Source of the DNA: Neckera pumila
Taxonomy: Eukaryota > Streptophyta > Bryopsida > Hypnales > Neckeraceae
Length of the DNA: 64,000 nt
Reading direction: 5' to 3'
NCBI GenBank assembly: GCA_963969595.1
Contig: OZ018416.1
Coordinates: forward strand, 5,286,065 to 5,350,064
Shown: positions 1 through 64,000 of the stretch, one piece after another
Position numbering within the stretch: position 1 is the first letter of the stretch
How the letters are laid out: the number at the start of each line of letters is the position of its first letter
The notes under the pieces: generated by a model
Seen by the model: the letters and a program-made list of their open reading frames with translations, nothing else
Database searches by the model: none
What the model was told of the DNA's origin: nothing
Program-made: the position numbers and the translations under genes

Positions 1-690
1 TTGACTTAGACCGACCAACCGTTGAAGATTGTTTAGCTCAATGGACGCACCGTCTAGGAATTTTATTTTATTTTGATCCAAACGGACATTGGGGTTGGAT
101 TCAAGACAGACGCTAGGGTTGGATCCAGATGTATTGTTGGTCCGACCGATGTTCAAACATGACGTGATAGTAACAATCGTGGCAATTGGCCGCTAATTAG
201 GATTTTAGGGTTTTTAGAAGTCAATAACCATCTCCTGCATCTTGTTTCTAGTATCGCTCTCTCCTACATCTTGTCTCTCATATCACTCTCCCTTGTACTG
301 TGAATAATTGTTATACATGTTTTATTTATGCTTTTATAGATGGTGAAGGACATTGCATGTAGTAATCGTTGTAGACGGACCCGGTGGCACCGTGATCACC
401 ATGAAGAAGCACAAAGTAGGCATTAAGAAGAGAGATCTTCTCTTGGCTTTGCAAGGGAGACACAAGATTGGTAATCTCAAGATTTGGAAGATTATGATAG
501 TGAGCCATTAGACAATGTTGTGGATGCTAGAGTGTATTGCTACTTTCTATCTCCATTGCCTTCTGCACGTAGTTGGCATTGAATTGGATTTTTCTCAAAG
601 TGATTTGAATTTAGCATTTTTACTAGCTTGTATATCTTTTGTCATGTTTGCCATATTAGAATTTGTCTAAAACTTGAAAACAAACTGACC
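1..690. other. Intergenic, no gene seen
   Basis: I see no supported gene here. The sequence is AT-rich. Phrases such as ccgaccaacc and gtccgaccgatg in the first 180 bases resemble words of the tandem repeat that starts at 691, so this may be decayed satellite-like DNA. Confidence 0.4.
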
Positions 691-1075
691 GTCCGCTGCA
701 AGTGTCCATTTAGGCCATCCACTTTAACCATCCGTCCTAAAAAGTCCATTGAGACCATCTATCAGAATTGCTGATTGGGATTGTCCACTGCAAGTGTCCA
801 TCTAGACCATCCACCTTAACTATCCGTCCTAAAGGATCAACTGAGACCATCTATCAAAATCATTGATTGGAACCGTCCACTGCAAGTGTCCATTTGGACC
901 ATCTACTTTAACCGTCCATCCTAAAAGGTCCATCAAGACCATCTATTAAAATCATCAATTAGGATTGTCCACAAGAATAGTCCACTTGACATTCCATCTT
1001 GAGGACCGTCTATAAGGTCCGTCCACTGAATTTGTCCACAGAAACCATCCACAAAGTTCGTCAAGTTGGACTGTC
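691..1075 (+). repeat. 92-bp tandem repeat
   Basis: Three near-complete copies begin at 691, 783 and 875, exactly 92 bases apart. Each carries gtccactgcaagtgtcca, then a gaccatc word, then gtcctaaa and gagaccatctat. From 967 the register continues for one partial copy and decays into shorter gtcca/ccatc words to about 1075. No open frame persists through it, so it is read as a minisatellite. Confidence 0.85.
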
Positions 1076-2484
1076 AAACGGCCCTATCTATCTAGATCGC
1101 AAATGATGTCATCTAATCTATCAAGTGTAATAACTAAACATTAAAGGAACTTTGGACTCTCCAAAAGGCTACTAGGTTTGACAAACTAAGCTATTTCAAA
1201 AGCCCTAGTGAACTACTCAAAAGATGGAATCTTTGACAAAAAAGAGATTTACCTTGTGGGTCGTTGCAAGAAATGGCGTCCACTTTTGGTCCATTTTGGC
1301 TTGTTTTCGGCCAGTACTCCAGTACTCATGAGCTTTTGCATATGAATTTTTAAAAAATATATAAAATAAGGAAAATTAGTACAAGACTAAAAGTAGCATA
1401 TCCCCAAAATTTCAGATCTAAAAAAAATCTAGGTAAAAAGTTATTCACAAAAAAGAGCGAGCTGAAATTTTGAAGAAAATACATACTTTGACATTTTAAT
1501 TTGTAAAAAATAGAAAAAATAATTTTCAAAGAAAGTAAAAATAGACCATTTGGGAAGACTTTATGCTGAAGAGATTTGACTAAAAAATTGATCTTGAAGT
1601 CATATAAAATGTTTAGAACTTGCGCGCGCAAGAGAGCCCTCTTTGCATGGATGTAGACAACACAAAATAAAATATTTTTATATGCCCCTTGGTAGAAACA
1701 TGATTTCCTACTATGCAAATAGACCATAGAAATTTCAGCTCTAAATCATTAAATTTGGGTACTCCTTTTTACTCAAAACCCCTAAATCGCAAAACGTGAC
1801 AAATTAGCTAAATTGAAATTGAAATTTAAAATGATTTTTAAAAATTTCTGCAAAATATGAGATATAATTAACCTCAAGTTAGACATCTCCAATAAAAAAT
1901 TCAACTTCATGAAAATTATGCTTCAAAAGTTATTGCAAAAGGAAGCTTCCACGAACTCCTTGTGACAATTCAACAGTACCGGTGTTTCTTGCAATGACCC
2001 TTGTATATAAATATCGAAACTAACAAGGTATATATCTCAGTTTCCTATTCCATGTGAAGATCGATATCATGTGAACCAATTCCATATAAGAACATATACT
2101 TAAATTGGCCCAATTTAAGACTATAGAATATATCATGTGGATTTTGAGCAATGTGACCAATCAAACTCACCCAATTTATTTAGACTACAAATATTATGTG
2201 GATTTGGGGCAAGGTGACCAATTGAACTAGCCTAGTGTATTGCCAACTAAGTTGGCTAGTACTCTATCTTTTGTGGTAATCATATCATACACTCCAATTT
2301 GAATATAAAATAATATTTTTCATTGCCCTTCTCCATTTAAATACTAATACTTGAGTACCAATGCCTTGACATTTGGAAGTACTAGTGATGAGCAATAATA
2401 GGGGAAAAGTTCCTGTGCGGGCAAAATAAATGTAATCTTGGCATCTTTTTTGGCACTTCTTAGCAACCTTATAGAGATTCCAAA
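1076..2484. other. Intergenic, no gene seen
   Basis: AT-rich sequence without a recognisable coding region. A 125-residue open frame on the minus strand (1350-1727) is phenylalanine- and leucine-rich because of A/T runs and shows no domain. Near 2100-2220 the words ggccaa, ccaatttaga and atgtgga recur in two loose copies. Confidence 0.4.
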
Positions 2485-2648
2485 CACTAAAAGAAATTTG
2501 CGTTTGCCTCAACAAAATCTACTTGATGTGTTTGTTGAAGCAAATGCAAAACATGAGTTGAAAAATGAAGAAAAATGCAGGTTTTCCATTTGTCTTATCA
2601 AACACATCAAGTAGATTTTGTTGAGGCAAATGTAGATTTCTTCTAGTG
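2485..2648. mobile_element. Hairpin MITE, CACTARAAG-ended family
   Basis: The two ends form a long inverted repeat. The left arm starts CACTAAAAGAAATTTGCG and the right arm ends CTAGTG, the complement of CACTAG. Both arms contain TTTGCCTCAACAAAATCTAC and TTGATGTGTTTG. The element is 164 bp with no coding capacity. Related ends occur in the nested elements at 47.1-47.4 kb. No clear target duplication is visible, so the superfamily is not assigned. Confidence 0.75.
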
Positions 2649-2931
2649 AGACTCTCTCTAATAATTATTCTAGGTCAATGAACCAAATAGAGAATATTCT
2701 ATCAGGATGGACACAAGGTTTGAATCTTGACGTTTTGATGAACATCCAGACATCCCATCGTAACATGACATTGAAAACATTGTTTTGTACTACATTTTTG
2801 TTTCAAAACGGCAATTGGACATTAGGGTTCCATCCACTCACTATTGTAGTTCTATTTTTCCTCTTCTTTGAGCACAATGCACTATTAAGATCAAACCTTT
2901 CCCTAGTTTTGTTCTTCTTATCATTATTTAA

Positions 2932-3890
2932 CCCCTAAAGGACCAACATGCTAATTTTGGCAATATAGAGGTTTTGGGCAGGTACATGCGGCTAGAGATT
3001 TTTATTTTTTTAGGCCCAAACATTAATAGACATTATAGACAAGGAATATCTTTCATGTGAATAAAATTTTATAACATTTGGAAATAGAATCAAAAGTTAT
3101 GGCCTAATATATTAATTTTTTTTGTAAATAAGTAGTCTGTCCAGATAAAAAAATTCACTTTTTTTTCATAAAAAAAAATTTGAAATTGGTTTTCCAAGAT
3201 GTATATATATGTGGAAAACTTTGAATCATTCCATTTCAATCAATGAGATGAAAGTTATGAGGAGTTTTTGTTTGCGGGCAATTATGGATTTTCAACTCTA
3301 AAATAAACTTTGAAGTCCTTAATTTTACTCAATCTTCAAAAAAATTGGATTTAAGAGTCAAAAGTTATGAGGAATTTTGAAAAAAAAACAAAAAACATTG
3401 GATGTAGATTGTTTATTACAACATTGCAACCATTGGGATTGGCATTTTTCAATTCCATAACTAAATACTTAACAATTTAGTATTTTGAATCATTCTCAAC
3501 TTCTTTCTACTTACTATTTTTTTCCATATATGTTGTACAACTCCAAATGAAGTGAAAATTTTCAAGCATGTAACCAACTTGCCTTGAAAAATGAATTTAA
3601 AGAAGCAACACCATTTCTAGCATTTTTTCATTTCAATGTGACCTTGTGAAATGCATTTGCCCTGTTTTTCACAAGGCCAAACAAAATATTTTTTCATAAA
3701 TTCAAACGCTAATATCTTCTAATCCGCATGGTGGAAAACTCTGAAATTTTTCCGTAGCTTTTCAAACCAGCATACTATAAGATCCTATGGTTACATGTGT
3801 CCAAAAATGTCTTTTTCTAAATTTTAGTACTTGTGCTCAAATTGGCAGATTTTGAGTGTTTTGGGGGAAAACATAGTCAGTCTTCTAGGG
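2932..3890 (+). mobile_element. piggyBac-like non-autonomous element 1, decayed right end
   Basis: The left end is TTAA (2928-2931) followed by CCCCTAAAGGACCAACATGC, identical to the end of the copy at 62696. Internal words also match that copy: ggaatatctt, caaaagttatg and tcctatggttacatgtgtc. The right end reads cttctagggtacaa where intact copies have ctttaggggttaa, so the terminal repeat and TTAA on that side have decayed. No protein is encoded. Confidence 0.8.
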
Positions 3891-4054
3891 TACAATTTTT
3901 CCTCTCAAGGTCAATTTCGTCATCTCATGCTCAGCCTCCTTCTTTTATCTCATACATTAGAAGAAAAAAGAAGCCACAAGAGGGTTATTTCAGGGCTCTT
4001 CTCCAGGTTGTGAACCAACACATTACATGCAAGAATATCATACTACTAAAATCA

Positions 4055-4164
4055 CAATGACCTCTATAATATCACATTTTCAAAAATGTGATATTACAGA
4101 AGTAAAATAGCCATTGAGGTGATATTACAAAATATCAACAGAGTGATATTACAGAGGTTGCAAT
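4055..4164. mobile_element. Small hairpin MITE
   Basis: Ends are inverted: GACCTCTATAATATCAC on the left and gtgatattacagaggtt on the right. An internal palindrome (aaaatgtgatatt against aatatcacatttt) adds a second stem. The ACCTCTATAA word resembles pogo/Emigrant-type termini, but no TA duplication can be fixed. It lies about 120 bp upstream of the copia element. Confidence 0.5.
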
Positions 4165-4287
4165 TCTTCTAGTTTATATTGTACATTTCAATGTATGCAT
4201 GTTTGTAAAAAAATTTATATAAGATTTTAATCATTTTTATTTGAAGACTTATTGAAATTATTACTCTGTATTTTAATATATGAAAAC

Positions 4288-4561
4288 TGTCGAGACCTGG
4301 TCAATGGTCAGGTAGCTTGGCTACATATGCGTATACGGTCAGTATACTGCCGTTTCATACCACTAGTTCGTACCTCTTCAAGGTTAAGGTTGTACCTCTT
4401 AAAGGTTGAGGTTCTGAGGAGTCGCGTTGCTTCTCAGCCAGAACTACGTATCATCACTCTGATCCTTAGGCTATTGAAATGTAATGTGATTTTGAGCCTG
4501 AGGTACGTAGGCAGCTTCATCTCTTATCGAGAGATGGAGTCCGAGTGAAAACGTACTGTCA
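4288..4561 (+). repeat. Copia 5' LTR
   Basis: Direct repeat of 274 bp, beginning TGTCGAGACCTGG and ending GTACTGTCA. It matches 9397-9670 except for A in place of G at 4325. The LTR presumably holds the promoter and polyadenylation signals. Confidence 0.97.
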
Positions 4562-4575
4562 CGTTATCAGCACTG
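4562..4575 (+). other. Candidate primer-binding site
   Basis: Directly after the 5' LTR the sequence cgttatcagcactg resembles the GGTATCAGAGC site that pairs with the 3' end of initiator Met-tRNA in many copia elements. There are mismatches, so the assignment rests mainly on position. Confidence 0.35.
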
Positions 4576-4631
4576 CTCGCCGCAGAGCGAAAAGAGAAGT
4601 TTTGAACGAAATTTAAAAACAAGGAGCGTCG

Positions 4632-5696
4632 ATGGCCTTACAAACAGAATCTGTCTATCCAAGAATACCTGCAGAACCAGGTTTCAAACCATTGGAAGAG
4701 GACGGGACAAATTACATAATGTGGATGACGAATATGCGTCAATACCTTTCTAGTAAAGGCTTAGAGGGTATAACAACTTGCCCACCAACACCGGCTGAAG
4801 TAGAAAGACGGAGGAAGGCAAAGGAAGAAGATCCCACATTGATTTTTGGAAAGTCCGAAGCAGATTATGATCGAATGCAGAAAGACACAGCTACCTTAGC
4901 AATCCGTCTAAGACTCAAAGACGATCTAGCCCTTCAAATGTATCATCATGATACACCTAGCGACCTCTGGGAAGAGATTCAATCCCGTTTTGAAGCCATG
5001 CGTGAAATTACATATCCTGAAACATGGCAAGCATGGTTAAGTCTTCGTCATATGGATTTTGACCTACTTGATGATTATAAAGCAGCGCTATTTAAACTGA
5101 CAGCAAAGCTAGCATATTGTAAGAGGCCAGTAACAGAAGAAGACATAATATTCAAGACATTATCGACAATGGGACCCGAAAGGATGGGACTTCGAGAGTC
5201 ATTGCTAGCAAGAGAATATAAGAACTCAAGAGACCTATTCATTTACCTGGCTGAGAATGAGAAATTCAACAATGTTGCAAAAGAATTGGCAAAACAAAGA
5301 CCTGCTGGGACTATAGCGACCCCAGAATTGAATTACACAAGAGAAAAACAGCAGGATCCAAACAGAAGAAGAAAACCGTGGAAAGGACAAGAGAAGAGGG
5401 CTCGGAGATCCGCGACCCCTAGTAAGAAAGATGAGGATAATATAAGGAAGAATAAATCAAAAACCTTTGGGAAGTGTTTCAGATGTGGCAAGAAACGTCA
5501 CTTCGCACGAGATTGTCGAACACCAAAGGACGTTGTTGATAAATACCGAAGAGAAAATAATTTGTCACCCTGGAGAGGCACTAAGAAAATCAGTAATGAC
5601 AAGAACAAAAATAAACAGCAACGTACTGAAAACGAAGATGAATATAATTATTTGGACCAGGTTCGCGTTGAGGAGACAAATGCAGTATTTGAATAG
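4632..5696 (+). CDS. Copia Gag
   Basis: 354-residue Gag-type protein that would form the particle packaging the element's RNA. The N-terminal two-thirds has the UBN2-like character of copia Gag, with a tryptophan-rich opening (DGTNYIMWMTNMRQYL, about residues 25-40). A basic, lysine/arginine-rich stretch at about 235-280 precedes one CCHC zinc knuckle (C282, C285, H290, C295: CFRCGKKRHFARDC). The frame ends at TAG 5694-5696. The same frame continues downstream into protease, so this stop may be a mutation or a leaky stop; the next bases are CAACAG, only partly like the TMV-type readthrough context. The ATG at 4632 is the first in-frame start after the leader. Confidence 0.93.
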   Translation: MALQTESVYPRIPAEPGFKPLEEDGTNYIMWMTNMRQYLSSKGLEGITTCPPTPAEVERRRKAKEEDPTLIFGKSEADYDRMQKDTATLAIRLRLKDDLALQMYHHDTPSDLWEEIQSRFEAMREITYPETWQAWLSLRHMDFDLLDDYKAALFKLTAKLAYCKRPVTEEDIIFKTLSTMGPERMGLRESLLAREYKNSRDLFIYLAENEKFNNVAKELAKQRPAGTIATPELNYTREKQQDPNRRRKPWKGQEKRARRSATPSKKDEDNIRKNKSKTFGKCFRCGKKRHFARDCRTPKDVVDKYRRENNLSPWRGTKKISNDKNKNKQQRTENEDEYNYLDQVRVEETNAVFE

Positions 5697-8600
5697 CAAC
5701 AGCGGACAAATAGATCAATGATGCTACTTGATTCAGGAGCGACAATTACAGTCGTCACAAGTGCCAAATACTTCACGAAGATGCAGCGTGAAAACTATAA
5801 GATAGCCTCGATGAGTGGTTTAAATCTCATTGTACGTGGATCAGGACCAGCTACGTTTATTTTACCTGGAGGCACTCGCATCTATGCTGAAAGAGCTCTT
5901 CTTATTCCGACGGCAAGAAGACAAGTTTTATGCGAGAATGATGTGTTTAACAGTGGCTATGAGATCAACACACACATATTCACGACAGGGGAAAGGTTCA
6001 AGACCCTTACGAACGAACATGGAAATTGTGCAGAGAAGTTTTATTATACTGACAATGGCCTTATCGAATTTGAAATAGCAACCAACGAGTTTATTGCACT
6101 TACAAGAGAGATCACTGATGATGGCAGACTTTGGCACGACCGCCTGGGTCATCCCTCAACGAGAATGCTGCAAAATATATTAAAATCGACAGCGGGAAAC
6201 ATCAAAATTTCATCAAGGCTACCTGAGTCATGCCTGGCATGCTCTCGGGGCAAACTCATACTACGTCCAGCAAAAGAAATAAAAGATAAAGAGCTCAAAC
6301 CTTTCCTCAATCGCATTCAGATTGACATATGTAGCCCGATATCACCACCATCAGGACCATTTAGGTACTTTATGGTGATGATAGACTCCACCTAAAGGTG
6401 GAGTGAGGTCAACCTGTTGTCAACAAGGAATCACGCTTTCGCGAAGATGTTGATACAGTTAATCAGGATGCAAGTTAGATTTCCAGATAATGGTGTCAGG
6501 GACATTCGAGTTGATGGGGCAGGTGAGTTTACGTCTAAAACATTCCAAAATTACTGCACAACACAAGGTATAACACTTGAAGTAGCACTACCAGAAGTCC
6601 ATTTTCAGAATGGACTCGCGGAAAGCTTAATTCGGAGAATACAATGGATAGCTCGTCCTCTGCTACTCAAGTCCAACTTACCTTTAACGGCCTGGGGCCA
6701 CGCAGTAATGCATGCTGCTGATCTCATTAGATACCGCCCATCTGCAGGAAATAAGATGAGTCCACATCAGTTAGCGACGGGAAATGCACCGGATATAAAA
6801 CATTTAAGGAAATTCGGATGTTCTGTTGAGGTGCCGCTTGACCCCACGAAAAGGAAAAAGTTCGGACCTCAGAGGAAGCAGGGTATCTACGTTGGGAACG
6901 TAGGTAATTCCCTGATAAAGTATATAGAACCAAAAACTGGAGACCTATTTAGGGCAAGGTTTCTAGACTGCCATTTTGATGAACAACATTTTCCATTCAT
7001 GGAAATCAAAGAACAGCTGCCTGCCACGGTTTTAGACATTAATTGGCATACATCGACAATTGAAGACAGCCCAGATTATCGCTGCGATGGGGAAGTGCAA
7101 CGAATACTGAGGCTGCGAGAACTTGCTCGCAAGCTACCTGATGCTTTTGCTGACACACCTGATATTGTAAAAACCCCCTACACCCAAGTACAATACACTC
7201 CAGCACGAATACTACCAGATAATACACCGGCGAACGTCTCTCAAATTCGACGAAAAAGGGGACGTCCTTTAGGGTCTAAAAATAAGCCAAAGAATTTAGG
7301 GAGAGCACCACATATTACTGGGGGGGCATTGCTGGAGACAGGGGGAGTAACACAAGGTCCAAGGGGAGTAGCAACTAACCAGCCTAGCTTCGAAGAAGCA
7401 ACGGATGTAGCACTCACTGATCACGTCTGGGATAGACGAACCATTTGTAAGAATGAAGCCTTGATGGTGCACACCGTCAATGCTATTTTAGAAAACCCTG
7501 ACATACCAAAAACGGTCCCACAAGCAAAGAGATCAGTAGAATGGCCGCACTGGAAACGTGCAATGCAAGATGAGATGAATTCAATGAAAGAAAGACAAGT
7601 CTTTGGGGTGCCGCAGCCTAAGACACTTGATATGAAACCCATTCGTTCTAAATGGGTTTTTGCAAAGAAAAGAGACTCTGAAGGAAAGATAATCCGCTAT
7701 AAAGCATGCTTAGTTGCGAAGGGCTTTACTCAACAGTTTGGAATTGACTATGATTTCACCTACAGCCCAGTAATGGATTCAATTACATTCAGATTCCTAA
7801 TAGCTCTGGCTGTGCAGGAAAGACTCTCATTTAGACTGTTAGATATTGTCACAGCCTACCTGTATGGCAGGATGGACAAAGAAATGTATATGGAGCTCCC
7901 CGAAGGGGTAGAATCCATCAACTCGACAAAAGAGAGCTCAATGCAGGATATGGGCAACTCGGGACAGTCCCAGAGAGCAAAAGCAGAGCTAGTCGACAAG
8001 AAAACGCAGGATTTGGGAAAGGGCCATAAACGTGTGACGTTTGCCCCCTCCTCAGATCATACCAATCTTGAAAATCTGAATATCATCTCTAGGAAGAGAA
8101 AGAGAGAACTGGGTCAAGTTGTAAGGATCCAGAAAGCCATTTATGGCTTGAAACAGTCTGGACGACTATGGTACCAGAATTTAACGGATTATCTGATCCA
8201 ACAGGGTTTTAAAGCAAATAAATACACACCTTGTGTATTTGTGAACCGCAGAGGAAAGCACCTTGTGCTGATCACAATTTATGTCGACGACTTAAATATC
8301 TTCGGCACTCGGGCAGCAGTCGAGAAAACTGTTGACCTGATGAAACACAAGTACAAAGTCAAGGACTATGGACGAACTCCAAGATGCTTAGGCGTGGAAC
8401 TAGAGCATTTTGAGGACGGCTCTGTATTCTTGCATATGACTTCATATACAAGTAGACTTCTCGAGAAATTCGCGATGTCAGAGGCTCATCCAGTCTCCAC
8501 ACCTTTAACGGTCAGAACCCTAAAAACGGATCAAGACGAGTATGGTCCGTTGCGAGACAATGAAGAGATACTCTCTTCGGAGTACCCATATATTACCGCT

Positions 8601-9302
8601 GTAATGTCAATGTCTTGATTATCGCTAAATGTAAGACCAGACCTGAAGTTCTCAACTCATTTATTGTCAAGACATAGCGCGGAACCGACTAAACGACACT
8701 GACGCGGAGTAAAACATATGCTACGTTACTTGAACGGGACCAGAGACTACGGCATTCTTTTTGAAAGAAATTTCCAACCGATTAAAGGTTATGCAGATGC
8801 CGGGTACCTGTCGGCTCCTGAGAAAGGAAGGTCGCAATCCGGCTACGTTTTTACTATGGCTGATTCAGCGATCTCCTGGAGTTCGAAGCTACAACCCACA
8901 GTCGCAACATCTTCAAATCATGCTGAATTGATCGCCTTATTTGACACCACCAAGGAAGCTGTTTGGCTGCGAAATATGTCATCAAGCCTAAAAACGTTAG
9001 CAAACCTCGAGATTGATATAAAACCTATGAAGATCTTCGAGGATAATGACGCCTGCCGGCACCAGATGTCAGAAGGTTTCATTAAATCCAACAATACGAA
9101 GCATTTGACACCGAAAATCTTCTATGCTGCTGAGCAAACAAAAATCGGCACCATATCCATCGAGAAGATTACCTCTGCCGAGAACATCGCTGATTTGTTT
9201 ACAAAAACGTTACCACCATCTACCCATCACAAACATATGTTGTCAATGAAGATGCGATCGTTAGCACAAGTCCGAAAGGAAAAGACACAACTTAGTTCAT
9301 AA
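5697..9302 (+). pseudogene. Copia Pol polyprotein, interrupted by three in-frame stops
   Basis: Order of domains: aspartic protease with DSGA (5730-5741); integrase HHCC zinc domain (HDRLGHP ... CLAC, about 6130-6245); integrase core with QID near 6318, RVDGAGE near 6510 and the catalytic E in NGLAES near 6620; reverse transcriptase with YVDD at 8280-8291; RNase H ending in TKHL and LFTKTLP motifs. Stops inside the frame are TAA 6393-6395, TGA 8616-8618 and TGA 8700-8702; with the gag stop that makes four. At 8700 the family normally has tryptophan (TKRHW), so TGG to TGA is the simplest cause. About 70 extra, polar residues separate the PEG and IYGLKQSG motifs of the reverse transcriptase. 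The terminal TAA is at 9300-9302. Confidence 0.95.
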
Positions 9303-9385
9303 CGACTAGTGACAGGATTTTGAAAAACTACGATACTTTGCGATTAGGTCAAACAGAATCGGTTTTCTGGCATCCCACCTCCGCC

Positions 9386-9396
9386 AAGAGGGGGAG
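9386..9396 (+). other. Polypurine tract of the copia element
   Basis: AAGAGGGGGAG lies directly before the TGT of the 3' LTR, where plus-strand DNA synthesis is primed in this class. Confidence 0.85.
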
Positions 9397-9670
9397 TGTC
9401 GAGACCTGGTCAATGGTCAGGTAGCTTGGCTACGTATGCGTATACGGTCAGTATACTGCCGTTTCATACCACTAGTTCGTACCTCTTCAAGGTTAAGGTT
9501 GTACCTCTTAAAGGTTGAGGTTCTGAGGAGTCGCGTTGCTTCTCAGCCAGAACTACGTATCATCACTCTGATCCTTAGGCTATTGAAATGTAATGTGATT
9601 TTGAGCCTGAGGTACGTAGGCAGCTTCATCTCTTATCGAGAGATGGAGTCCGAGTGAAAACGTACTGTCA
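9397..9670 (+). repeat. Copia 3' LTR
   Basis: 274 bp, 273 identical to the 5' LTR, followed by the AAAAC target duplication at 9671-9675. Confidence 0.97.
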
Positions 9671-9675
9671 AAAAC

Positions 9676-10340
9676 TTTATTAAAATATTGTTTGATGAAT
9701 GCATAGCATAGCAAGCGCCAACTGCTGATATTCATCATAAAACGTCAACCTTCTCACTAATATTTTGTTCATTTAAATACTACAAAATATATACAATATT
9801 TACTCGGCATCTTTGAACTCCTTCAAAAGGAATTTCTATGAGGTCAGTCTATTAGGTAGCATAGATTCTCTCTTTTAACAAAGAGATTTAATCCTATATA
9901 TATAATATTAGAAAATTAATTAAAAATTATTATTAGATGTGGTACGTTCCCGAGACATCAGATTTTAGATCTTTGTAATTTCAAATTCGTTTTAACACTA
10001 AGTTTTCTTTTTTCCATTTTCCGTTTTTTCCATTATTTAATTAAATTGTCCCGTGTAATTCAAGTCTTGCATTTTGATAATTTTTTTTGAGGGGGGATTT
10101 GGCCAGTAGTCTCCACTATCTGTGAACTTGCAGCCTTCCATAGGCCTCATTCTTCTTCTAATGTGGTAGTGATAATATAACAATTCTTCCTTTCTTTTAT
10201 TGTTCATTGTGCCACACTTCCCATGAACTTCCCAAGCTCCATAGATTGAGATGAGATGGTAGAGGTATTATATAGCTTCCAACTGCACATTTCAATAGAA
10301 TATACCAGGTTTTTTGTAGTGGTAGAATTCCACCAAAATG
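9676..10340. other. Intergenic, no gene seen
   Basis: AT-rich flank of the copia insertion without coding signal or recognisable repeat. Confidence 0.4.
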
Positions 10341-10350
10341 GGGCTTTGCC

Positions 10351-10422
10351 AACAGAGATTAGAAAACAATGCACCTACAAAAAAAGTTGCGACTGTAGGT
10401 GCATTGTTTTCTAATCTCTGTT
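10351..10422. repeat. Perfect 29-bp inverted repeat (hairpin)
   Basis: The left arm 10351-10379 is the exact reverse complement of 10394-10422, around a 14-base loop containing aagttgcg. Outside the perfect stem, gggctttgcc and tgaaaagccc extend the pairing with a few mismatches. It could be a compact MITE core or a small-RNA hairpin; no target duplication is evident. Confidence 0.8.
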
Positions 10423-10430
10423 TGAAAAGC

Positions 10431-13077
10431 CCAATTACAAAAGAGCGGTGTCTTGATGGACGGATTGACTTTCTTTGCAGAAGGACTACTACACAAGGAG
10501 GCTGAAGATACACGCATGGAAAAAATGGAGCTTTCACCTTGTGTGCTCTCAATTGCAATTCTGCAACATCCTCGGCTGTTGTTCAGGTACGTCTTCTGCA
10601 CTTAATTTCATTTGCATGACCATTCTTTCCGCAATATTCCTTTCAGGTTGTAAATGTCAATGCTATCTCCACAATATTCTTTTCAAGTCATAAACATCAA
10701 TGCTATCTCCGCAATATAGTTACAACTTTTGTATGTATACATTTCTCGACAACTAATTAGAGCATTGCATCTTCAGCTCTGTAGAATATGTTGCAGATTG
10801 AACTCAAAGAAATCAAGTGTTGTCATATTGCAAAAGCTGGAAATAAGGTTGAAGCTAAAAAACCTTATAATCTACATTAGAAGCATGTTGCCAACATATA
10901 ACCCACCTAGGCCTGCTATGGAAGAGAGTTGTCACCTTGGACATGGTATACAATTTTCATGAGTAGCAAAGGAGCAGTTTTGGCAATGCCACAACCTGTT
11001 TACATGGGGAAGCACAAATTCTTAATCTGATGTTATGTCCATTCAAATTAGCATAAATACATAATGAGTATACACGACAGACCGTTCTAATTTATGTTGA
11101 TAGATCCAAAGAGCCAAAATCTTTATGTATGCTTTTCTAGCCCCACTTTGTCTCTAATTTTGATGTGTGACGTAATCAGTCCGAAAAATTCACTGCCATA
11201 ATCTTGGAGCTCTCAAGATGTAACACAAACCTCTTTCTTGTTCACCATCTTGGTTGCAATCATACTTCAGCAGTGTGCAGGTTTAATGACAAGTGTAGTT
11301 TCAATAGGGAAGCACTGCTCACTTGCTTCTTTTTGAGCCTCAAATTCAACAGGCCTTGCACTTTTCTGTAAAATTTCAGAGCTAAGATTGGACCTCAAAA
11401 TGGAAAATAATCGTTTGTGCTTTTTATATTTCCATCAGAGCATATTGCTATCACAGGTGCGAATCCCTCTCCTCACTAACTTCTCGTTTGCCTCGCTGCA
11501 CTTCTTTCAAAAATCTAGGAATTATGGGAAGCTACAAGTGTAAACACCTCGGCAATACATACATACCACAAATCATGGACCCTACAATTTTGGAAAAAAG
11601 ATTCTTCTCACAGCTACAAGACTTATTTTAAATTTACCAGCTCTCCTATGGTAGAGCCAAGTGAGAACGTACCTTTCAGACTCGGGGAGGGCACTTGGTT
11701 CTATTACTACAAACCACGTGCGAGCAAGTGGTTTTTAATAAACTATATTTCAACCTAAAATTTTGAGCATTGTTTGGTAATGACTATTGGTTTCTATTGC
11801 CAAAATTTCCAACTCAAATGAAATATAGAATGATTTCTAGAAGAGGTTGAAAATGAACCTAAAATGGCATATTTTTCAACTCAAATATTTATAAAGAACA
11901 CATTTAGATGACCGTTGCATCAATATTCAACTCAAAATGAGCTTTTAATAGAGAGTTATTTTTAGGAATTTTTTGTTCATTTTTTAAACAATTTTCTAGG
12001 ATATAATATAGGAGTGTGAAAGTTATTTTTCAGTTTTGCAGTGTATTTAATTACTTCAAAAATTTGTAACTAATTATCATTAGCAAATAAAAACATCAAT
12101 AATTCAAAACATAAACTTTCAAATTAGAAAAATATATTCATATTTTTTTTGTTTTCTTTTATTTAACTTTTAGGATATGATATAGGGGGTACAAAGTTTT
12201 GGTTGCTCGTAGTTTGGATTAGATACACTCAGTGTACCCCCCATGCTTTCAGACTTACCTTTCAGCCTTGTGTCAAGGATTGAACACTGCAAGGTATGGT
12301 TTCATTCCTATTTTCTTTATTACACATGTCCATAGTTACATAAAGTTGAAACTAACTAAAGTAGAACAAACCATTATAGTCAATAGATCCATCACGAACA
12401 CCTAGGAAATGTCCTTGTCACAAATTTTTTTTCAATAAAATGAAATTAGGACAACAATCAATGTCTTAGGTGATGGTAATGGAGTGATTATTGACTACAA
12501 TAGGAACTTCAAGCTTTAAATTTGGGTGTAAATTCATTGTAGAAAGTGGGTTTTTTAGATCTTCATGTTGTGGCCATGTTAGAAAATATTGTGATTGCTT
12601 TAGGTGAGTAAGATGCGCATTATGGAAACAATTTTTGTTGGTTTGGGGGCAATATTTTGGGCCATGATGGGCATCACATGTCAAAAATTCATAACAAATT
12701 CATACTTTGTTGAAAAAATATAATTTCAATTACTCTCACCGTTTTTCACACTTGTCTTTATGTGGGATTTTTCTCTTAAAATTTTAGCACTGGCATGAGG
12801 GAAAACTCTTTATTCTGACCATGATGGGTTGCTCTACCTTAGTTTCCTGACATTGCATTTCACAATGGCCAAAGGAAGTGTTTTCTTTAGAACATTATGA
12901 AGAAAAATGGAACTCTTGTGCATCAGAATACATTTCAAACAGTGCCTTGCAATGCTCAAAGACTATGATGTCAGCATGGTCATTACAAGATGTTCAAACC
13001 TTTTGTGTTGTACAGAGAACTGGTCAGAGCAATCCATTTTTTTAAATTTTGGAAGGTTTAAGTTACTGATGGCTTGC
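10431..13077. other. Intergenic, no gene seen
   Basis: No supported coding region. The only structure noticed is a short inverted pair, agggggtac near 12185 against gtacccccc near 12225. Open frames here are short, not conserved in character, and driven by base composition. Confidence 0.4.
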
Positions 13078-13081
13078 TTAA

Positions 13082-13661
13082 CCCCTAGACGTCTAGAATC
13101 TTCTCCAGAATTCGCCATTTGAGAATTTTTTTCATTAAAGTACTATTTGGAAGAATATTTTGGAATTGACGTACAAATAAAATTGTTGATTTTGAATTGT
13201 AGATTCCTTCCGTATGGGTAGGTTCATCAATGTTATCACCAATATATATTTTCTTAATTTGACAAGGAAATTTCAAAACTGCTTCTAAATTTGATTTTAA
13301 GCAAAATATTATCATTTTAAGAGTAAAATTTGTTGGAATGGATTTGAAAGGAGGTTATCTTTCCATGGTGATTTTTTGAAATTTTTGTATTCTTAAGATC
13401 TATGACCTTAATCTTTGCAAATCTAATTTTGAACTAAAGTCAATGCAATTTTGGCTTCATCAACCACTTTACATACTTCCACATTTGTAATTTTAGAAAA
13501 ATATGTACTCTAATAATACCAAATCCAACCATTAGATAGGACAACAACTTGATAAAATATCTTCACAAATTAGGATGACTTTCATCCAAATAGAATGAGA
13601 AAAAAAACAAGATTTTCAATTTGTTCATTGCCCAGAAATTGGATGTCAAAGCGCTTAGGGG
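13082..13661. mobile_element. piggyBac-like non-autonomous element 2
   Basis: 580 bp bounded by TTAA at 13078-13081 and 13662-13665. Ends are CCCCTAGACG on the left and, inverted, CCCCTAAGCGC on the right. TTAA target sites and CCCC/CCCT termini are the piggyBac hallmark. The interior is AT-rich and non-coding and is not closely similar to the AAGGACC group. Confidence 0.75.
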
Positions 13662-13665
13662 TTAA

Positions 13666-14864
13666 TTACATGATTGAGGACTCTACCTTTTCTGCACATT
13701 AAACTTCTATTGAATATTGGTTGCCATATTATAGAAGACAATGTCTAAACCCATCTGCAATGCTGTCCCAATAAATGGCCCAATAACGATATAGCTAATT
13801 TTCGAATGCTAAATAATTAGAACTTGAAAATTGTCTCACTGGAAGCGCATCAAAAAGAACTTGGAGAAGCGGGACAAAAAAATTCAAAATTAGACATTGG
13901 ACAAGTACTTCAAAAACAAGATAAAAACCTAAAATTATAAAGGTCTCAGCAAATCACAGCTACCAAAGCAACATTTGGTCATTGACCCTCCACATTTGGC
14001 AATTTTTAGAGGGTCACTGCACCGCACTTTTGCAACTCCATGACACCAATGCTTAAGGGACAGTTGACGGCAATAAAGGCTGACCCTTCGGTACCTCTAT
14101 TCTGTTCATTGCAATGAACCTCAACACTCTTACTATGTAAGAAAATGCAGTGCGTGAATATACAACACCTCAAATGACAAAATTGTCGGACATGCTAAAT
14201 GCCTTTGCAGGCTTGGCCAAAACCTTTGAGATGGTCGTGGGCTAGATGAATTGGAAAATCACAATTACTTTAGCATGAACCCAAACGTCATAAAGCCTAT
14301 GGTCCACTGCTGTGTGAGTGAAAGCAAGGACAGCAGGAATCATATTCTTCCCATACCTCGGCCTCCTCATACATCCAACTCTGCTTCTACGCACTCAATA
14401 GTGTCACGCACTTGAGGCTGCTGGTGGAAGCTAGCTCCTGGAGATCAAATGGTTGCCCAGCAAGGTCCCAGCCCGGTGGCAAGCAACTATTGAAGGGAAA
14501 ACTGCCTGTGAACAACAGCGTGAACAATATCGGCTTCTAGCGCGGCTTTGCTCAACTTTTAGTTTTCCGGTGCTTTGAGCGCAGCCGGCTTCAACCAGCT
14601 CCCGTCGACGAGTTTCATCCAGGGCAACGGCATCAGGCGGCTTTGAAGCCGCATGTGCAAGACACTAATGCATCCTCGTGAACTTCCGCCTGAGAAGTAT
14701 GGAATTGCCCTTTCTAGTTTCCTGCCGCTCTACGACCACGCTGGCCATGATGTTGGCCATATGGGTCTCGATTGCAAAACATTGGCAAGTACTCGCTGAT
14801 TGTGCTATCGAAGTGCTCCGTGCTAGTGCAGCAAGGAGGGCTAGGGTGGGATTTTTCTATGGAT
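13666..14864. other. No gene recognised; local GC-rich patch
   Basis: From about 14390 to 14830 the composition shifts to GC-rich, with a palindrome gcggctttgaagccgc near 14638. An 81-residue open frame at 14678 shows no domain. The patch may be relict coding sequence, but I cannot identify it. Confidence 0.35.
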
Positions 14865-15052
14865 GGAGAATTTTGTTAAAATGGTGGTATTTTGTGTGCT
14901 ATTTTGACGAAGTGCCATTTTGACCATCTAAGATAGGTGTAGACTTCGAACGGCTGTTCTAAACTATCTAGGACAGGTATAGATTTCAGAACGGTTGGTT
15001 TGAACTATAAAAGTGATAAAGTCCTGGAATGGTGCCATTTTAATGAATTCAC
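14865..15052. mobile_element. MITE, TTAAAATGGYGG-ended family, copy 1
   Basis: The left end has GAATTTTGTTAAAATGGTGG and the right end GGTGCCATTTTAATGAATTC, which are inverted. The interior contains aggacaggtatagattt and aacgg words shared with the copies at 24600 and 51064. It is the most diverged of the three. Confidence 0.6.
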
Positions 15053-16309
15053 CATCACGGCAATAATTCCAATGATACGGCACGGATGATGAAGATGAGC
15101 TGTTGTTGTTTAACGTGATGTTAATTGGGTGGACAGGTGGTGTTGTTGAGCTTGTGGGGTTGGGTTGGATGCGGATGGAAGACTTTTGGAAGGCAAAATT
15201 GGAGTAGATTTAGGTAGTTCTACAGTAAGTGGAAGAAGCGCATTTGTTGGACATTAGGGGTAGTGACAGTGTCTTCACTCCACCAAAGTTCGCAGAAGAA
15301 TGAGAAAAACGAGGAGCCAATGGGGAGCCTAAATTCATGAAGAAGGTGTGACCCCCCTTTTTGGTGTGCCGAGCATTGAGGATTGGAAACCGGCGAATGC
15401 TTTTACTCATGCGACTATATTAGCAGCCTCCAAGGTAAGATCGACAACCTCTGGCGTGAAAGGAGCAGCCTTCAGGGTGAAAGTAGCAACATGATTCACG
15501 CACTAACGCCTCGCAACACCTATTATTCACCTCCACAGAAGACTAATGTGCATCGTGAAGCTTTCATAGAAGAAGCTCAGAGAGGCAATGGAAAGCTAAT
15601 CGGGAGCCAACACATCCCTATTTGCACAGCAGTTTTCTTAGAGTGAAAACACTTTGACTACCCCTATTATTAGTGCCACATAACTTACGACATAAACAGG
15701 CAATAGGCGAGGATTACAACCTTCCTTCAAGGAACCAACCATTCCCTCTCCCTCCACTAATCAGGTGTATACATTGATGCAAGTTACATGTGCATAGTTT
15801 CAGTGTATTGATGTATTCCAAGAAGACTTTTGTATTGAAGAGAAATGCAAAGCCCATCTAAAAACGGAGTAGTTTTAGACACACATCTGAAATTTGAGAA
15901 CTATACTCCTAGAATCTAGAACTCGGCAACGTCAATTCTCAAAATGAAAACCCATTTCCCGCACTCAACAATCCGAGTTATCATCACTTGCATTCACATT
16001 TGACAATGAAATTTGCCAATAAAACAAATATGTACATTAAGACGTACTCCTTGCACCATTAAACAAATCCCTCGCAAGTGCAACAGCACCTTCATACGCA
16101 TACTTTAGCTGGCTAGTGATCTCTGGCACTTGTCTTGAAAATCTCCGTCCGATGTTGTCCATAACATATGTGACCTTGCCAACTATTCTTCAACAAAAAC
16201 AAGAGACCTGACCGGATGCACTGCAATGTATGCCGTAATGCAACCCAAAAGCTCCTCAGTTACTCAATCACGAGATTAGACAGCGATTGAAACTCAAGGT
16301 ACAGAATTT
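15053..16309. other. Intergenic, no gene seen
   Basis: No coding signal recognised. An 87-residue open frame at 15383-15646 lacks any known motif. Confidence 0.35.
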
Positions 16310-17388
16310 TTATTTTCTTGAGTACTTTGCCGGCCAACGTTTCTAGGAACTGTCTTCTGTTTATTTTCTCAAGTACAGTCGGGTACAACAATCTTACGAT
16401 TATTTCAAATCAGTTTTCACTAGAAAGTTCATCAACTTCAAGAAGCTCTTGCATGCTCAAAAATGATCCGATTTTGAAACCGTAAGTTGCATTGGAACTG
16501 CAATGAAGTGCACTTCAAATTCATATTAAGTGATAAATGAAGAATTGAAAACCATACAACAATTTGAATTCCTTGTATACACTATCTACCATTTCATAGA
16601 GATTCTTTGGAAGATGGGCACAATTTTATTTGCATTTAGGTGAAGAAGAAGAAAGTAATCATACAAACAATTCAAGTTGTATGAGATCAAGTATCTCTAA
16701 AGCAATTGTGAAGGCTCATTTCTAATAGGGACCATTAAATACTAGTTGTAATTTTCACAAATGGTGGCAACACTAGATGGTAGATAGTGTATAAAAAACA
16801 TCGAACTTTTTGTATGATTTTCAATTACATATTTGTATTTGCAATGATGATAAATTAGACTTGAGTGTGAATCCAATGCAATTTACAATTCAAATTCTGT
16901 TCATTTTGTAGCATACACCGGCCTCCCAAAGTTCACTAAATCTCAATAGGCTGCAAAAATTGTAAAATTGTTATACTTGACTGTATTTTGCTGGCCAACG
17001 TTTCTATTTTGTTTAAGTTCTTGAGTACTTTGTCGGTCAACGTTTCTAGGAACTGTGTTCATTTTATTGTACCTAACAGTACTTCGCCGTCCAATGTTTC
17101 TAAGCTGTTTACTTTCTCGAGTACTTCGTTGGCAACGTTTCTAGGAGCTGTCTTCTAATTATTTTCTCGAGTACTTTGCTGGCCAACATTTCTATTCTGT
17201 TTAAGTTCTTGAGTATTTTGCCAATCAACGTTTCTCTTCTGATTAAGTTCTTGAGTATTTCGCTGATCAACGTTTCTAGGAACTGTATTCTTTTCATTTT
17301 CTTGAGTACTTCGCCGGCCAACGTTTTTATTCTGTTTGCTTTCTCGAGTACTTTGCCGGCCAACGTTTCTAGGAATTGTCTTCTATGG
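16310..17388. repeat. 42/51-bp minisatellite, split by an insertion
   Basis: Units contain ttctygagtacttygcyggccaacgtttct, in a 42-bp form and a 51-bp form carrying an extra aggaactgt-type 9-mer. Units lie at 16310-16390 and 16985-17388. Because both unit lengths are multiples of three, the minus strand stays open and would encode 14/17-residue lysine- and leucine-rich repeats. No start or gene context supports real coding. Confidence 0.8.
16391..16984. mobile_element. Long-inverted-repeat insertion inside the minisatellite
   Basis: About 590 bp of unrelated sequence interrupts the minisatellite. It contains a long imperfect inverted repeat; the best-matched arms are 16545-16593 and 16777-16825 (attgaaaaccatac against gtatgattttcaat, then atacactatctaccat). 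Weaker pairing extends outward to about 16485 and 16900. It looks like a fold-back or MITE-type element, but exact termini and target duplication were not established. Confidence 0.55.
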
Positions 17389-17393
17389 ATTAC

Positions 17394-17522
17394 GTAACCG
17401 AGCCCTGGAGCCCAGCTACAAGTTGTAGCGACCTCCTCACGTACCTGCTGAGCCGCGGAGCGGCAAGGGAGGTAGGTGAGGAGGTTGCTATTGCCCGTAG
17501 CCGGGCTCTAGGACGAGGTTAC
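17394..17522. repeat. GC-rich 129-bp hairpin element
   Basis: The ends GTAACC and GGTTAC are inverted, and pairing continues inward with few mismatches through gagccc/gggctc, ggctac/gtagc and acctcctcac/gtgaggaggt. The loop is around ctgctgagccgcgg. It is strikingly GC-rich for this window and abuts the minisatellite. It may be a small MITE or a structured RNA. Confidence 0.65.
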
Positions 17523-17584
17523 CAGATGTAACCTGTCCCGCGAGCAGAGAAGTATTCAAATTACCGATTCATCCAGTTTAAGAT

Positions 17585-17958
17585 TTGATAATATCCAATT
17601 TTCTTAGCATTGTACGTTCTGCGCATCGCTATGTTGCTTCAGCTTCGGGTGCTCTGGAAGGGATGTTCTACGAGGATGGCTTTGGCTACTGTGGCCATAG
17701 TGAAGAAAAGTATGCACTTGGCATTGGTGCATGGTGCTCCAGTTTCAAGGAGTTTCCGATTCTCAATTTAAGCGACTTGAAGGCCTATCCGCATCTTGAC
17801 GAGTATTGGTCGCACTATTGGGAGACCAACCATCCGTCTGCAGACGCCCAAATTTTGCAACGCGGGCACAACCAGACCTTCGATTTGCGTACGGGCTGCG
17901 TTCTAAGTTCGATTTGTCTATGCACGACGAGTTTGGGTGAAGAGCAGAAACCCTAGCA
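17585..17958 (+). pseudogene. Unrecognised gene fragment
   Basis: An open frame of about 120 residues with ordinary protein character, rich in W, Y and H (for example FYEDGFGYCGHSEEKY and YPHLDEYWSHYWETNHPS). I do not recognise the family. Related-looking coding text continues in another frame to about 18110 and stops at a TAG. The piggyBac-like element 3 follows at 18212. Decayed kinase sequence lies 1.9 kb downstream on the same strand, so this may be part of the same broken locus, but that is inference. Confidence 0.35.
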
Positions 17959-17985
17959 ATCTGCGAATTTCGAATTCTAGGGTGG
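17919..17985 (+). repeat. Direct repeat, copy 1
   Basis: tatgcacgacg, then gaagagcagaaaccctagca, ctgcgaatttcgaattctag and ggtgg, repeated at 19309-19370 with one small length difference. The copies lie on either side of piggyBac-like element 3. Confidence 0.85.
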
Positions 17986-18211
17986 CAGTATTCAGCAGTG
18001 TTTGCTTGGTTGCATGGTAATGAGAGTGACGATTGCCAGGAGCTTCTCAAGGTAATGGGCGTCAAGGAAGTGTCAACCGTCCTCTTCATCAACGCAGGAA
18101 AGCTATTAGGCATTTAGGCCGCTATGTTGGTTCTGGAAGTGGGTCTCTCATTGGTGAGATTTTGCGACATCAGGGTGTGCACGTGACATAAGCTTAGTGA
18201 TTTAAGCTTAA

Positions 18212-19127
18212 CCCCTAAAGGTTTTTGACTATATTTTCCCCCAAAACGTTCCAAAACTGTCATTTCTAAAACAAGTATCAAATTTTAGAAAAAGAACATT
18301 TTTGGACACATGTAACTATAAGATCTTGTAGTGCGTTGGTTTGAGAATTTGTGGAAAAAATTTCAGAATTTTCCACCATGTAGATTGCAAGATATTAGTG
18401 TTTGAATTGAGAAAACCCCTTTTTTTGTCCCTGCAAAAAAACGGGCAGCTGCACTTCACAAGGTCATACTTGTATGAAAAAATATCCAAAATGGTGGTTA
18501 TTCTTTGGATTCATTTTTGAAATCAAGTTGGCTTTATGCTTGAAAAATTTCAGATCATTTGGAATTGTACAACATATAGGAAAAAAATAGTAAGTAGAAA
18601 GGAGTAGAGAATGATTGAAAACACTAATTTGTTAAGAATTTAATTATAGAATTGAAAAGTGCCCATCCCAATGGATCTAATTGTTGCAATAACCTATCTA
18701 CATCCAATGTTTTTATTTTGTTTCAAAAATATTGAAAATTGAGTTAAATAAAAGATTTCAAAGTTTATTTTGGAGTAGGGAATCCATAACTGCTCGTAAA
18801 CTAGAACACCTCATAATTTTCATCTCATTAATCAAAATGGAATGATTCAAAGGTTTTCATGTATATATAAATCTAGAGAACCTTAATTTCAAATTTTTAT
18901 TTTTTTTAAAAGTGATTTTTAAGAATTTTTTGAGCTGCCCGCTGAGCATTGAAAATCACATATCATACAATAACTTTTTAACAATGCAGTCAAAAGTTAT
19001 GAAAATTGTTGGGCCTTAAAGCTACTCCTTGGGAAAATGTTGTGTGAAAATTTCAAAGAAAAAAATTAAAAACTTTGCTTGTAATGAGCTGCCCAAAAAT
19101 GCTATGTTCTCTAAAAAGCTTTAGGGG
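18212..19127 (-). mobile_element. piggyBac-like non-autonomous element 3
   Basis: 916 bp bounded by TTAA at 18208-18211 and 19128-19131, ending CCCCTAAAGGTTTT and, inverted, CCCCTAAAGCTTTT. The interior is the reverse complement of the copies at 2932 and 62696 (gacacatgtaactataagat matches their atcctatggttacatgtgtc). It has no coding capacity. Confidence 0.9.
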
Positions 19128-19308
19128 TTAATGCGTTTTACTCGACTTGTCAAAGTTGTTCTCCCAGGAACTAATTTGGAGAGATCCACTAGCGACCTGC
19201 ACATGGAGAAATTCCTGTTGCATTTCCAAGCACTGCCAGTACAAGGGATTTACTTGAGGCCAGTTGTTAATTTGTGCCCTTAGAATCAACGTTGCTTCGA
19301 CCACAGTA

Positions 19309-19370
19309 TATGCACGACGGGGTGAAGAGCAGAAACCCTAGCAATCTGCGAATTTCGAATTCTAGGGTGG
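19309..19370 (+). repeat. Direct repeat, copy 2
   Basis: Second copy of the repeat at 17919-17985, sharing an almost unbroken run of about 45 bases. The unit contains aaaccctag, common in plant 5' leaders, so it may derive from a duplicated gene leader. Confidence 0.85.
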
Positions 19371-19476
19371 ACTGGAACGTTATCTCAAGAGAGTTGGTTC
19401 CTATAACATCTAGAGTGAGCTCTCCAGTGAGAGCTATTGAGAGATCTCCCAATGACAACACAATCCTATATGTTGG

Positions 19477-19803
19477 TTAAAATGCTTTTGCAGACGGAAA
19501 TAATGTCCTCTGCCTTATACAAATAGTTCCAACATTAGACAGATAATCAGTCCCTTCAATTGCAGGGGCGTGAGCAGAGCACAATAAGCTGACCTTGAGG
19601 ACATGGTACCAATTGGGAAGCTTCCAAGTGTAAGGGCGAGCACAATGGCAGGCACGCCAAGTTGCAACATAGCAAACTTGCGTGACGGCCATGAACTCGG
19701 GGAAATTCTTACAATTGGGAAAGACGCTTTCCATCTTCTGGAGTAGCTGAATGGCTCTCTTGTATCGGCTCTCAATGAGGTACCTCCTTAGGTAAGATTT
19801 CAC
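19477..19803 (-). pseudogene. Possible J-protein (DnaJ-like) fragment
   Basis: A 108-residue open frame. An N-terminal helix (YKRAIQLLQKMESVFPN) and MAVTQV followed about 30 residues later by NWYHVLKVS resemble plant J-proteins in which a helical N-terminus leads into the WY-x-hL-x-V start of a J domain. The HPD motif is not seen and the similarity ends soon after. It is opposite in strand to the adjacent kinase relic. Confidence in the family is low; a random open frame is the alternative. Confidence 0.35.
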
Positions 19804-19829
19804 GAGATAGACTAAGATTTAATTTCGAC

Positions 19830-20345
19830 ACAGCCAGCTTTATGCGAGGAGGAGAATCTACTAGCAAAATATCTTCTAGAACACGAGAGTTTGTCCAACA
19901 CTGATAATGAAGAGCTTCTGCAGTTCTTCATACCCAAGTGCGGGTATCCAATTCTAGGGAAACCTATTGGCCATGGCTCATTTGGAGCTATTTGAGGTGA
20001 AGTGGTTGGGCTTGACCTGTGCACAAAAACACTACAGTGCGATAGAACAGGAAGAATGGATGCATCAGGAGTGTATGAAAGAGGTGAACATTTGGCAAAA
20101 CCAAACAACCCTCACATTGTGAAACTTCTGTGTGAGTTTGAAGCCTGAGGTCTCATTTGTGATGGAGATCATGCCCATAAATCTGACCGATTTTATCAAG
20201 ACTCAGTGGAAGAATCACACGAGCATGCCATTTATAATCTTGGGAGTAATTGACATCATGTTGCAGATTGCGCAAGGAATGGATTATCTGCATGAACAGG
20301 GCGTTGCACACCGAGATTTGAAATCCTCCATTGTTCTCGTGGTTC
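19830..20345 (+). pseudogene. Plant-type protein kinase, truncated pseudogene
   Basis: Read across frames, the plus strand shows kinase subdomains in order: a glycine loop (LGKPIGHGSFGAI, near 19955-19995), then NPHIVKLL, FVMEIMPINLTDFI, and IDIMLQIAQGMDYLHEQGVAHRDLKSS near 20255-20330. An in-frame stop follows the glycine loop, the frame shifts afterwards, and the sequence leaves the kinase pattern right after HRDLKSS, so DFG and the C-lobe are missing. The wording resembles a large family of non-seed plant TKL-like kinases (from memory of that family). It is non-functional as a kinase. Confidence 0.75.
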
Positions 20346-20725
20346 AATCAATTGTACTTGTGGCTCTTTATACAGTTGGGAGGAGGGAGATACACAAAAG
20401 TGTGTTTTTGGGCTTGTTCTTGATGTGCTCTACACTCATTTAAGCTTGGGTTGAGTGGCTATAGAAGTCTTGTACCTGGATTGATTGATCGTATTTTTAG
20501 TAGAACCGTTTCTCAGTTGTCAAGATTGATAGATTGAAGGTAGGTGGGTGAATTTGCTTGCTAGCAGCTGTGACGGAAGTGGGAAGCTTCAGCAATGACG
20601 AGGTTCATTAGGGTGGAAGGGGCTTGCTCTCTGTCTATCAACACCCCCATTGTGTCATTTCGTGGTGTGTTTTTTATGTGGTTTGAATTTTGTTGGTGCA
20701 GTCAGAAGCAATTGGTTTCAAGTTA

Positions 20726-20772
20726 GTTGTTGAGTGTCAGCGTTTGGGAAATAGGACGGAGTGAAACCTGAG
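20726..20772 (+). repeat. Direct repeat, copy 1
   Basis: gttgttgagtgtcagcgtt, then aataggacggagtgaaacct and gag; nearly identical to 21337-21382. No other structure was recognised between 20446 and 21471. Confidence 0.85.
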
Positions 20773-21336
20773 TAATGTAGAGTATGATGGCCAAACCAAT
20801 TTTGAAATGAAGCACAAGTGGATCAAGGGTCTCGTTTGTAGTAGATTCGAGGGAGCAACGTATTTGAAAATTGTCGTGAACTTGTAAGCTTAGTGAACAC
20901 TGGTTGCGAATTGGGTTCACAATTTTACTTGTGCCGTAACGTCTAAATCTATGAAGGTCCCGTTTAGATCAGATCAGAGGAACGCATTTATAAATCTTGA
21001 CCTCATGAGCTTGAAGATCAGTTACAATTGATTGTTTTACAGGTGAAATTGTCACTTTATAAAACCTTGTACCTCTCTCATGGTCAGGTCTCGGGTATAA
21101 CACTTGCCGGTGATTTAATCGAACTAATGATGTAATTGAACTATTTGTCAATAGAGATATTATGAGAGTGCGTTGATTCTATTTGAATGTTTTCAGATTT
21201 AAAATGCTTAGCCACTTCTGCTGCGAAGTAATTATTTCCTGAATTTGCATCCGTAATTTGCTGGGGCTCCTAATTGAACCTTTGATTCATGAGTATCCCA
21301 AGTAGTGCAGTGAGTGACTAATATTTACATTTTCAA

Positions 21337-21382
21337 GCTGTTGAGTGTCAGGGTCTGGGAATAGGACGGAGTGAAACCTGAG
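21337..21382 (+). repeat. Direct repeat, copy 2
   Basis: Second copy of the 20726 repeat, 611 bases downstream, with a one-base length difference. Confidence 0.85.
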
Positions 21383-21471
21383 GACTTAAAAAACTGTCGT
21401 TATTAGTTGGTTTGCTCTATAATTGAATTGAAATTATTGATTTCAATATCAATACCGTTTTTACTATGTAG

Positions 21472-21692
21472 AAGTGATCCCGTACATCGAGCAATCTGAA
21501 GTTGTGGCTACGACATCTAGCGTTGCTCCCATGATTGCAACTCCAGCTATGGCAGTAGCTATTCCTCCTGCTCTTGTAGCTACGATTCCTGTTACTCCTG
21601 CAGCTAGCCCATTTGGCAATGTAAATCATGTCAATTTTGTGTTCACCAAGGAAATGGACTTTGATTCATTAATGGCAGCGTTAGGAAAATAG
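21472..21692 (+). CDS. Possible terminal exon, unrecognised
   Basis: An open segment ending at TAG 21690-21692 and preceded by a plausible splice acceptor (tttttactatgtag). The predicted text starts VIPYIEQSEVVATTS, passes through an alanine/proline/threonine/valine-rich low-complexity part, and ends FTKEMDFDSLMAALGK. I do not recognise it, and no upstream exon was identified. It could be the last exon of a degraded gene. Confidence 0.3.
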
Positions 21693-22905
21693 ATAGGTTT
21701 CAGACGTTTACTTTTGTAATACTTCTGATTGATATGCAATCAACACTTTCTAGAATTGTTTCTATAAAACTTTTCACCCTATAACATACGCTGGTTTTTG
21801 TGTTAACAAATACTCCCAAAGATGTCTCACTTTCATATGCATACACGCCATTGTATGTTTGTTTCTAGTTTGAATCATTCATCCAACACAGTATTATTCA
21901 TCCATCATATTTCTATTACAAATCAAGAACATCCACCAAAATAACCGCTATAGAACTTGTCATCCATGAGAGCATCCACTATAGAACTTAACATCCATGA
22001 AAGCATCCGCTACAACTTCTTTCATCCATTGAGCAGGTGCTACTTTCATCCATTAAGCAGGTGCAACAGACTCTCAAGGTGCGGAAGTCGGTAGGAACGA
22101 GAAGTGGGAGGTAGAAATTTCAGAGGAAGGTATCAATGAACGGGCAGTGCTATCGATTAGTTACAAGCTAGCCGGTTGATTGTGAGAATTTCCAAATGAG
22201 ATTGAAATGTTTAGGAAGGGGTTCCAAAAGATAAATGAAGGTTTTTAGAAACAAGCCAACTAGAAAAAAAAAGCTAGCATTTTGGCAAGTTGTCCTAGGA
22301 GTATCCACGGCAAATTACCGATTGAAAGGCATTTTTCACAACAGATAGCTAACCGGGCATATACTTTTTAGGAAATATTTTAATACTATGTATAGTATTC
22401 TAGTGTTACAAATAAGCAAGGGAACCAAACTATAATACCAAGTTATCAACTACCAAATTCCTAACAATTAAATATCCCTCATTCAAAGGCTAACAAGCAT
22501 CCAAAGTCATTAGCTTTTAGTATTTGGGATAGAAGGAAGGATTCCAAATTTTCCATATTCCCACTTTGGAAGAATGATAGTAACTACCGTTGTTTGTATG
22601 CTAACCTGTCTTCTTACTTGAATTCTCTTAATCAACCAAGTGCGAGTGATTCATCTTGTTCATTTGAGGCAGCTGATACTAATGGTAGTGGTACACAGAT
22701 TTCTTGACTTCCAATACTAACCATACTAACCAGCCTCCAAAATATACTTGGACCCTTTGTGGATCCTTGTATTTTCCGAAGGCTACATCCTTGGCCCTAA
22801 ATAGTAGAGCGTTTGCCAAGTTCAACTCCTACCAAGGATACTTTCTAGACAAAAAAATAGAGAGTGAATGCCAACATTCTTTAACCCTAAACACTTGGAA
22901 AAAAA
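21693..22905. other. Intergenic, no gene seen
   Basis: No supported coding region. A short stretch at 21930-22060 repeats catccatgagagcatcc-type words. Confidence 0.35.
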
Positions 22906-23038
22906 ATGGGGAATGACAAGGAATGACAAGGAAACTTAAAGCAAAAAAATGGGGAATGAATGATAAGGAACTTAAAACCCAAAAAAATGGGGAATGAATG
23001 ACTAGGAAACTAAAGCCAAAAAAAAATGGGGAGGGAAT
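22906..23038. repeat. ~40-bp tandem repeat
   Basis: Three to four imperfect units built from aaaaaaatggggaatgaatg followed by a-aaggaaacttaaagcc words. Confidence 0.7.
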
Positions 23039-23341
23039 AAAAATCCCCCACCAAAACAAAAAACTGAACCCATTTCAAACATTTAGGAAAGTAGATAATT
23101 GAAATAAAAAATGTTGACTTATTGCCTAAGTACATTAAGAAATGGGAGATATGAACCGATAAAATTTTGCCCTCATTAGGCACACTTCCGGGTAAAAATT
23201 GAAAAATCCGAACCACCTCCTAGAAGCTAGGAAATTGTCCGTTTTCTGTAAAAAACTCCACGGACTGTGGAAGGTATGATGTTACGCTGGGTAACTGGTG
23301 TGTCTAGAGCGAATCGGAGTTTGACACGTCAGTTTCACGTG

Positions 23342-23419
23342 TCAGTGCCACGTGCGGCACCGGTTACAAAACCCTTCATCGACTGGATACTCACTGTCAA
23401 CCTCTTCCAGGACTGCTTT
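23342..23419 (-). CDS. Candidate last exon of the TIR gene
   Basis: On the minus strand a good acceptor (branch-like tttactaaacc, pyrimidine-rich tract, ttgcag) ends at 23420. It is followed by 26 codons that read KAVLEEVDSEYPVDEG, then FCNRCRTWH and stop TGA (23342-23344). It begins in phase 0, the same phase as the cassettes B to E upstream, so any of them could be spliced to it without a frame change. The gene connection is inference; no protein family is recognised. Confidence 0.4.
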   Translation of the reverse strand, partial: KAVLEEVDSEYPVDEGFCNRCRTWH

Positions 23420-23872
23420 CTGCAAGGACGATCAAGGAGGTTTAGTAAAATGAAAATAACTAACCCTTCAAAGTCATGATGAAAGCCTCAGTAAGCACAT
23501 ACTTAGTTCGTCCCGTGTTTCAACTTCCAGCGTACAACGGCCAACGATATTGTGTCAGACACGTCAAGCTAGAAAGGCTCAGCCAGAGCAAAACAACTTC
23601 TGACAGATGCACTCCCATTAAAATTACAAGATATTTATCAACATAGTCCGTTGATCCACGAAATATTACAATCTGATCCCGGTTGTACACCACACACAAG
23701 CGCCCATTTCCATGTGAATCCAATCACACTCAAGTCATAAGTACAGCATAGAAATTGAAGAGCCAAGTCCATGAAGGAATATTGTCAACCACCAATTCCA
23801 AGACTCCACGAGCAAACATAGCATCCCGCGAGAGAGCAGCATTTCAAAAGGAAGAGTGGAAACAGCTGTTAC

Positions 23873-23956
23873 CTCCTTGTATGATGGCATCAGATCATCT
23901 CCCACCTTGGGTGGGCCAGTACCTCTATTCAATTTACCAAGCATGCCAGCGAGGGC
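23873..23956 (-). CDS. Variable cassette exon E
   Basis: 84 bases between ctcacag and gtaacag: 28 codons, open, phase 0 at both ends. It contains LGKLNRGTGPPKVG and ends SYKE. Upstream sequence back to 24076 is also open in this copy, so a longer 68-codon exon starting LDVSDTISLAVV is an alternative. No domain is recognised. Confidence 0.5.
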
Positions 23957-24319
23957 CTGTGAGATCATTGCAACATAAAAGTCATGATGAATGCCTCCGT
24001 AAGCAAATACTTTGTTCGTCCCGTATTTCAAGCTCCACCGAACAACGGCCAACGAGATTGTGTCAGACACGTCTAGCTACAAAATATTACGGAGTACAAT
24101 CTACAGAGGGTTTCGTGATCCAGGTTGTACACCACACACAAGTGCCTATTTCCATGTGAATCCAATCACTCAATCATAAGTACAGCATAGAAATTGAAGA
24201 GCCAAGTCCATGTAGGAATATTGTCAACAACCACGAGAATTCCAAGACTCCACGAGCAAACATAGCATCCCACAAGAGAGCAGCATTTGAAAAGGAAGAG
24301 TGGAAACAGTTTTTGTCAC

Positions 24320-24400
24320 CTTGTTTGGTGGCATCACTAAATCCGTGTCCACCCATCGGCCAGAACGTCCAGTCAACTTGTTATACTCAATCATGAGAAC
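24320..24400 (-). CDS. Variable cassette exon D
   Basis: 81 bases between tgtacag and gtgacaa: 27 open codons in phase 0, beginning VLMIEYNKLTGRSG and ending MPPNK. The conserved stretch before it is frameshifted relative to copy E, which favours an intronic reading of that stretch. Confidence 0.5.
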
Positions 24401-24599
24401 CTGTACAATCAATGCAACTTAAAATTCATGTAAGCACATACTTTGTTCGTCCCATTCTTCAGGCTCCACCGTACAACGACCAACGAGATTGTGTCACACG
24501 TCAAGCTACAAAGGCATAGCCAACTTCTGTAAGATGAACTTCCATTTAATTACAATTTATTATCAAGATAGTTAGTTGACCCACTAAATATAACAATAT

Positions 24600-24745
24600 G
24601 GGCAATTTCATTAAAATGGCGGTATTCTAAGTGCCACTTTGACGGTGTGCCATTTTCACCATGCAGAACAGGTATAGATTTAGAACAGCCGTTCCGAATG
24701 GTTTTCACGCCATTTTAAAATATCGTCATTTTAATGAAATTGCCC
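24600..24745. mobile_element. MITE, TTAAAATGGYGG-ended family, copy 2
   Basis: 146 bp. The termini GGGCAATTTCATTAAAATGG and ccattttaatgaaattgccc-type sequence are inverted, with one or two mismatches over 27 bases. It is the best-preserved of three copies and lies between cassettes C and D of the TIR-gene array. Confidence 0.85.
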
Positions 24746-24960
24746 ATTCAATCCACGTAGGGTTTAGTGATCCAGGTTGTATACTACACACAAATGGCCC
24801 ATTTCCACATCCAATCACTCCAGTCAAAAGTATGGCATAGAATTACAACGTAGCCAAGGGTATGTCGGAATGTAAACTCCAAATTCCAAGACTACACAAG
24901 CAAACATAGCTCCCTGCAGGAGAGCAGCATTTGAAAAGGAAGAGTTGAAACAACTCTTAC

Positions 24961-25038
24961 CGCGTCGTATCCCTCATTTTTTGGCATGTTGGATGGGCCA
25001 CTAGTTCCTCCGTTCACAACATCAAACGTGGGGATGTC
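24961..25038 (-). CDS. Variable cassette exon C
   Basis: 78 bases between ctcacag and gtaagag: 26 open codons in phase 0, beginning DIPTFDVVNGGTSGPS and ending EGYDA. The conserved sequence upstream is cut by the insertion at 25062-25692, which also removed most of that intron copy. Confidence 0.5.
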
Positions 25039-25061
25039 CTGTGAGATCATTGCAACTTAAG

Positions 25062-25692
25062 ATTCATGATCAATTTAACCCCTAAGCGCTCAAGCGACCA
25101 TTTTATGGTCGCTGCCCGACTTCGGGCAAAATTTTCGGGCAAAAAAAAAAAAAAAATTTTTTTTTTTTTTTTTTTTTTTAAAATTTTCTCAAAAGATTGG
25201 GTTGTCTATCAATATTTATACTCAAAACTCAGATCACTATGGTCAAACAAAAACTATAAGAGAAATAGCACAAAGTGTCTAGATTTGCCTAGTGTTGAAA
25301 AACTTACTATTTGGAGAAAGTAATGGTATTTTCATTACTAGATCTTATGCATTTTTTCACAAATCAATAGAAACCACAATTTTGACAAATCCAAAAAAAA
25401 TTCAAATGCTAATAATAGAAATTGTATTTTTGGTGAATTTTTGAAGTTGTATCTTCAAAATTCATTTAAAAAAAATCTAAGAATAATTTTACAATTTTGA
25501 CCGTCCGGATGCTTTCTACTTTTCATGCTTCACATTATCTTCTTTAATGCAAACTTCAAAAAAGTTTTAGAACTTATATTTTATAACACATTTGTATTTT
25601 GTCCAAACCCCTTGGGCTTCTAGGGGTTAATTTATTGGGCACCGTTCTTTGGAAAGAAAAAATTAGGAAAAAAAAAAAAAAAAATTCATGAT
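25062..25692. mobile_element. Insertion flanked by attcatgat, with poly(A), carrying element 4
   Basis: attcatgat occurs at 25062-25070 and 25684-25692. Just inside the right copy is an A-run of about 16. If element 4 and one TTAA are removed, only about 60 bases of insert remain, ending in A-rich sequence, as expected for a short retroposed or 5'-truncated LINE/SINE insertion. Since attcatgat-like words belong to the host unit, unequal exchange is an alternative. Confidence 0.4.
25079..25626. mobile_element. piggyBac-like non-autonomous element 4
   Basis: 548 bp bounded by TTAA at 25075-25078 and 25627-25630. Termini are CCCCTAAGCGCTCAAG and, inverted, CCCCTAGAAGCCCAAG. A subterminal palindrome gcgaccattttatggtcgc and a long A-run followed directly by a T-run (about 25145-25180) follow the left end. 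It is non-coding. Confidence 0.85.
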
Positions 25693-25736
25693 GAATGCCT
25701 CCGCGTTTGGAAAGGAAGAGTTGAAACAGCTGTTAC

Positions 25737-25808
25737 CTCCTCGTCTGATCGCACCCGCTGTGTTCGCACCGTGGATGGGCCGGAATCTCCGTTCCAACCA
25801 TCACTTAC
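25737..25808 (-). CDS. Variable cassette exon B
   Basis: 72 bases between ttcacag and gtaacag: 24 open codons in phase 0, beginning VSDGWNGDSGPS and ending SDEE. The start GTAAGT also looks like a donor, so this copy might be skipped or read through. Confidence 0.45.
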
Positions 25809-26239
25809 CTGTGAAATCATTGCAACTTTAAAGTCATGATGAATGCCTCCGTAAGCAAATACTTTATTCGTCCTGTGTTTCAACTTCCAGCGTACAACGG
25901 CCAACGAGATTGTGTAAAACGGTCAAGCTACAAAGGCCCAGCCAGAGCAAAACAACTTCTACTAGACACTTCCATATAATTACAAGATATATTATCAAGA
26001 TAGTCAGTTGACCCACGAAATATTACAATCTGTAGAATATTTAGTGACCCAGGTTGTACACTACAATCAAATGGCCCATTTCCACATCCAATCACTCAAG
26101 TCACAAGTATAGCATACAAATACGAGAACCAAGTCCGTGTGGGAATGGAACACAAAAGTCCAAGAATCCACGAGCATACAGACCTTCCCAGGATAGAGCT
26201 GCATTTGAGAAAAATGAGTTGAAACAGCTGTTGAACCAC

Positions 26240-26291
26240 CCTTGTATGGTTGCACCTGACCCTTCAAACCATCAAGCTTGTCAGAGATGCC
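26240..26291 (-). CDS. Variable cassette A, joined to the TIR exon
   Basis: After the TIR frame ends at gcatag the next bases encode GISDKLDGLKGQVQPYKG before a GT at 26238-26239. The position corresponds to cassettes B to E, but the length (52 to the nearest GT) is not a multiple of three. It is either a degenerate cassette or uses another donor. Confidence 0.35.
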
Positions 26292-26840
26292 CTATGCGAC
26301 GTTCTTCAAAAACTTGGCCTTCTTCCGAAAATCTTTCTCTTCTTCTTTGAAAGTTTGACCGTGCGTATCTAAGAGCCTATTGACAGCTTTCTCCCAGACC
26401 AGAGACTGGACGTCTTTGGGGTGAAGCATTTCCCATTTCTCCCACGTTGACAGCCATTCCCTGCGCTTTTCGTTCGCCTCATTTGGGCAGAGATTAAAGA
26501 ATACAGGATAGAGGAGCGGCACGGAACGAGATCCATTCCCGGTTTTCATTGCTGTGTAACTCTCAGCCAACTCCATCATAGGCCACCTGCTTACTGTGAA
26601 ATAGTCCTCCGTCACAAACACAACGAACAACTTACATGTCCGGGCACAGTGCAAAATAGGTTTGCGAATCCGCTGACCATGTTCCGTGGAAACTTTGTCA
26701 AAAAAAACGCTGACATCTTCGCCGCATACTTTGACCAACTCATCGTACACATGCTTGACGTAGCCTTCCTGAGCTGAACTATAGCTCAAGAAAATATCGT
26801 AACGTTCAGACATCGTTTCGTGAATAGATCGGCCCTGCAT
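26292..26840 (-). CDS. TIR-domain protein (main exon)
   Basis: Up to 182 residues with a TIR fold, the domain of plant immune receptors and TIR-only NADases. The first strand is YDIFLSYSS (14-22). Helix A follows (YVKHVYDELVKVCG), then VSVFFDK (44-49), FVVFVTEDYF (72-81), and SRWPMMELAES (84-94), where E90 matches the catalytic glutamate of TIR NADases (established for plant and SARM1 TIRs). PLLYPVFF (108-115) is the D strand region. No NB-ARC or LRR follows. The exon is preceded by a good acceptor (ttctttcaatgcag); a start at the second methionine, MSERYDIF, is equally possible. It ends TAG, which falls where cassette copies have their acceptor AG, so short and spliced forms may both exist. 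Confidence 0.85.
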   Translation of the reverse strand: MQGRSIHETMSERYDIFLSYSSAQEGYVKHVYDELVKVCGEDVSVFFDKVSTEHGQRIRKPILHCARTCKLFVVFVTEDYFTVSRWPMMELAESYTAMKTGNGSRSVPLLYPVFFNLCPNEANEKRREWLSTWEKWEMLHPKDVQSLVWEKAVNRLLDTHGQTFKEEEKDFRKKAKFLKNVA

Positions 26841-28800
26841 TGAAAGAACCCAAACCGAGGCGATACGACTCTTTCAGCAACAAATGGTGATACTCGGTCG
26901 TGGATGCAGCCTGTGACCTGCACAAGCAAGCCACAGAGAATAATCAGAAAATAGAATCAAAATAGGCTTGTAATCGATATAAATTAATCAATACAACCAA
27001 TGCACATCTTCACTCTGGGATCCACTTGAAGGATACCGGTATCTTCTTCTTGGACTACTTGAACACATTGCAAACAGTTCAGAGAACATCAATCCAACTG
27101 GTAAAAGAGCATCAAACATAGACGGAACTCTCAGCTTGATTGTAAATTGGCTCATCTCTAACATAGAGGTCGCCCTAGTATTTACTTAGTTAGCAGTTGC
27201 AGAATGAAAACAATAACGATCATAATGACGTTCCTTCACGATATCGACCCTTCATGATAACGGTCGGCAGGACGTGGTCATCGCCGGATTTCGTAGCATC
27301 AGCGGCGGAGCTGACGCCCTAGTGGAGCAGCATTTACTACGCTTAACGCTCGACACGAACCGGTCCTCTAAACCATGCGAGAGTGGTGAAATTCAAGGCT
27401 CACTAAACAACAAAACAGGAAACGTGGATAAAACATGGAATTAATAAGCCAAATCGCTCTCACCGTTCTGACATATGCAGAATGTTATGGACCATGTCAG
27501 ATATTATTCTTCAGCAGATAGAGAATTACGGTGAAGAATGACCTGGTAAGTGACTTGTGTGCTCCAGCATCTTTCCCAAAGCACCCCAAGACTATTTGCT
27601 CACTAAAGTCAAAAACTCAAGATTTTGTTAGGAACCAATGCAAGTCGATAAGTAGTGCATTCGAAGCCACAGATTTGAGCTTACGTAGTGATATTTGTCA
27701 CATGTGAACACAATTTCCGGGAACTTATCGGGCCCACTTTTCTCAAGCCGATACCAAGTCAAGGATAAAATCCTTGCAACTTGTGAGTGCGACGGCGGAG
27801 TCTTAGGGGCAAGAACAGATCATAAGACGGCACTGCAGGCATCCGGAGGGGTAGCAATCCGGGAGTTTAGAAAGGATGATCAATTGATCTCACATTCTTC
27901 CTCAAAATGGTAGGTAAGCGTTTGGCGAGAACTTGAATCAATACCTGTCCTGAAGTTTAAAGAAAAGTCTACCTGTGCATCAGCTTCTGGACTGTTGGAA
28001 AATTGCCATTTAAAAAATGCGAATCTCCGTTCTATCCAATGACCCGACGGGAACTAGTTTTGCCCTCATTCCCCCACGCCATGTCATTCCTCATAACTCC
28101 AACAATCCAAAGACGCAACCAGCACCCTGTAAAGGCAAAATTCTACGGACACTCAAAGCATAGTTCATCCCATAACCTTAGATGTGATTCCACACACCAA
28201 GAAGTCCCTCCTGCATCCACCGAAATGCTCTCACAAAGGGAAAGCATGTTCTGCAAACTACCGACACAAGCCAATTGCAAGAAGATTCACAACGTTACCA
28301 CGAATCCGTCGCACTTTCTCCACAGTTGCACAGAATAGCGCAATGTCGGCCTCTAATCGCCGATGACACAAAGCTCGATTTGAGGATCGGATTCTTACGA
28401 TCTGAAATAACAAAATACGCCTGCACATGAAGAGAAGCCACTCCGTCTCTCGGTTATATTGCAACAAAACAACAAGATTCTCAACTTGCAAATTCAAACC
28501 TCGGAGTAAGATCAGCCGGAGGATCGGCGTTGCGTCATCGGAGGGCCGTGGAAGCATGTTGTGGGGGTTCGATCACCCCACAACATGCAGGGGGTTCAGT
28601 CTGCAGGGTTTCTTACTTCCTACTCCCTGTGTCTCAAAATCAATCGGTGGTTTCCTGGAAAAGGCTAGATTGACGCGTAAGATGCTCCCACTTGTGCACA
28701 TGATGCACCGACACGACAGCGCACATGATTCAGTCGGTACCAAAGAGGGTGATTTCCACGGTGAACGACCAGCCCGGCTTTCTAGGGTGTTCTAGGGTTA
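26841..28800 (-). other. Leader region of the TIR gene (untranslated or undetermined exons)
   Basis: Upstream of the TIR exon on the same strand. Patches at about 27735-27890, 28080-28200 and 28250-28420 resemble 58.24-59.5 kb, including a ctcaaryCGATACCAAGTCAAGGA-type patch and a ctttctccac...cacagaatagcgcaatgtcgg patch. No convincing exon frame was fixed. The conservation between two loci suggests leader exons or promoter sequence. Confidence 0.45.
28554..28588. repeat. Short perfect hairpin
   Basis: gcatgttgtgggg and ccccacaacatgc are perfect complements around a gttcgatca loop. It lies near the presumed 5' end of the TIR gene. Confidence 0.7.
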
Positions 28801-29815
28801 ATTAATGTACGAGTTTTTTCGGCTAAGCATTAGGCTATATGGTACGAGCACGCCAAAGCGAACCCTTTCCTGGTCGGCTCCCACCATCTCGTTACAGTAA
28901 AGTAATCCTGCCATTACAGATCTAAAAACCCGACCGCGACCGTCCCAATTACCGCACAGTACCCGCACAGCACGCGACTTCCGCTTAAAGGGCTGTAAGG
29001 AAATTTTAACCAAAGTACTGATGAGGCCAGTTAACGACCATGGCCAGGGTGGGACTGTTGCTAAGACAACATAACGCAAGCTATTTCTGAAATATTTATT
29101 CCACTGACCACCTTCACCCTGGACTGTCCTCAAGCTCATCATCTGGCAGATCAAAGATGGTTTAAGAAAAAATAGCTTTCCAGTAAGTTATGACATGTGT
29201 GCATATCTCACATGGACTTAGATCGAGTCACTCAATACAGTTTTGTTGAACATACAGACACCTAGTGCTGATGCCATTGGCTGCACACACAAACATTATT
29301 CATTAAGGCCGGCAACCTTATGTGTCATTGCAGCATAGAAGTGTTAACCTACAGTAGAAAGGAACTCTTGTTTTTGAGTTTCAACCTCAAAATATGGTTC
29401 GTCCAGCAAGCGCAACATGCACGAACAAAAACACAGTCAACACACGCGTCTTACCTCGCGCAAAATGCCACTCATCAATCCGCCCGAGTGAGAGAGTGTG
29501 CGCGTTCGCAATCTAGCTAGCAAACACTTTGATTTGCTTAAGTGAGCAAGTGCGTGCAGTCAGCCGCACCCCCAAGTTGAAGGCCAATGACTAAAGAAGT
29601 CCGAACAATTGAACGACGGCGAGGGCAAGATGGAGGCTGCAGGGAGGTAGCAATGGAGGCATGGCGACAGAGCAACAGAGAGGGAGGCAGTGGAAACAAC
29701 AAAGACAGAAACAAAGCTCGAAGGCAAACCTCGTTGTGGAAAGACGCAGCCGCCACCTTTGGGAACCCTACTGCTTCGATTCAATACTAAGGTGAATGTA
29801 CCCATACCCGATAAC
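28801..29815. other. No gene recognised
   Basis: Less AT-rich than the surroundings, with a purine-rich stretch at 29600-29740. Open frames on both strands are short and show no domain. It may contain a promoter or leader, but none can be assigned. Confidence 0.35.
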
Positions 29816-29819
29816 TTAA

Positions 29820-30636
29820 CCCTTAACTGCCTGGGCTACCAAATATGGTCGACCTAAAATTTCAGGCTCGTTTCAGGGTGGGCAGTTAAATTCTTTGACC
29901 TCTTAAAAAATTTTTACGGGCAGTTTTGAAGGTTAACTATTGAAAACTTTTATTTTTCATTGAAAAAGATAAATACCACTCCGTATAATTTTGAGAGGTC
30001 TTCAAAGGCATATGTGTCTCATTGAGGAAGAGTAAAGCTTACAAATTTTACTTGATTTCTCAGCTTTAAGCAAAGCTTGTCAATTTCACTTGAATTGAGA
30101 TCTAAAAAATTGTATTTATCCATTTGCTTTGAAAATGGTCTCAATGGAAAGAGTAAGTGTTTTTCATGATTTTCACCATTGAAAATTTGAATATGCAAGT
30201 GTTGATTTGGAGTTATTTGTGATTTCTACTTATAAAAAAAATTGCATTTCAACAATTGCAAGGTGGATTGTGCATTGAGTTTGATAGCTTTTTATGTGAA
30301 GTTAAGTTTTTTGAAAGTGTATTTTAGTGTGCTAACATGATTTGTCATTCATGTCACCTCCAATCCCAAAAAACCTTTATATGCAAATTTCTTAAACATT
30401 GTGGGGAGGGGCAGCATACTAAAAATAAAAAATATACATTTCTCTTGTTATGATCTCACAACTCCTATGCAATTTTGTGCTCAAAATTGGTGTGCATACT
30501 AATAAGCAAGCTCTTTGAACATCTTTACGGTTAGATTTTGAAAAAAAAAAACAATTTGCGTCATTAAGGATAACTGTAAGTCTATGCTCTTTTTTCATAG
30601 GAAAAATACACTTAGAAAGGCTTAGGCACTTAGGGG
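29820..30636. mobile_element. piggyBac-like non-autonomous element 5
   Basis: 817 bp bounded by TTAA at 29816-29819 and 30637-30640. Termini are CCCTTAACTGCCTGGGC and, inverted, CCCCTAAGTGCCTAAGC. The CCCTTxAACTGCC style is close to termini known from animal piggyBac-like families (remembered, not searched). It is non-coding. Confidence 0.85.
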
Positions 30637-30671
30637 TTAAGGGATTTCCCAACAGATGTTGAGCAATTTAA

Positions 30672-31560
30672 CCCCTAAATGACGGACCCATGACCATTGA
30701 TTTCAAACTTCACTGTCCATCACTCAATTTGCTACCATTTTGCAACTAGATATGTATGAAAAGTTTTATTTTTATTTTTTAGAGATGAAAGTACAGTAGA
30801 ACCTCTCTAAACTAATAGAGTTGGGACCGGTCTGACACATCAAGTTAGAGAGGTTATTACATTAGGGAGGGTCATGATGTTTGTATGTGGTTCATATTGT
30901 TAAATTGGGACCGGCAATCAATATTTCTTGACAACAGTTTATTAGTTTAGAGAGGATTAACTTTGAGAGGTTCTGTTGTATATGTCTTCTTTGCTTCCGA
31001 AGAAATTTAGATTTTTTGGTGAAAAACTAATTTTCTTAAGAATTTTTGAAGAAAAAGTGAAGAAAAATCATATTAAATAGAAAAATAAGTGTATATCACA
31101 ATGACAAACATCATGGTGTAAACTCAATTTCCATGCCATTCTATAATTAAAAAATAACAGGCATTGAAAATACATCCAATGTTCAAATTGCAATAGAATA
31201 TGCAATATTAGAAATTTTTTCAGAATTCAAATTGGAGTAAAAACTAGAGTACATGACCTTCATTTTGTTAGTTTGACTCAAACTCAAAAAATATCATTTT
31301 TGTGGAGACACTTCAGATTTAAAGCAAGGAGCAACAACTTCCCAAAATACTCTAAAATAGTATATTTTGTGGTCCATTTTTTTTAATAGCTTCTCATTTC
31401 CATGAAGACAAAAATTGAAAAGAGTACAAACTCAATTGGATACTCTTCATAACCCCATGTGAAAGGTCAACAAGGAAAAAGAGGATGAAAAAATGCTTTT
31501 GAACTCTCTTAGCTCAATAGTAGTGTCATCGGAACGCCACAAAATGGCGTCCGCGACGTT
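30672..31560. mobile_element. piggyBac-like element 6, right end uncertain
   Basis: The left end is TTAA (30668-30671) followed by CCCCTAAATGACGGACCC. No matching right terminus with TTAA is present before element 7. The nearest weak candidate is the acgttccaaggttaggg stretch at about 31555. A pogo-type MITE sits inside it. Confidence 0.5.
30794..30978. mobile_element. pogo/Emigrant-type MITE
   Basis: 185 bp flanked by TA. The left terminus is CAGTAGAACCTCTCTAAACT and the right one, inverted, starts CAACAGAACCTCTCAAAG. Internal repeats of ttagagagg are typical. The TIR resembles the CAGTAAAACCTCTATAAATT terminus of Arabidopsis Emigrant, a pogo-like (Tc1/mariner) MITE with TA duplication. Confidence 0.85.
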
Positions 31561-32586
31561 CCAAGGTTAGGGCACAAGAAATTTTTACCATGTAGAAAGA
31601 TAAGAAATATATATTTTTATTCCCAAAATTGAAATTACTATGAATTTTGGGAGTGAAAAAGTTGTCAGGACTAGTAGCCAATCTCTAAAGTCATCCAATT
31701 CCAATCATCTTAAAAATTGCTTATCCGCTCACTATTTCTTATTTTTCTTCCTCACTACTTTGGAACATATCATAATCTTATTAGTCCCAACTTTGAAAAA
31801 ACACGTTCCAAGCTTTTTAGCCGTGATTGGAAACAATGCCCCCTACAGGTTGGTTATGGGTCATGATCAACTATGGGTACATTTACCTTAATGCGTAATG
31901 CCCATAACATTGTTTACCAATGCTGGAAGGTTCCCTTTTGCTCCCCGCAGAATTACCAACGTTGCAACTTGTCCACTTAATTACTTTAGCCACCAACTCA
32001 AATTAGCCAATCTGGAGTCATCTACCTCTGACAAACTTTGCATGAGCCAATGAAGGACCAATGAACTTGTTCCTATTATAACAAGTGATCCCAAAACTGC
32101 TTTATGGAATTTAGTGCAACATGCTACCTACATTATTTGGATTTAGTGCAATATGCTTCCTCCAAGACAAGTGCATCAATTTTGACTACCTTGAAAGTGA
32201 GTAGTATTTAAAAAAAATAGAAAAGATAGAATTTTGCAAGTTTTAAAGGATTATTGGAAGTACTATAATACAAAACTAACAAAATAGAGTCTAATTTCAA
32301 TGTAGAGGAAGTTGCATATTGGCTACCAAAGTCTATGATTTGTTGCAATCTTGACTAAAATCTAAAATTTTCAAGGATTTTTTTCAATATATTTTTAGCT
32401 CCTAAAAATTTTAAGTAGCAATAAAGCATAATTTAGCCACTTCTATGAACGCTGATTATAACTAAATTGCTTGCCAGGGATCCCAGAGGAAGTTATCCCT
32501 CCCCTGGCAAGGAAAGACAGAAGCCCAATTACAATGTTATATGTCAATAGACGTTCAGGTTCGCCATTGTGGCATGTTTTGATTGG
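31561..32586. other. Intergenic, no gene seen
   Basis: AT-rich. One short hairpin, cttgccaggg ... ccctggcaag, lies at 32470-32511. No coding region is supported. Confidence 0.4.
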
Positions 32587-32590
32587 TTAA

Positions 32591-33514
32591 CCCCTAAAGG
32601 ACCGAGGTGATTTTCCTACCAAAAACCATTCAAAACTGTCATTTTTATTGCAAAGAGAAAAGAGTTTAAGAAATTGTTTTTTTTTGCATATCCAATTGTA
32701 AGATCTTATACTTGACTAGTATATAAATATGTGGAAGAAATTTCAGAAACTTTGACCTTGTAGATTGCAAGATATATGCACTTAAAGTGAAGAAAACAAG
32801 ATTTTTTCCACCTTGCTTGACTAGATTTTTTGGCTTTGAATCTTTTTAGTTCAAATTTATTGCACTATCAATTTTGATTTTCTACTTATCTATGTTGTGT
32901 AGTTGAGTTGAGAATCTACAAAAAAAATTTAGGAACAAAAACATTTAATTTCACTCATTAAAAAATTGTTAAGTAGAAGTGGATACAAGATTGAAGAAAA
33001 AACTAAATTGTTAATAGCTTTTTGGTGGAATTTAATCACAATAATTCCAATGGTGAGATTGTTCTAGCAAGAAAATGTAACCTTGTCTAACAAAAAAATT
33101 TAAGAAATTCTCAAAATTTCATTCAAAAATGAATTCTACAATTTATTTTTTCAAGAAGATGCTTTGATTGCCCGAAAAACTAAGATTGTCCATAACTTTC
33201 TCATTATTAGTCCAAATTGAATGAAACAAAGCTTCACATGTAGACAAAAATATAATCTTTGAGGAAAATAATCTGAAAAAAATTATTTTGACTTTTTGTG
33301 ATTTTTTTTGTGCTGCCCGCAAAATTCCAATTTTACTTATTGTGCCATAACTGTTGCTCCCAGGCATCAATTAAAATAAAAATTATATATTCGCAAAGAT
33401 CTCGCAAAAATACACAACCTCAAAAAATCCCAAAAAATATTACTAAAAATCAAGATCGTAAGAACCTGCCTGGATCCAAATTGTCCCCCGAGGGGACAAC
33501 CGGTCCTTTAGAGG
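32591..33514 (+). mobile_element. piggyBac-like non-autonomous element 7
   Basis: 924 bp bounded by TTAA at 32587-32590 and 33515-33518. Termini are CCCCTAAAGGACCGAGG and, inverted, CCTCTAAAGGACCGG. Its interior matches element 10 at 48027 in the same orientation over nearly its whole length. It is non-coding. Confidence 0.92.
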
Positions 33515-33518
33515 TTAA

Positions 33519-34970
33519 GGAGAGGCAGATGAAGACCAATAATGCTCACTAGTGGCCTTGTGCAATTTTCAATAGGGTGGATATGAAGCAAAAATTTCAT
33601 TGGTGTGGCAATGAGATAAATCTCTAAGTTAAGTGTAACCACACCTTAAATTGTACAGTTAAGCAAATCAGCATGATTCAACATGGTTTTCACTATTATA
33701 TTGAAAAAAAATTGTGGAATCCTATTGGTAGTCAAAAAGGAATTTTAGATCCTCTTAGAATGCATTTTTTGGATACCATGTGAATAAACTACGAATTTCC
33801 AAAGTACTAAAAATATGTGTACCTAAAAGCGATTAAAGAGTCATATAAATAGGGGGAGTACATTTTAGGCAAGAATATCCAATGTGCAATTTTAAAAAGC
33901 ATGCAATTTTAGGTGTAGTTACTTTACAAACTAGTATTAACTTAGTAAGTGCGGATCCACCTAACATAATTTAAATGAAAGAAGCTTTTGCTATAGTGGC
34001 ATGTTTTAATTAATTAAACAATCAAAGAAGTCAAATGACTCAATTCTCCTACATAGCGGTATTATTTTTTTATCAAAGCCTATTTTATTTCACTTCAATT
34101 AACAAGATAGTCTTATCAAATGTACTTCTTAATCCACTGTAAAAATTATGAGAATTCTAAATACTTAATACATTGTTGCAATTTTAAATTTCAAAATCCA
34201 ATTTCGAAACATTATGTGGTTGTTTTTTTCCAAATTTCTATTTCTAAAGTAATTTTGAAATTAAAATCAAATAATTGCTTCTCATTCCCATCTACAATTT
34301 GGTTAAAAAAATCAAACTACTATAGTAATGATGTAAATGATATGTTTTGTAGTACACATTAAATATTAAAAAATCACGCTAATTTGATTTTCCCATCTAT
34401 AAATATGAGTACATAAATAATTTCTATAAGACTTTTTTTCTATATTAAAAATGCCAAAATAAACTTTTTTAATTATTTCTGTGTTGAAATTAGTATAATA
34501 TGGAAAATTTGGTTTGAAAATTATATCCAAAGGTGTCATGGTTGTCAAAACTAAATTTTTTGCTTAAAATAGATTATTTGCCTAATTTATTGAAATTTGT
34601 ACTTCTTGTCTATCAATTGTTGATTTCATCTTCTCCTAGAATGAAAAGCAAATGCAAAATTAGGTAGTGGACATGTAGGGTTTCTATTGATGCTACAGCC
34701 AGCCGTTTTTTGGTTGATGAATCTTTCTATATAGGATAGAAGTGCAACTATACATCTTCTGAATTTTTCTGTGAAAAACAGAGGTCTTCTAAAATATGAA
34801 ATTCTGAGGATGAATAGTTGCACTTATGTCCTATTAGAAGGAATGCCATATTTAACTACTTTTGGACTTTGGAATGAATTCTGGACAAAACATCGTGAGA
34901 TCTCACAATGGGAATTTTGGGAGATCTGTCAAGACAAAAAATTTCAGCCCTGGAAGGGGCCACGAGAGCA
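33519..34970. other. Intergenic, no gene seen
   Basis: AT-rich with only composition-driven short open frames. Confidence 0.4.
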
Positions 34971-35145
34971 GGTGCAATAAGGGAATTTTTTTTTTTGTTT
35001 CAAAAAGTGAAATCCAACATGGCATGAGGGGTGCCACATCAGCGGCACAACAGACTTGAATCTTTTTTTAAATATTTTTTCCAAAAAAATACCTAAAAAA
35101 AGATTTTTTTTTTTTTTTTTTTTCTTAGTGTTCCATAATTGCACC
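34971..35145. mobile_element. Possible hairpin MITE
   Basis: ggtgcaataagggaa at the left is inverted as ttccataattgcacc at the right, with A/T-runs between. About 175 bp. No clear target duplication. Confidence 0.45.
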
Positions 35146-36094
35146 CCGAGGGTGCCTTAGTTAGATTCTGACAGCCCCTTTGAGGGTCAAAATTTTTTCT
35201 AATGAAATATTTGTATAGATCTCCAAATATTTTGTACTGGTCTTCTATAGATATCATGATGTTTTGCATTACCTCCTGATGATTAGGTTTTTTTCTCCCA
35301 ATGACCATTATTAATTCTGGACTTTTGAAAGTCTAGAAGTAGTTAAATGTGGCATAGGATTCTTTGCCATCCATCCAATAAAAAACATCCTCATAGGTGT
35401 TTAAGGATTAGAATTGTTCATCTTCAATCTTTCATTTAGATTTTTTGGAACAATATGGAATGGAATGGAATCAGATATTGGGTGGTAAATGGCTATAAGA
35501 AAATTTCAATTAGATTTCAGCTTAATTGCTTTTAAATTGGAAGAAAATTTGAAGGTAGAAAATTTTTGGCATTCTATTTTTTGAAGGTAAATCTTAACAT
35601 GACATATAATAATCACGCCAAATTTCAAAGCATTCAAGTATCTATATTATTGTGGAGAAGTATCTGAATTTTGTTTGTACGGTAATAGGCAAGTTACTCT
35701 ATATGATAAGGCAAGACAAATAGGCAACAATACTATTCCACACCATCTACTATAGAGCTAAGGCAATGATAGTGCATGCTACTAAATGTTATAGATGATC
35801 AAAAAAAAGATTTTGCTTAGGAAGAAATTAAGAAGGCAAGATACTAAACCCGTCCTTCAAATAGGGTGAATTTTATGTTCTAAAGGATAATTGTGGAAAA
35901 GAAACTATTTTATGATGTCTTAATTCTATGTTTTTTATCTTTCCTAGCTAATTGAAGCCTTTAATTGCAAATATGAATTCAAAAGTTGCAAATTTTATCA
36001 TATAGGACAAATAAAAAATCCTTGTATTTGTACAAAGGAAAATTCACCCTACTGGGCCTAGTTTGTAGGACAGGTTCAGCATCTTGTTAAGCCT
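35146..36094. other. Intergenic, no gene seen
   Basis: AT-rich sequence, no coding signal. Confidence 0.4.
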
Positions 36095-36400
36095 TGTAAC
36101 GGACATGCAAAATGGACATGCAACGGACATGCAAGACATGGCAAAAGAAGTTCAAAATATCAAAATTTTATATTAGAGTCCAAAAAGTACAAGCCAAGAG
36201 CTAGAGTCAAGAGCTAAGATCAAGAGAAGTGTTGTCAAAACTAAGGACTACTTCAGCCTTGACTCCTATAGATACTATCAACTAGGAGGTTTTTCCAAAA
36301 GCTTCCCCTACTTGTGAAGCTTCTTAGAAAACTTCCGCTACTTGGAAAGTTTCTTAAAAAGCTTCCTTTAACTACAAGCCTTTTGAAGAAGGTTCTAAAT
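36095..36400 (-). repeat. Dispersed repeat, probable gypsy LTR remnant (left copy)
   Basis: About 300 bp similar to 50049-50360 in the same orientation. It starts TGTAACGG (the other starts TATAACGG). Shared words are gagctagagtcaagagctaa, agaagtgttgtcaa, ctaggaggttyttcc and gaagcttctyrg repeats. The right copy is 0.4 kb upstream of the minus-strand gypsy gag, and the left copy is in direct orientation to it, as two LTRs would be. This assignment is inference. Confidence 0.5.
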
Positions 36401-37069
36401 TATCTCCGTAACATCACCTTCTTCTCTAGCAACAAGTTTTAAGAGGAGCACAAGTGACCCTTGTTCTACATTTGTAAAATATCAAGGATGCAATGAACAA
36501 TATTTGCAACATAAGCTGTTTATTAGTCTCTGAAAAAAGGTTGGACAGGGCCATTCAACTAGTGATTGTCACCATGATTTTTTTCTAGGTTTGTTGCTAA
36601 TGGACCATTTAAGCCTACCTGTCACCCATTCCTAGATAGAAGTCCATTTTAGAATATGGTCCGTTTTAGAGCACACTACCTTAGAATTAGAAGCCAAGGT
36701 ACTATCCAAAGCCAAACCATCTGCCATGAATGACAAAGGGGAGTCAATGAGGTGGTTTGAAATTGTAGGAAGTAGTTTACTTGCACTAGAACAGCATAGG
36801 CACACACCGAAAACTCACCAGGGACATCTAGGCTCCCATTGTACAAAGGCTACCAAGCCAGGCAGCTTCTTTGATCACTGCTGCAAGCTTCAAAAGCTCC
36901 TAGAAAACTCAAATTTTTACTTTTTTCACTTATTTTTTTCCTACTTGTCAAGTATAAGTATATCTTTCTATTTAACATTTGGATTTTCAATATCTATAAT
37001 TATATGATGGGAAAATTGATTCGAAGATGGCCTAGTGTATTGTCAAAAATTGGGACATTGTGGCCTTAG
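36401..37069. other. No gene recognised
   Basis: No domain visible. If the flanking repeats are LTRs this would be internal gypsy sequence, but no integrase motif was found. Confidence 0.35.
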
Positions 37070-37456
37070 AAGATTTTTTTGAATGTGTTCTGGGAGTTGG
37101 ATTGACTGGGGGATTGACTTGAAAATTGGTATGCATATGCCTAACTTCATTTTTAATAAGAAAAAAATTTAATTTCATGGTGTGTAGGGCAAAAATATTC
37201 AATACAAAGAGGTCAATGGCATCTGAAATTATGGGGCACATTGGGGAAAAAAAAACTTTCACTTTGAATGCAAATATCTCTCAATCCGTCTAGTGAAACC
37301 TCACAAAATTTTTACCACATCTTCTCATATAAGTTACATTGAAGATCCTATGGTTACATTTTATTTTAAAAAAATTCAAAATGTTGTCAATGAATGCATC
37401 AAAAAGGGTAGTTTTCAATGGTTCTGGAGCCAGAAAATGCCTTGGGGGTTTAGGGG
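37070..37456 (+). mobile_element. piggyBac-like element 8, left-truncated
   Basis: The right terminus ...gggtttagggg is followed by TTAA (37457-37460), and gaagatcctatggttacatt matches the interior of elements 1 and 12. No left terminus is found, and the start given is approximate. Immediately after its TTAA the gypsy pol frame begins. Confidence 0.65.
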
Positions 37457-37460
37457 TTAA

Positions 37461-38905
37461 AATCCCATCTAACTCTACATTTTTAGGACTTTCTTGGGGT
37501 GAAAAATATAATCCAATTGTAGACTGGAAGTCGCAAAACCTATTGTTTTCTCTAGAGATCTCGGCAACAGAATCTTCTCAAGCGCCCAGCCTATACTTGT
37601 ACAAGCCAAAGTCTTATTAAAGCAGCAAAAAAAAATCCCTATATTATTCATGCAACTCTGATGCGCGAAAACAACAATATTTTATTAAGTACCCCATTAC
37701 AATACCAAAATTTGGAGATGTATTTGAAAAAAAGAATGCCAACATTTTATTAGATCATTGACCATACGATTGCGTCATTGATCTTGAAGATAGAGCTTAG
37801 CTACCATTTGATTTGATCTACAACCTTTCACAAAATGAACTTTTGGCATTGAAGGAGTACATGGACGAAAATCTTGCAATAAAATTTATTTGACATTCCA
37901 AATCTCCAGCAAGAGCACCAATACTCTTTGTGAAGAAAAATGATGACTTTTTACAAATGTGCGTTTACTATTGTGGTTTGAACAAAGTAATAGTGAAAAA
38001 TCAAGATCTCTTGTCGTTGATATCTGAACTTTTCAGTCAACTTGGACAAACCCAAATCCGCACCAAAATTGATCTTTTTGGAGCATATAATCTGGTACTC
38101 ATAAAAAAATGGGACAAATGGAAGACAACATTCTGAACAAAATATAAACACTTCAACTACAATGTAATGCCGTTTGGACTTACAAATGCACTGGTTATTT
38201 TTCAACACTTGATAAATGATGTCTTTTGTGAGTTTTTGAATTTATTTGTCGTATGCTATCTTGACAACATCTTCATTTACTCCAAGAATATTGAAGAACA
38301 TAAGAGATACATAAAATTTGTGCTTCAAAGCTATAAGATGCTGGATTATATGTCAAATTAGAAAAAATGCCTATTCCATCAACCACAAGTGGATTTTTTT
38401 GAATACATAATTTTCAACAAAGGATTACTGATGGATCCAAAGAAGATTCAAGTCATCACAAACTGATCAACTCTTTAAATAGTACGTGATGTGCAGTGTT
38501 TTTTGGGGTTTGCCGACTTCTATTGGATCTTTATAAAAATTATTCTTAGGTAGTGGCTCCACTAATTTGACTAACATGCAAGGACAAGCTAGATTGGAGG
38601 CCTAAAGCAAAGAAAGTTTTTCAACACTTGAAGTCAGCCTTTATAACGGTCCCAATCTTGATTCATCTAGACTTTTCTACACCATTCTATACAACAATAG
38701 ATGCTTCAGATTTGCATTAGGAGCATTTCTTTTGCAAATGGGAGAAGAAATTGGACTTCACTAAGTTGCATTCTATTCAAGAAAATTTTCAACTGCTGAG
38801 AATAATTACGAGTTTCACGACAAAGAGCTCTTTGCTATATTTGATTCATATCAGGAATGGCGCAACTTAATTGATGCTCCCAATATTTGCAATGACATTC
38901 CACTA
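37461..38905 (+). pseudogene. Ty3/gypsy Pol fragment: protease end, reverse transcriptase, RNase H
   Basis: From the first base after the TTAA the plus strand reads the protease-end motif FLGLSWGEKYNPIVDWK. It continues with the pre-RT region, then RT motifs ILFVKKNDDF, CVYYCGLNKV, TKIDLFGAYNL, VMPFGLTNAL, and YLDN where active elements have YLDD. DPKKIQVI and the RNase H motifs TIDASDFALGAFLLQ and NNYEFHDKELFAI follow. Stops and frameshifts are scattered throughout. Similarity ends near 38905; integrase is absent. Its missing 5' half lies inverted at 47027-49666. Confidence 0.93.
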
Positions 38906-39011
38906 AATTAGCCTATACAAGTGTGACTGTCATGCCAAGATTGTATAAGTCAGTAAAAATGTAGAAATTGTACTCACATTGCCAGTGAATTCATTGCAAA
39001 TTCTTGTAGTA

Positions 39012-40351
39012 CTATTGGAAACAACCTTTTTGAAAGCACATCAATTTGTTGTCACATGTCAGACAGTACATCTTCGGCCTAATAAAAAGAGTGGACCCGT
39101 CATTGCAAACAACGCATGCCCTCCGGAAACTGCTGAACGCTTAATAACAAACGTGTGTCCGCCGTGGCAATGGAATGGCCTTGTTTCCTTGCATTTGTCC
39201 AAATAAATAATATATATGTTCACCAGGCTTGTGTCAATGACAAAGAAAAAAATGCAATGCCACCACTTATGCGAACGAGTTTGACAAGTGTACGATGCAC
39301 GCAACTGGTCTGCAACGTCAACCCCCCTCATGTACGTTGTATATTCCAAATGCATTGGTGATGTCTGTATTTGCTTGCGCATAGAACCACTTTGCCTTGG
39401 GACATATACCACTATAAACTTGCAAGGAAACTGCACTGGCTTTGCGTGTGTTGAAATAATCAAAACCGGTTTCTTGTCCTTCCAAACAATAGCGCATATG
39501 CGGCGAGATTCGTGCATTTGCCACTCCAAAGTGCCATGTGGCTCCCTATTGAATGACTTTATATTTTTTAGGACACTTAGAAGTCCTATCCCATTGCACC
39601 GAATAGTACCCGTGACATATGTCCCTTCTTCATACAGCGTTGTGAACAAAGGAATGCTTAGAAAAAAGTTGTCCATCACAATAAGATGGCCCCGGCCCTC
39701 AATTAGTGTCCCTAGTCGAAGCACAACATCATGAGCCAATCGTAGTGCCCCACTAGCTGCTAGACATAGTACATGGGCACCTTCATCAAGAATGGGATCT
39801 TTGCCGCAATATACTTCAAAATTCAAGACATATTTTGATTTTGCATTTGCCAAATACCAGACCTTCAGACCCCATTTTTGTGGTTTCTGTGGCATGTACT
39901 AGCATGCTGGGCAATAGGTCCCCTTGTACCTAATCATCATCTCATCCACCGTTGCAAGTTTTTCCAAACTCCATGCACTCTTGCAACTATCTCGAATTGC
40001 GGTCAACAACCACCAAATTTGGCCCATTTTGTCATATCTGGATCTAATTTTATTGCTCTCATACTCTGACGGATTTCTAACATGCAAACACCTAGTCAAA
40101 CTTGCAAACCGATTGCAGGACATCATGTCGCTAATAGTTGGGCAATGAAATACGGAGCCTTCCTTTTGCCAATACGTTCCAACATTGGGCTGCCTCCTCA
40201 TGCCCATATACAAAGTTATGGCAATAAAAACTTTCAACTCCGCTGTTGTTAGAGGATTCCAATCCTCTCCTCCAAAAGTTTTGCCATCTCGATGCAAAAA
40301 AGTGGCGTATTGATTTGTTTCAATGGCTATTTGGCAAAGAACCCCCTCAGG
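39012..40351 (-). pseudogene. piggyBac transposase, degraded
   Basis: On the minus strand the frame opens at 40351 after a ttag that could be a splice acceptor, and passes through the piggyBac core (DDE_Tnp_1_7): AIETNQYA, AELKVFIAITLYMGMRRQP, SRYDKMGQIWWLL, VDEMMIRYKG, PQKWGLKVWYLA. A single in-frame TAG (39899-39901) sits just before YMPQKP. The first catalytic Asp position reads Asn (YLANAKSKY); the second (VMDNFFLSIPL) and third (GVDVADQ) Asp are kept. Near 39105 a frameshift leads into the C-terminal cysteine-rich domain (CNDGS ... YCLTCD), ending at TAG 39012-39014. It cannot make active enzyme. No TTAA/CCCC ends were found directly around it. Confidence 0.93.
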
Positions 40352-40554
40352 CTAATATATCTCAAACAATTTTAGAAATGACGGAAAAACCCTCCAGATG
40401 CACTTGCATCCTCCTTATAATATGTGGTTTCTATGGCATGCACTTGCATCCTCCTTATAAAATGATGCCTGAAAATCAGATTGCCCTCCCCTCCAGCCCC
40501 AGCAAACTGTCTGTCACCAGAAAGAACAGTTCAGGGCCAGGGGAAGAGGGGAGG

Positions 40555-41269
40555 TCAAGGCCAACTGTTGGGCTGCCTTCCCCAACCCTGAAAACGCACA
40601 TGTTGGCCCGAGCTAAGGCTTTCCCCTCCCTCGGTCTGTCCGCCAGGTGGCAGGCTGGAGGTGTTGCAGACCCGGCCACTTGCAACGCCTATAGAGGGCG
40701 GCCTCCGTAATGGCAGGCGAGGGTCTGACGCCTCTCCCTTGGAGGTCATTGCCGCTCCCGTCAAGGTGCCTGACCAGAGATTGACGTTGCTCCCCTCTAG
40801 GTCGTCGCAGCTCCCGTCGTGGTCATCCCCGCTCTCCTGCAACTCTTCTCGTCGACGCTTTGGGACTGCAGCAAACCTCCGCCGCTTATGCATGGCGTCG
40901 TCTTTGACATACTCCTCGCCACCAAAAGTTGTTGACTTCTTCTGTGCATGTCGTTGCAGTGCGATGTTGAAGTAGTCGCTTGAATTGTGGAGCATCTCTG
41001 GCGGCCATAGAAGCTCTTCGAGTGACCTCACCTCCGGAAAAGCGTAATTGCCTTTGTCAAAGTCATCCTCCCCCAATTCTTCACAACTCGAATCTCGACC
41101 ATGAAGATCTTGGGAATGAGTCGTTGCTAAATTGTGGGTCAGCTTCTCCTATCTCCGCTGTGTCTGTGAAGTAGTCATCTGTGGGCGCTTCATTCCCACC
41201 CTTGAAATAAGTTGTATACAACCGGGCTCTAGTTTTTGTCGTGGATAAAATTCTAGCGAGTGTTAACAC
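40555..41269 (-). pseudogene. Possible N-terminal part of the piggyBac transposase gene
   Basis: Two adjoining open segments (41269-41081 and 41076-40555, different frames) are GC-rich and encode acidic, low-complexity protein with basic clusters (DDYFTDTAEIGEADPQ; KRRRFAAVPKRRREEL; SGDDHDGSCDD). PiggyBac transposases often begin with an acidic, poorly conserved region, and the position directly upstream fits. No splice junction was fixed. Between it and the core, a gcacttgcatcctccttata unit is repeated twice (about 40400-40465). Confidence 0.35.
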
Positions 41270-41750
41270 CTATAATCCAATTACGCCTTCCAAGCAATGG
41301 ATCTTTGATGTTGTTCCTATTCTTAGCTTTGCCCACTTCTATTTGCTATAAAAATCCAAAAGATGTTAGTATTGTTTGGCTGATTTTACTATGACTGGTT
41401 AGCAATCAAACTATGATCTGATATTAGTTTGCAAGCAAATAAATGGAATGGTATAATGTGTAGGGTTTATTTTATACTTCCCAAAATGGTGAAGAAAGCT
41501 GAAATTGACCTAAATCCCTAACGGATAATGGCTGATGAAGTTAGGACTAAATAATCTCTTAAAGCTTTATTACTTCCTCTACTTTTTTCCTTTCTAGGTA
41601 AATTTGATAAGTTTTTACTATTACTAACAAAAGATAAATTCAAGTTTACTTCTAGAATTAAATAGCTTTACCTTAGAGAGGTTATTTCTATATTTGTTAT
41701 GATAAAATAGAATTACTTCTAACTTCCTTGATGAAAGTTATTTGACGGAT
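41270..41750. other. Intergenic, no gene seen
   Basis: AT-rich, no coding signal, inside the inverted segment. Confidence 0.35.
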
Positions 41751-42035
41751 GAATTTTGACCATGTTGGTTCATCAAAATTCTTACGGAATTCTTTCTTAC
41801 CCTAAAGTTCTTAACTTTTGACTTTTTGGATAATTGTTATTTACTATTGAATTTTGACTGTGTCGGTTCATCAAAATTCTTACGTAATTCTTTCTTACTT
41901 TTTACTTCTAAGATTAAATGATTTTACTATCAAAGTTTAATTTTTATCTTACAGATAAAATAAAAGTACTTTTGACTTCTTTAATAAAAGTTGTTTTACG
42001 GATGAATTTTGACCGTTATCCGGTTCATCAAAATT
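41751..42035. repeat. Three spaced hairpin repeats
   Basis: gaattttgac ... ggttcatcaaaattctt occurs at 41751, 41849 and 42004. Each unit can fold (gaattttga with tcaaaattc). Spacing is 98 and 155 bases. Confidence 0.65.
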
Positions 42036-43322
42036 CTTCCATAATTTATTTTTTACTTTGGAAATTCAAAAACTACTTCTACTTCTATTTTTTTGTTTTT
42101 ACTTTTATCCTAGATTCTAAAATTCTTTAAAGATTCTATTAGGTAATTTTCTTTTGTCTTTCTACTTTTACTACTACTTTTTATTCAAGATAAATTTTGG
42201 TAATTTTTTGGTATGGTGAAATATAAGATTACGTTAAACTCTTACTAATCTTTGTGTTATTCTTCTATTGTAAATTTCAAAATTCCTTGGTGAATTATTT
42301 TTGGATGATTCTTTCTAAAGTGTTCTTAGTTTCTACTCTAAATTTAATTACTAGTAACTTTTGGGAATTTTATCCTATTTCTAATTGTAGATGTTTTCTA
42401 GAAAGCTATTCAAATTTTCTATTCAATTCTAAGCTCTAATTTTGATTTTTTGTGGTTCCTTATAATTTAAATTGCATTCCAACTCCCTAATTCTACGACA
42501 TTAATCCTACTTAACAATCCTAATTTAATTCACTAACTTGCACATTTAAATAATAATTGAAAGAAAGTTCTTTGAAAACTCACCTCGAAAATCGCGGATT
42601 TGATGATTCCATCCTTGTTTACCGTCATTGTGGTTTTGTTGTAGTCAAACGTGGCGTCCATGTCGTCTTTTCTTTTCTTCAAGATGGAAAAAAACCCAAT
42701 TTCTTTTGTATCTTCTTTCTTTTCTTTCTTTTTTATAATTTTTTCCTTTTCTGTGATATTTTGAAAATAAATCTAATCCTATCAAGTCTAATCTAATAGG
42801 ATTTTTTGCTAATGGTCCAAAAGTCAACCAAACTTAAAAATAAACTTGTCAAGGTTTTCCTACTAATACTAATTTGAGAACTTCTCCCAAAGTCAAACTA
42901 TTCTTTATTTTGTTTTTTCTCCTTCTTTTTCTTCTAATCTAATTATATCGATGGCTGAAAAGTCAACTATCTTTTGCAAGTGGAAATTTTAAAGCAACTA
43001 AACTCTATAACTACAATATCCCTCAATTTTGTGTTTAGTTTCCTTGCAACAATTTTGGAATTGAGAGTTTGCAGTTCATTAGCCAGATCAGTTCAAGCTT
43101 GAGTTTGAGGTTGTGAGCATCCAAAACGTGAGAATCCAAAACAAAGTGCAGAATGTGCCCAATTGAGTGAGGTTAATTAACTAGTGCTGGTCATACTAGG
43201 CGGTTGAAAATCAACCAGATTGACATGGGGGCCTTGTGGTTTGATATGCTTGGAGGTTTGAGTGCTTACTGGAGCCCTGCTTGGAGTCTGGTTCTTAACT
43301 GCTTGGAATTTCCAAACTCTAA
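42036..43322. other. Intergenic, no gene seen
   Basis: Pyrimidine- and T-rich stretch with no supported coding region. Confidence 0.4.
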
Positions 43323-43459
43323 GGGACGCTTATATCAAGAGGCCGGGCCAATTTCCTGTGTCAGAGACTCAAAATCCTCACTTGTGATTGGACAAAAGGC
43401 TGAAATTTGTGCAATCGGCCTCAAGGGGAATGGCCCGGCCTCTTGGTGTAAAGCGTCCC
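43323..43459. mobile_element. Tourist/Harbinger-type MITE
   Basis: 137 bp flanked by TAA at 43320-43322 and 43460-43462. Inverted ends are GGGACGCTTATATCAAGAGG on the left and GGGACGCTTTACACCAAGAG on the right, both continuing ccgggcca. A 3-bp TAA duplication and GG-starting ends fit PIF/Harbinger (Tourist) MITEs. Confidence 0.85.
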
Positions 43460-43462
43460 TAA

Positions 43463-45725
43463 TTTGCTTGGGAGGGTCAAAATCTGAAATTTGGTACTAG
43501 TCTCTCTGATAAGCTAAATTCTATTCTACTAATTTTTCAGAATTGCTCAGTATTCCTCTGGGATTATCTAGCAACAATTAGCTAAAACTATCCCCAAAAA
43601 TTTTCTTCTACAGTCTGGACCACTAGAGTCTAAGCTTGGTGTTCTAGAAATTAAAAAAAAAAAAAATATGGGCCCTCGGGCATCATCCCTGTGATTTGGT
43701 CTTTTTGTAAGTGATGTATGGTTCGGAACTGGATGTGCCCAATTAATCAACCAACCCCTAGACAGTCCAGTGGCCTACCATTGCAGCCTTTTGACTTGCC
43801 GTTGCGGGCTTCTGACCTGCGACTGCAACCTTTTTCCGACCTGCTCAGTCGGGCTGGCCTATTGGCTGGTCCGGCAGTTTGGAAAAATTGATTTTTCCTT
43901 CCAAAATTTTGGCCGTTGCTTGCCAATTTGGATCTCCTTCTAGGGACCCCTTTAATAAATAGAAATTGGAAAAAAGTTGTTAGTACAAGCGAAGCTTTGC
44001 CGTATCAGGAGATTAGCCCCAAAATTCTAATACTATAAAAAATGTTTAAAAACTTGAGATTTTGGCAATAGCTTCGCCGTATTAAAGGAATTAACCTTGA
44101 ATTTTGGGCAAATTCAAACAAAGGAATGGTTAGTACTTAACAACAAGAGCTTGGTTCCAACTCAAACGTCTTCAAAACAATAATGACACTCCTAAGGACC
44201 ACGTTTTCAAACGTCAAGGCTCTAGAGGGATGTTCTATGATATAAAGTCAAGATATCCCGCTCAAAGAGCTCGGTTAGAAGGGGTTAGAAACCACAATCA
44301 TTTAAAATACCAACAAAACACACGACAAATGAGTATTTCAAATCAATGCACCTCAAGCAAGCAAGCGTTTCAAGGGACCCCAATATCTTTGAAAGATGCT
44401 TCAAAACACAAGAATTGTTGATAATAAGCAAGCAAGAGATCAAATTGTAAAGGAAACAAGAAGTTTTGGTAAAAATACTAAATTTCAACAACACGGTCGC
44501 GTCTTGGCCGGAGTTTAACAAAATGAAAAATGGGTGCAACGATAGGGGAGGAGAGGGCCTTATATTCTCACTCAAGGCCCTCAACTTCCCTTCAAATACC
44601 TACTTCTACTCCTAGGTAAATCCAAATTAATTTAACTAAAATCCTACACTACTGTTGTGATCGCTCTAACTTTTGGAGAAATGCTCCAAACTCTAAACCG
44701 ATTGCGCCATTGTCTTTAGAAGACCCAAATTAGACCTATTATCCCATAGCCCCCTATTTTCAGGCCATTTTGTATATCAAAATCAACGTTTAACTTATCA
44801 ATAAAAAGGGAAAAAAATCCAATTGTTGGAGATGATTTTACTTTCAAGTTTTGACTAGCTAGGATTGTTGATAAGGTCCTAGATAGTAAGAAAAGAGTTC
44901 AAATTGACTCCAATCGGGCATCGTGAGCTCCTAGTGCACCGGTCAACTCAACGTATGTTTTGAAATCCGTTAAAAATCCGTTAACACCGCCGGTTTTGGT
45001 ACTTGTTGGAGTCGGAATGTAATAGAATTTGGTCGGGCACTTTATTAGCACTAAACATTGTATTTTAATTTTTAGTGGGATTTTACTGCCACTTCGGGAT
45101 TTTCTAGGAATTTCCCAATGCGTAAAAACATGGTTGACTTCCCAGGGAGTCATTTCCGCAGTTTGAAAAATTACAAAAAATTTTGGGCAACCTCTAGGAA
45201 GTTACCATGTGCAAGCTTATATCTTACTTTGCACTAATCAGAGGAGTGTCTAATTCAATATTTCTAGTTTAATTTCCATCCGAGGGGGAAATCATTCTGG
45301 ATATAGGGTTAATTCCCTCCCAAGGGGGGGAATCATTCTTGATCTAGGGAATCTAGCAATCAACCTTCACCGTTATACTCTTGGCATATTTCTTGGTTAG
45401 AACCGCCGTTCTTTGCTCGTGGATTGCTCGTAATCATGGTCCATGATTTTACCTGCATTGTCAAGGATTTCTTTCCTATCTTCTATTCTTTATCCTAAGT
45501 ATTCCACATGCCCTTCATAAGTCTATTTTTAGGTGGTTTTACGGTTTGGCCATCAAGGCTTAATACTATCCGAACCTTTAAACGTTCTCTCAAACACCTA
45601 AGTAGACCTAATATTAGCCCATAGAAGTGTTTAGAGTGTTTCCGGACTTCTTGGTCAAATTATACCGTATTCGTAGGGATTTCTTCCAAATACCATGTGA
45701 ATATACTTATACTATTTTTTTAACC
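43463..45725. other. No gene recognised
   Basis: Mixed AT-rich sequence. A small tandem duplication around gaatcattcttgatctaggg lies at about 45285-45350. No domain was found in the short open frames. Confidence 0.35.
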
Positions 45726-46196
45726 TTAATTAATCGTAAATGTCAACAAAAAGCAAAAAAAAAAAAAATTCTGAGGTTCAAGTGCTAACTGAGGGCTCAC
45801 ATCATCCTGCTCTTCTTGACAAGGCACATGTGAAACATGAAGAGGTGTCGGGTAGTCCGTAGTTGGAGCAGGAACTTCTAGAGGTGTTTTACATGCACTT
45901 GGGGATGCTAGATTGATTGAATTGCTTGCTTCCAATGCTATAAGTCGGCAGCTGCGACGCGATGGCAGTCCATCAAAAGTAATCTACACAAATGCAAGTG
46001 AACATACATAAGAGCATGTTCATGATTTTTTCAAAAGCAAAGACAAATGTAACAAGGATTGAAGTACCTCTTTCCCCTTCCGGCTAAACCTCATCTTGAT
46101 AAGTGCAGCTCTCTTTGTTGACAGGAAACTGTGGAAGCTTTCTGAGGAAATCAGTGCTTGCATTCTTTCATGTTCAAGTTCAAAGCAATCCACATT
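45726..46196 (-). CDS. Unrecognised two-exon gene fragment
   Basis: The minus strand has an open segment from 46196 to a donor at 46067 (gggaaagag|gtactt), then an acceptor (tttgtgtag) and a second open segment from 45983 to a stop at 45726. Both join in phase 0. The text includes CFELEHERMQALISSE, FLSTKRAALIKMRFSRKGKE, then ITFDGLPSRRSCRLIALEAS and a proline/threonine-rich tail. I do not recognise the family. It could be a captured or degraded host gene. Confidence 0.35.
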
Positions 46197-46459
46197 CTAG
46201 TATGAAGTGTGGCTACTGAATGCAACCTCCCTTCTTGCATGGTACAATGGTATTGTACAAGTAGGTTTGTTCACTTCACAAGGTAGCCGAATTAGCATTA
46301 ATTTCTTATTGGGCTTCTACTTTACAATTGCACTTGCAACACCAATGTGCCCTTGTTTCTAGAATTTCAAACATCCAGCGCAGGTATGGTGGTCCTACAA
46401 CATTGAAGACAGTACATAATTTTCCTCATGCACAATCTAACGCAATTTTGTTTAATTTT

Positions 46460-46819
46460 CAGAGCCAAGCGCTGCGGCAGAACCCGCAGTCGGCAAGCAA
46501 AGCCCTGCCCGCCCGCTGCCTGGCTGACGCCAGCTAAAGCCTCGCCCTGGCGTTGACAGGCCTGCGCCAAGCACGCCCGCTAGAAGGCAGCAGGCAAAGC
46601 CCTGCCAATTGCCAAGCAAGCAGCAAGGCAGAGCCTGTCCGCTGCGCACGCCCTGCCACCATCCTTCAGTCCCCCACCTGAACTTGGTCGCCCGACCCAC
46701 CGTCTAGTGGTCGCCCAAAAAACCGGGTCTCCACCAAGAACCTGATGCCCCCCTGTTGCTTTGGGCTTCTCCACCTGCGCTGCCCAAGGAACAATCAAAG
46801 ACTGATTCCCTTGCCCCAG
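46460..46819. other. GC-rich island with gcaaagccctgcc-like words
   Basis: Sharp compositional change from about 46460 to 46819. Imperfect repetitions of gcaaagccctgcc and ggcagcaggc-type words leave several frames open on the minus strand without any domain. It is bounded on the right by element 9. Origin unknown. Confidence 0.45.
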
Positions 46820-47022
46820 CTGCCCCATGTCCTGCTTTTTGCGGAAAAATGATCATAATTTCTACACAACAATTCAGATTTTCATAAAAAATTTATGTAT
46901 ACGAAGCTTGTGACAAACTACATACACAAAAAAAGATTCAAAAAATCAGCTTGAAAATCAAGATGGAACGAGCTTGCTCAAAATCCCAAGAGTCCCCCAA
47001 AGGGACTTTGGGGATTTAGGGG
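46820..47022 (+). mobile_element. piggyBac-like element 9, left-truncated
   Basis: Only about 200 bp of the right end remains. It matches the right end of element 10 (tttatgtatacgaagc against tttattcctacgaagc, then aaaaaatcag) and ends gggatttagggg before TTAA (47023-47026). The gypsy protease frame starts directly beyond that TTAA on the other strand. Confidence 0.7.
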
Positions 47023-47083
47023 TTAATAATAATGAATATAATCATATTTTTATGTCATTCATATGAAACTTGTAGTGGTCTAT

Positions 47084-47433
47084 ACTAGAAGAAAAATGCA
47101 CTGCTCTCTACAAGCTCTCAACACGATCTCAACAAAATGTATCTGATGTATTTTGTTAGAAACATACTAGAAGAAAAGTAGCAAAAAAATTGCGTTGATT
47201 TCAACAAAAACAACTTGACGTGTTTGCTGTATCTAATGCAAAGTCTGCATTGAAAGAAGTTGAAAAACACAGATTTTGCGTTGGATACAACAAATACGTC
47301 AAGTTGGTTTTGTTGAAACCGACACAATTTTCTTTTAGTTTTCTTCTAATGTGTTTCTAACAAAAAACATCAGCTAGATTTTGTTGAGAGCTTGTTGAAA
47401 GCTTATGGAGATCAATGCAATTTTTTTCTAGTG
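47084..47433. mobile_element. Hairpin MITE (outer), with a second MITE in its loop
   Basis: Outer arms: ACTAGAAGAAAAATGCACTG at the left and the inverted counterpart ending ttttttctagtg at the right. Pairing continues through caagctctcaac and ctgatgtattttgttagaaaca, up to the inner element. It belongs with the 2485 element by its CACTAGAAG end and TTGTTGA/CAACAAAAT words. It interrupts the gypsy protease. Confidence 0.8.
47165..47351. mobile_element. Hairpin MITE (inner, nested)
   Basis: Arms are TACTAGAAGAAAAGTAGC and, inverted, CATTAGAAGAAAACTAAAAG. Long pairing runs through gatttcaacaaaaacaactt and gacgtgtttg. It sits exactly at the centre of the outer hairpin, so it inserted into a relative's loop, or the whole is one two-tiered fold-back. 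Confidence 0.75.
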
Positions 47434-47733
47434 CTAGTTTCATGAGTGATATCCCCCAAAGATAAGGCCCGATCATCTATAGTTTCTACATGTATAGGTT
47501 CTGATTTTTTTAATAAAAAAATCTTGCGACATTTTACAAATTCCTCATCTAAAAAACAAATTGAAGCTTTGGAGTCTAATGTGACATGAATTTGTAGCTT
47601 CTTCTTGGGGCACAAACGTAGGGATATGGTAAAGCAATGAAAAAGTTGGGAAGAAAGATTTAGATTTGAGTCCGTTTGTAAAATATAAGACTTTAACCAC
47701 ATAGTCCCTACTATGGTTGAGCATCTTCATTTC

Positions 47734-49666
47734 TTAATATATGTACAGCTTTTGTTTTGAAAGGACATTGTTTGTGCTATTTGTGGTAGTTGGTGGCATT
47801 GTGGCCAAGCTCTCCACAATACAAACACAAATCTTCATCAAGACGTTGTTTCTTTTCTTACGCAGTAAGTTATCTAAATCGTATTGAATCAATTTGCATA
47901 TCCTTAGGATATGTGCACAAACAATGTGTGCATGTGTGCTTGTTATACGTGTTGCCTTGATCGTTGGCAAAAAATTTGTTAGTGTTGTTGATGTAACCCA
48001 CAACCGTTGATTTTGATGCCTCTTAACCCCTAAAGGACCGAGGCCCTTTTTCTGCCAAAAAACACTCAAAATTGCCATTTTTTTAGCAAAAACTAAAAAA
48101 ATTTGAAATTTTTTTTTTTCACATCTAACCATAGGATCTTATATCTAACTAGTATAAGAGTGTGTAGAAAAAACTTCAAAATTTTTTACCGCACAGATTG
48201 CAAGATATTTGCGTTTAAAGTGAAAAAAACAAGATTTTTAGGACATTGCGGGACTAGGTTTTTTGACTTTGAACATTTTTAACTTAAAATTTTTGCACTA
48301 CAGAGTTTTGAGCTTTAAATCTTTGTAGTGGAGAATTGAGTTGAGAGTCTAGGGATAAAAAAAAATCCAAAAAAATTTAATTATCATTCTTTAAAAAATT
48401 GTTAAGTAGAAGTAGATACAAGATAGAAAGAAAATCTAAAATATTCATATATTTTAGATGGAATGAAAATGCACTAATTCCACTAGTGAGATAATTCTAG
48501 CAAGTAATATTAACCTTAAGAAAAAAACTGAAAATTTTTAAAAATTACATTCAGAAATGCATCTTAGAAGTTATTTTTTTCAAGAAGATGCTCTAATTGC
48601 CCCCAAAAAAAGAATGTCCATAACTTTCTCATAACAAATCCAAATGAAATGAATCAAAGCTTTCCAAATAGACAAAAATATAATCTATGAGAAAAAAAAT
48701 ATTAAAAAAAAAATTCAAATTTTTGTCTATTTTCTTTTGGCTGCTTGGGCTGCCCGCCGTCCCTTCTTTTGAGCTTGTTTGGTCATAACTTTTGTTCCCG
48801 GGCACCAAATGTGAAAAAAAATTTATTCCTACGAAGCTAATCAAATTTTTTACCTCCAACAAAAGTTTCAAAAAATCAGGAGAAAATTTCAGTCCATAGG
48901 TACCTGCCCAAAAATGCATTTGTCCCTCAAAGGGACCATGGTCCTTTAGAGGTTAAATAATCAATTGTCACATTTCACGGCTTGACTTATCGCTTCGTTT
49001 CATGTTTGAAGATCAAGAAATGATGAAAACAAATCTTTTACGTCGTCTCTTAAGCCCCATTGGAATTGATTTATAAGTGCTTCTTCTTTCCAATTGTTAT
49101 TGCAAGCAAGTTGTTCGGATGCATACATCGTAGCCAAGCAAGATCTTTATTATAAAGAATGAACCTTTATTAGTTGTTGCCCAATGGATCTTAGTATCTT
49201 TTCCAAATGCTTCAATAAAAGCTTCTAAGAATGTCTCAAATTTGCTAGAATTAGAGATTTTTTCTCAAATAGGGGCAAAAAACAAGAAAAAGCTTGTCTA
49301 ACAAGCAAATTTCCAACCAAATTCACTTGTGATTTGTCTGTTGGATATCGTTGAGGGTAGAAAAAGATGATGAAGTGAATTTGATTAAAAAACCCTCAAA
49401 ATTTTTATCTGAAGTCATTAAATTTTTCGAGACGACTAATCTATGGCTTTTTTGCAATTGAGATATTTAAATCAAAGCTATGAGCAGACAAACTTGTCCC
49501 TCAGAGTTGATGAAGATGGCATAGATTAGGTCATCTCAACCACTCTTGAACTTGTATTTGTAACAAAGATTTCAAGAGCATTCGTTCTCATAGACAAAAA
49601 ATCAACGGCCTTTAAGATGAGGTCTAATTTGGTTGCAATCGAACTGGTGTCTTTACTTTTTGACAT
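47734..49666 (-). pseudogene. Ty3/gypsy Gag, decayed and interrupted by element 10
   Basis: The minus strand starts with an ATG at 49664-49666 (MSKSKDTSSIATKLDLILK). Near 49080 it carries EEALINQFQWGLRDDVKDLF, then NEAISQAVKCDN, followed by a TGA and LF. Element 10 interrupts here at a TTAA, and the text resumes KRHQNQRL. Before the zinc knuckle comes the motif PMQIDSxRFR followed by LTA, and then CLYCGELGHNATNYHK, in which the last cysteine is tyrosine. These motifs match Gag of fungal-like (Tcn1-type) gypsy elements reported from mosses, as remembered. Confidence 0.88.
48027..48952 (+). mobile_element. piggyBac-like non-autonomous element 10
   Basis: 926 bp bounded by TTAA at 48023-48026 and 48953-48956. 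Termini are CCCCTAAAGGACCGAGG and, inverted, CCTCTAAAGGACCATGG. It is inserted within the gypsy gag pseudogene; removing it with one TTAA rejoins the Gag text. It is the closest relative of element 7. Confidence 0.95.
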
Positions 49667-50048
49667 CTTGATTCCTTCGACAAGAACACAAAAAAAATGA
49701 TCCACTGAATAAGAACCAATTTAAAGATGGATAATCCATCATTTCTAAATATTAAAGTTATTTTCAAGAAAGGCAGTAGTTTGCATGCAATCAAAAAAAA
49801 CTTTGCTGAGAAAAAATAATACTAGTTGAAAGGAGAATAATCTGCAACCTTTAAGCACTTCAATATTTTCTAGAAAAGGGGTAATCCACACTCAACTAAG
49901 AAAAATCAAGCTTTAATATTAATTTTATTTTGCTTCTGTCAATGACTAGTACAACAAAATTTGAAATGAACAGACAATTTGTCCATTTGCTATGAAGTTT
50001 GGAACCAAATTTTACAAAACAAAATTTGAAAGGTCCGTCTCGACAAAC
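49667..50048. other. Presumed gypsy 5' untranslated region
   Basis: Lies between the gag start (minus strand) and the probable LTR remnant at 50049. No obvious tRNA primer site was found. Confidence 0.35.
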
Positions 50049-50360
50049 TATAACGGAAACGCAAGATGCAAGACATGGCAAGACAAATTATTAGAGTCCA
50101 AGAAATACAAGGCAAGAGCTAGAGTCAAGAGCTAAGAACAAAAGAAGTGTTGTCAAGACTGAGGACTACCTCAGCCTCAACTCCTACATATATACTACCA
50201 GCTAGGAGGTTCTTCCAGAAGTTTTCCCTATTTGGGAAGCTTCTCGGGAAGCTTCTCAGAAAGCTTTTCCTATTTAGGAAGTTTCTTAGGAAAATTTTGC
50301 TACCTGGGAAGCTTCTCATGAAGCTCCATTCAACTACAAGCCTTTTGGAGAAGGTTCTAC
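50049..50360 (-). repeat. Dispersed repeat, probable gypsy LTR remnant (right copy)
   Basis: Partner of 36095-36400. Gaagcttctc words are repeated inside (about 50238-50320). Its position upstream of minus-strand gag suits a 5' LTR. Confidence 0.5.
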
Positions 50361-51063
50361 ATAATAGATCTTGTACAAAATAGAATTTAGGTCAATGAGA
50401 AAAGGATCTTCATGACCAACCATTTATGTTTTGTTTCTTGTTGGTAGACCTACACGCACACTAGAATGCATGTAAGGAAATATACAAAAATCCTAAGTGG
50501 CCTTTAAACCTAAAATGTTGTAAAGGGCAAAAATTTTGTTTCCAAAAATCAAGTAAAAATTGAACTACATGTCCTCAAAAAGTTTCCAAAAAAATCAAGT
50601 AAAAATTTAGATATTTTAAAAACAAGGAATGTACCTATTCATCTAAAGATCTAATAACCAATGATTAATCTATCTAAGTGATAGACCTTATTGTTTAGGA
50701 TAAGGTAAGAAGTGAATGCCGGACAAGGTCCTTTATAATCATTCATACGCATATATTCATCTAAATATTTGAAAGATCTAATCTTAATTGAAGAGGAATT
50801 TGACAAGTTTCATTCTTTTTGTTTCCAATTTATTCATATGTTTGGAAACTAGTTCCAATAAGGTAAGATTTTGGTCCTAATTTACCAACTTAAAAATATT
50901 TGTATTTAACACTATTGAATAGCTTTGAATGTTTTCCACAATCTACTTGAAGAGACGAAATGTTTTGCCATTCATTGGTGTTGAAAATTTGATAAAAAAA
51001 TCTACTTAAACAAGAAATGACATAGATAAGTTATCATAATTAAGAACAAGCAACTACTCTAAT
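50361..51063. other. Intergenic, no gene seen
   Basis: AT-rich, no coding signal. Confidence 0.4.
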
Positions 51064-51220
51064 GGGAAATTTCATTAAAATGTGGTATTTTATATGCCAT
51101 TTTTCCATTCATTTTCCGCCTAGCTCTAAAATCTAGGACAAGTGTAGATTTTAGATTGTACAGTGTAAACAAAAAGTGCCAAGTTTGTGGCCAATACCGC
51201 CATTTTAACAAAAAAATTGG
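51064..51220. mobile_element. MITE, TTAAAATGGYGG-ended family, copy 3
   Basis: The left end is GGGAAATTTCATTAAAATGTGG; the right end has ccgccattttaacaaaaaaa. The inner words taggacaagtgtagatttta match copies 1 and 2. Confidence 0.7.
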
Positions 51221-51265
51221 TATCTACGAGAGGCTTTGTCCATGTACAATCAATGCAATTTTTAA

Positions 51266-51795
51266 CCCCTAAAAGCCCATTGTCCCTTTGGGGAACGAAT
51301 GGGATTTTGGGCAGGTACCTACAGGCTGAATTTTTGTTGTAATTTTCCGAAACCCTTTTTTGAAAATTGGAAAACTGATAAGCTTCTTATGAATAAAAAA
51401 AAATTTCACTCAGTGCCTGAGAAAAAAAGTTATGTCCAAATAAGCTCAAAACAGCATTTGGGGGCCAACAAAAACAAATTTGAATTTTTTTCTCTTATAG
51501 ATTATTTTTTTGTCTATCTAGAAAGCTTTAATTTATTTCATTTGAATTTTTTATGAGAAAGTTATGGACAATCTTGTTTTTTGAGCACTTCGAGCATCTT
51601 CCTGAAAAAAATAACTTATCGGATTCATTCTTGAATGCAATTTTTACAATTTTTCAAGAAAATGATTCCACACATTTTTATACTAGTTAGGTGCAAGATC
51701 CTACGGTTGGATGTGCAAAAAAAATATTTTTTAATTTTTTTTACTCTTTGCTATAAAAATGGCAGTTTTGAGTGTTTTTGGGCAGAAAAAAGGGG
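51266..51795 (-). mobile_element. piggyBac-like non-autonomous element 11, internally deleted
   Basis: 530 bp bounded by TTAA at 51262-51265 and 51796-51799. It starts CCCCTAAAAGCCCATTGTCCC; on the right the inverted end starts CCCCTTTTTTCTGCCC. The sequence is the reverse complement of parts of elements 7 and 10 (ttgggcaggtacctac, ctgagaaaaaaagttatg), with the middle missing. Confidence 0.9.
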
Positions 51796-51799
51796 TTAA

Positions 51800-53261
51800 G
51801 TAAGGTTGTATTCAATCTTCTTTTCATGTAAGACTTTACTCAAAAACCAAAGTCAATGAAAAGGAGACCGGTAAAGGATTTGACAAAGACTTGCAAGTAA
51901 GGTTATATTCAATCTTCTTTACATATCATGTAGGACTTCATTTGAATCAAAGCCAATAGAAAGGAGGCTAGTATTGGATTTAGCAAAGATTTCACTCATC
52001 TAGTCATACAAAAAGAAGAAATAGTTCCAACCTTCTTTTGCTTAACTTCTAAAGTTCTTTGTGTTTAAAGACCCAAAACTGCGTCAAAATAGTTCCAATC
52101 TTCTTTTGCTTAACCTCTAAAGTTCTTTGATGTTTAGAGATCCAAAATTGCTTCAAAATACATATATTGAAGGCAAGGCTAAAATTTTCATCTATACTTA
52201 TTTTTTAAGAAATTCAACTATAGGATCTTTTAATTAACATGTTCAAATACATCATTCCAAAATTGTAGAGTGAATTTCCCCTTTGATTGTAAGTTCCATG
52301 TGCCTAAACTTCAAAATTTAAGCTTTTCTAGCCTTTTCAATCCAAAAAATAAAACTTTTGTCTTTCAACATCTTAGAACAAAAACATGTTGATATGGCAA
52401 TATTCCACAAATTTCTGATGTTTCTTGCCATGATATTTCTTGCAATCAAAAACATGTTTTTGATTGACATGGAACACCATGGTAAGAAACATGCATCACT
52501 TGTGCATTCTAATATGATAAAAAAGGGATTCAAAATATGGGAAAAAATATTAATATCAAAAGTTTGTGGAATACCACCTAAACATCATACCTCTTGCCAA
52601 TAATATTTTGAAACAATGTCATGGAAGTATTCCACAAACTTTGGATGGCAGAAAACATCATGGCAAGAATGATGACATTATAGAATAAAAACATGTTGAC
52701 AGGATTAGAAGCATCATGGCAAGAAACATATTGTACATATTATTTGAACAAGACATTCACGTTACACTTACACTTCAACCAAAAATTACAGGGAATGCTT
52801 TCAGTTTCAAGTGAACACTTGGATATTGATAAAGTGTTTTTACACATACATGATCCCCGAATTGCATCAGAATCTTTCAGGATTCTTGACAAATGTGAGC
52901 TCCATCAATAGACTGTATAGAGCATAGAAAATCGAGCAAGGATCACAAGAACCTGAAACAGTTGGGACCTCGATATGGACCTCTATCGAACATTCATGAC
53001 GGGATTGCCAAAGCCGTAGAGACATGAATAAGAAATAAAAATTACAACATGGTCCTCTGTTACAAGATGGAAAGTCTAGTGAGAAAGCCAAAAATGAACA
53101 GCAAAATTGAGCTGGAATGAGTCCATGCACCAGCAAATAAAACATGTACACTTCACCAACTTAGTGCCACATCCAAATGACAAACTAACTTCCAAATGAC
53201 AAAATAAATTTCAAATAACAACCAACGGCGTTCAAAAGATGGCAAATTGACAAGTGGCTAC
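51800..53261. other. No gene recognised; includes the FPG 3' flank
   Basis: Around 51830-52150 there are paired words such as gttccaatcttcttttgctt repeated about 60 bp apart. At 52370-52720 ttcttgccatgat and aaacatgttga words recur in both orientations. The last few hundred bases probably hold the FPG 3' untranslated region on the minus strand, but no polyadenylation signal was fixed. Confidence 0.35.
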
Positions 53262-56200
53262 TTATGTCTTCGCAGGGCGGCCTCTTTTCTTTGGGGTTGG
53301 CGTCGTAGCAACAGCAGCAGGAGCATCTGTCTCAGGTTTCGCCTTCGCAGGGCGGCCTCTTTTCTTTGCCTCGGCCGAGCCAACTGGAGTGGTTGCACCT
53401 TCCTCCCCTTTGGCCTTCTTCGTCACCTCGGACTCTTCTGGAGCTTCAGGTTTCGCCTTGGGAGGTCGACCCCGGCGCTTGGGCGTTACGGGCTCGGCGT
53501 CATCCTGTTCTTCTTTAGCTGGAGCCTCTTCCAAAGCCTTGCTGACGGCCTCCTTGGAAGCATCAGCTTTTGCCTTTGGAGGCCGGCCTCGTTGCTTGGG
53601 TGGCTCAGCAGGACTCTTCTTTTCAGTCTCTGAAACCTCCGTCTTCTCGTCGCTGGTCTTCACGGTAGTTTTCAGCTTCGGAGGTCTCCCCCGCTTCCTC
53701 GCTACACCAGGACTGTTGTTGCTGACGGCTGCTGCAGGTGTCGCTGCATTGTCCGCTTTCGCTTTTGGAGGCCGTCCCCTACCACGCTTAGGAGTTTCGC
53801 TAGGACCCGCTTTATCTGCACTGACATCACCGGTTGCAGTATCTGCATCCGCATCAGGGTCTACCACAGCCTCATCTTCAGGTGGTATTTCATCTGTAAC
53901 AGTTGCGGTAGTCTTTGCTCCTTTCAGCTCAGGTCCACTGTATTTCTGTACAGCTGGGACAAAAGCTGAGGTCTGCACCAGCAAACACGGTTCTTAAAAA
54001 TAAGGTATCTCAAGAGTTTATGATACTCACAAATAGGGCACAAATGATAAAATTCAGAAAAGTATGTACGGATTGAGTCCTGAGCGGCATTCAGGTGAAG
54101 CAGGAAATACTTACCCTTCCGCTAATGGTTATCTGCTGAATCTGGTGTCCTGAGAAAATCAAACACAAGATCAATTGGGTTTGCAGAAAGACAAGGCGAC
54201 TGATGACATTCAAGGATGGACCGACTAAAATAATTGGTACAGCTTAGCATATAGAAAAGATCATTTCTTACTGTACATACCATCAATCAATCCAGGCTTC
54301 TTGGCCCAGCGATGATGGAACAACCAACCCTGGGGAAATTGCTCGCTGTCTGCATCGACGGAAACTGCCTTATCCAAAACCTACAAAAAAGAACTCACCG
54401 CAATCGGAAATGCCAATCAGCTATCTGAGTTAAATAAAAAATACTGCACTTTCACATTCAACACAAATAAACACCAAGAGGGCCCCTTCGATTGAAAATA
54501 GTCTCAATATTCGGTAGCAAAAGTATTAATAACACACCACCCAGAAGCAACACAATTGCTCACCCAGCCGATACTTTTGTCAAAAAAGCCAGAGATCAAA
54601 AGGAAACTCGAAGATAAAAGACTTCTTGTCGGAAATCAAGTTCATACCTCCCGAATGGCAGAATGTAATCTGGTGACTTCCTCCTCCTTCAAAGAGTTTG
54701 CTAACTGCTCGGGGTGAATTTTTGACTGAAACAAGGATCATTCTTCATTAGAACAAACCTCAGAGATCGCATGTCACAAGCCTCAGTTCACAGACAAAAT
54801 AAGAACATATTTCACACGGAGGCCACGTTTCGACCTTCCTAAGCGCCGCTGTGCCAAGTGATCATACGGTAACAGATATTTATGAAGTCGCAACACAGCA
54901 CAACCTCGATTGACACGGTTCAGATCTATGAACCACCGCTGGCATTCCTAAAGTGTGAATAATGAAATCAAAACAAAATAAAATACGTCCCACAGTCCAC
55001 TCTAATTCGTCAATACCGCCCAAAGAATACCTGGTAAAGGACTTCATCTCCCACCCAGTTTCCAATGCCTGCAAGAAAACTCTGCAGGGACCAACGAACT
55101 TGCGTTATTATCACACCTGCCAAAATACAAAATTTAAAGAGATTGCAGATCATGACTGTCATTTTTCAGTAAGATACGCTTACCATGACGATATAGAATT
55201 ACGAGTGACCATGAGACGATAGGATCTCCCAGAGCTCAAAAGGGCCATAAGCTATACCAAAAAACAAATCCCTTCCCCTGTGCAGTACCTGATCAAGAAG
55301 AAGGGCTTTAACAGATCCTTTCTTAGGTTTGAAAGCTTCAATCAAATCTTTTGAACTTGGAAGCTCTAAATAAGCATCAAAACCCAGCTCAGAAATAGGT
55401 GGCACTTTGGAAGGCTGCAAAAAAAAAAAACGTAGTCACAAGCAAAATGGTCATGAACTGAGACGCGTTGCTGGGATAATAAAAGACGTGGAGTTGATTG
55501 AGACGGTAAGTTACGGGTAAAAACACCAAAAAACGACTGCTGGAATGAAGAGACAATTGGACTACAAAACTGCAATACTTGAAGACAAAGATAAATGATA
55601 ACACAAAATTGACATAAACTTGTAAGAACACGTACGTCATCGAGTAGGCGTACACGAGCAAAACGACGTTTATCAGTAAACGCCACTTCCACTCCGCTGT
55701 CCAACTACATGCCACCATCCCAATTCAGCTGTGTCAGTAAAGCATTGCCACAACAAATCCACCCCCTAAAATATACAAGAACTGCATTTGGAATAGGAAA
55801 CTCCTGTAATAATGATCTGAAATTAACTAGAGCTAAGGACACAATATCCAACACATTAAAATAACGAGACGCTAATAAGTCCGCCATATAAAAGATACAA
55901 AATACTATTTCACAAAATACTATGAGCAAGAACCAATGTCCAACAATTATCTTAACATCAGCGTCGCTTACAAGCTTGCAGTCTTTAATTCAAAGGGACG
56001 CTTGGGCTCCCAGTGCATCATAGAAAGCACGCGGACTCCCTAAAATGCAAACGGAGGAACTAAGCTAGACCGTGGAATAAGTAGTCGCTAATATAAAGAG
56101 CCCCATTCTGAAAGGCTAACACCACCAAAAAGAGAAGTTGTCATGATAATTGTACAATATGAATAGAAACTATCTTAGACATTGACCAGAATTTGATCTG

Positions 56201-57605
56201 CTGTAGGAGTGACGTACAGTGCCTCATACAACCCTTGTACTTCATGCTATCCCACCAACAGTCATTGTATAAGTCACTGTCCTAAACCAGCCACTTCTTT
56301 TCACGTAGTATAGTATTAGAGAAATGAAGTAGGGGATGCACACCTGCAAGTGGACTTTGGAGTAAGTTGACGGAAATTCTTCCGTGTCGCTCAATTTGAA
56401 GCTGCAACATTCAAACGAGAAAGGTTATTCCTATAGCCGACACGATTTGAAATTCACCTCATGTTCTTTCCAGAAAGGGTTTAAATATTAAAACATCATG
56501 CCCCCATATAACTGCCCGAATAACAATTAAAGAACAATGAGCACATCAGATACTCATTAAAAGCTTCAAGATATGTGAAATTCATAGAGCAATATTCCTT
56601 GTATTTAATAATGAGAACCCACATCCCGTGTCCCATCTTACTAAATTTCTTCAGCTCCCTTAGCTCTCTACATTCACCATGGACAACATTCTCGAACATT
56701 CAAGGCACAAAGAAAAACCTACCTCTTGTATGACGGACCTTTAATGCCCTTCACAATAATCGCCCCGCTCATGCCTGCAGGTCCAAATCCATCGGAAAAT
56801 TAGAAATACAAAAAGGCAAGATTACAGAGCTTGAAGGGCTACAAGAGACGGACAAAGTCGAATAGCGAGTAGTATCAAGATGCATCGTAAACCAGAAATT
56901 TAAAAACCACTGAAAGACCAACAGACTGTAGCTACGAGGGATTTTCAATGGCTTGTCCACACTTGGTACATATACCAGTGGTAGGCTATTTTAACAAGCG
57001 ACGACCCACTTATAAAGCTTTACCAGTATCCAAAGCTCATGTATAAATGTAAGATTCTTGCTTAAAATGTACAGCCCCTATTCATGAGAGATTAGGGTCG
57101 CTTTTGGGTACACCTATATTTGCAGCAGTTTTAAAATTCATAGTTTATTCATACAGTGTCAAAAAATTGCTTAGGAGAATCTAGAATACTTTTTACACTT
57201 CCAGCAAGATCCAATAAAAAATTATGCAATATAGTAATAGGAACAAATCTCAATTGCTTATTGCAACGTCCCCTTAATACCATTCACACTAACATAAAAG
57301 AAGCAATGAAAAAAAGGAGGGTCATTCAGAACAGAAAAGTCCGGGATAGGAATTGCTGAGGACATCGTTTACGCACCAAATTGGAAGGAGGGCCAAGGAG
57401 CAGAGTCGAGTTCCAGCCACATATGCTTGCCCTTCCGATGGGCACCTACAATCTTTCTCCCAGTCAGGGCCTCCTGAAGTGCAGCCGCCGTTAAGCCATC
57501 GATCACTTTGTTGTCGCTATCCACAACGGCCTTCACAATCGTCGCTCCCAGGCAGTGGCTGTCCACTAGCCTTTTGGCTGCCTCGACTTCCGGTAGCTCC
57601 GGCAT
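53262..57605 (-). CDS. FPG1: Formamidopyrimidine-DNA glycosylase (plant FPG/MMH), 10 exons, complete
   Basis: Excises oxidised purines (8-oxoguanine, FapyG) and nicks the abasic site in base-excision repair. Exons: 57605-57377, 56774-56723, 56401-56344, 55704-55636, 55414-55289, 55081-55031, 54725-54648, 54380-54281, 54149-54115, 53972-53262. All junctions are GT-AG and keep frame, giving 502 residues. It starts MPELPEVEAAKR (P2 nucleophile, E3); K60 fits the conserved lysine. DKRRFARVRLL lies near 124-134. The H2TH region is GIGNWVGDEVLYQ (183-195), followed by KIHPEQLANSL. The zincless finger region ends ITISGR (R266), then TSAFVPAVQKY. The tail from about 285 is acidic and basic with six AT-hook cores (near 331, 360, 394, 433, 471, 496). 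The fold matches Arabidopsis FPG1; the tail differs. Confidence 0.96.
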
Positions 57606-58239
57606 CTTGCTCCACCGTAAAGACTTCCTCCCACAACGAAACCTTCACTGGCAGGCTAACCCCTAACGACGAAAACTCCCAAATCCCCAATGGCACTATT
57701 CCCAAGGATCGCTTCTTCACCCCTAAAACACAGCACAGGGAAAACCATAAAAAATGTTACGTGAATGTAAAAACAGAGACTCTCCACACATCAGTCCCAC
57801 GCTTATCACATCGTGTCTACCTCTGAAAAGAGGCAGCAATGGCAGACTTCGCAACTCAGGAACGCTAGAATCTTGTAAGGATGGAGGAGAGGAGCCCAGG
57901 AACGGTAAGTTTAGTGAGCTTTTCTCGATAACCGTGAAGAGCATAAAGGATTCTTGTGTAAATTCCAATGTTGGATTGGTTCATTTTTAGGCTAGCCCAG
58001 GTGCTTTAGCAGTATTTGTAGAGTTTATTTATCACTGAGTTTGGAAATCCCCAAACTCGACTCCAGTAGCCAAAAAAAGAGTGCTCACCACCATCAGCCC
58101 CCGACAGCATGCTCCAAAAAGTAACCCACATCAAGAACATCCACAAATCAACCTTCGCACCTAGCTAGTATACAACTTCCAAGGGAGTTTCACGCTCCAT
58201 ATCACAAGCAAAATCGAAGTGTCCTCCAATCACTGAGGA

Positions 58240-59530
58240 AGCTTACCTGCAAATGGTAGTCACATGCATGCAACACCGATATTGACCCGCACATGAAGAG
58301 AAGTCATCACCCCGCAGAATAAAACAGCGTCGCCCCCAAACAGATTTGATTCCGCCAATCTCCTTCCCGCGAAACTCAAGCTGAGCAGAAATGTATCTTT
58401 CCCTAGGTTTGAAGAGATAAACGAATGCCTGCATGTGTACAGTACGCGGTAAATGATCGGTGCTGTTATTCTCAAATCGATACCAACAAGTCAAGGAGAA
58501 CATCTTTCCAACTTGCAAACCACAACGGGGGAGTCGTAGGGGCATGGACAGCCCATCAGACGGCAGCGGAAGAATCCGGTGGGTCGGGATGCAAGACTCT
58601 TGAAGGGAATATCAATTGAACTGGCAATTTTTCGCCATATGGTAAAGCTGTATGAAGCTTCAATCTAGAACTGCCTAATTTAAAGGAAGATCTACTTGTG
58701 CAACACATTCTTAACGCTCAAAAGCTGGCCAATTTCATGAGTAGTGTGTCCAGAGTTCATGCAAACCTGGCCCCATAATCACGGCGTTCTCGTCCTCATG
58801 GCACTATCAAGTAGTCACCAGCGCAGGAGCTGACGCACCATTCAAGCACTCTTAAGTTCCCTCAACGCTCAATCTTCACCCTTCCTCTAAAACCTGCAAG
58901 AAAAAAAACAAGAAGGGCTACGAGAATCAGAAACCAAGGCCTCCAGATGCCAAACTTTCTTTTTGTCCATTATCTAAATTAACTTCAGAGAACTACTTTC
59001 CTTTCATTCCACTCGAGGCACCTACATCATCAATACTCCAACAATGAAACAAACAACCGGCACCATTGTAGATTTCTACCAACACTACTCTAAAGCTCAT
59101 TGCAAAAACATAAAACTCCACGGCACCAATATAAATTTCTACAATAACTATTCTACAGCTCATTGCATAACCTTAAGAAGTCACGGCACCATTGTAAATT
59201 TCTACCAACAATACTCCCACCTACAACTACTGAAAATGTTCTCACAACCTTCATCTAAGTTCTGCAAACAAACAAGTCAAGAAGCGTCACAGACGTACCT
59301 CAATCCAGCGCGCTTTCTCCACATTCCACAGAACAGCGTGATGTCGGTCTTGAATCGCGAAGGAAACAAAACCGCCACCTAAAAAATTGGATTTTTACGA
59401 GCTGCAAATACAAAAATCCGCCCGCACAAATGCAACGATACTGACAGTACTAGCCGCTGTTAAAACCCTAAAGAGAAGAGCTAGTAGCAATTACAGAGCG
59501 GGAAAGTGGAGGATCGCCATCGCATTGAAA
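58240..59530 (-). pseudogene. Second copy of the TIR-gene leader region, without TIR exon
   Basis: Resembles 26.84-28.6 kb in the same orientation. Examples are ctcaaatcgataccaac with aagtcaaggagaa (58473-58502) against ctcaagccgataccaagtca, and the ctttctccacattccacaga patch near 59312 against ctttctccacagttgcacag. An open frame on the minus strand (58545-58243) leads to a possible donor. No TIR exon follows; FPG begins 0.6 kb further on. It may be a partial duplication, or a leader reused by FPG. Confidence 0.45.
59059..59247. repeat. 63-bp tandem triplication
   Basis: Units starting ggcacca at 59059, 59122 and 59185, exactly 63 bases apart, share aaatttctaccaacaatact and gctcattgc words. 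The related leader at 28.1 kb has one copy, so the expansion is specific to this locus. Confidence 0.85.
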
Positions 59531-62475
59531 ATGGGGCCCTCGTTACTATTGAATGGCATGGGACAGCAGAAAGCTGAAGAATGGTTCCCCTCCTCTCCGA
59601 CGTCCGATCTGCACGAGCCGAGGATCGCCGTCGATCAGTATGGGAACTCACACGCCTGTTCCCAAGGTCCTGGGGTTTGCCAGGTCGGGGCCAGGTTCTT
59701 TGGCGGGAGTTTGGTTCCCGCCAATGGTTCCAAGGTTGAAGCATTTGCCGCCCAGCCCAGTTTGGGGGGAGGCCTTGCAGGACACTAAATCCTCCATTCA
59801 AATGGGACAAGCAGGCTGAATTTTGTGTTCTCAGGGGTAAAAGTGAAAAAAAATTTGTGCCGTGCTTAGGATATTACCTTAGACCTCGTCTAGCTAATTT
59901 GGGGCCTCTGTTTGCTAATATGAATTCAAAATTTGAAAATTTTATCATAAGTGGCAAATAAAAAAATTACTATGTTTTCTCCTGGGATAAATTTAGCTCG
60001 CAGGGCCCACTATGAATGAAGGATTTAGCGTCCTTTGGAGGTCTTTGTATCAACAAAAGGTCCTAATTTCGACCCCTATAGACTCTTGTTTCAATATATT
60101 CACATTATTTATGAGAGTCTTGATTTTAGAAACACTCATTTTTTGCACTTTGAAAATTCATGAAAATATCATTGCATTGAAAATTCATGCAATGTCTAAA
60201 AATTGCATTCTAAGAATCTTTTTTTGACTACCACAACAAGATTGCATCAAAAAATCCAATAGTCTATAATAAAAGAGAATCATGTTGAATTGCTTATTTG
60301 GAAGATTTTAGGTGTACTTACTTTACTCACGAAGTTTTAGAATTAATCTTAGAAGAACATTACTAAAGTCAAAAAGTGACCAAGGGATGACTTTGACGAT
60401 TTCTTATAGGAATGAAGAATGCACCTATTATTCCACAAATTAGATCATTTTTGACAAAGTACATTTGATGATAGGACTCATCCCCTCAAGGTAAGGTAAA
60501 CACACCTAATTACGACACTCTCCATTCGCCCAATACCAACACCTACAAAGCAGATTTGAATGAATACTTACATGACTCAAATCACCACAACATTCAAAAT
60601 CTATCAATGAGAGATGAGGAGTTTTTTAAAGCAATTAGAGTATTGAGACAAATGATGCTTCAAGGGGGGCCATTTGAAGTGAGTCTAGTATAAACTTTGA
60701 AAATTTGTAAAATATTACTAAGGCCTTCATAAATTACAAAATCACTTGGATTGTATTTTTCTTGACTTTGCTAATAATTTCATCAAAAAATTTGTTGAGT
60801 CACCTTTGAGATAGTGGAATTAAAAATAGTGTTGCATTTAGGTATTGTCACCTTAGATAGGGTGATCCCTTTGGTCATCCTACATTTTATTTTTGTGCAA
60901 TATAACAAAAATTAGAGAATTATGCTTATGAATTTTGGTCAAATCATTTTGAGGAAACACAAACACATTTTTATAGGCAATCCAAGCAAAAACATTGAAC
61001 TTCCTATTGTGGTTCCTATATGTGGATTGTTCCTTTTCATTTGAATTTTAATGTGACTTTCTTGATTCCTTACATGGTGGCAACAATGATAACAAATCAT
61101 CACTCAAGATTGTAGAATAATAAATGAAGGAATGAACCTTTACACATAAAAATTGCAAGGCACTATTCATTGGAATCATAAAATTGTGACTTTCCAACCC
61201 AATCCCAACCTTTGCACCCCTAATTCCACATGGAAGTTGTCATTATATAAAATTGTTTACAATTTTGACAAATCGAATGTGTAATTGTGTCCAAAACAAC
61301 CTCTAGGAATTCCTTCTTAAAATACCTACTTAATTGAAAGTAAATCATTGCCACAAGTATATTGCTATTGTAGTGAAGTTGCTTATTTGGTAGCTATAAT
61401 ATCATTATTGGCACTAAATAACAAATTTGGCATAAACTAGTCAAATAGAATCATTGCCTTCCTAAAGTTTTCTACAACCTTGTAGTTAGATCAAAACTTT
61501 GTTGAAAGCACACAATATTCAACCCTAAAGGAATGGTTAGCCTAGCTTGTTGGCCAAGACAAACACAACTTTGGGATAAGCCAATGGATAGCTTTTTTGA
61601 AGTTTTTACATATGTTTTTTTAAAGTTATGTTTTTCAATTCAATTTAGTATAGAAGAGTCTTATAATTCCTATACTACTAAGCCCTCTAAAGTTCCACCA
61701 TCTAAATAGTGAATTTGCCATTTGCTTCCCAAATATCTAATATTTTATAGATCCTTTTTCAAAGAAAATGGAAATTGACAAGTTCAAGTTTCACTCCTCT
61801 GAAAATTAGCCAAAATTCAAAGAATGATTACTGCAATTAGGAAAACATGTCCTAATTTAATTATACAAGATTGGATGTTTCTGAATTGCCAAATTGTGAA
61901 TTCTTACATAGACCATATATAATAATGTTGTATAGATGCACTAGCAATTGTAAATTTGAAAGATGAATTTTTCCACAAGGATTTGATAATTATTCTAAAT
62001 AGAGATTTCAAATATTTTGCACATGTTAAGTTTTGTTGTGTAGTATTGCATAGTTTTATAAAAGATAAACTACTATCAACTATTTCTGAAAATTGAAGGC
62101 ATGAAAGCTTATGATAAATGAATCCAGAGATGGATTGGTGAACTTGCACCTCTTAGCCGAGATCATGTGTTTTGATCATCCATTGTAGGATTTTTCTTAT
62201 ACATAGTTAAAGTTAAGTTTATATTTTTTATATATAAATATGCAATACAATGAAAAATTGTGAAACTGTTCTAATCTTGCAAATATTCTTCCCGTGTGTA
62301 TATATATATATATATATAATTAGAGTCTTAGGTCAAAATTCATAAAATCTTATAATTCAATAATCTACCACTCAATGGAAGATTTTCTTATTTGAAAAGG
62401 ATAATCTAAAATAGGTCCTATTGGGCTAAATTCCTATGATATCTCTTATCCACTTGACTTTTGGAGTCTAAGCTC
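59531..62475. other. No gene recognised
   Basis: 59530-59810 is GC-richer, with open frames in several phases but no domain. The rest is AT-rich intergenic sequence. A (TA)n microsatellite lies at about 62299-62318. Confidence 0.4.
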
Positions 62476-62620
62476 ACATTCATATCATAATTTGTTGGTC
62501 CTAAAATCCAAACAGGCTACAAGATAGGAGGTGCAAAAACCACCCATTTAAAAAGTTATTGGCTCAAGGATCTCTTCTATGTTGATTGAAGCAATTTCTA
62601 ACAAGTTTTCAAGGAAAGAA
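62476..62620 (+). repeat. 145-bp tandem duplication, copy 1 (empty site)
   Basis: Contains aagataggaggtgcaaaaac, then cccatttaaaaagttattgg, and ctcttctatgttgattgaag. Its single TTAA is at 62548-62551. The adjacent copy has the same text but with element 12 at the corresponding TTAA. Confidence 0.9.
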
Positions 62621-63690
62621 CATTCATATTATAGTTTGTTGGTGATAAAACCCAAACCAGCTATAAGATAGGAGGTGCAAAAACTGCCCATTTAACCCCT
62701 AAAGGACCAACATGCGTTTTTGGGTCGTATAGAAATTTTGGGTTGGTACGTGTAACTAGAGATATCCATATTTGAGGCTGAAATTTTAATAGAAGGTGGG
62801 GGCAAGGAATATCTTCATGTGTACCAAGTTTCATGACATTTCAAAATACGAGTCAAAAGTTGTGACCTAATATGTTATTTTTTTTCATAACTGGGTAGTT
62901 TGGGCAAATAAAAAAAATTCATTTCTTCCAGAATTTTTTTTTGAAGTTGGTTCTCTTCATTTATATATACTTAAAAAGCCTTGAGTCATTCCATTTCAAT
63001 CAATGAGTCAAAAGTTATGAGGGTTTTTGAATTGGGGGCAGTTATGGATTCTCTACTCTAAAAAAAACTTTAAAGTTGTTTATTTAACTCAGTTTTCAAT
63101 ATTTTTGGAAAAAAATAAAATCCTAGGATGTTGATTGATTATTACAACATTACAACCATTGGAATTGGCATTTTAAAATTCCATGATTAAATTTTTAACA
63201 ATTTTATATTTTGAATCATTTTCTATTTTTTTTTACTTACTATTTTTTTCCTATATGTTGTACAATTCCAAATGATGTGAAATTTTTCAAGCATATAGAC
63301 AACTTGTTTAGGAAACTGAATTCAAAGAAGCACCACCTTTATCGGCATTTTTTCATTGAAAAGTGAGCTTGCAAAGTGCAACTGTCCAATTTTTCGCAAG
63401 ATTGAAAAAATGGTTTTTAAGACTTTGAATGCTTATATCTTATAATCCACACGGTGGAATTTTTTGGAATTTTTACCACATGTTTTCAAAATATCATACT
63501 ACAAGATCCTATGGTTACATGTGTCAAAAATTGTTTTTTTCCAAAAATTTGGTAGTTGTATTAGAAATGGCAGTTTTGGAGCGATTTTGGTGATTATATA
63601 GTCATGAAACTTTAGGGGTTAAGAAATTACTGGCTCACAATCTCTTCTATGTTGATTGAAGCATTTTCTAACAAATTTTCAAAGAAAGAA
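62621..63690 (+). repeat. 145-bp tandem duplication, copy 2 (filled by element 12)
   Basis: The left part 62621-62695 and right part 63619-63690 together match copy 1 across the insertion: cattcatatt, tataagataggaggtgcaaa, cccatt-TTAA, then gaaattactggctcacaatc and cttctatgttgattgaagca. Confidence 0.9.
62696..63618 (+). mobile_element. piggyBac-like non-autonomous element 12
   Basis: 923 bp bounded by TTAA at 62692-62695 and 63619-63622. Ends are CCCCTAAAGGACCAACATGC and, inverted, CCCCTAAAGTTTC. Full-length match to element 1. It is non-coding. The neighbouring duplicate gives a natural empty site. Confidence 0.96.
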
Positions 63691-64000
63691 GTGAGGGAGA
63701 TCCATCCATTACAATTTGATTTGTAGTTTTTCAACTTAATTTGCATTAGAGAAGATTTTCTATTGAAGACCATAGGTACTATTATTAAATGTTAAAAGTT
63801 GTCCATCAACGAAGTGCAAATGACATCCCAAATGAAAGCATGCAAACCTTAAACTTGAACAACATGGTGCATGTAATTGCCTAGGACGGCACAAAATGTC
63901 CCACCACTCATAACTCCACATTCTTTACATTGAATTCTATCTACTTCCAAATCAAAATCAATCCCCAACTACACATAAAGTTGTGCGACAGTAAGTCCAA
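63691..64000. other. Intergenic, no gene seen
   Basis: AT-rich sequence to the window edge, no coding signal. Confidence 0.4.

What the first reader, a model, noticed from the sequence alone, without database searches (positions are those of the whole stretch)
23342..26840. TIR gene with a tandem array of divergent, in-frame cassette exons
Downstream of a TIR exon the minus strand repeats a unit in which the supposed introns are clearly alike between copies while a short block between an AG and a GT is very different in each copy. Blocks B, C, D and E are 72, 78, 81 and 84 bases long: all multiples of three, all open, all phase 0 at both ends. A candidate last exon (23342-23419) also begins in phase 0. 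Coding blocks that diverge faster than their introns, with frame kept, are what one expects of swappable or alternatively spliced variable segments under diversifying selection, a plausible design for an immune-type gene. The arrangement of TIR plus a variable cassette array is not one I know. Weak points: block A is not a multiple of three, and how the TIR exon is spliced to the array is unclear.
Basis: partly seen in the sequence, partly recalled or inferred. Interest (0 to 1): 0.88.

Follow-up and report, generated by a model that had tools for sequence, protein, structure and literature searches.

The report
Moss TIR gene with duplicated tail exons
A plant immune-type (TIR) gene, probably of a moss, carries four small extra exons that descend from the tail end of such a gene and changed faster than the introns between them, but a stop codon in front of them suggests that they are now cut off from the protein.

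Summary
Blocks B, C, D, E (72, 78, 81, 84 nt) are open, phase 0 at both ends, separated by alike introns, and followed by a phase-0 last exon F. In C-D, C-E and D-E the blocks are 0.43-0.63 identical against 0.79-0.87 for flanking intron; no 80-column intron window is as divergent. The genome is a land plant's, most likely a moss's. A TIR paralog 69 kb away explains the origin: block C matches the C-terminal end of its TIR exon in the same frame, and its tail carries the block motif. The array thus looks like tandem duplication of a TIR exon's 3' end plus intron. Its units 4-5 match nothing else found in the genome, which argues against mobile introns. The leading copy (A) is broken: an in-frame TAG precedes it, and its two donor candidates are weak and phase 1, so the TIR cannot join the array in frame by the homologous junction. 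Most likely: formerly translated, fast-diversifying tail exons, now uncoupled; present product a TIR-only protein of 173 (or 182) residues. A live cassette array through another donor is not excluded; RNA data are needed.

The parts
26295..26813 (-). TIR coding exon, ATG at 26813-26811, 173 codons before the TAG (182 from an upstream in-frame ATG at 26840-26838; the paralog has a stop between the two)
   Evidence: Pfam TIR_2 E 2.2e-10, TIR 1.2e-8 (on 172 residues without the Met); PDB relatives TcpB and AT1G72930; coordinates; Glu of W-P-M-M-E-L invariant in 7 of 7 aligned TIRs of this genome
26292..26294 (-). In-frame TAG that ends the TIR frame directly before tail copy A; aligned codon in the paralog is CGG, aligned bases in copies B-E end in CAG at the splice acceptor
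26241..26291 (-). Tail copy A, 51 nt, in frame with the TIR exon but after the stop; 33 nt shorter than E, without the SGP motif segment; its GT donors (26239, 26236) are phase 1 and weak
25809..26240 (-). Intron-like unit 1 (432 nt)
   Evidence: 80-82% identical to units 3, 4 and 5
25737..25808 (-). Block B, 72 nt, VSDGWNGDSGPSTVRTQRVRSDEE
25039..25736 (-). Intron-like unit 2 (698 nt), core missing and a TTAA-bounded repeat element (about 25075-25630) present
   Evidence: element in at least 39 further genomic places, 90-94%
24961..25038 (-). Block C, 78 nt, DIPTFDVVNGGTSGPSNMPKNEGYDA; TSGPSNMPKNEGYD matches TSGPTYIPQENGYD of the paralog's TIR exon
24401..24960 (-). Intron-like unit 3 (560 nt) with a 150-nt inverted-repeat insertion (24598-24747)
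24320..24400 (-). Block D, 81 nt, VLMIEYNKLTGRSGRWVDTDLVMPPNK
23957..24319 (-). Intron-like unit 4 (363 nt)
23873..23956 (-). Block E, 84 nt, ALAGMLGKLNRGTGPPKVGDDLMPSYKE
23420..23872 (-). Intron-like unit 5 (453 nt); its last roughly 45 nt look unlike the ends of the other units and give the acceptor of F
23342..23419 (-). Candidate last exon F, KAVLEEVDSEYPVDEGFCNRCRTWH and TGA
   Evidence: acceptor ccttgcag, phase 0; no homology shown

Best explanation
This is a TIR-X (TIR without NB-ARC) gene in a land plant, most likely a moss. The 3' end of its TIR exon, together with the intron behind it, was duplicated in tandem. An exonic CACAG-like sequence just before the tail would then have served as the new splice acceptor (inferred), so each duplicate became a small internal exon, phase 0 at both ends. 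Four such exons (B-E) and a last exon (F) once gave the TIR protein a tail of units of 24-28 residues, which changed faster than the introns while keeping frame: diversifying selection on a translated, probably recognition- or partner-facing tail is the simplest cause. Later the leading copy took a TAG and a phase-shifted donor, so today the main product should be a TIR-only protein of 173 (or 182) residues, with the array a recently uncoupled relic or spliced 3' untranslated region. Shown: homology of blocks C and E to the end of a TIR exon and of most blocks to each other, frame and divergence pattern, stop, donor phase, no second copy of units 4-5 found. Inferred: past translation, selection, order of events, present product.
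For: TIR domain. Paralog at C9:5381765+, 57% identical, has TSGPTYIPQENGYD inside its TIR exon, matching block C in frame (score 49, 0 of 1000 shuffles; DNA score 19.5 against null maximum 16.0 in 200 shuffles), and behind it TAGTGGCCCATCCA, also in block C; block E aligns to the paralog tail at 20.0 against null maximum 17.5. Block against intron divergence. In the alignment the gaps between B, C, D and E are 12, 3, 3 and 6 columns, while 14 of 61 intron gap runs are multiples of three. TIR exon between paralogs: dN 0.328, dS 0.237, frame open in both; chance that both stay open without constraint 0.016 at 65 and 0.008 at 75 substitutions per lineage (0.065 at 40, 0.028 at 55; no indels simulated). 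Units 4-5 match only this locus. TAG and donor phase in A.
Against: Only block C matches the paralog TIR protein significantly; A (0.043), B (0.124), D (0.335), E (0.094) and F (0.557) do not, and none of the six matches the window's own TIR C-terminus. At DNA level 3 of 8 comparisons beat all 200 shuffles (window tail with C, paralog with C and with E; not B or D). The link between the bases before A and the intron ends of B-E is weak by itself (4 of 501 windows of the TIR frame and 404 of 7435 AG-ending 18-mers score as high). With gaps placed freely, pairwise block alignments contain gap runs that are not multiples of three. dN above dS in the TIR exon is not significant (95% interval of the difference -0.06 to 0.21), and NG86 dN exceeds dS in only 2 of 6 block pairs (B-E, D-E), though at such distance and length the estimate is poor. 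No expression data.
Confidence: 0.55

Rival explanations
1. A live cassette array: the TIR exon is spliced to one or more blocks through a donor upstream of the TAG (for example 26399, phase 0), exchanging the last part of the TIR exon for B, C, D or E plus F.
For: Blocks, donors, acceptors and F still look usable; phase-0 GT before the stop exist (26399, 26594, 26729 among the best 14 listed); block C resembles the TIR segment of the paralog that such a splice would replace.
Against: The 26399 donor is weak (0.07 against 2.3-3.7 for B-E); the other two lie inside the TIR domain; the paralog has AT in place of that GT (read by eye). The donor homologous to those of B-E is phase 1 and weak.
Confidence: 0.2
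2. A non-coding tandem duplication only: blocks were never translated and are open by chance; the TIR-only protein was always the product.
For: TAG stands before the array; neither of the two TIR copies has an open tail today.
Against: Frame kept and open in B-E at about 0.0015 by neutral simulation; untranslated blocks should not diverge faster than introns.
Confidence: 0.17
3. The array arose by insertion of mobile introns (introners) into one exon, so that the introns are alike and the exon pieces differ.
For: Fits alike introns and unlike blocks.
Against: Blocks are related to each other in 7 of 10 pairs; units 4-5 match nothing outside this array in 339.5 Mb at the tool's sensitivity; the last intron has a different 3' end.
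Confidence: 0.03
4. Blocks B-F belong to a separate small gene downstream of the TIR gene, with its own start.
For: The TIR frame ends before the array.
Against: Blocks C and E resemble the tail of a TIR exon, and the unit includes that tail; a start exon of their own was not searched for systematically.
Confidence: 0.05

Closest known systems
Brown algal ROCO genes with shuffled LRR exons (PMC11378527; passages seen)
   Same: Tandem, same-phase short exons (72 bp) in a candidate immune gene, diversifying selection and alternative splicing reported there.
   Different: There each exon encodes an LRR, in phase 2, and is spliced into proteins; here the blocks are phase 0, follow a TIR domain in a land plant, show no LRR pattern by eye, and the join to the TIR is broken. 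The related NB-ARC-TPR genes I know only from a title in that paper's reference list.
Bryophyte TIR-NLR and TIR-X genes (PMC11218826; passages seen)
   Same: TIR exon family; [quoted passage not shown]
   Different: No NB-ARC relative found in the window, against 5 of 8 other TIR loci that have one; a tail duplicated as exons, not seen in the 9 other TIR loci checked.
Arthropod Dscam exon arrays (recalled; mentioned in PMC11378527)
   Same: Tandem duplicated exons in an immune-type gene.
   Different: Mutually exclusive splicing is not shown here, there are four copies only, and no Ig domain is involved.

Membership tests
TIR domain proteins | TIR profile match over the domain | tested here: met
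   PF13676 2.2e-10 and PF01582 1.2e-8, above the curated cut-offs
TIR domain proteins | Conserved Glu of the W-x-x-x-E-L region (catalytic role recalled) | tested here: met
   Invariant in 7 of 7 rows of alignment A2 (its E80; residue 81 from the ATG at 26813); activity not tested
TIR-NB-ARC-LRR receptors (TNL) | NB-ARC exon behind the TIR exon | tested here: not met
   tblastn with 6 NB-ARC-region and 2 LRR-region pieces of relatives: no NB-ARC match in the whole window, one LRR match at E 0.010 at 11419-11580, far from the gene and on the other strand; the same pieces match 5 of 8 relatives
TIR-only / TIR-X | TIR without NB-ARC in a short protein | tested here: met
   173- or 182-codon frame, then TAG; splicing not tested
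Exon-array immune genes (brown algal type) | Tandem homologous exons of one phase | tested here: met
   exon status itself inferred, no RNA
Exon-array immune genes (brown algal type) | Array read in frame with the signalling domain | tested here: not met
   TAG and phase-1 donors in A
Exon-array immune genes (brown algal type) | Alternative transcripts | not testable with these tools
   no RNA data
Exon-array immune genes (brown algal type) | Diversifying selection on exons | tested here: inconclusive
   Blocks diverge faster than introns but NG86 dN exceeds dS in 2 of 6 pairs only
Introners | Same intron in many genes | tested here: not met
   units 4 and 5; unit 1 alone could not be searched

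The most novel reading that the evidence does not exclude
A land-plant TIR gene that exchanges its C-terminal end by alternative splicing to a tandem array of diversifying phase-0 cassettes, made by turning the 3' end of its own exon into exons: a splicing-variable TIR output in a plant.
Probability: 0.15. Interest if true: 0.82.

Novelty: new variant of a known kind. Interest (0 to 1): 0.45.

Why it matters
It shows, in one locus with an informative paralog, how repeated variable exons could be born from the end of an exon in a fast-evolving immune-type gene, and how such an array may be lost again. If transcripts do join TIR to the blocks, it would be a plant counterpart of the exon arrays of brown algae and arthropods, attached to a TIR domain rather than to LRR or Ig repeats. 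If they do not, it is a clean example of a short-lived experiment in tail diversification, with a TIR-only product.

Tried and rejected
Non-standard genetic code (TAG read as an amino acid): rejected; the decayed copia element has TAG, TAA and TGA stops in frame. Introners: rejected. Structure of the TIR from a single sequence: useless, mean pLDDT 42, so no fold search was made. Homologs of the window TIR alone in the protein collection: none at E 1e-3 among 16 candidates; the 7-sequence alignment gave 54, at most 37% identical to the window TIR; none of the 54 has an [ST]GP motif in its last 80 residues, so no outside ortholog of the tail was found. Survey for other arrays: 8 further TIR loci (plus-strand hits from the first 20 rows of the 105), about 3.9 kb downstream each, plus 3.7 kb behind the paralog: no comparable array in 9 of 9; L049 and L050 had one two-copy repeat each. 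First block-alignment script stopped on an error and had D one base off; redone. No tRNA and no Rfam match in the window. Literature: searches listed no report of a moss TIR gene with a cassette-exon array; I read the listings with titles and abstract starts, and passages of two papers. Zambounis 2012 is not held; its content is known to me from citations and recall.
Full report
What was checked. The window lies in G000:C9:5286065-5350064, a 339.5 Mb assembly of 18 contigs. An Fpg-type DNA glycosylase exon lies in the window (3.4e-18); 5 of 8 other TIR loci of the genome continue into NB-ARC-related sequence (Pfam itself names NB-ARC in 2 of the 5 downstream frames given to it); and the 4 of 54 outside TIR relatives that bear an organism name are from Ceratodon purpureus (2) and Adiantum capillus-veneris (2). 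I read this as a land plant, most likely a moss; the species is not known to me.

On the minus strand a TIR frame (ATG 26813, TAG 26294-26292, 173 codons; 182 from an upstream ATG at 26840) is followed by five intron-like units and four blocks B-E of 72, 78, 81 and 84 nt, then F with a stop. Units 1, 3, 4 and 5 are 80-87% identical in MAFFT alignment, with the insert in unit 3 left out; unit 2 has lost its core and holds a TTAA-bounded repeat found in at least 39 other genomic places. Blocks differ far more: C-D 0.43, D-E 0.55, C-E 0.63, B-E 0.64 against 0.79, 0.87, 0.82 and 0.92 for the flanks; B-C and B-D point the same way with p 0.067 and 0.05. With free gap placement the contrast is milder (C-D 0.59, C-E 0.65, D-E 0.74 against 0.85, 0.83, 0.90). 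In C-D, C-E and D-E none of 50, 58 and 51 overlapping intron windows of 80 columns is as divergent as the block. Gap runs in introns are multiples of three in 14 of 61 cases, counted over six non-independent pairs, whereas block lengths are all multiples of three and the gaps among B-E in the alignment are 12, 3, 3 and 6; freer alignments place other gap runs. A neutral simulation gives about 0.0015 for three blocks staying open and in frame.

What it came from. The search with the window TIR lists 105 TIR matches, only one full-length and close: a paralog at C9:5381765-5382295, 57% identical. Its TIR exon contains TSGPTYIPQENGYD, which matches TSGPSNMPKNEGYD of block C in the same frame (0 of 1000 shuffles), and behind it the tail carries TAGTGGCCCATCCA, also found in block C; block E aligns to the same tail. 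The other blocks do not match the paralog protein significantly on their own (A 0.043, B 0.124, D 0.335, E 0.094), and none matches the window's own TIR C-terminus; they tie in through their similarity to each other (7 of 10 pairs). I conclude that the blocks descend from the 3' end of a TIR exon. The intron ends before B-E may be former exon sequence too (alignment), but that link alone is weak. A query of 1171 bases from the array (23420-24590) matched only this locus in the genome; that search passes over simple repeats and very common words, and the query with the whole array was swamped by the repeat element.

Why the TIR is not joined to the array now. Copy A, fused to the TIR exon, starts directly behind an in-frame TAG where the paralog has CGG. 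Its end has only GT donors in phase 1, with low scores (-0.38, -2.84) on a recalled plant donor matrix, while B-E score 2.3-3.7. A is also 33 nt shorter than E and lacks the SGP segment. The paralog's frame ends in FLKKVARLIASRRGT and a stop; against E it has a 7-nt gap before the SGP motif, so its tail is not open either. Other phase-0 donors before the TAG exist (26399, 26594, 26729) but are weak or lie inside the TIR domain.

Selection. The TIR exon itself evolves fast between the two copies (dN 0.328, dS 0.237; difference not significant) yet stays open in both, which unconstrained change would give in about 1-2% at 65-75 substitutions per lineage. For the blocks, divergence above the intron level together with frame conservation is best read as diversifying selection during a translated past; NG86 on such short, distant pieces is not decisive, with dN above dS in 2 of 6 pairs.

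Reading. I hold it most likely (0.55) that the tail exons were once translated and are now uncoupled, leaving a TIR-only protein. A live array through another donor (0.2) and a never-translated repeat (0.17) remain. The nearest known design is the brown algal exon array of ROCO genes (PMC11378527, passages seen); this locus shares tandem same-phase exons in an immune-type gene, but not the repeat type, the phase, or a shown in-frame join.

Noticed in passing
window 25075-25630: TTAA-bounded repeat element with short inverted ends (piggyBac-type by its ends, my reading) in intron unit 2; at least 39 further places at 90-94% in the genome.
   Followed up: partly
window 24598-24747: 150-nt insertion with 33-nt arms, 91% complementary, in intron unit 3; a 102-nt part has an 83% match at C2:3445316-3445418.
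   Followed up: no
L013:4588-5861 and L014:4476-5753: Two near-identical stretches on C3 (97% over 8.1 kb), 197 kb apart, carry an 88% copy of about window 28020-26713: the 5' part of the TIR gene with about the first 32 codons, where the homology ends.
   Followed up: partly
L049:32-1506: Two TIR frames in tandem about 0.8 kb apart, with no NB-ARC relative found in the 4.5 kb fetched.
   Followed up: no
window 26892-28111: About 1.2 kb between the 5' homology and the TIR exon where the paralog has 7 nt; a possible 5' untranslated intron with acceptor near 26918.
   Followed up: no
window 4617-9302: Decayed copia element with TAG, TAA and TGA in frame.
   Followed up: no
window 39059-40351: piggyBac-type transposase fragments on the minus strand; DDE_Tnp_1_7 match 4e-35 for 39062-39898; the second frame was not searched.
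   Followed up: no
window 20123-20440: Protein kinase fragment, plus strand, 1.7e-10.
   Followed up: no
window 53265-53993: Frame with AT-hook motifs, minus strand, 3.4e-10.
   Followed up: no
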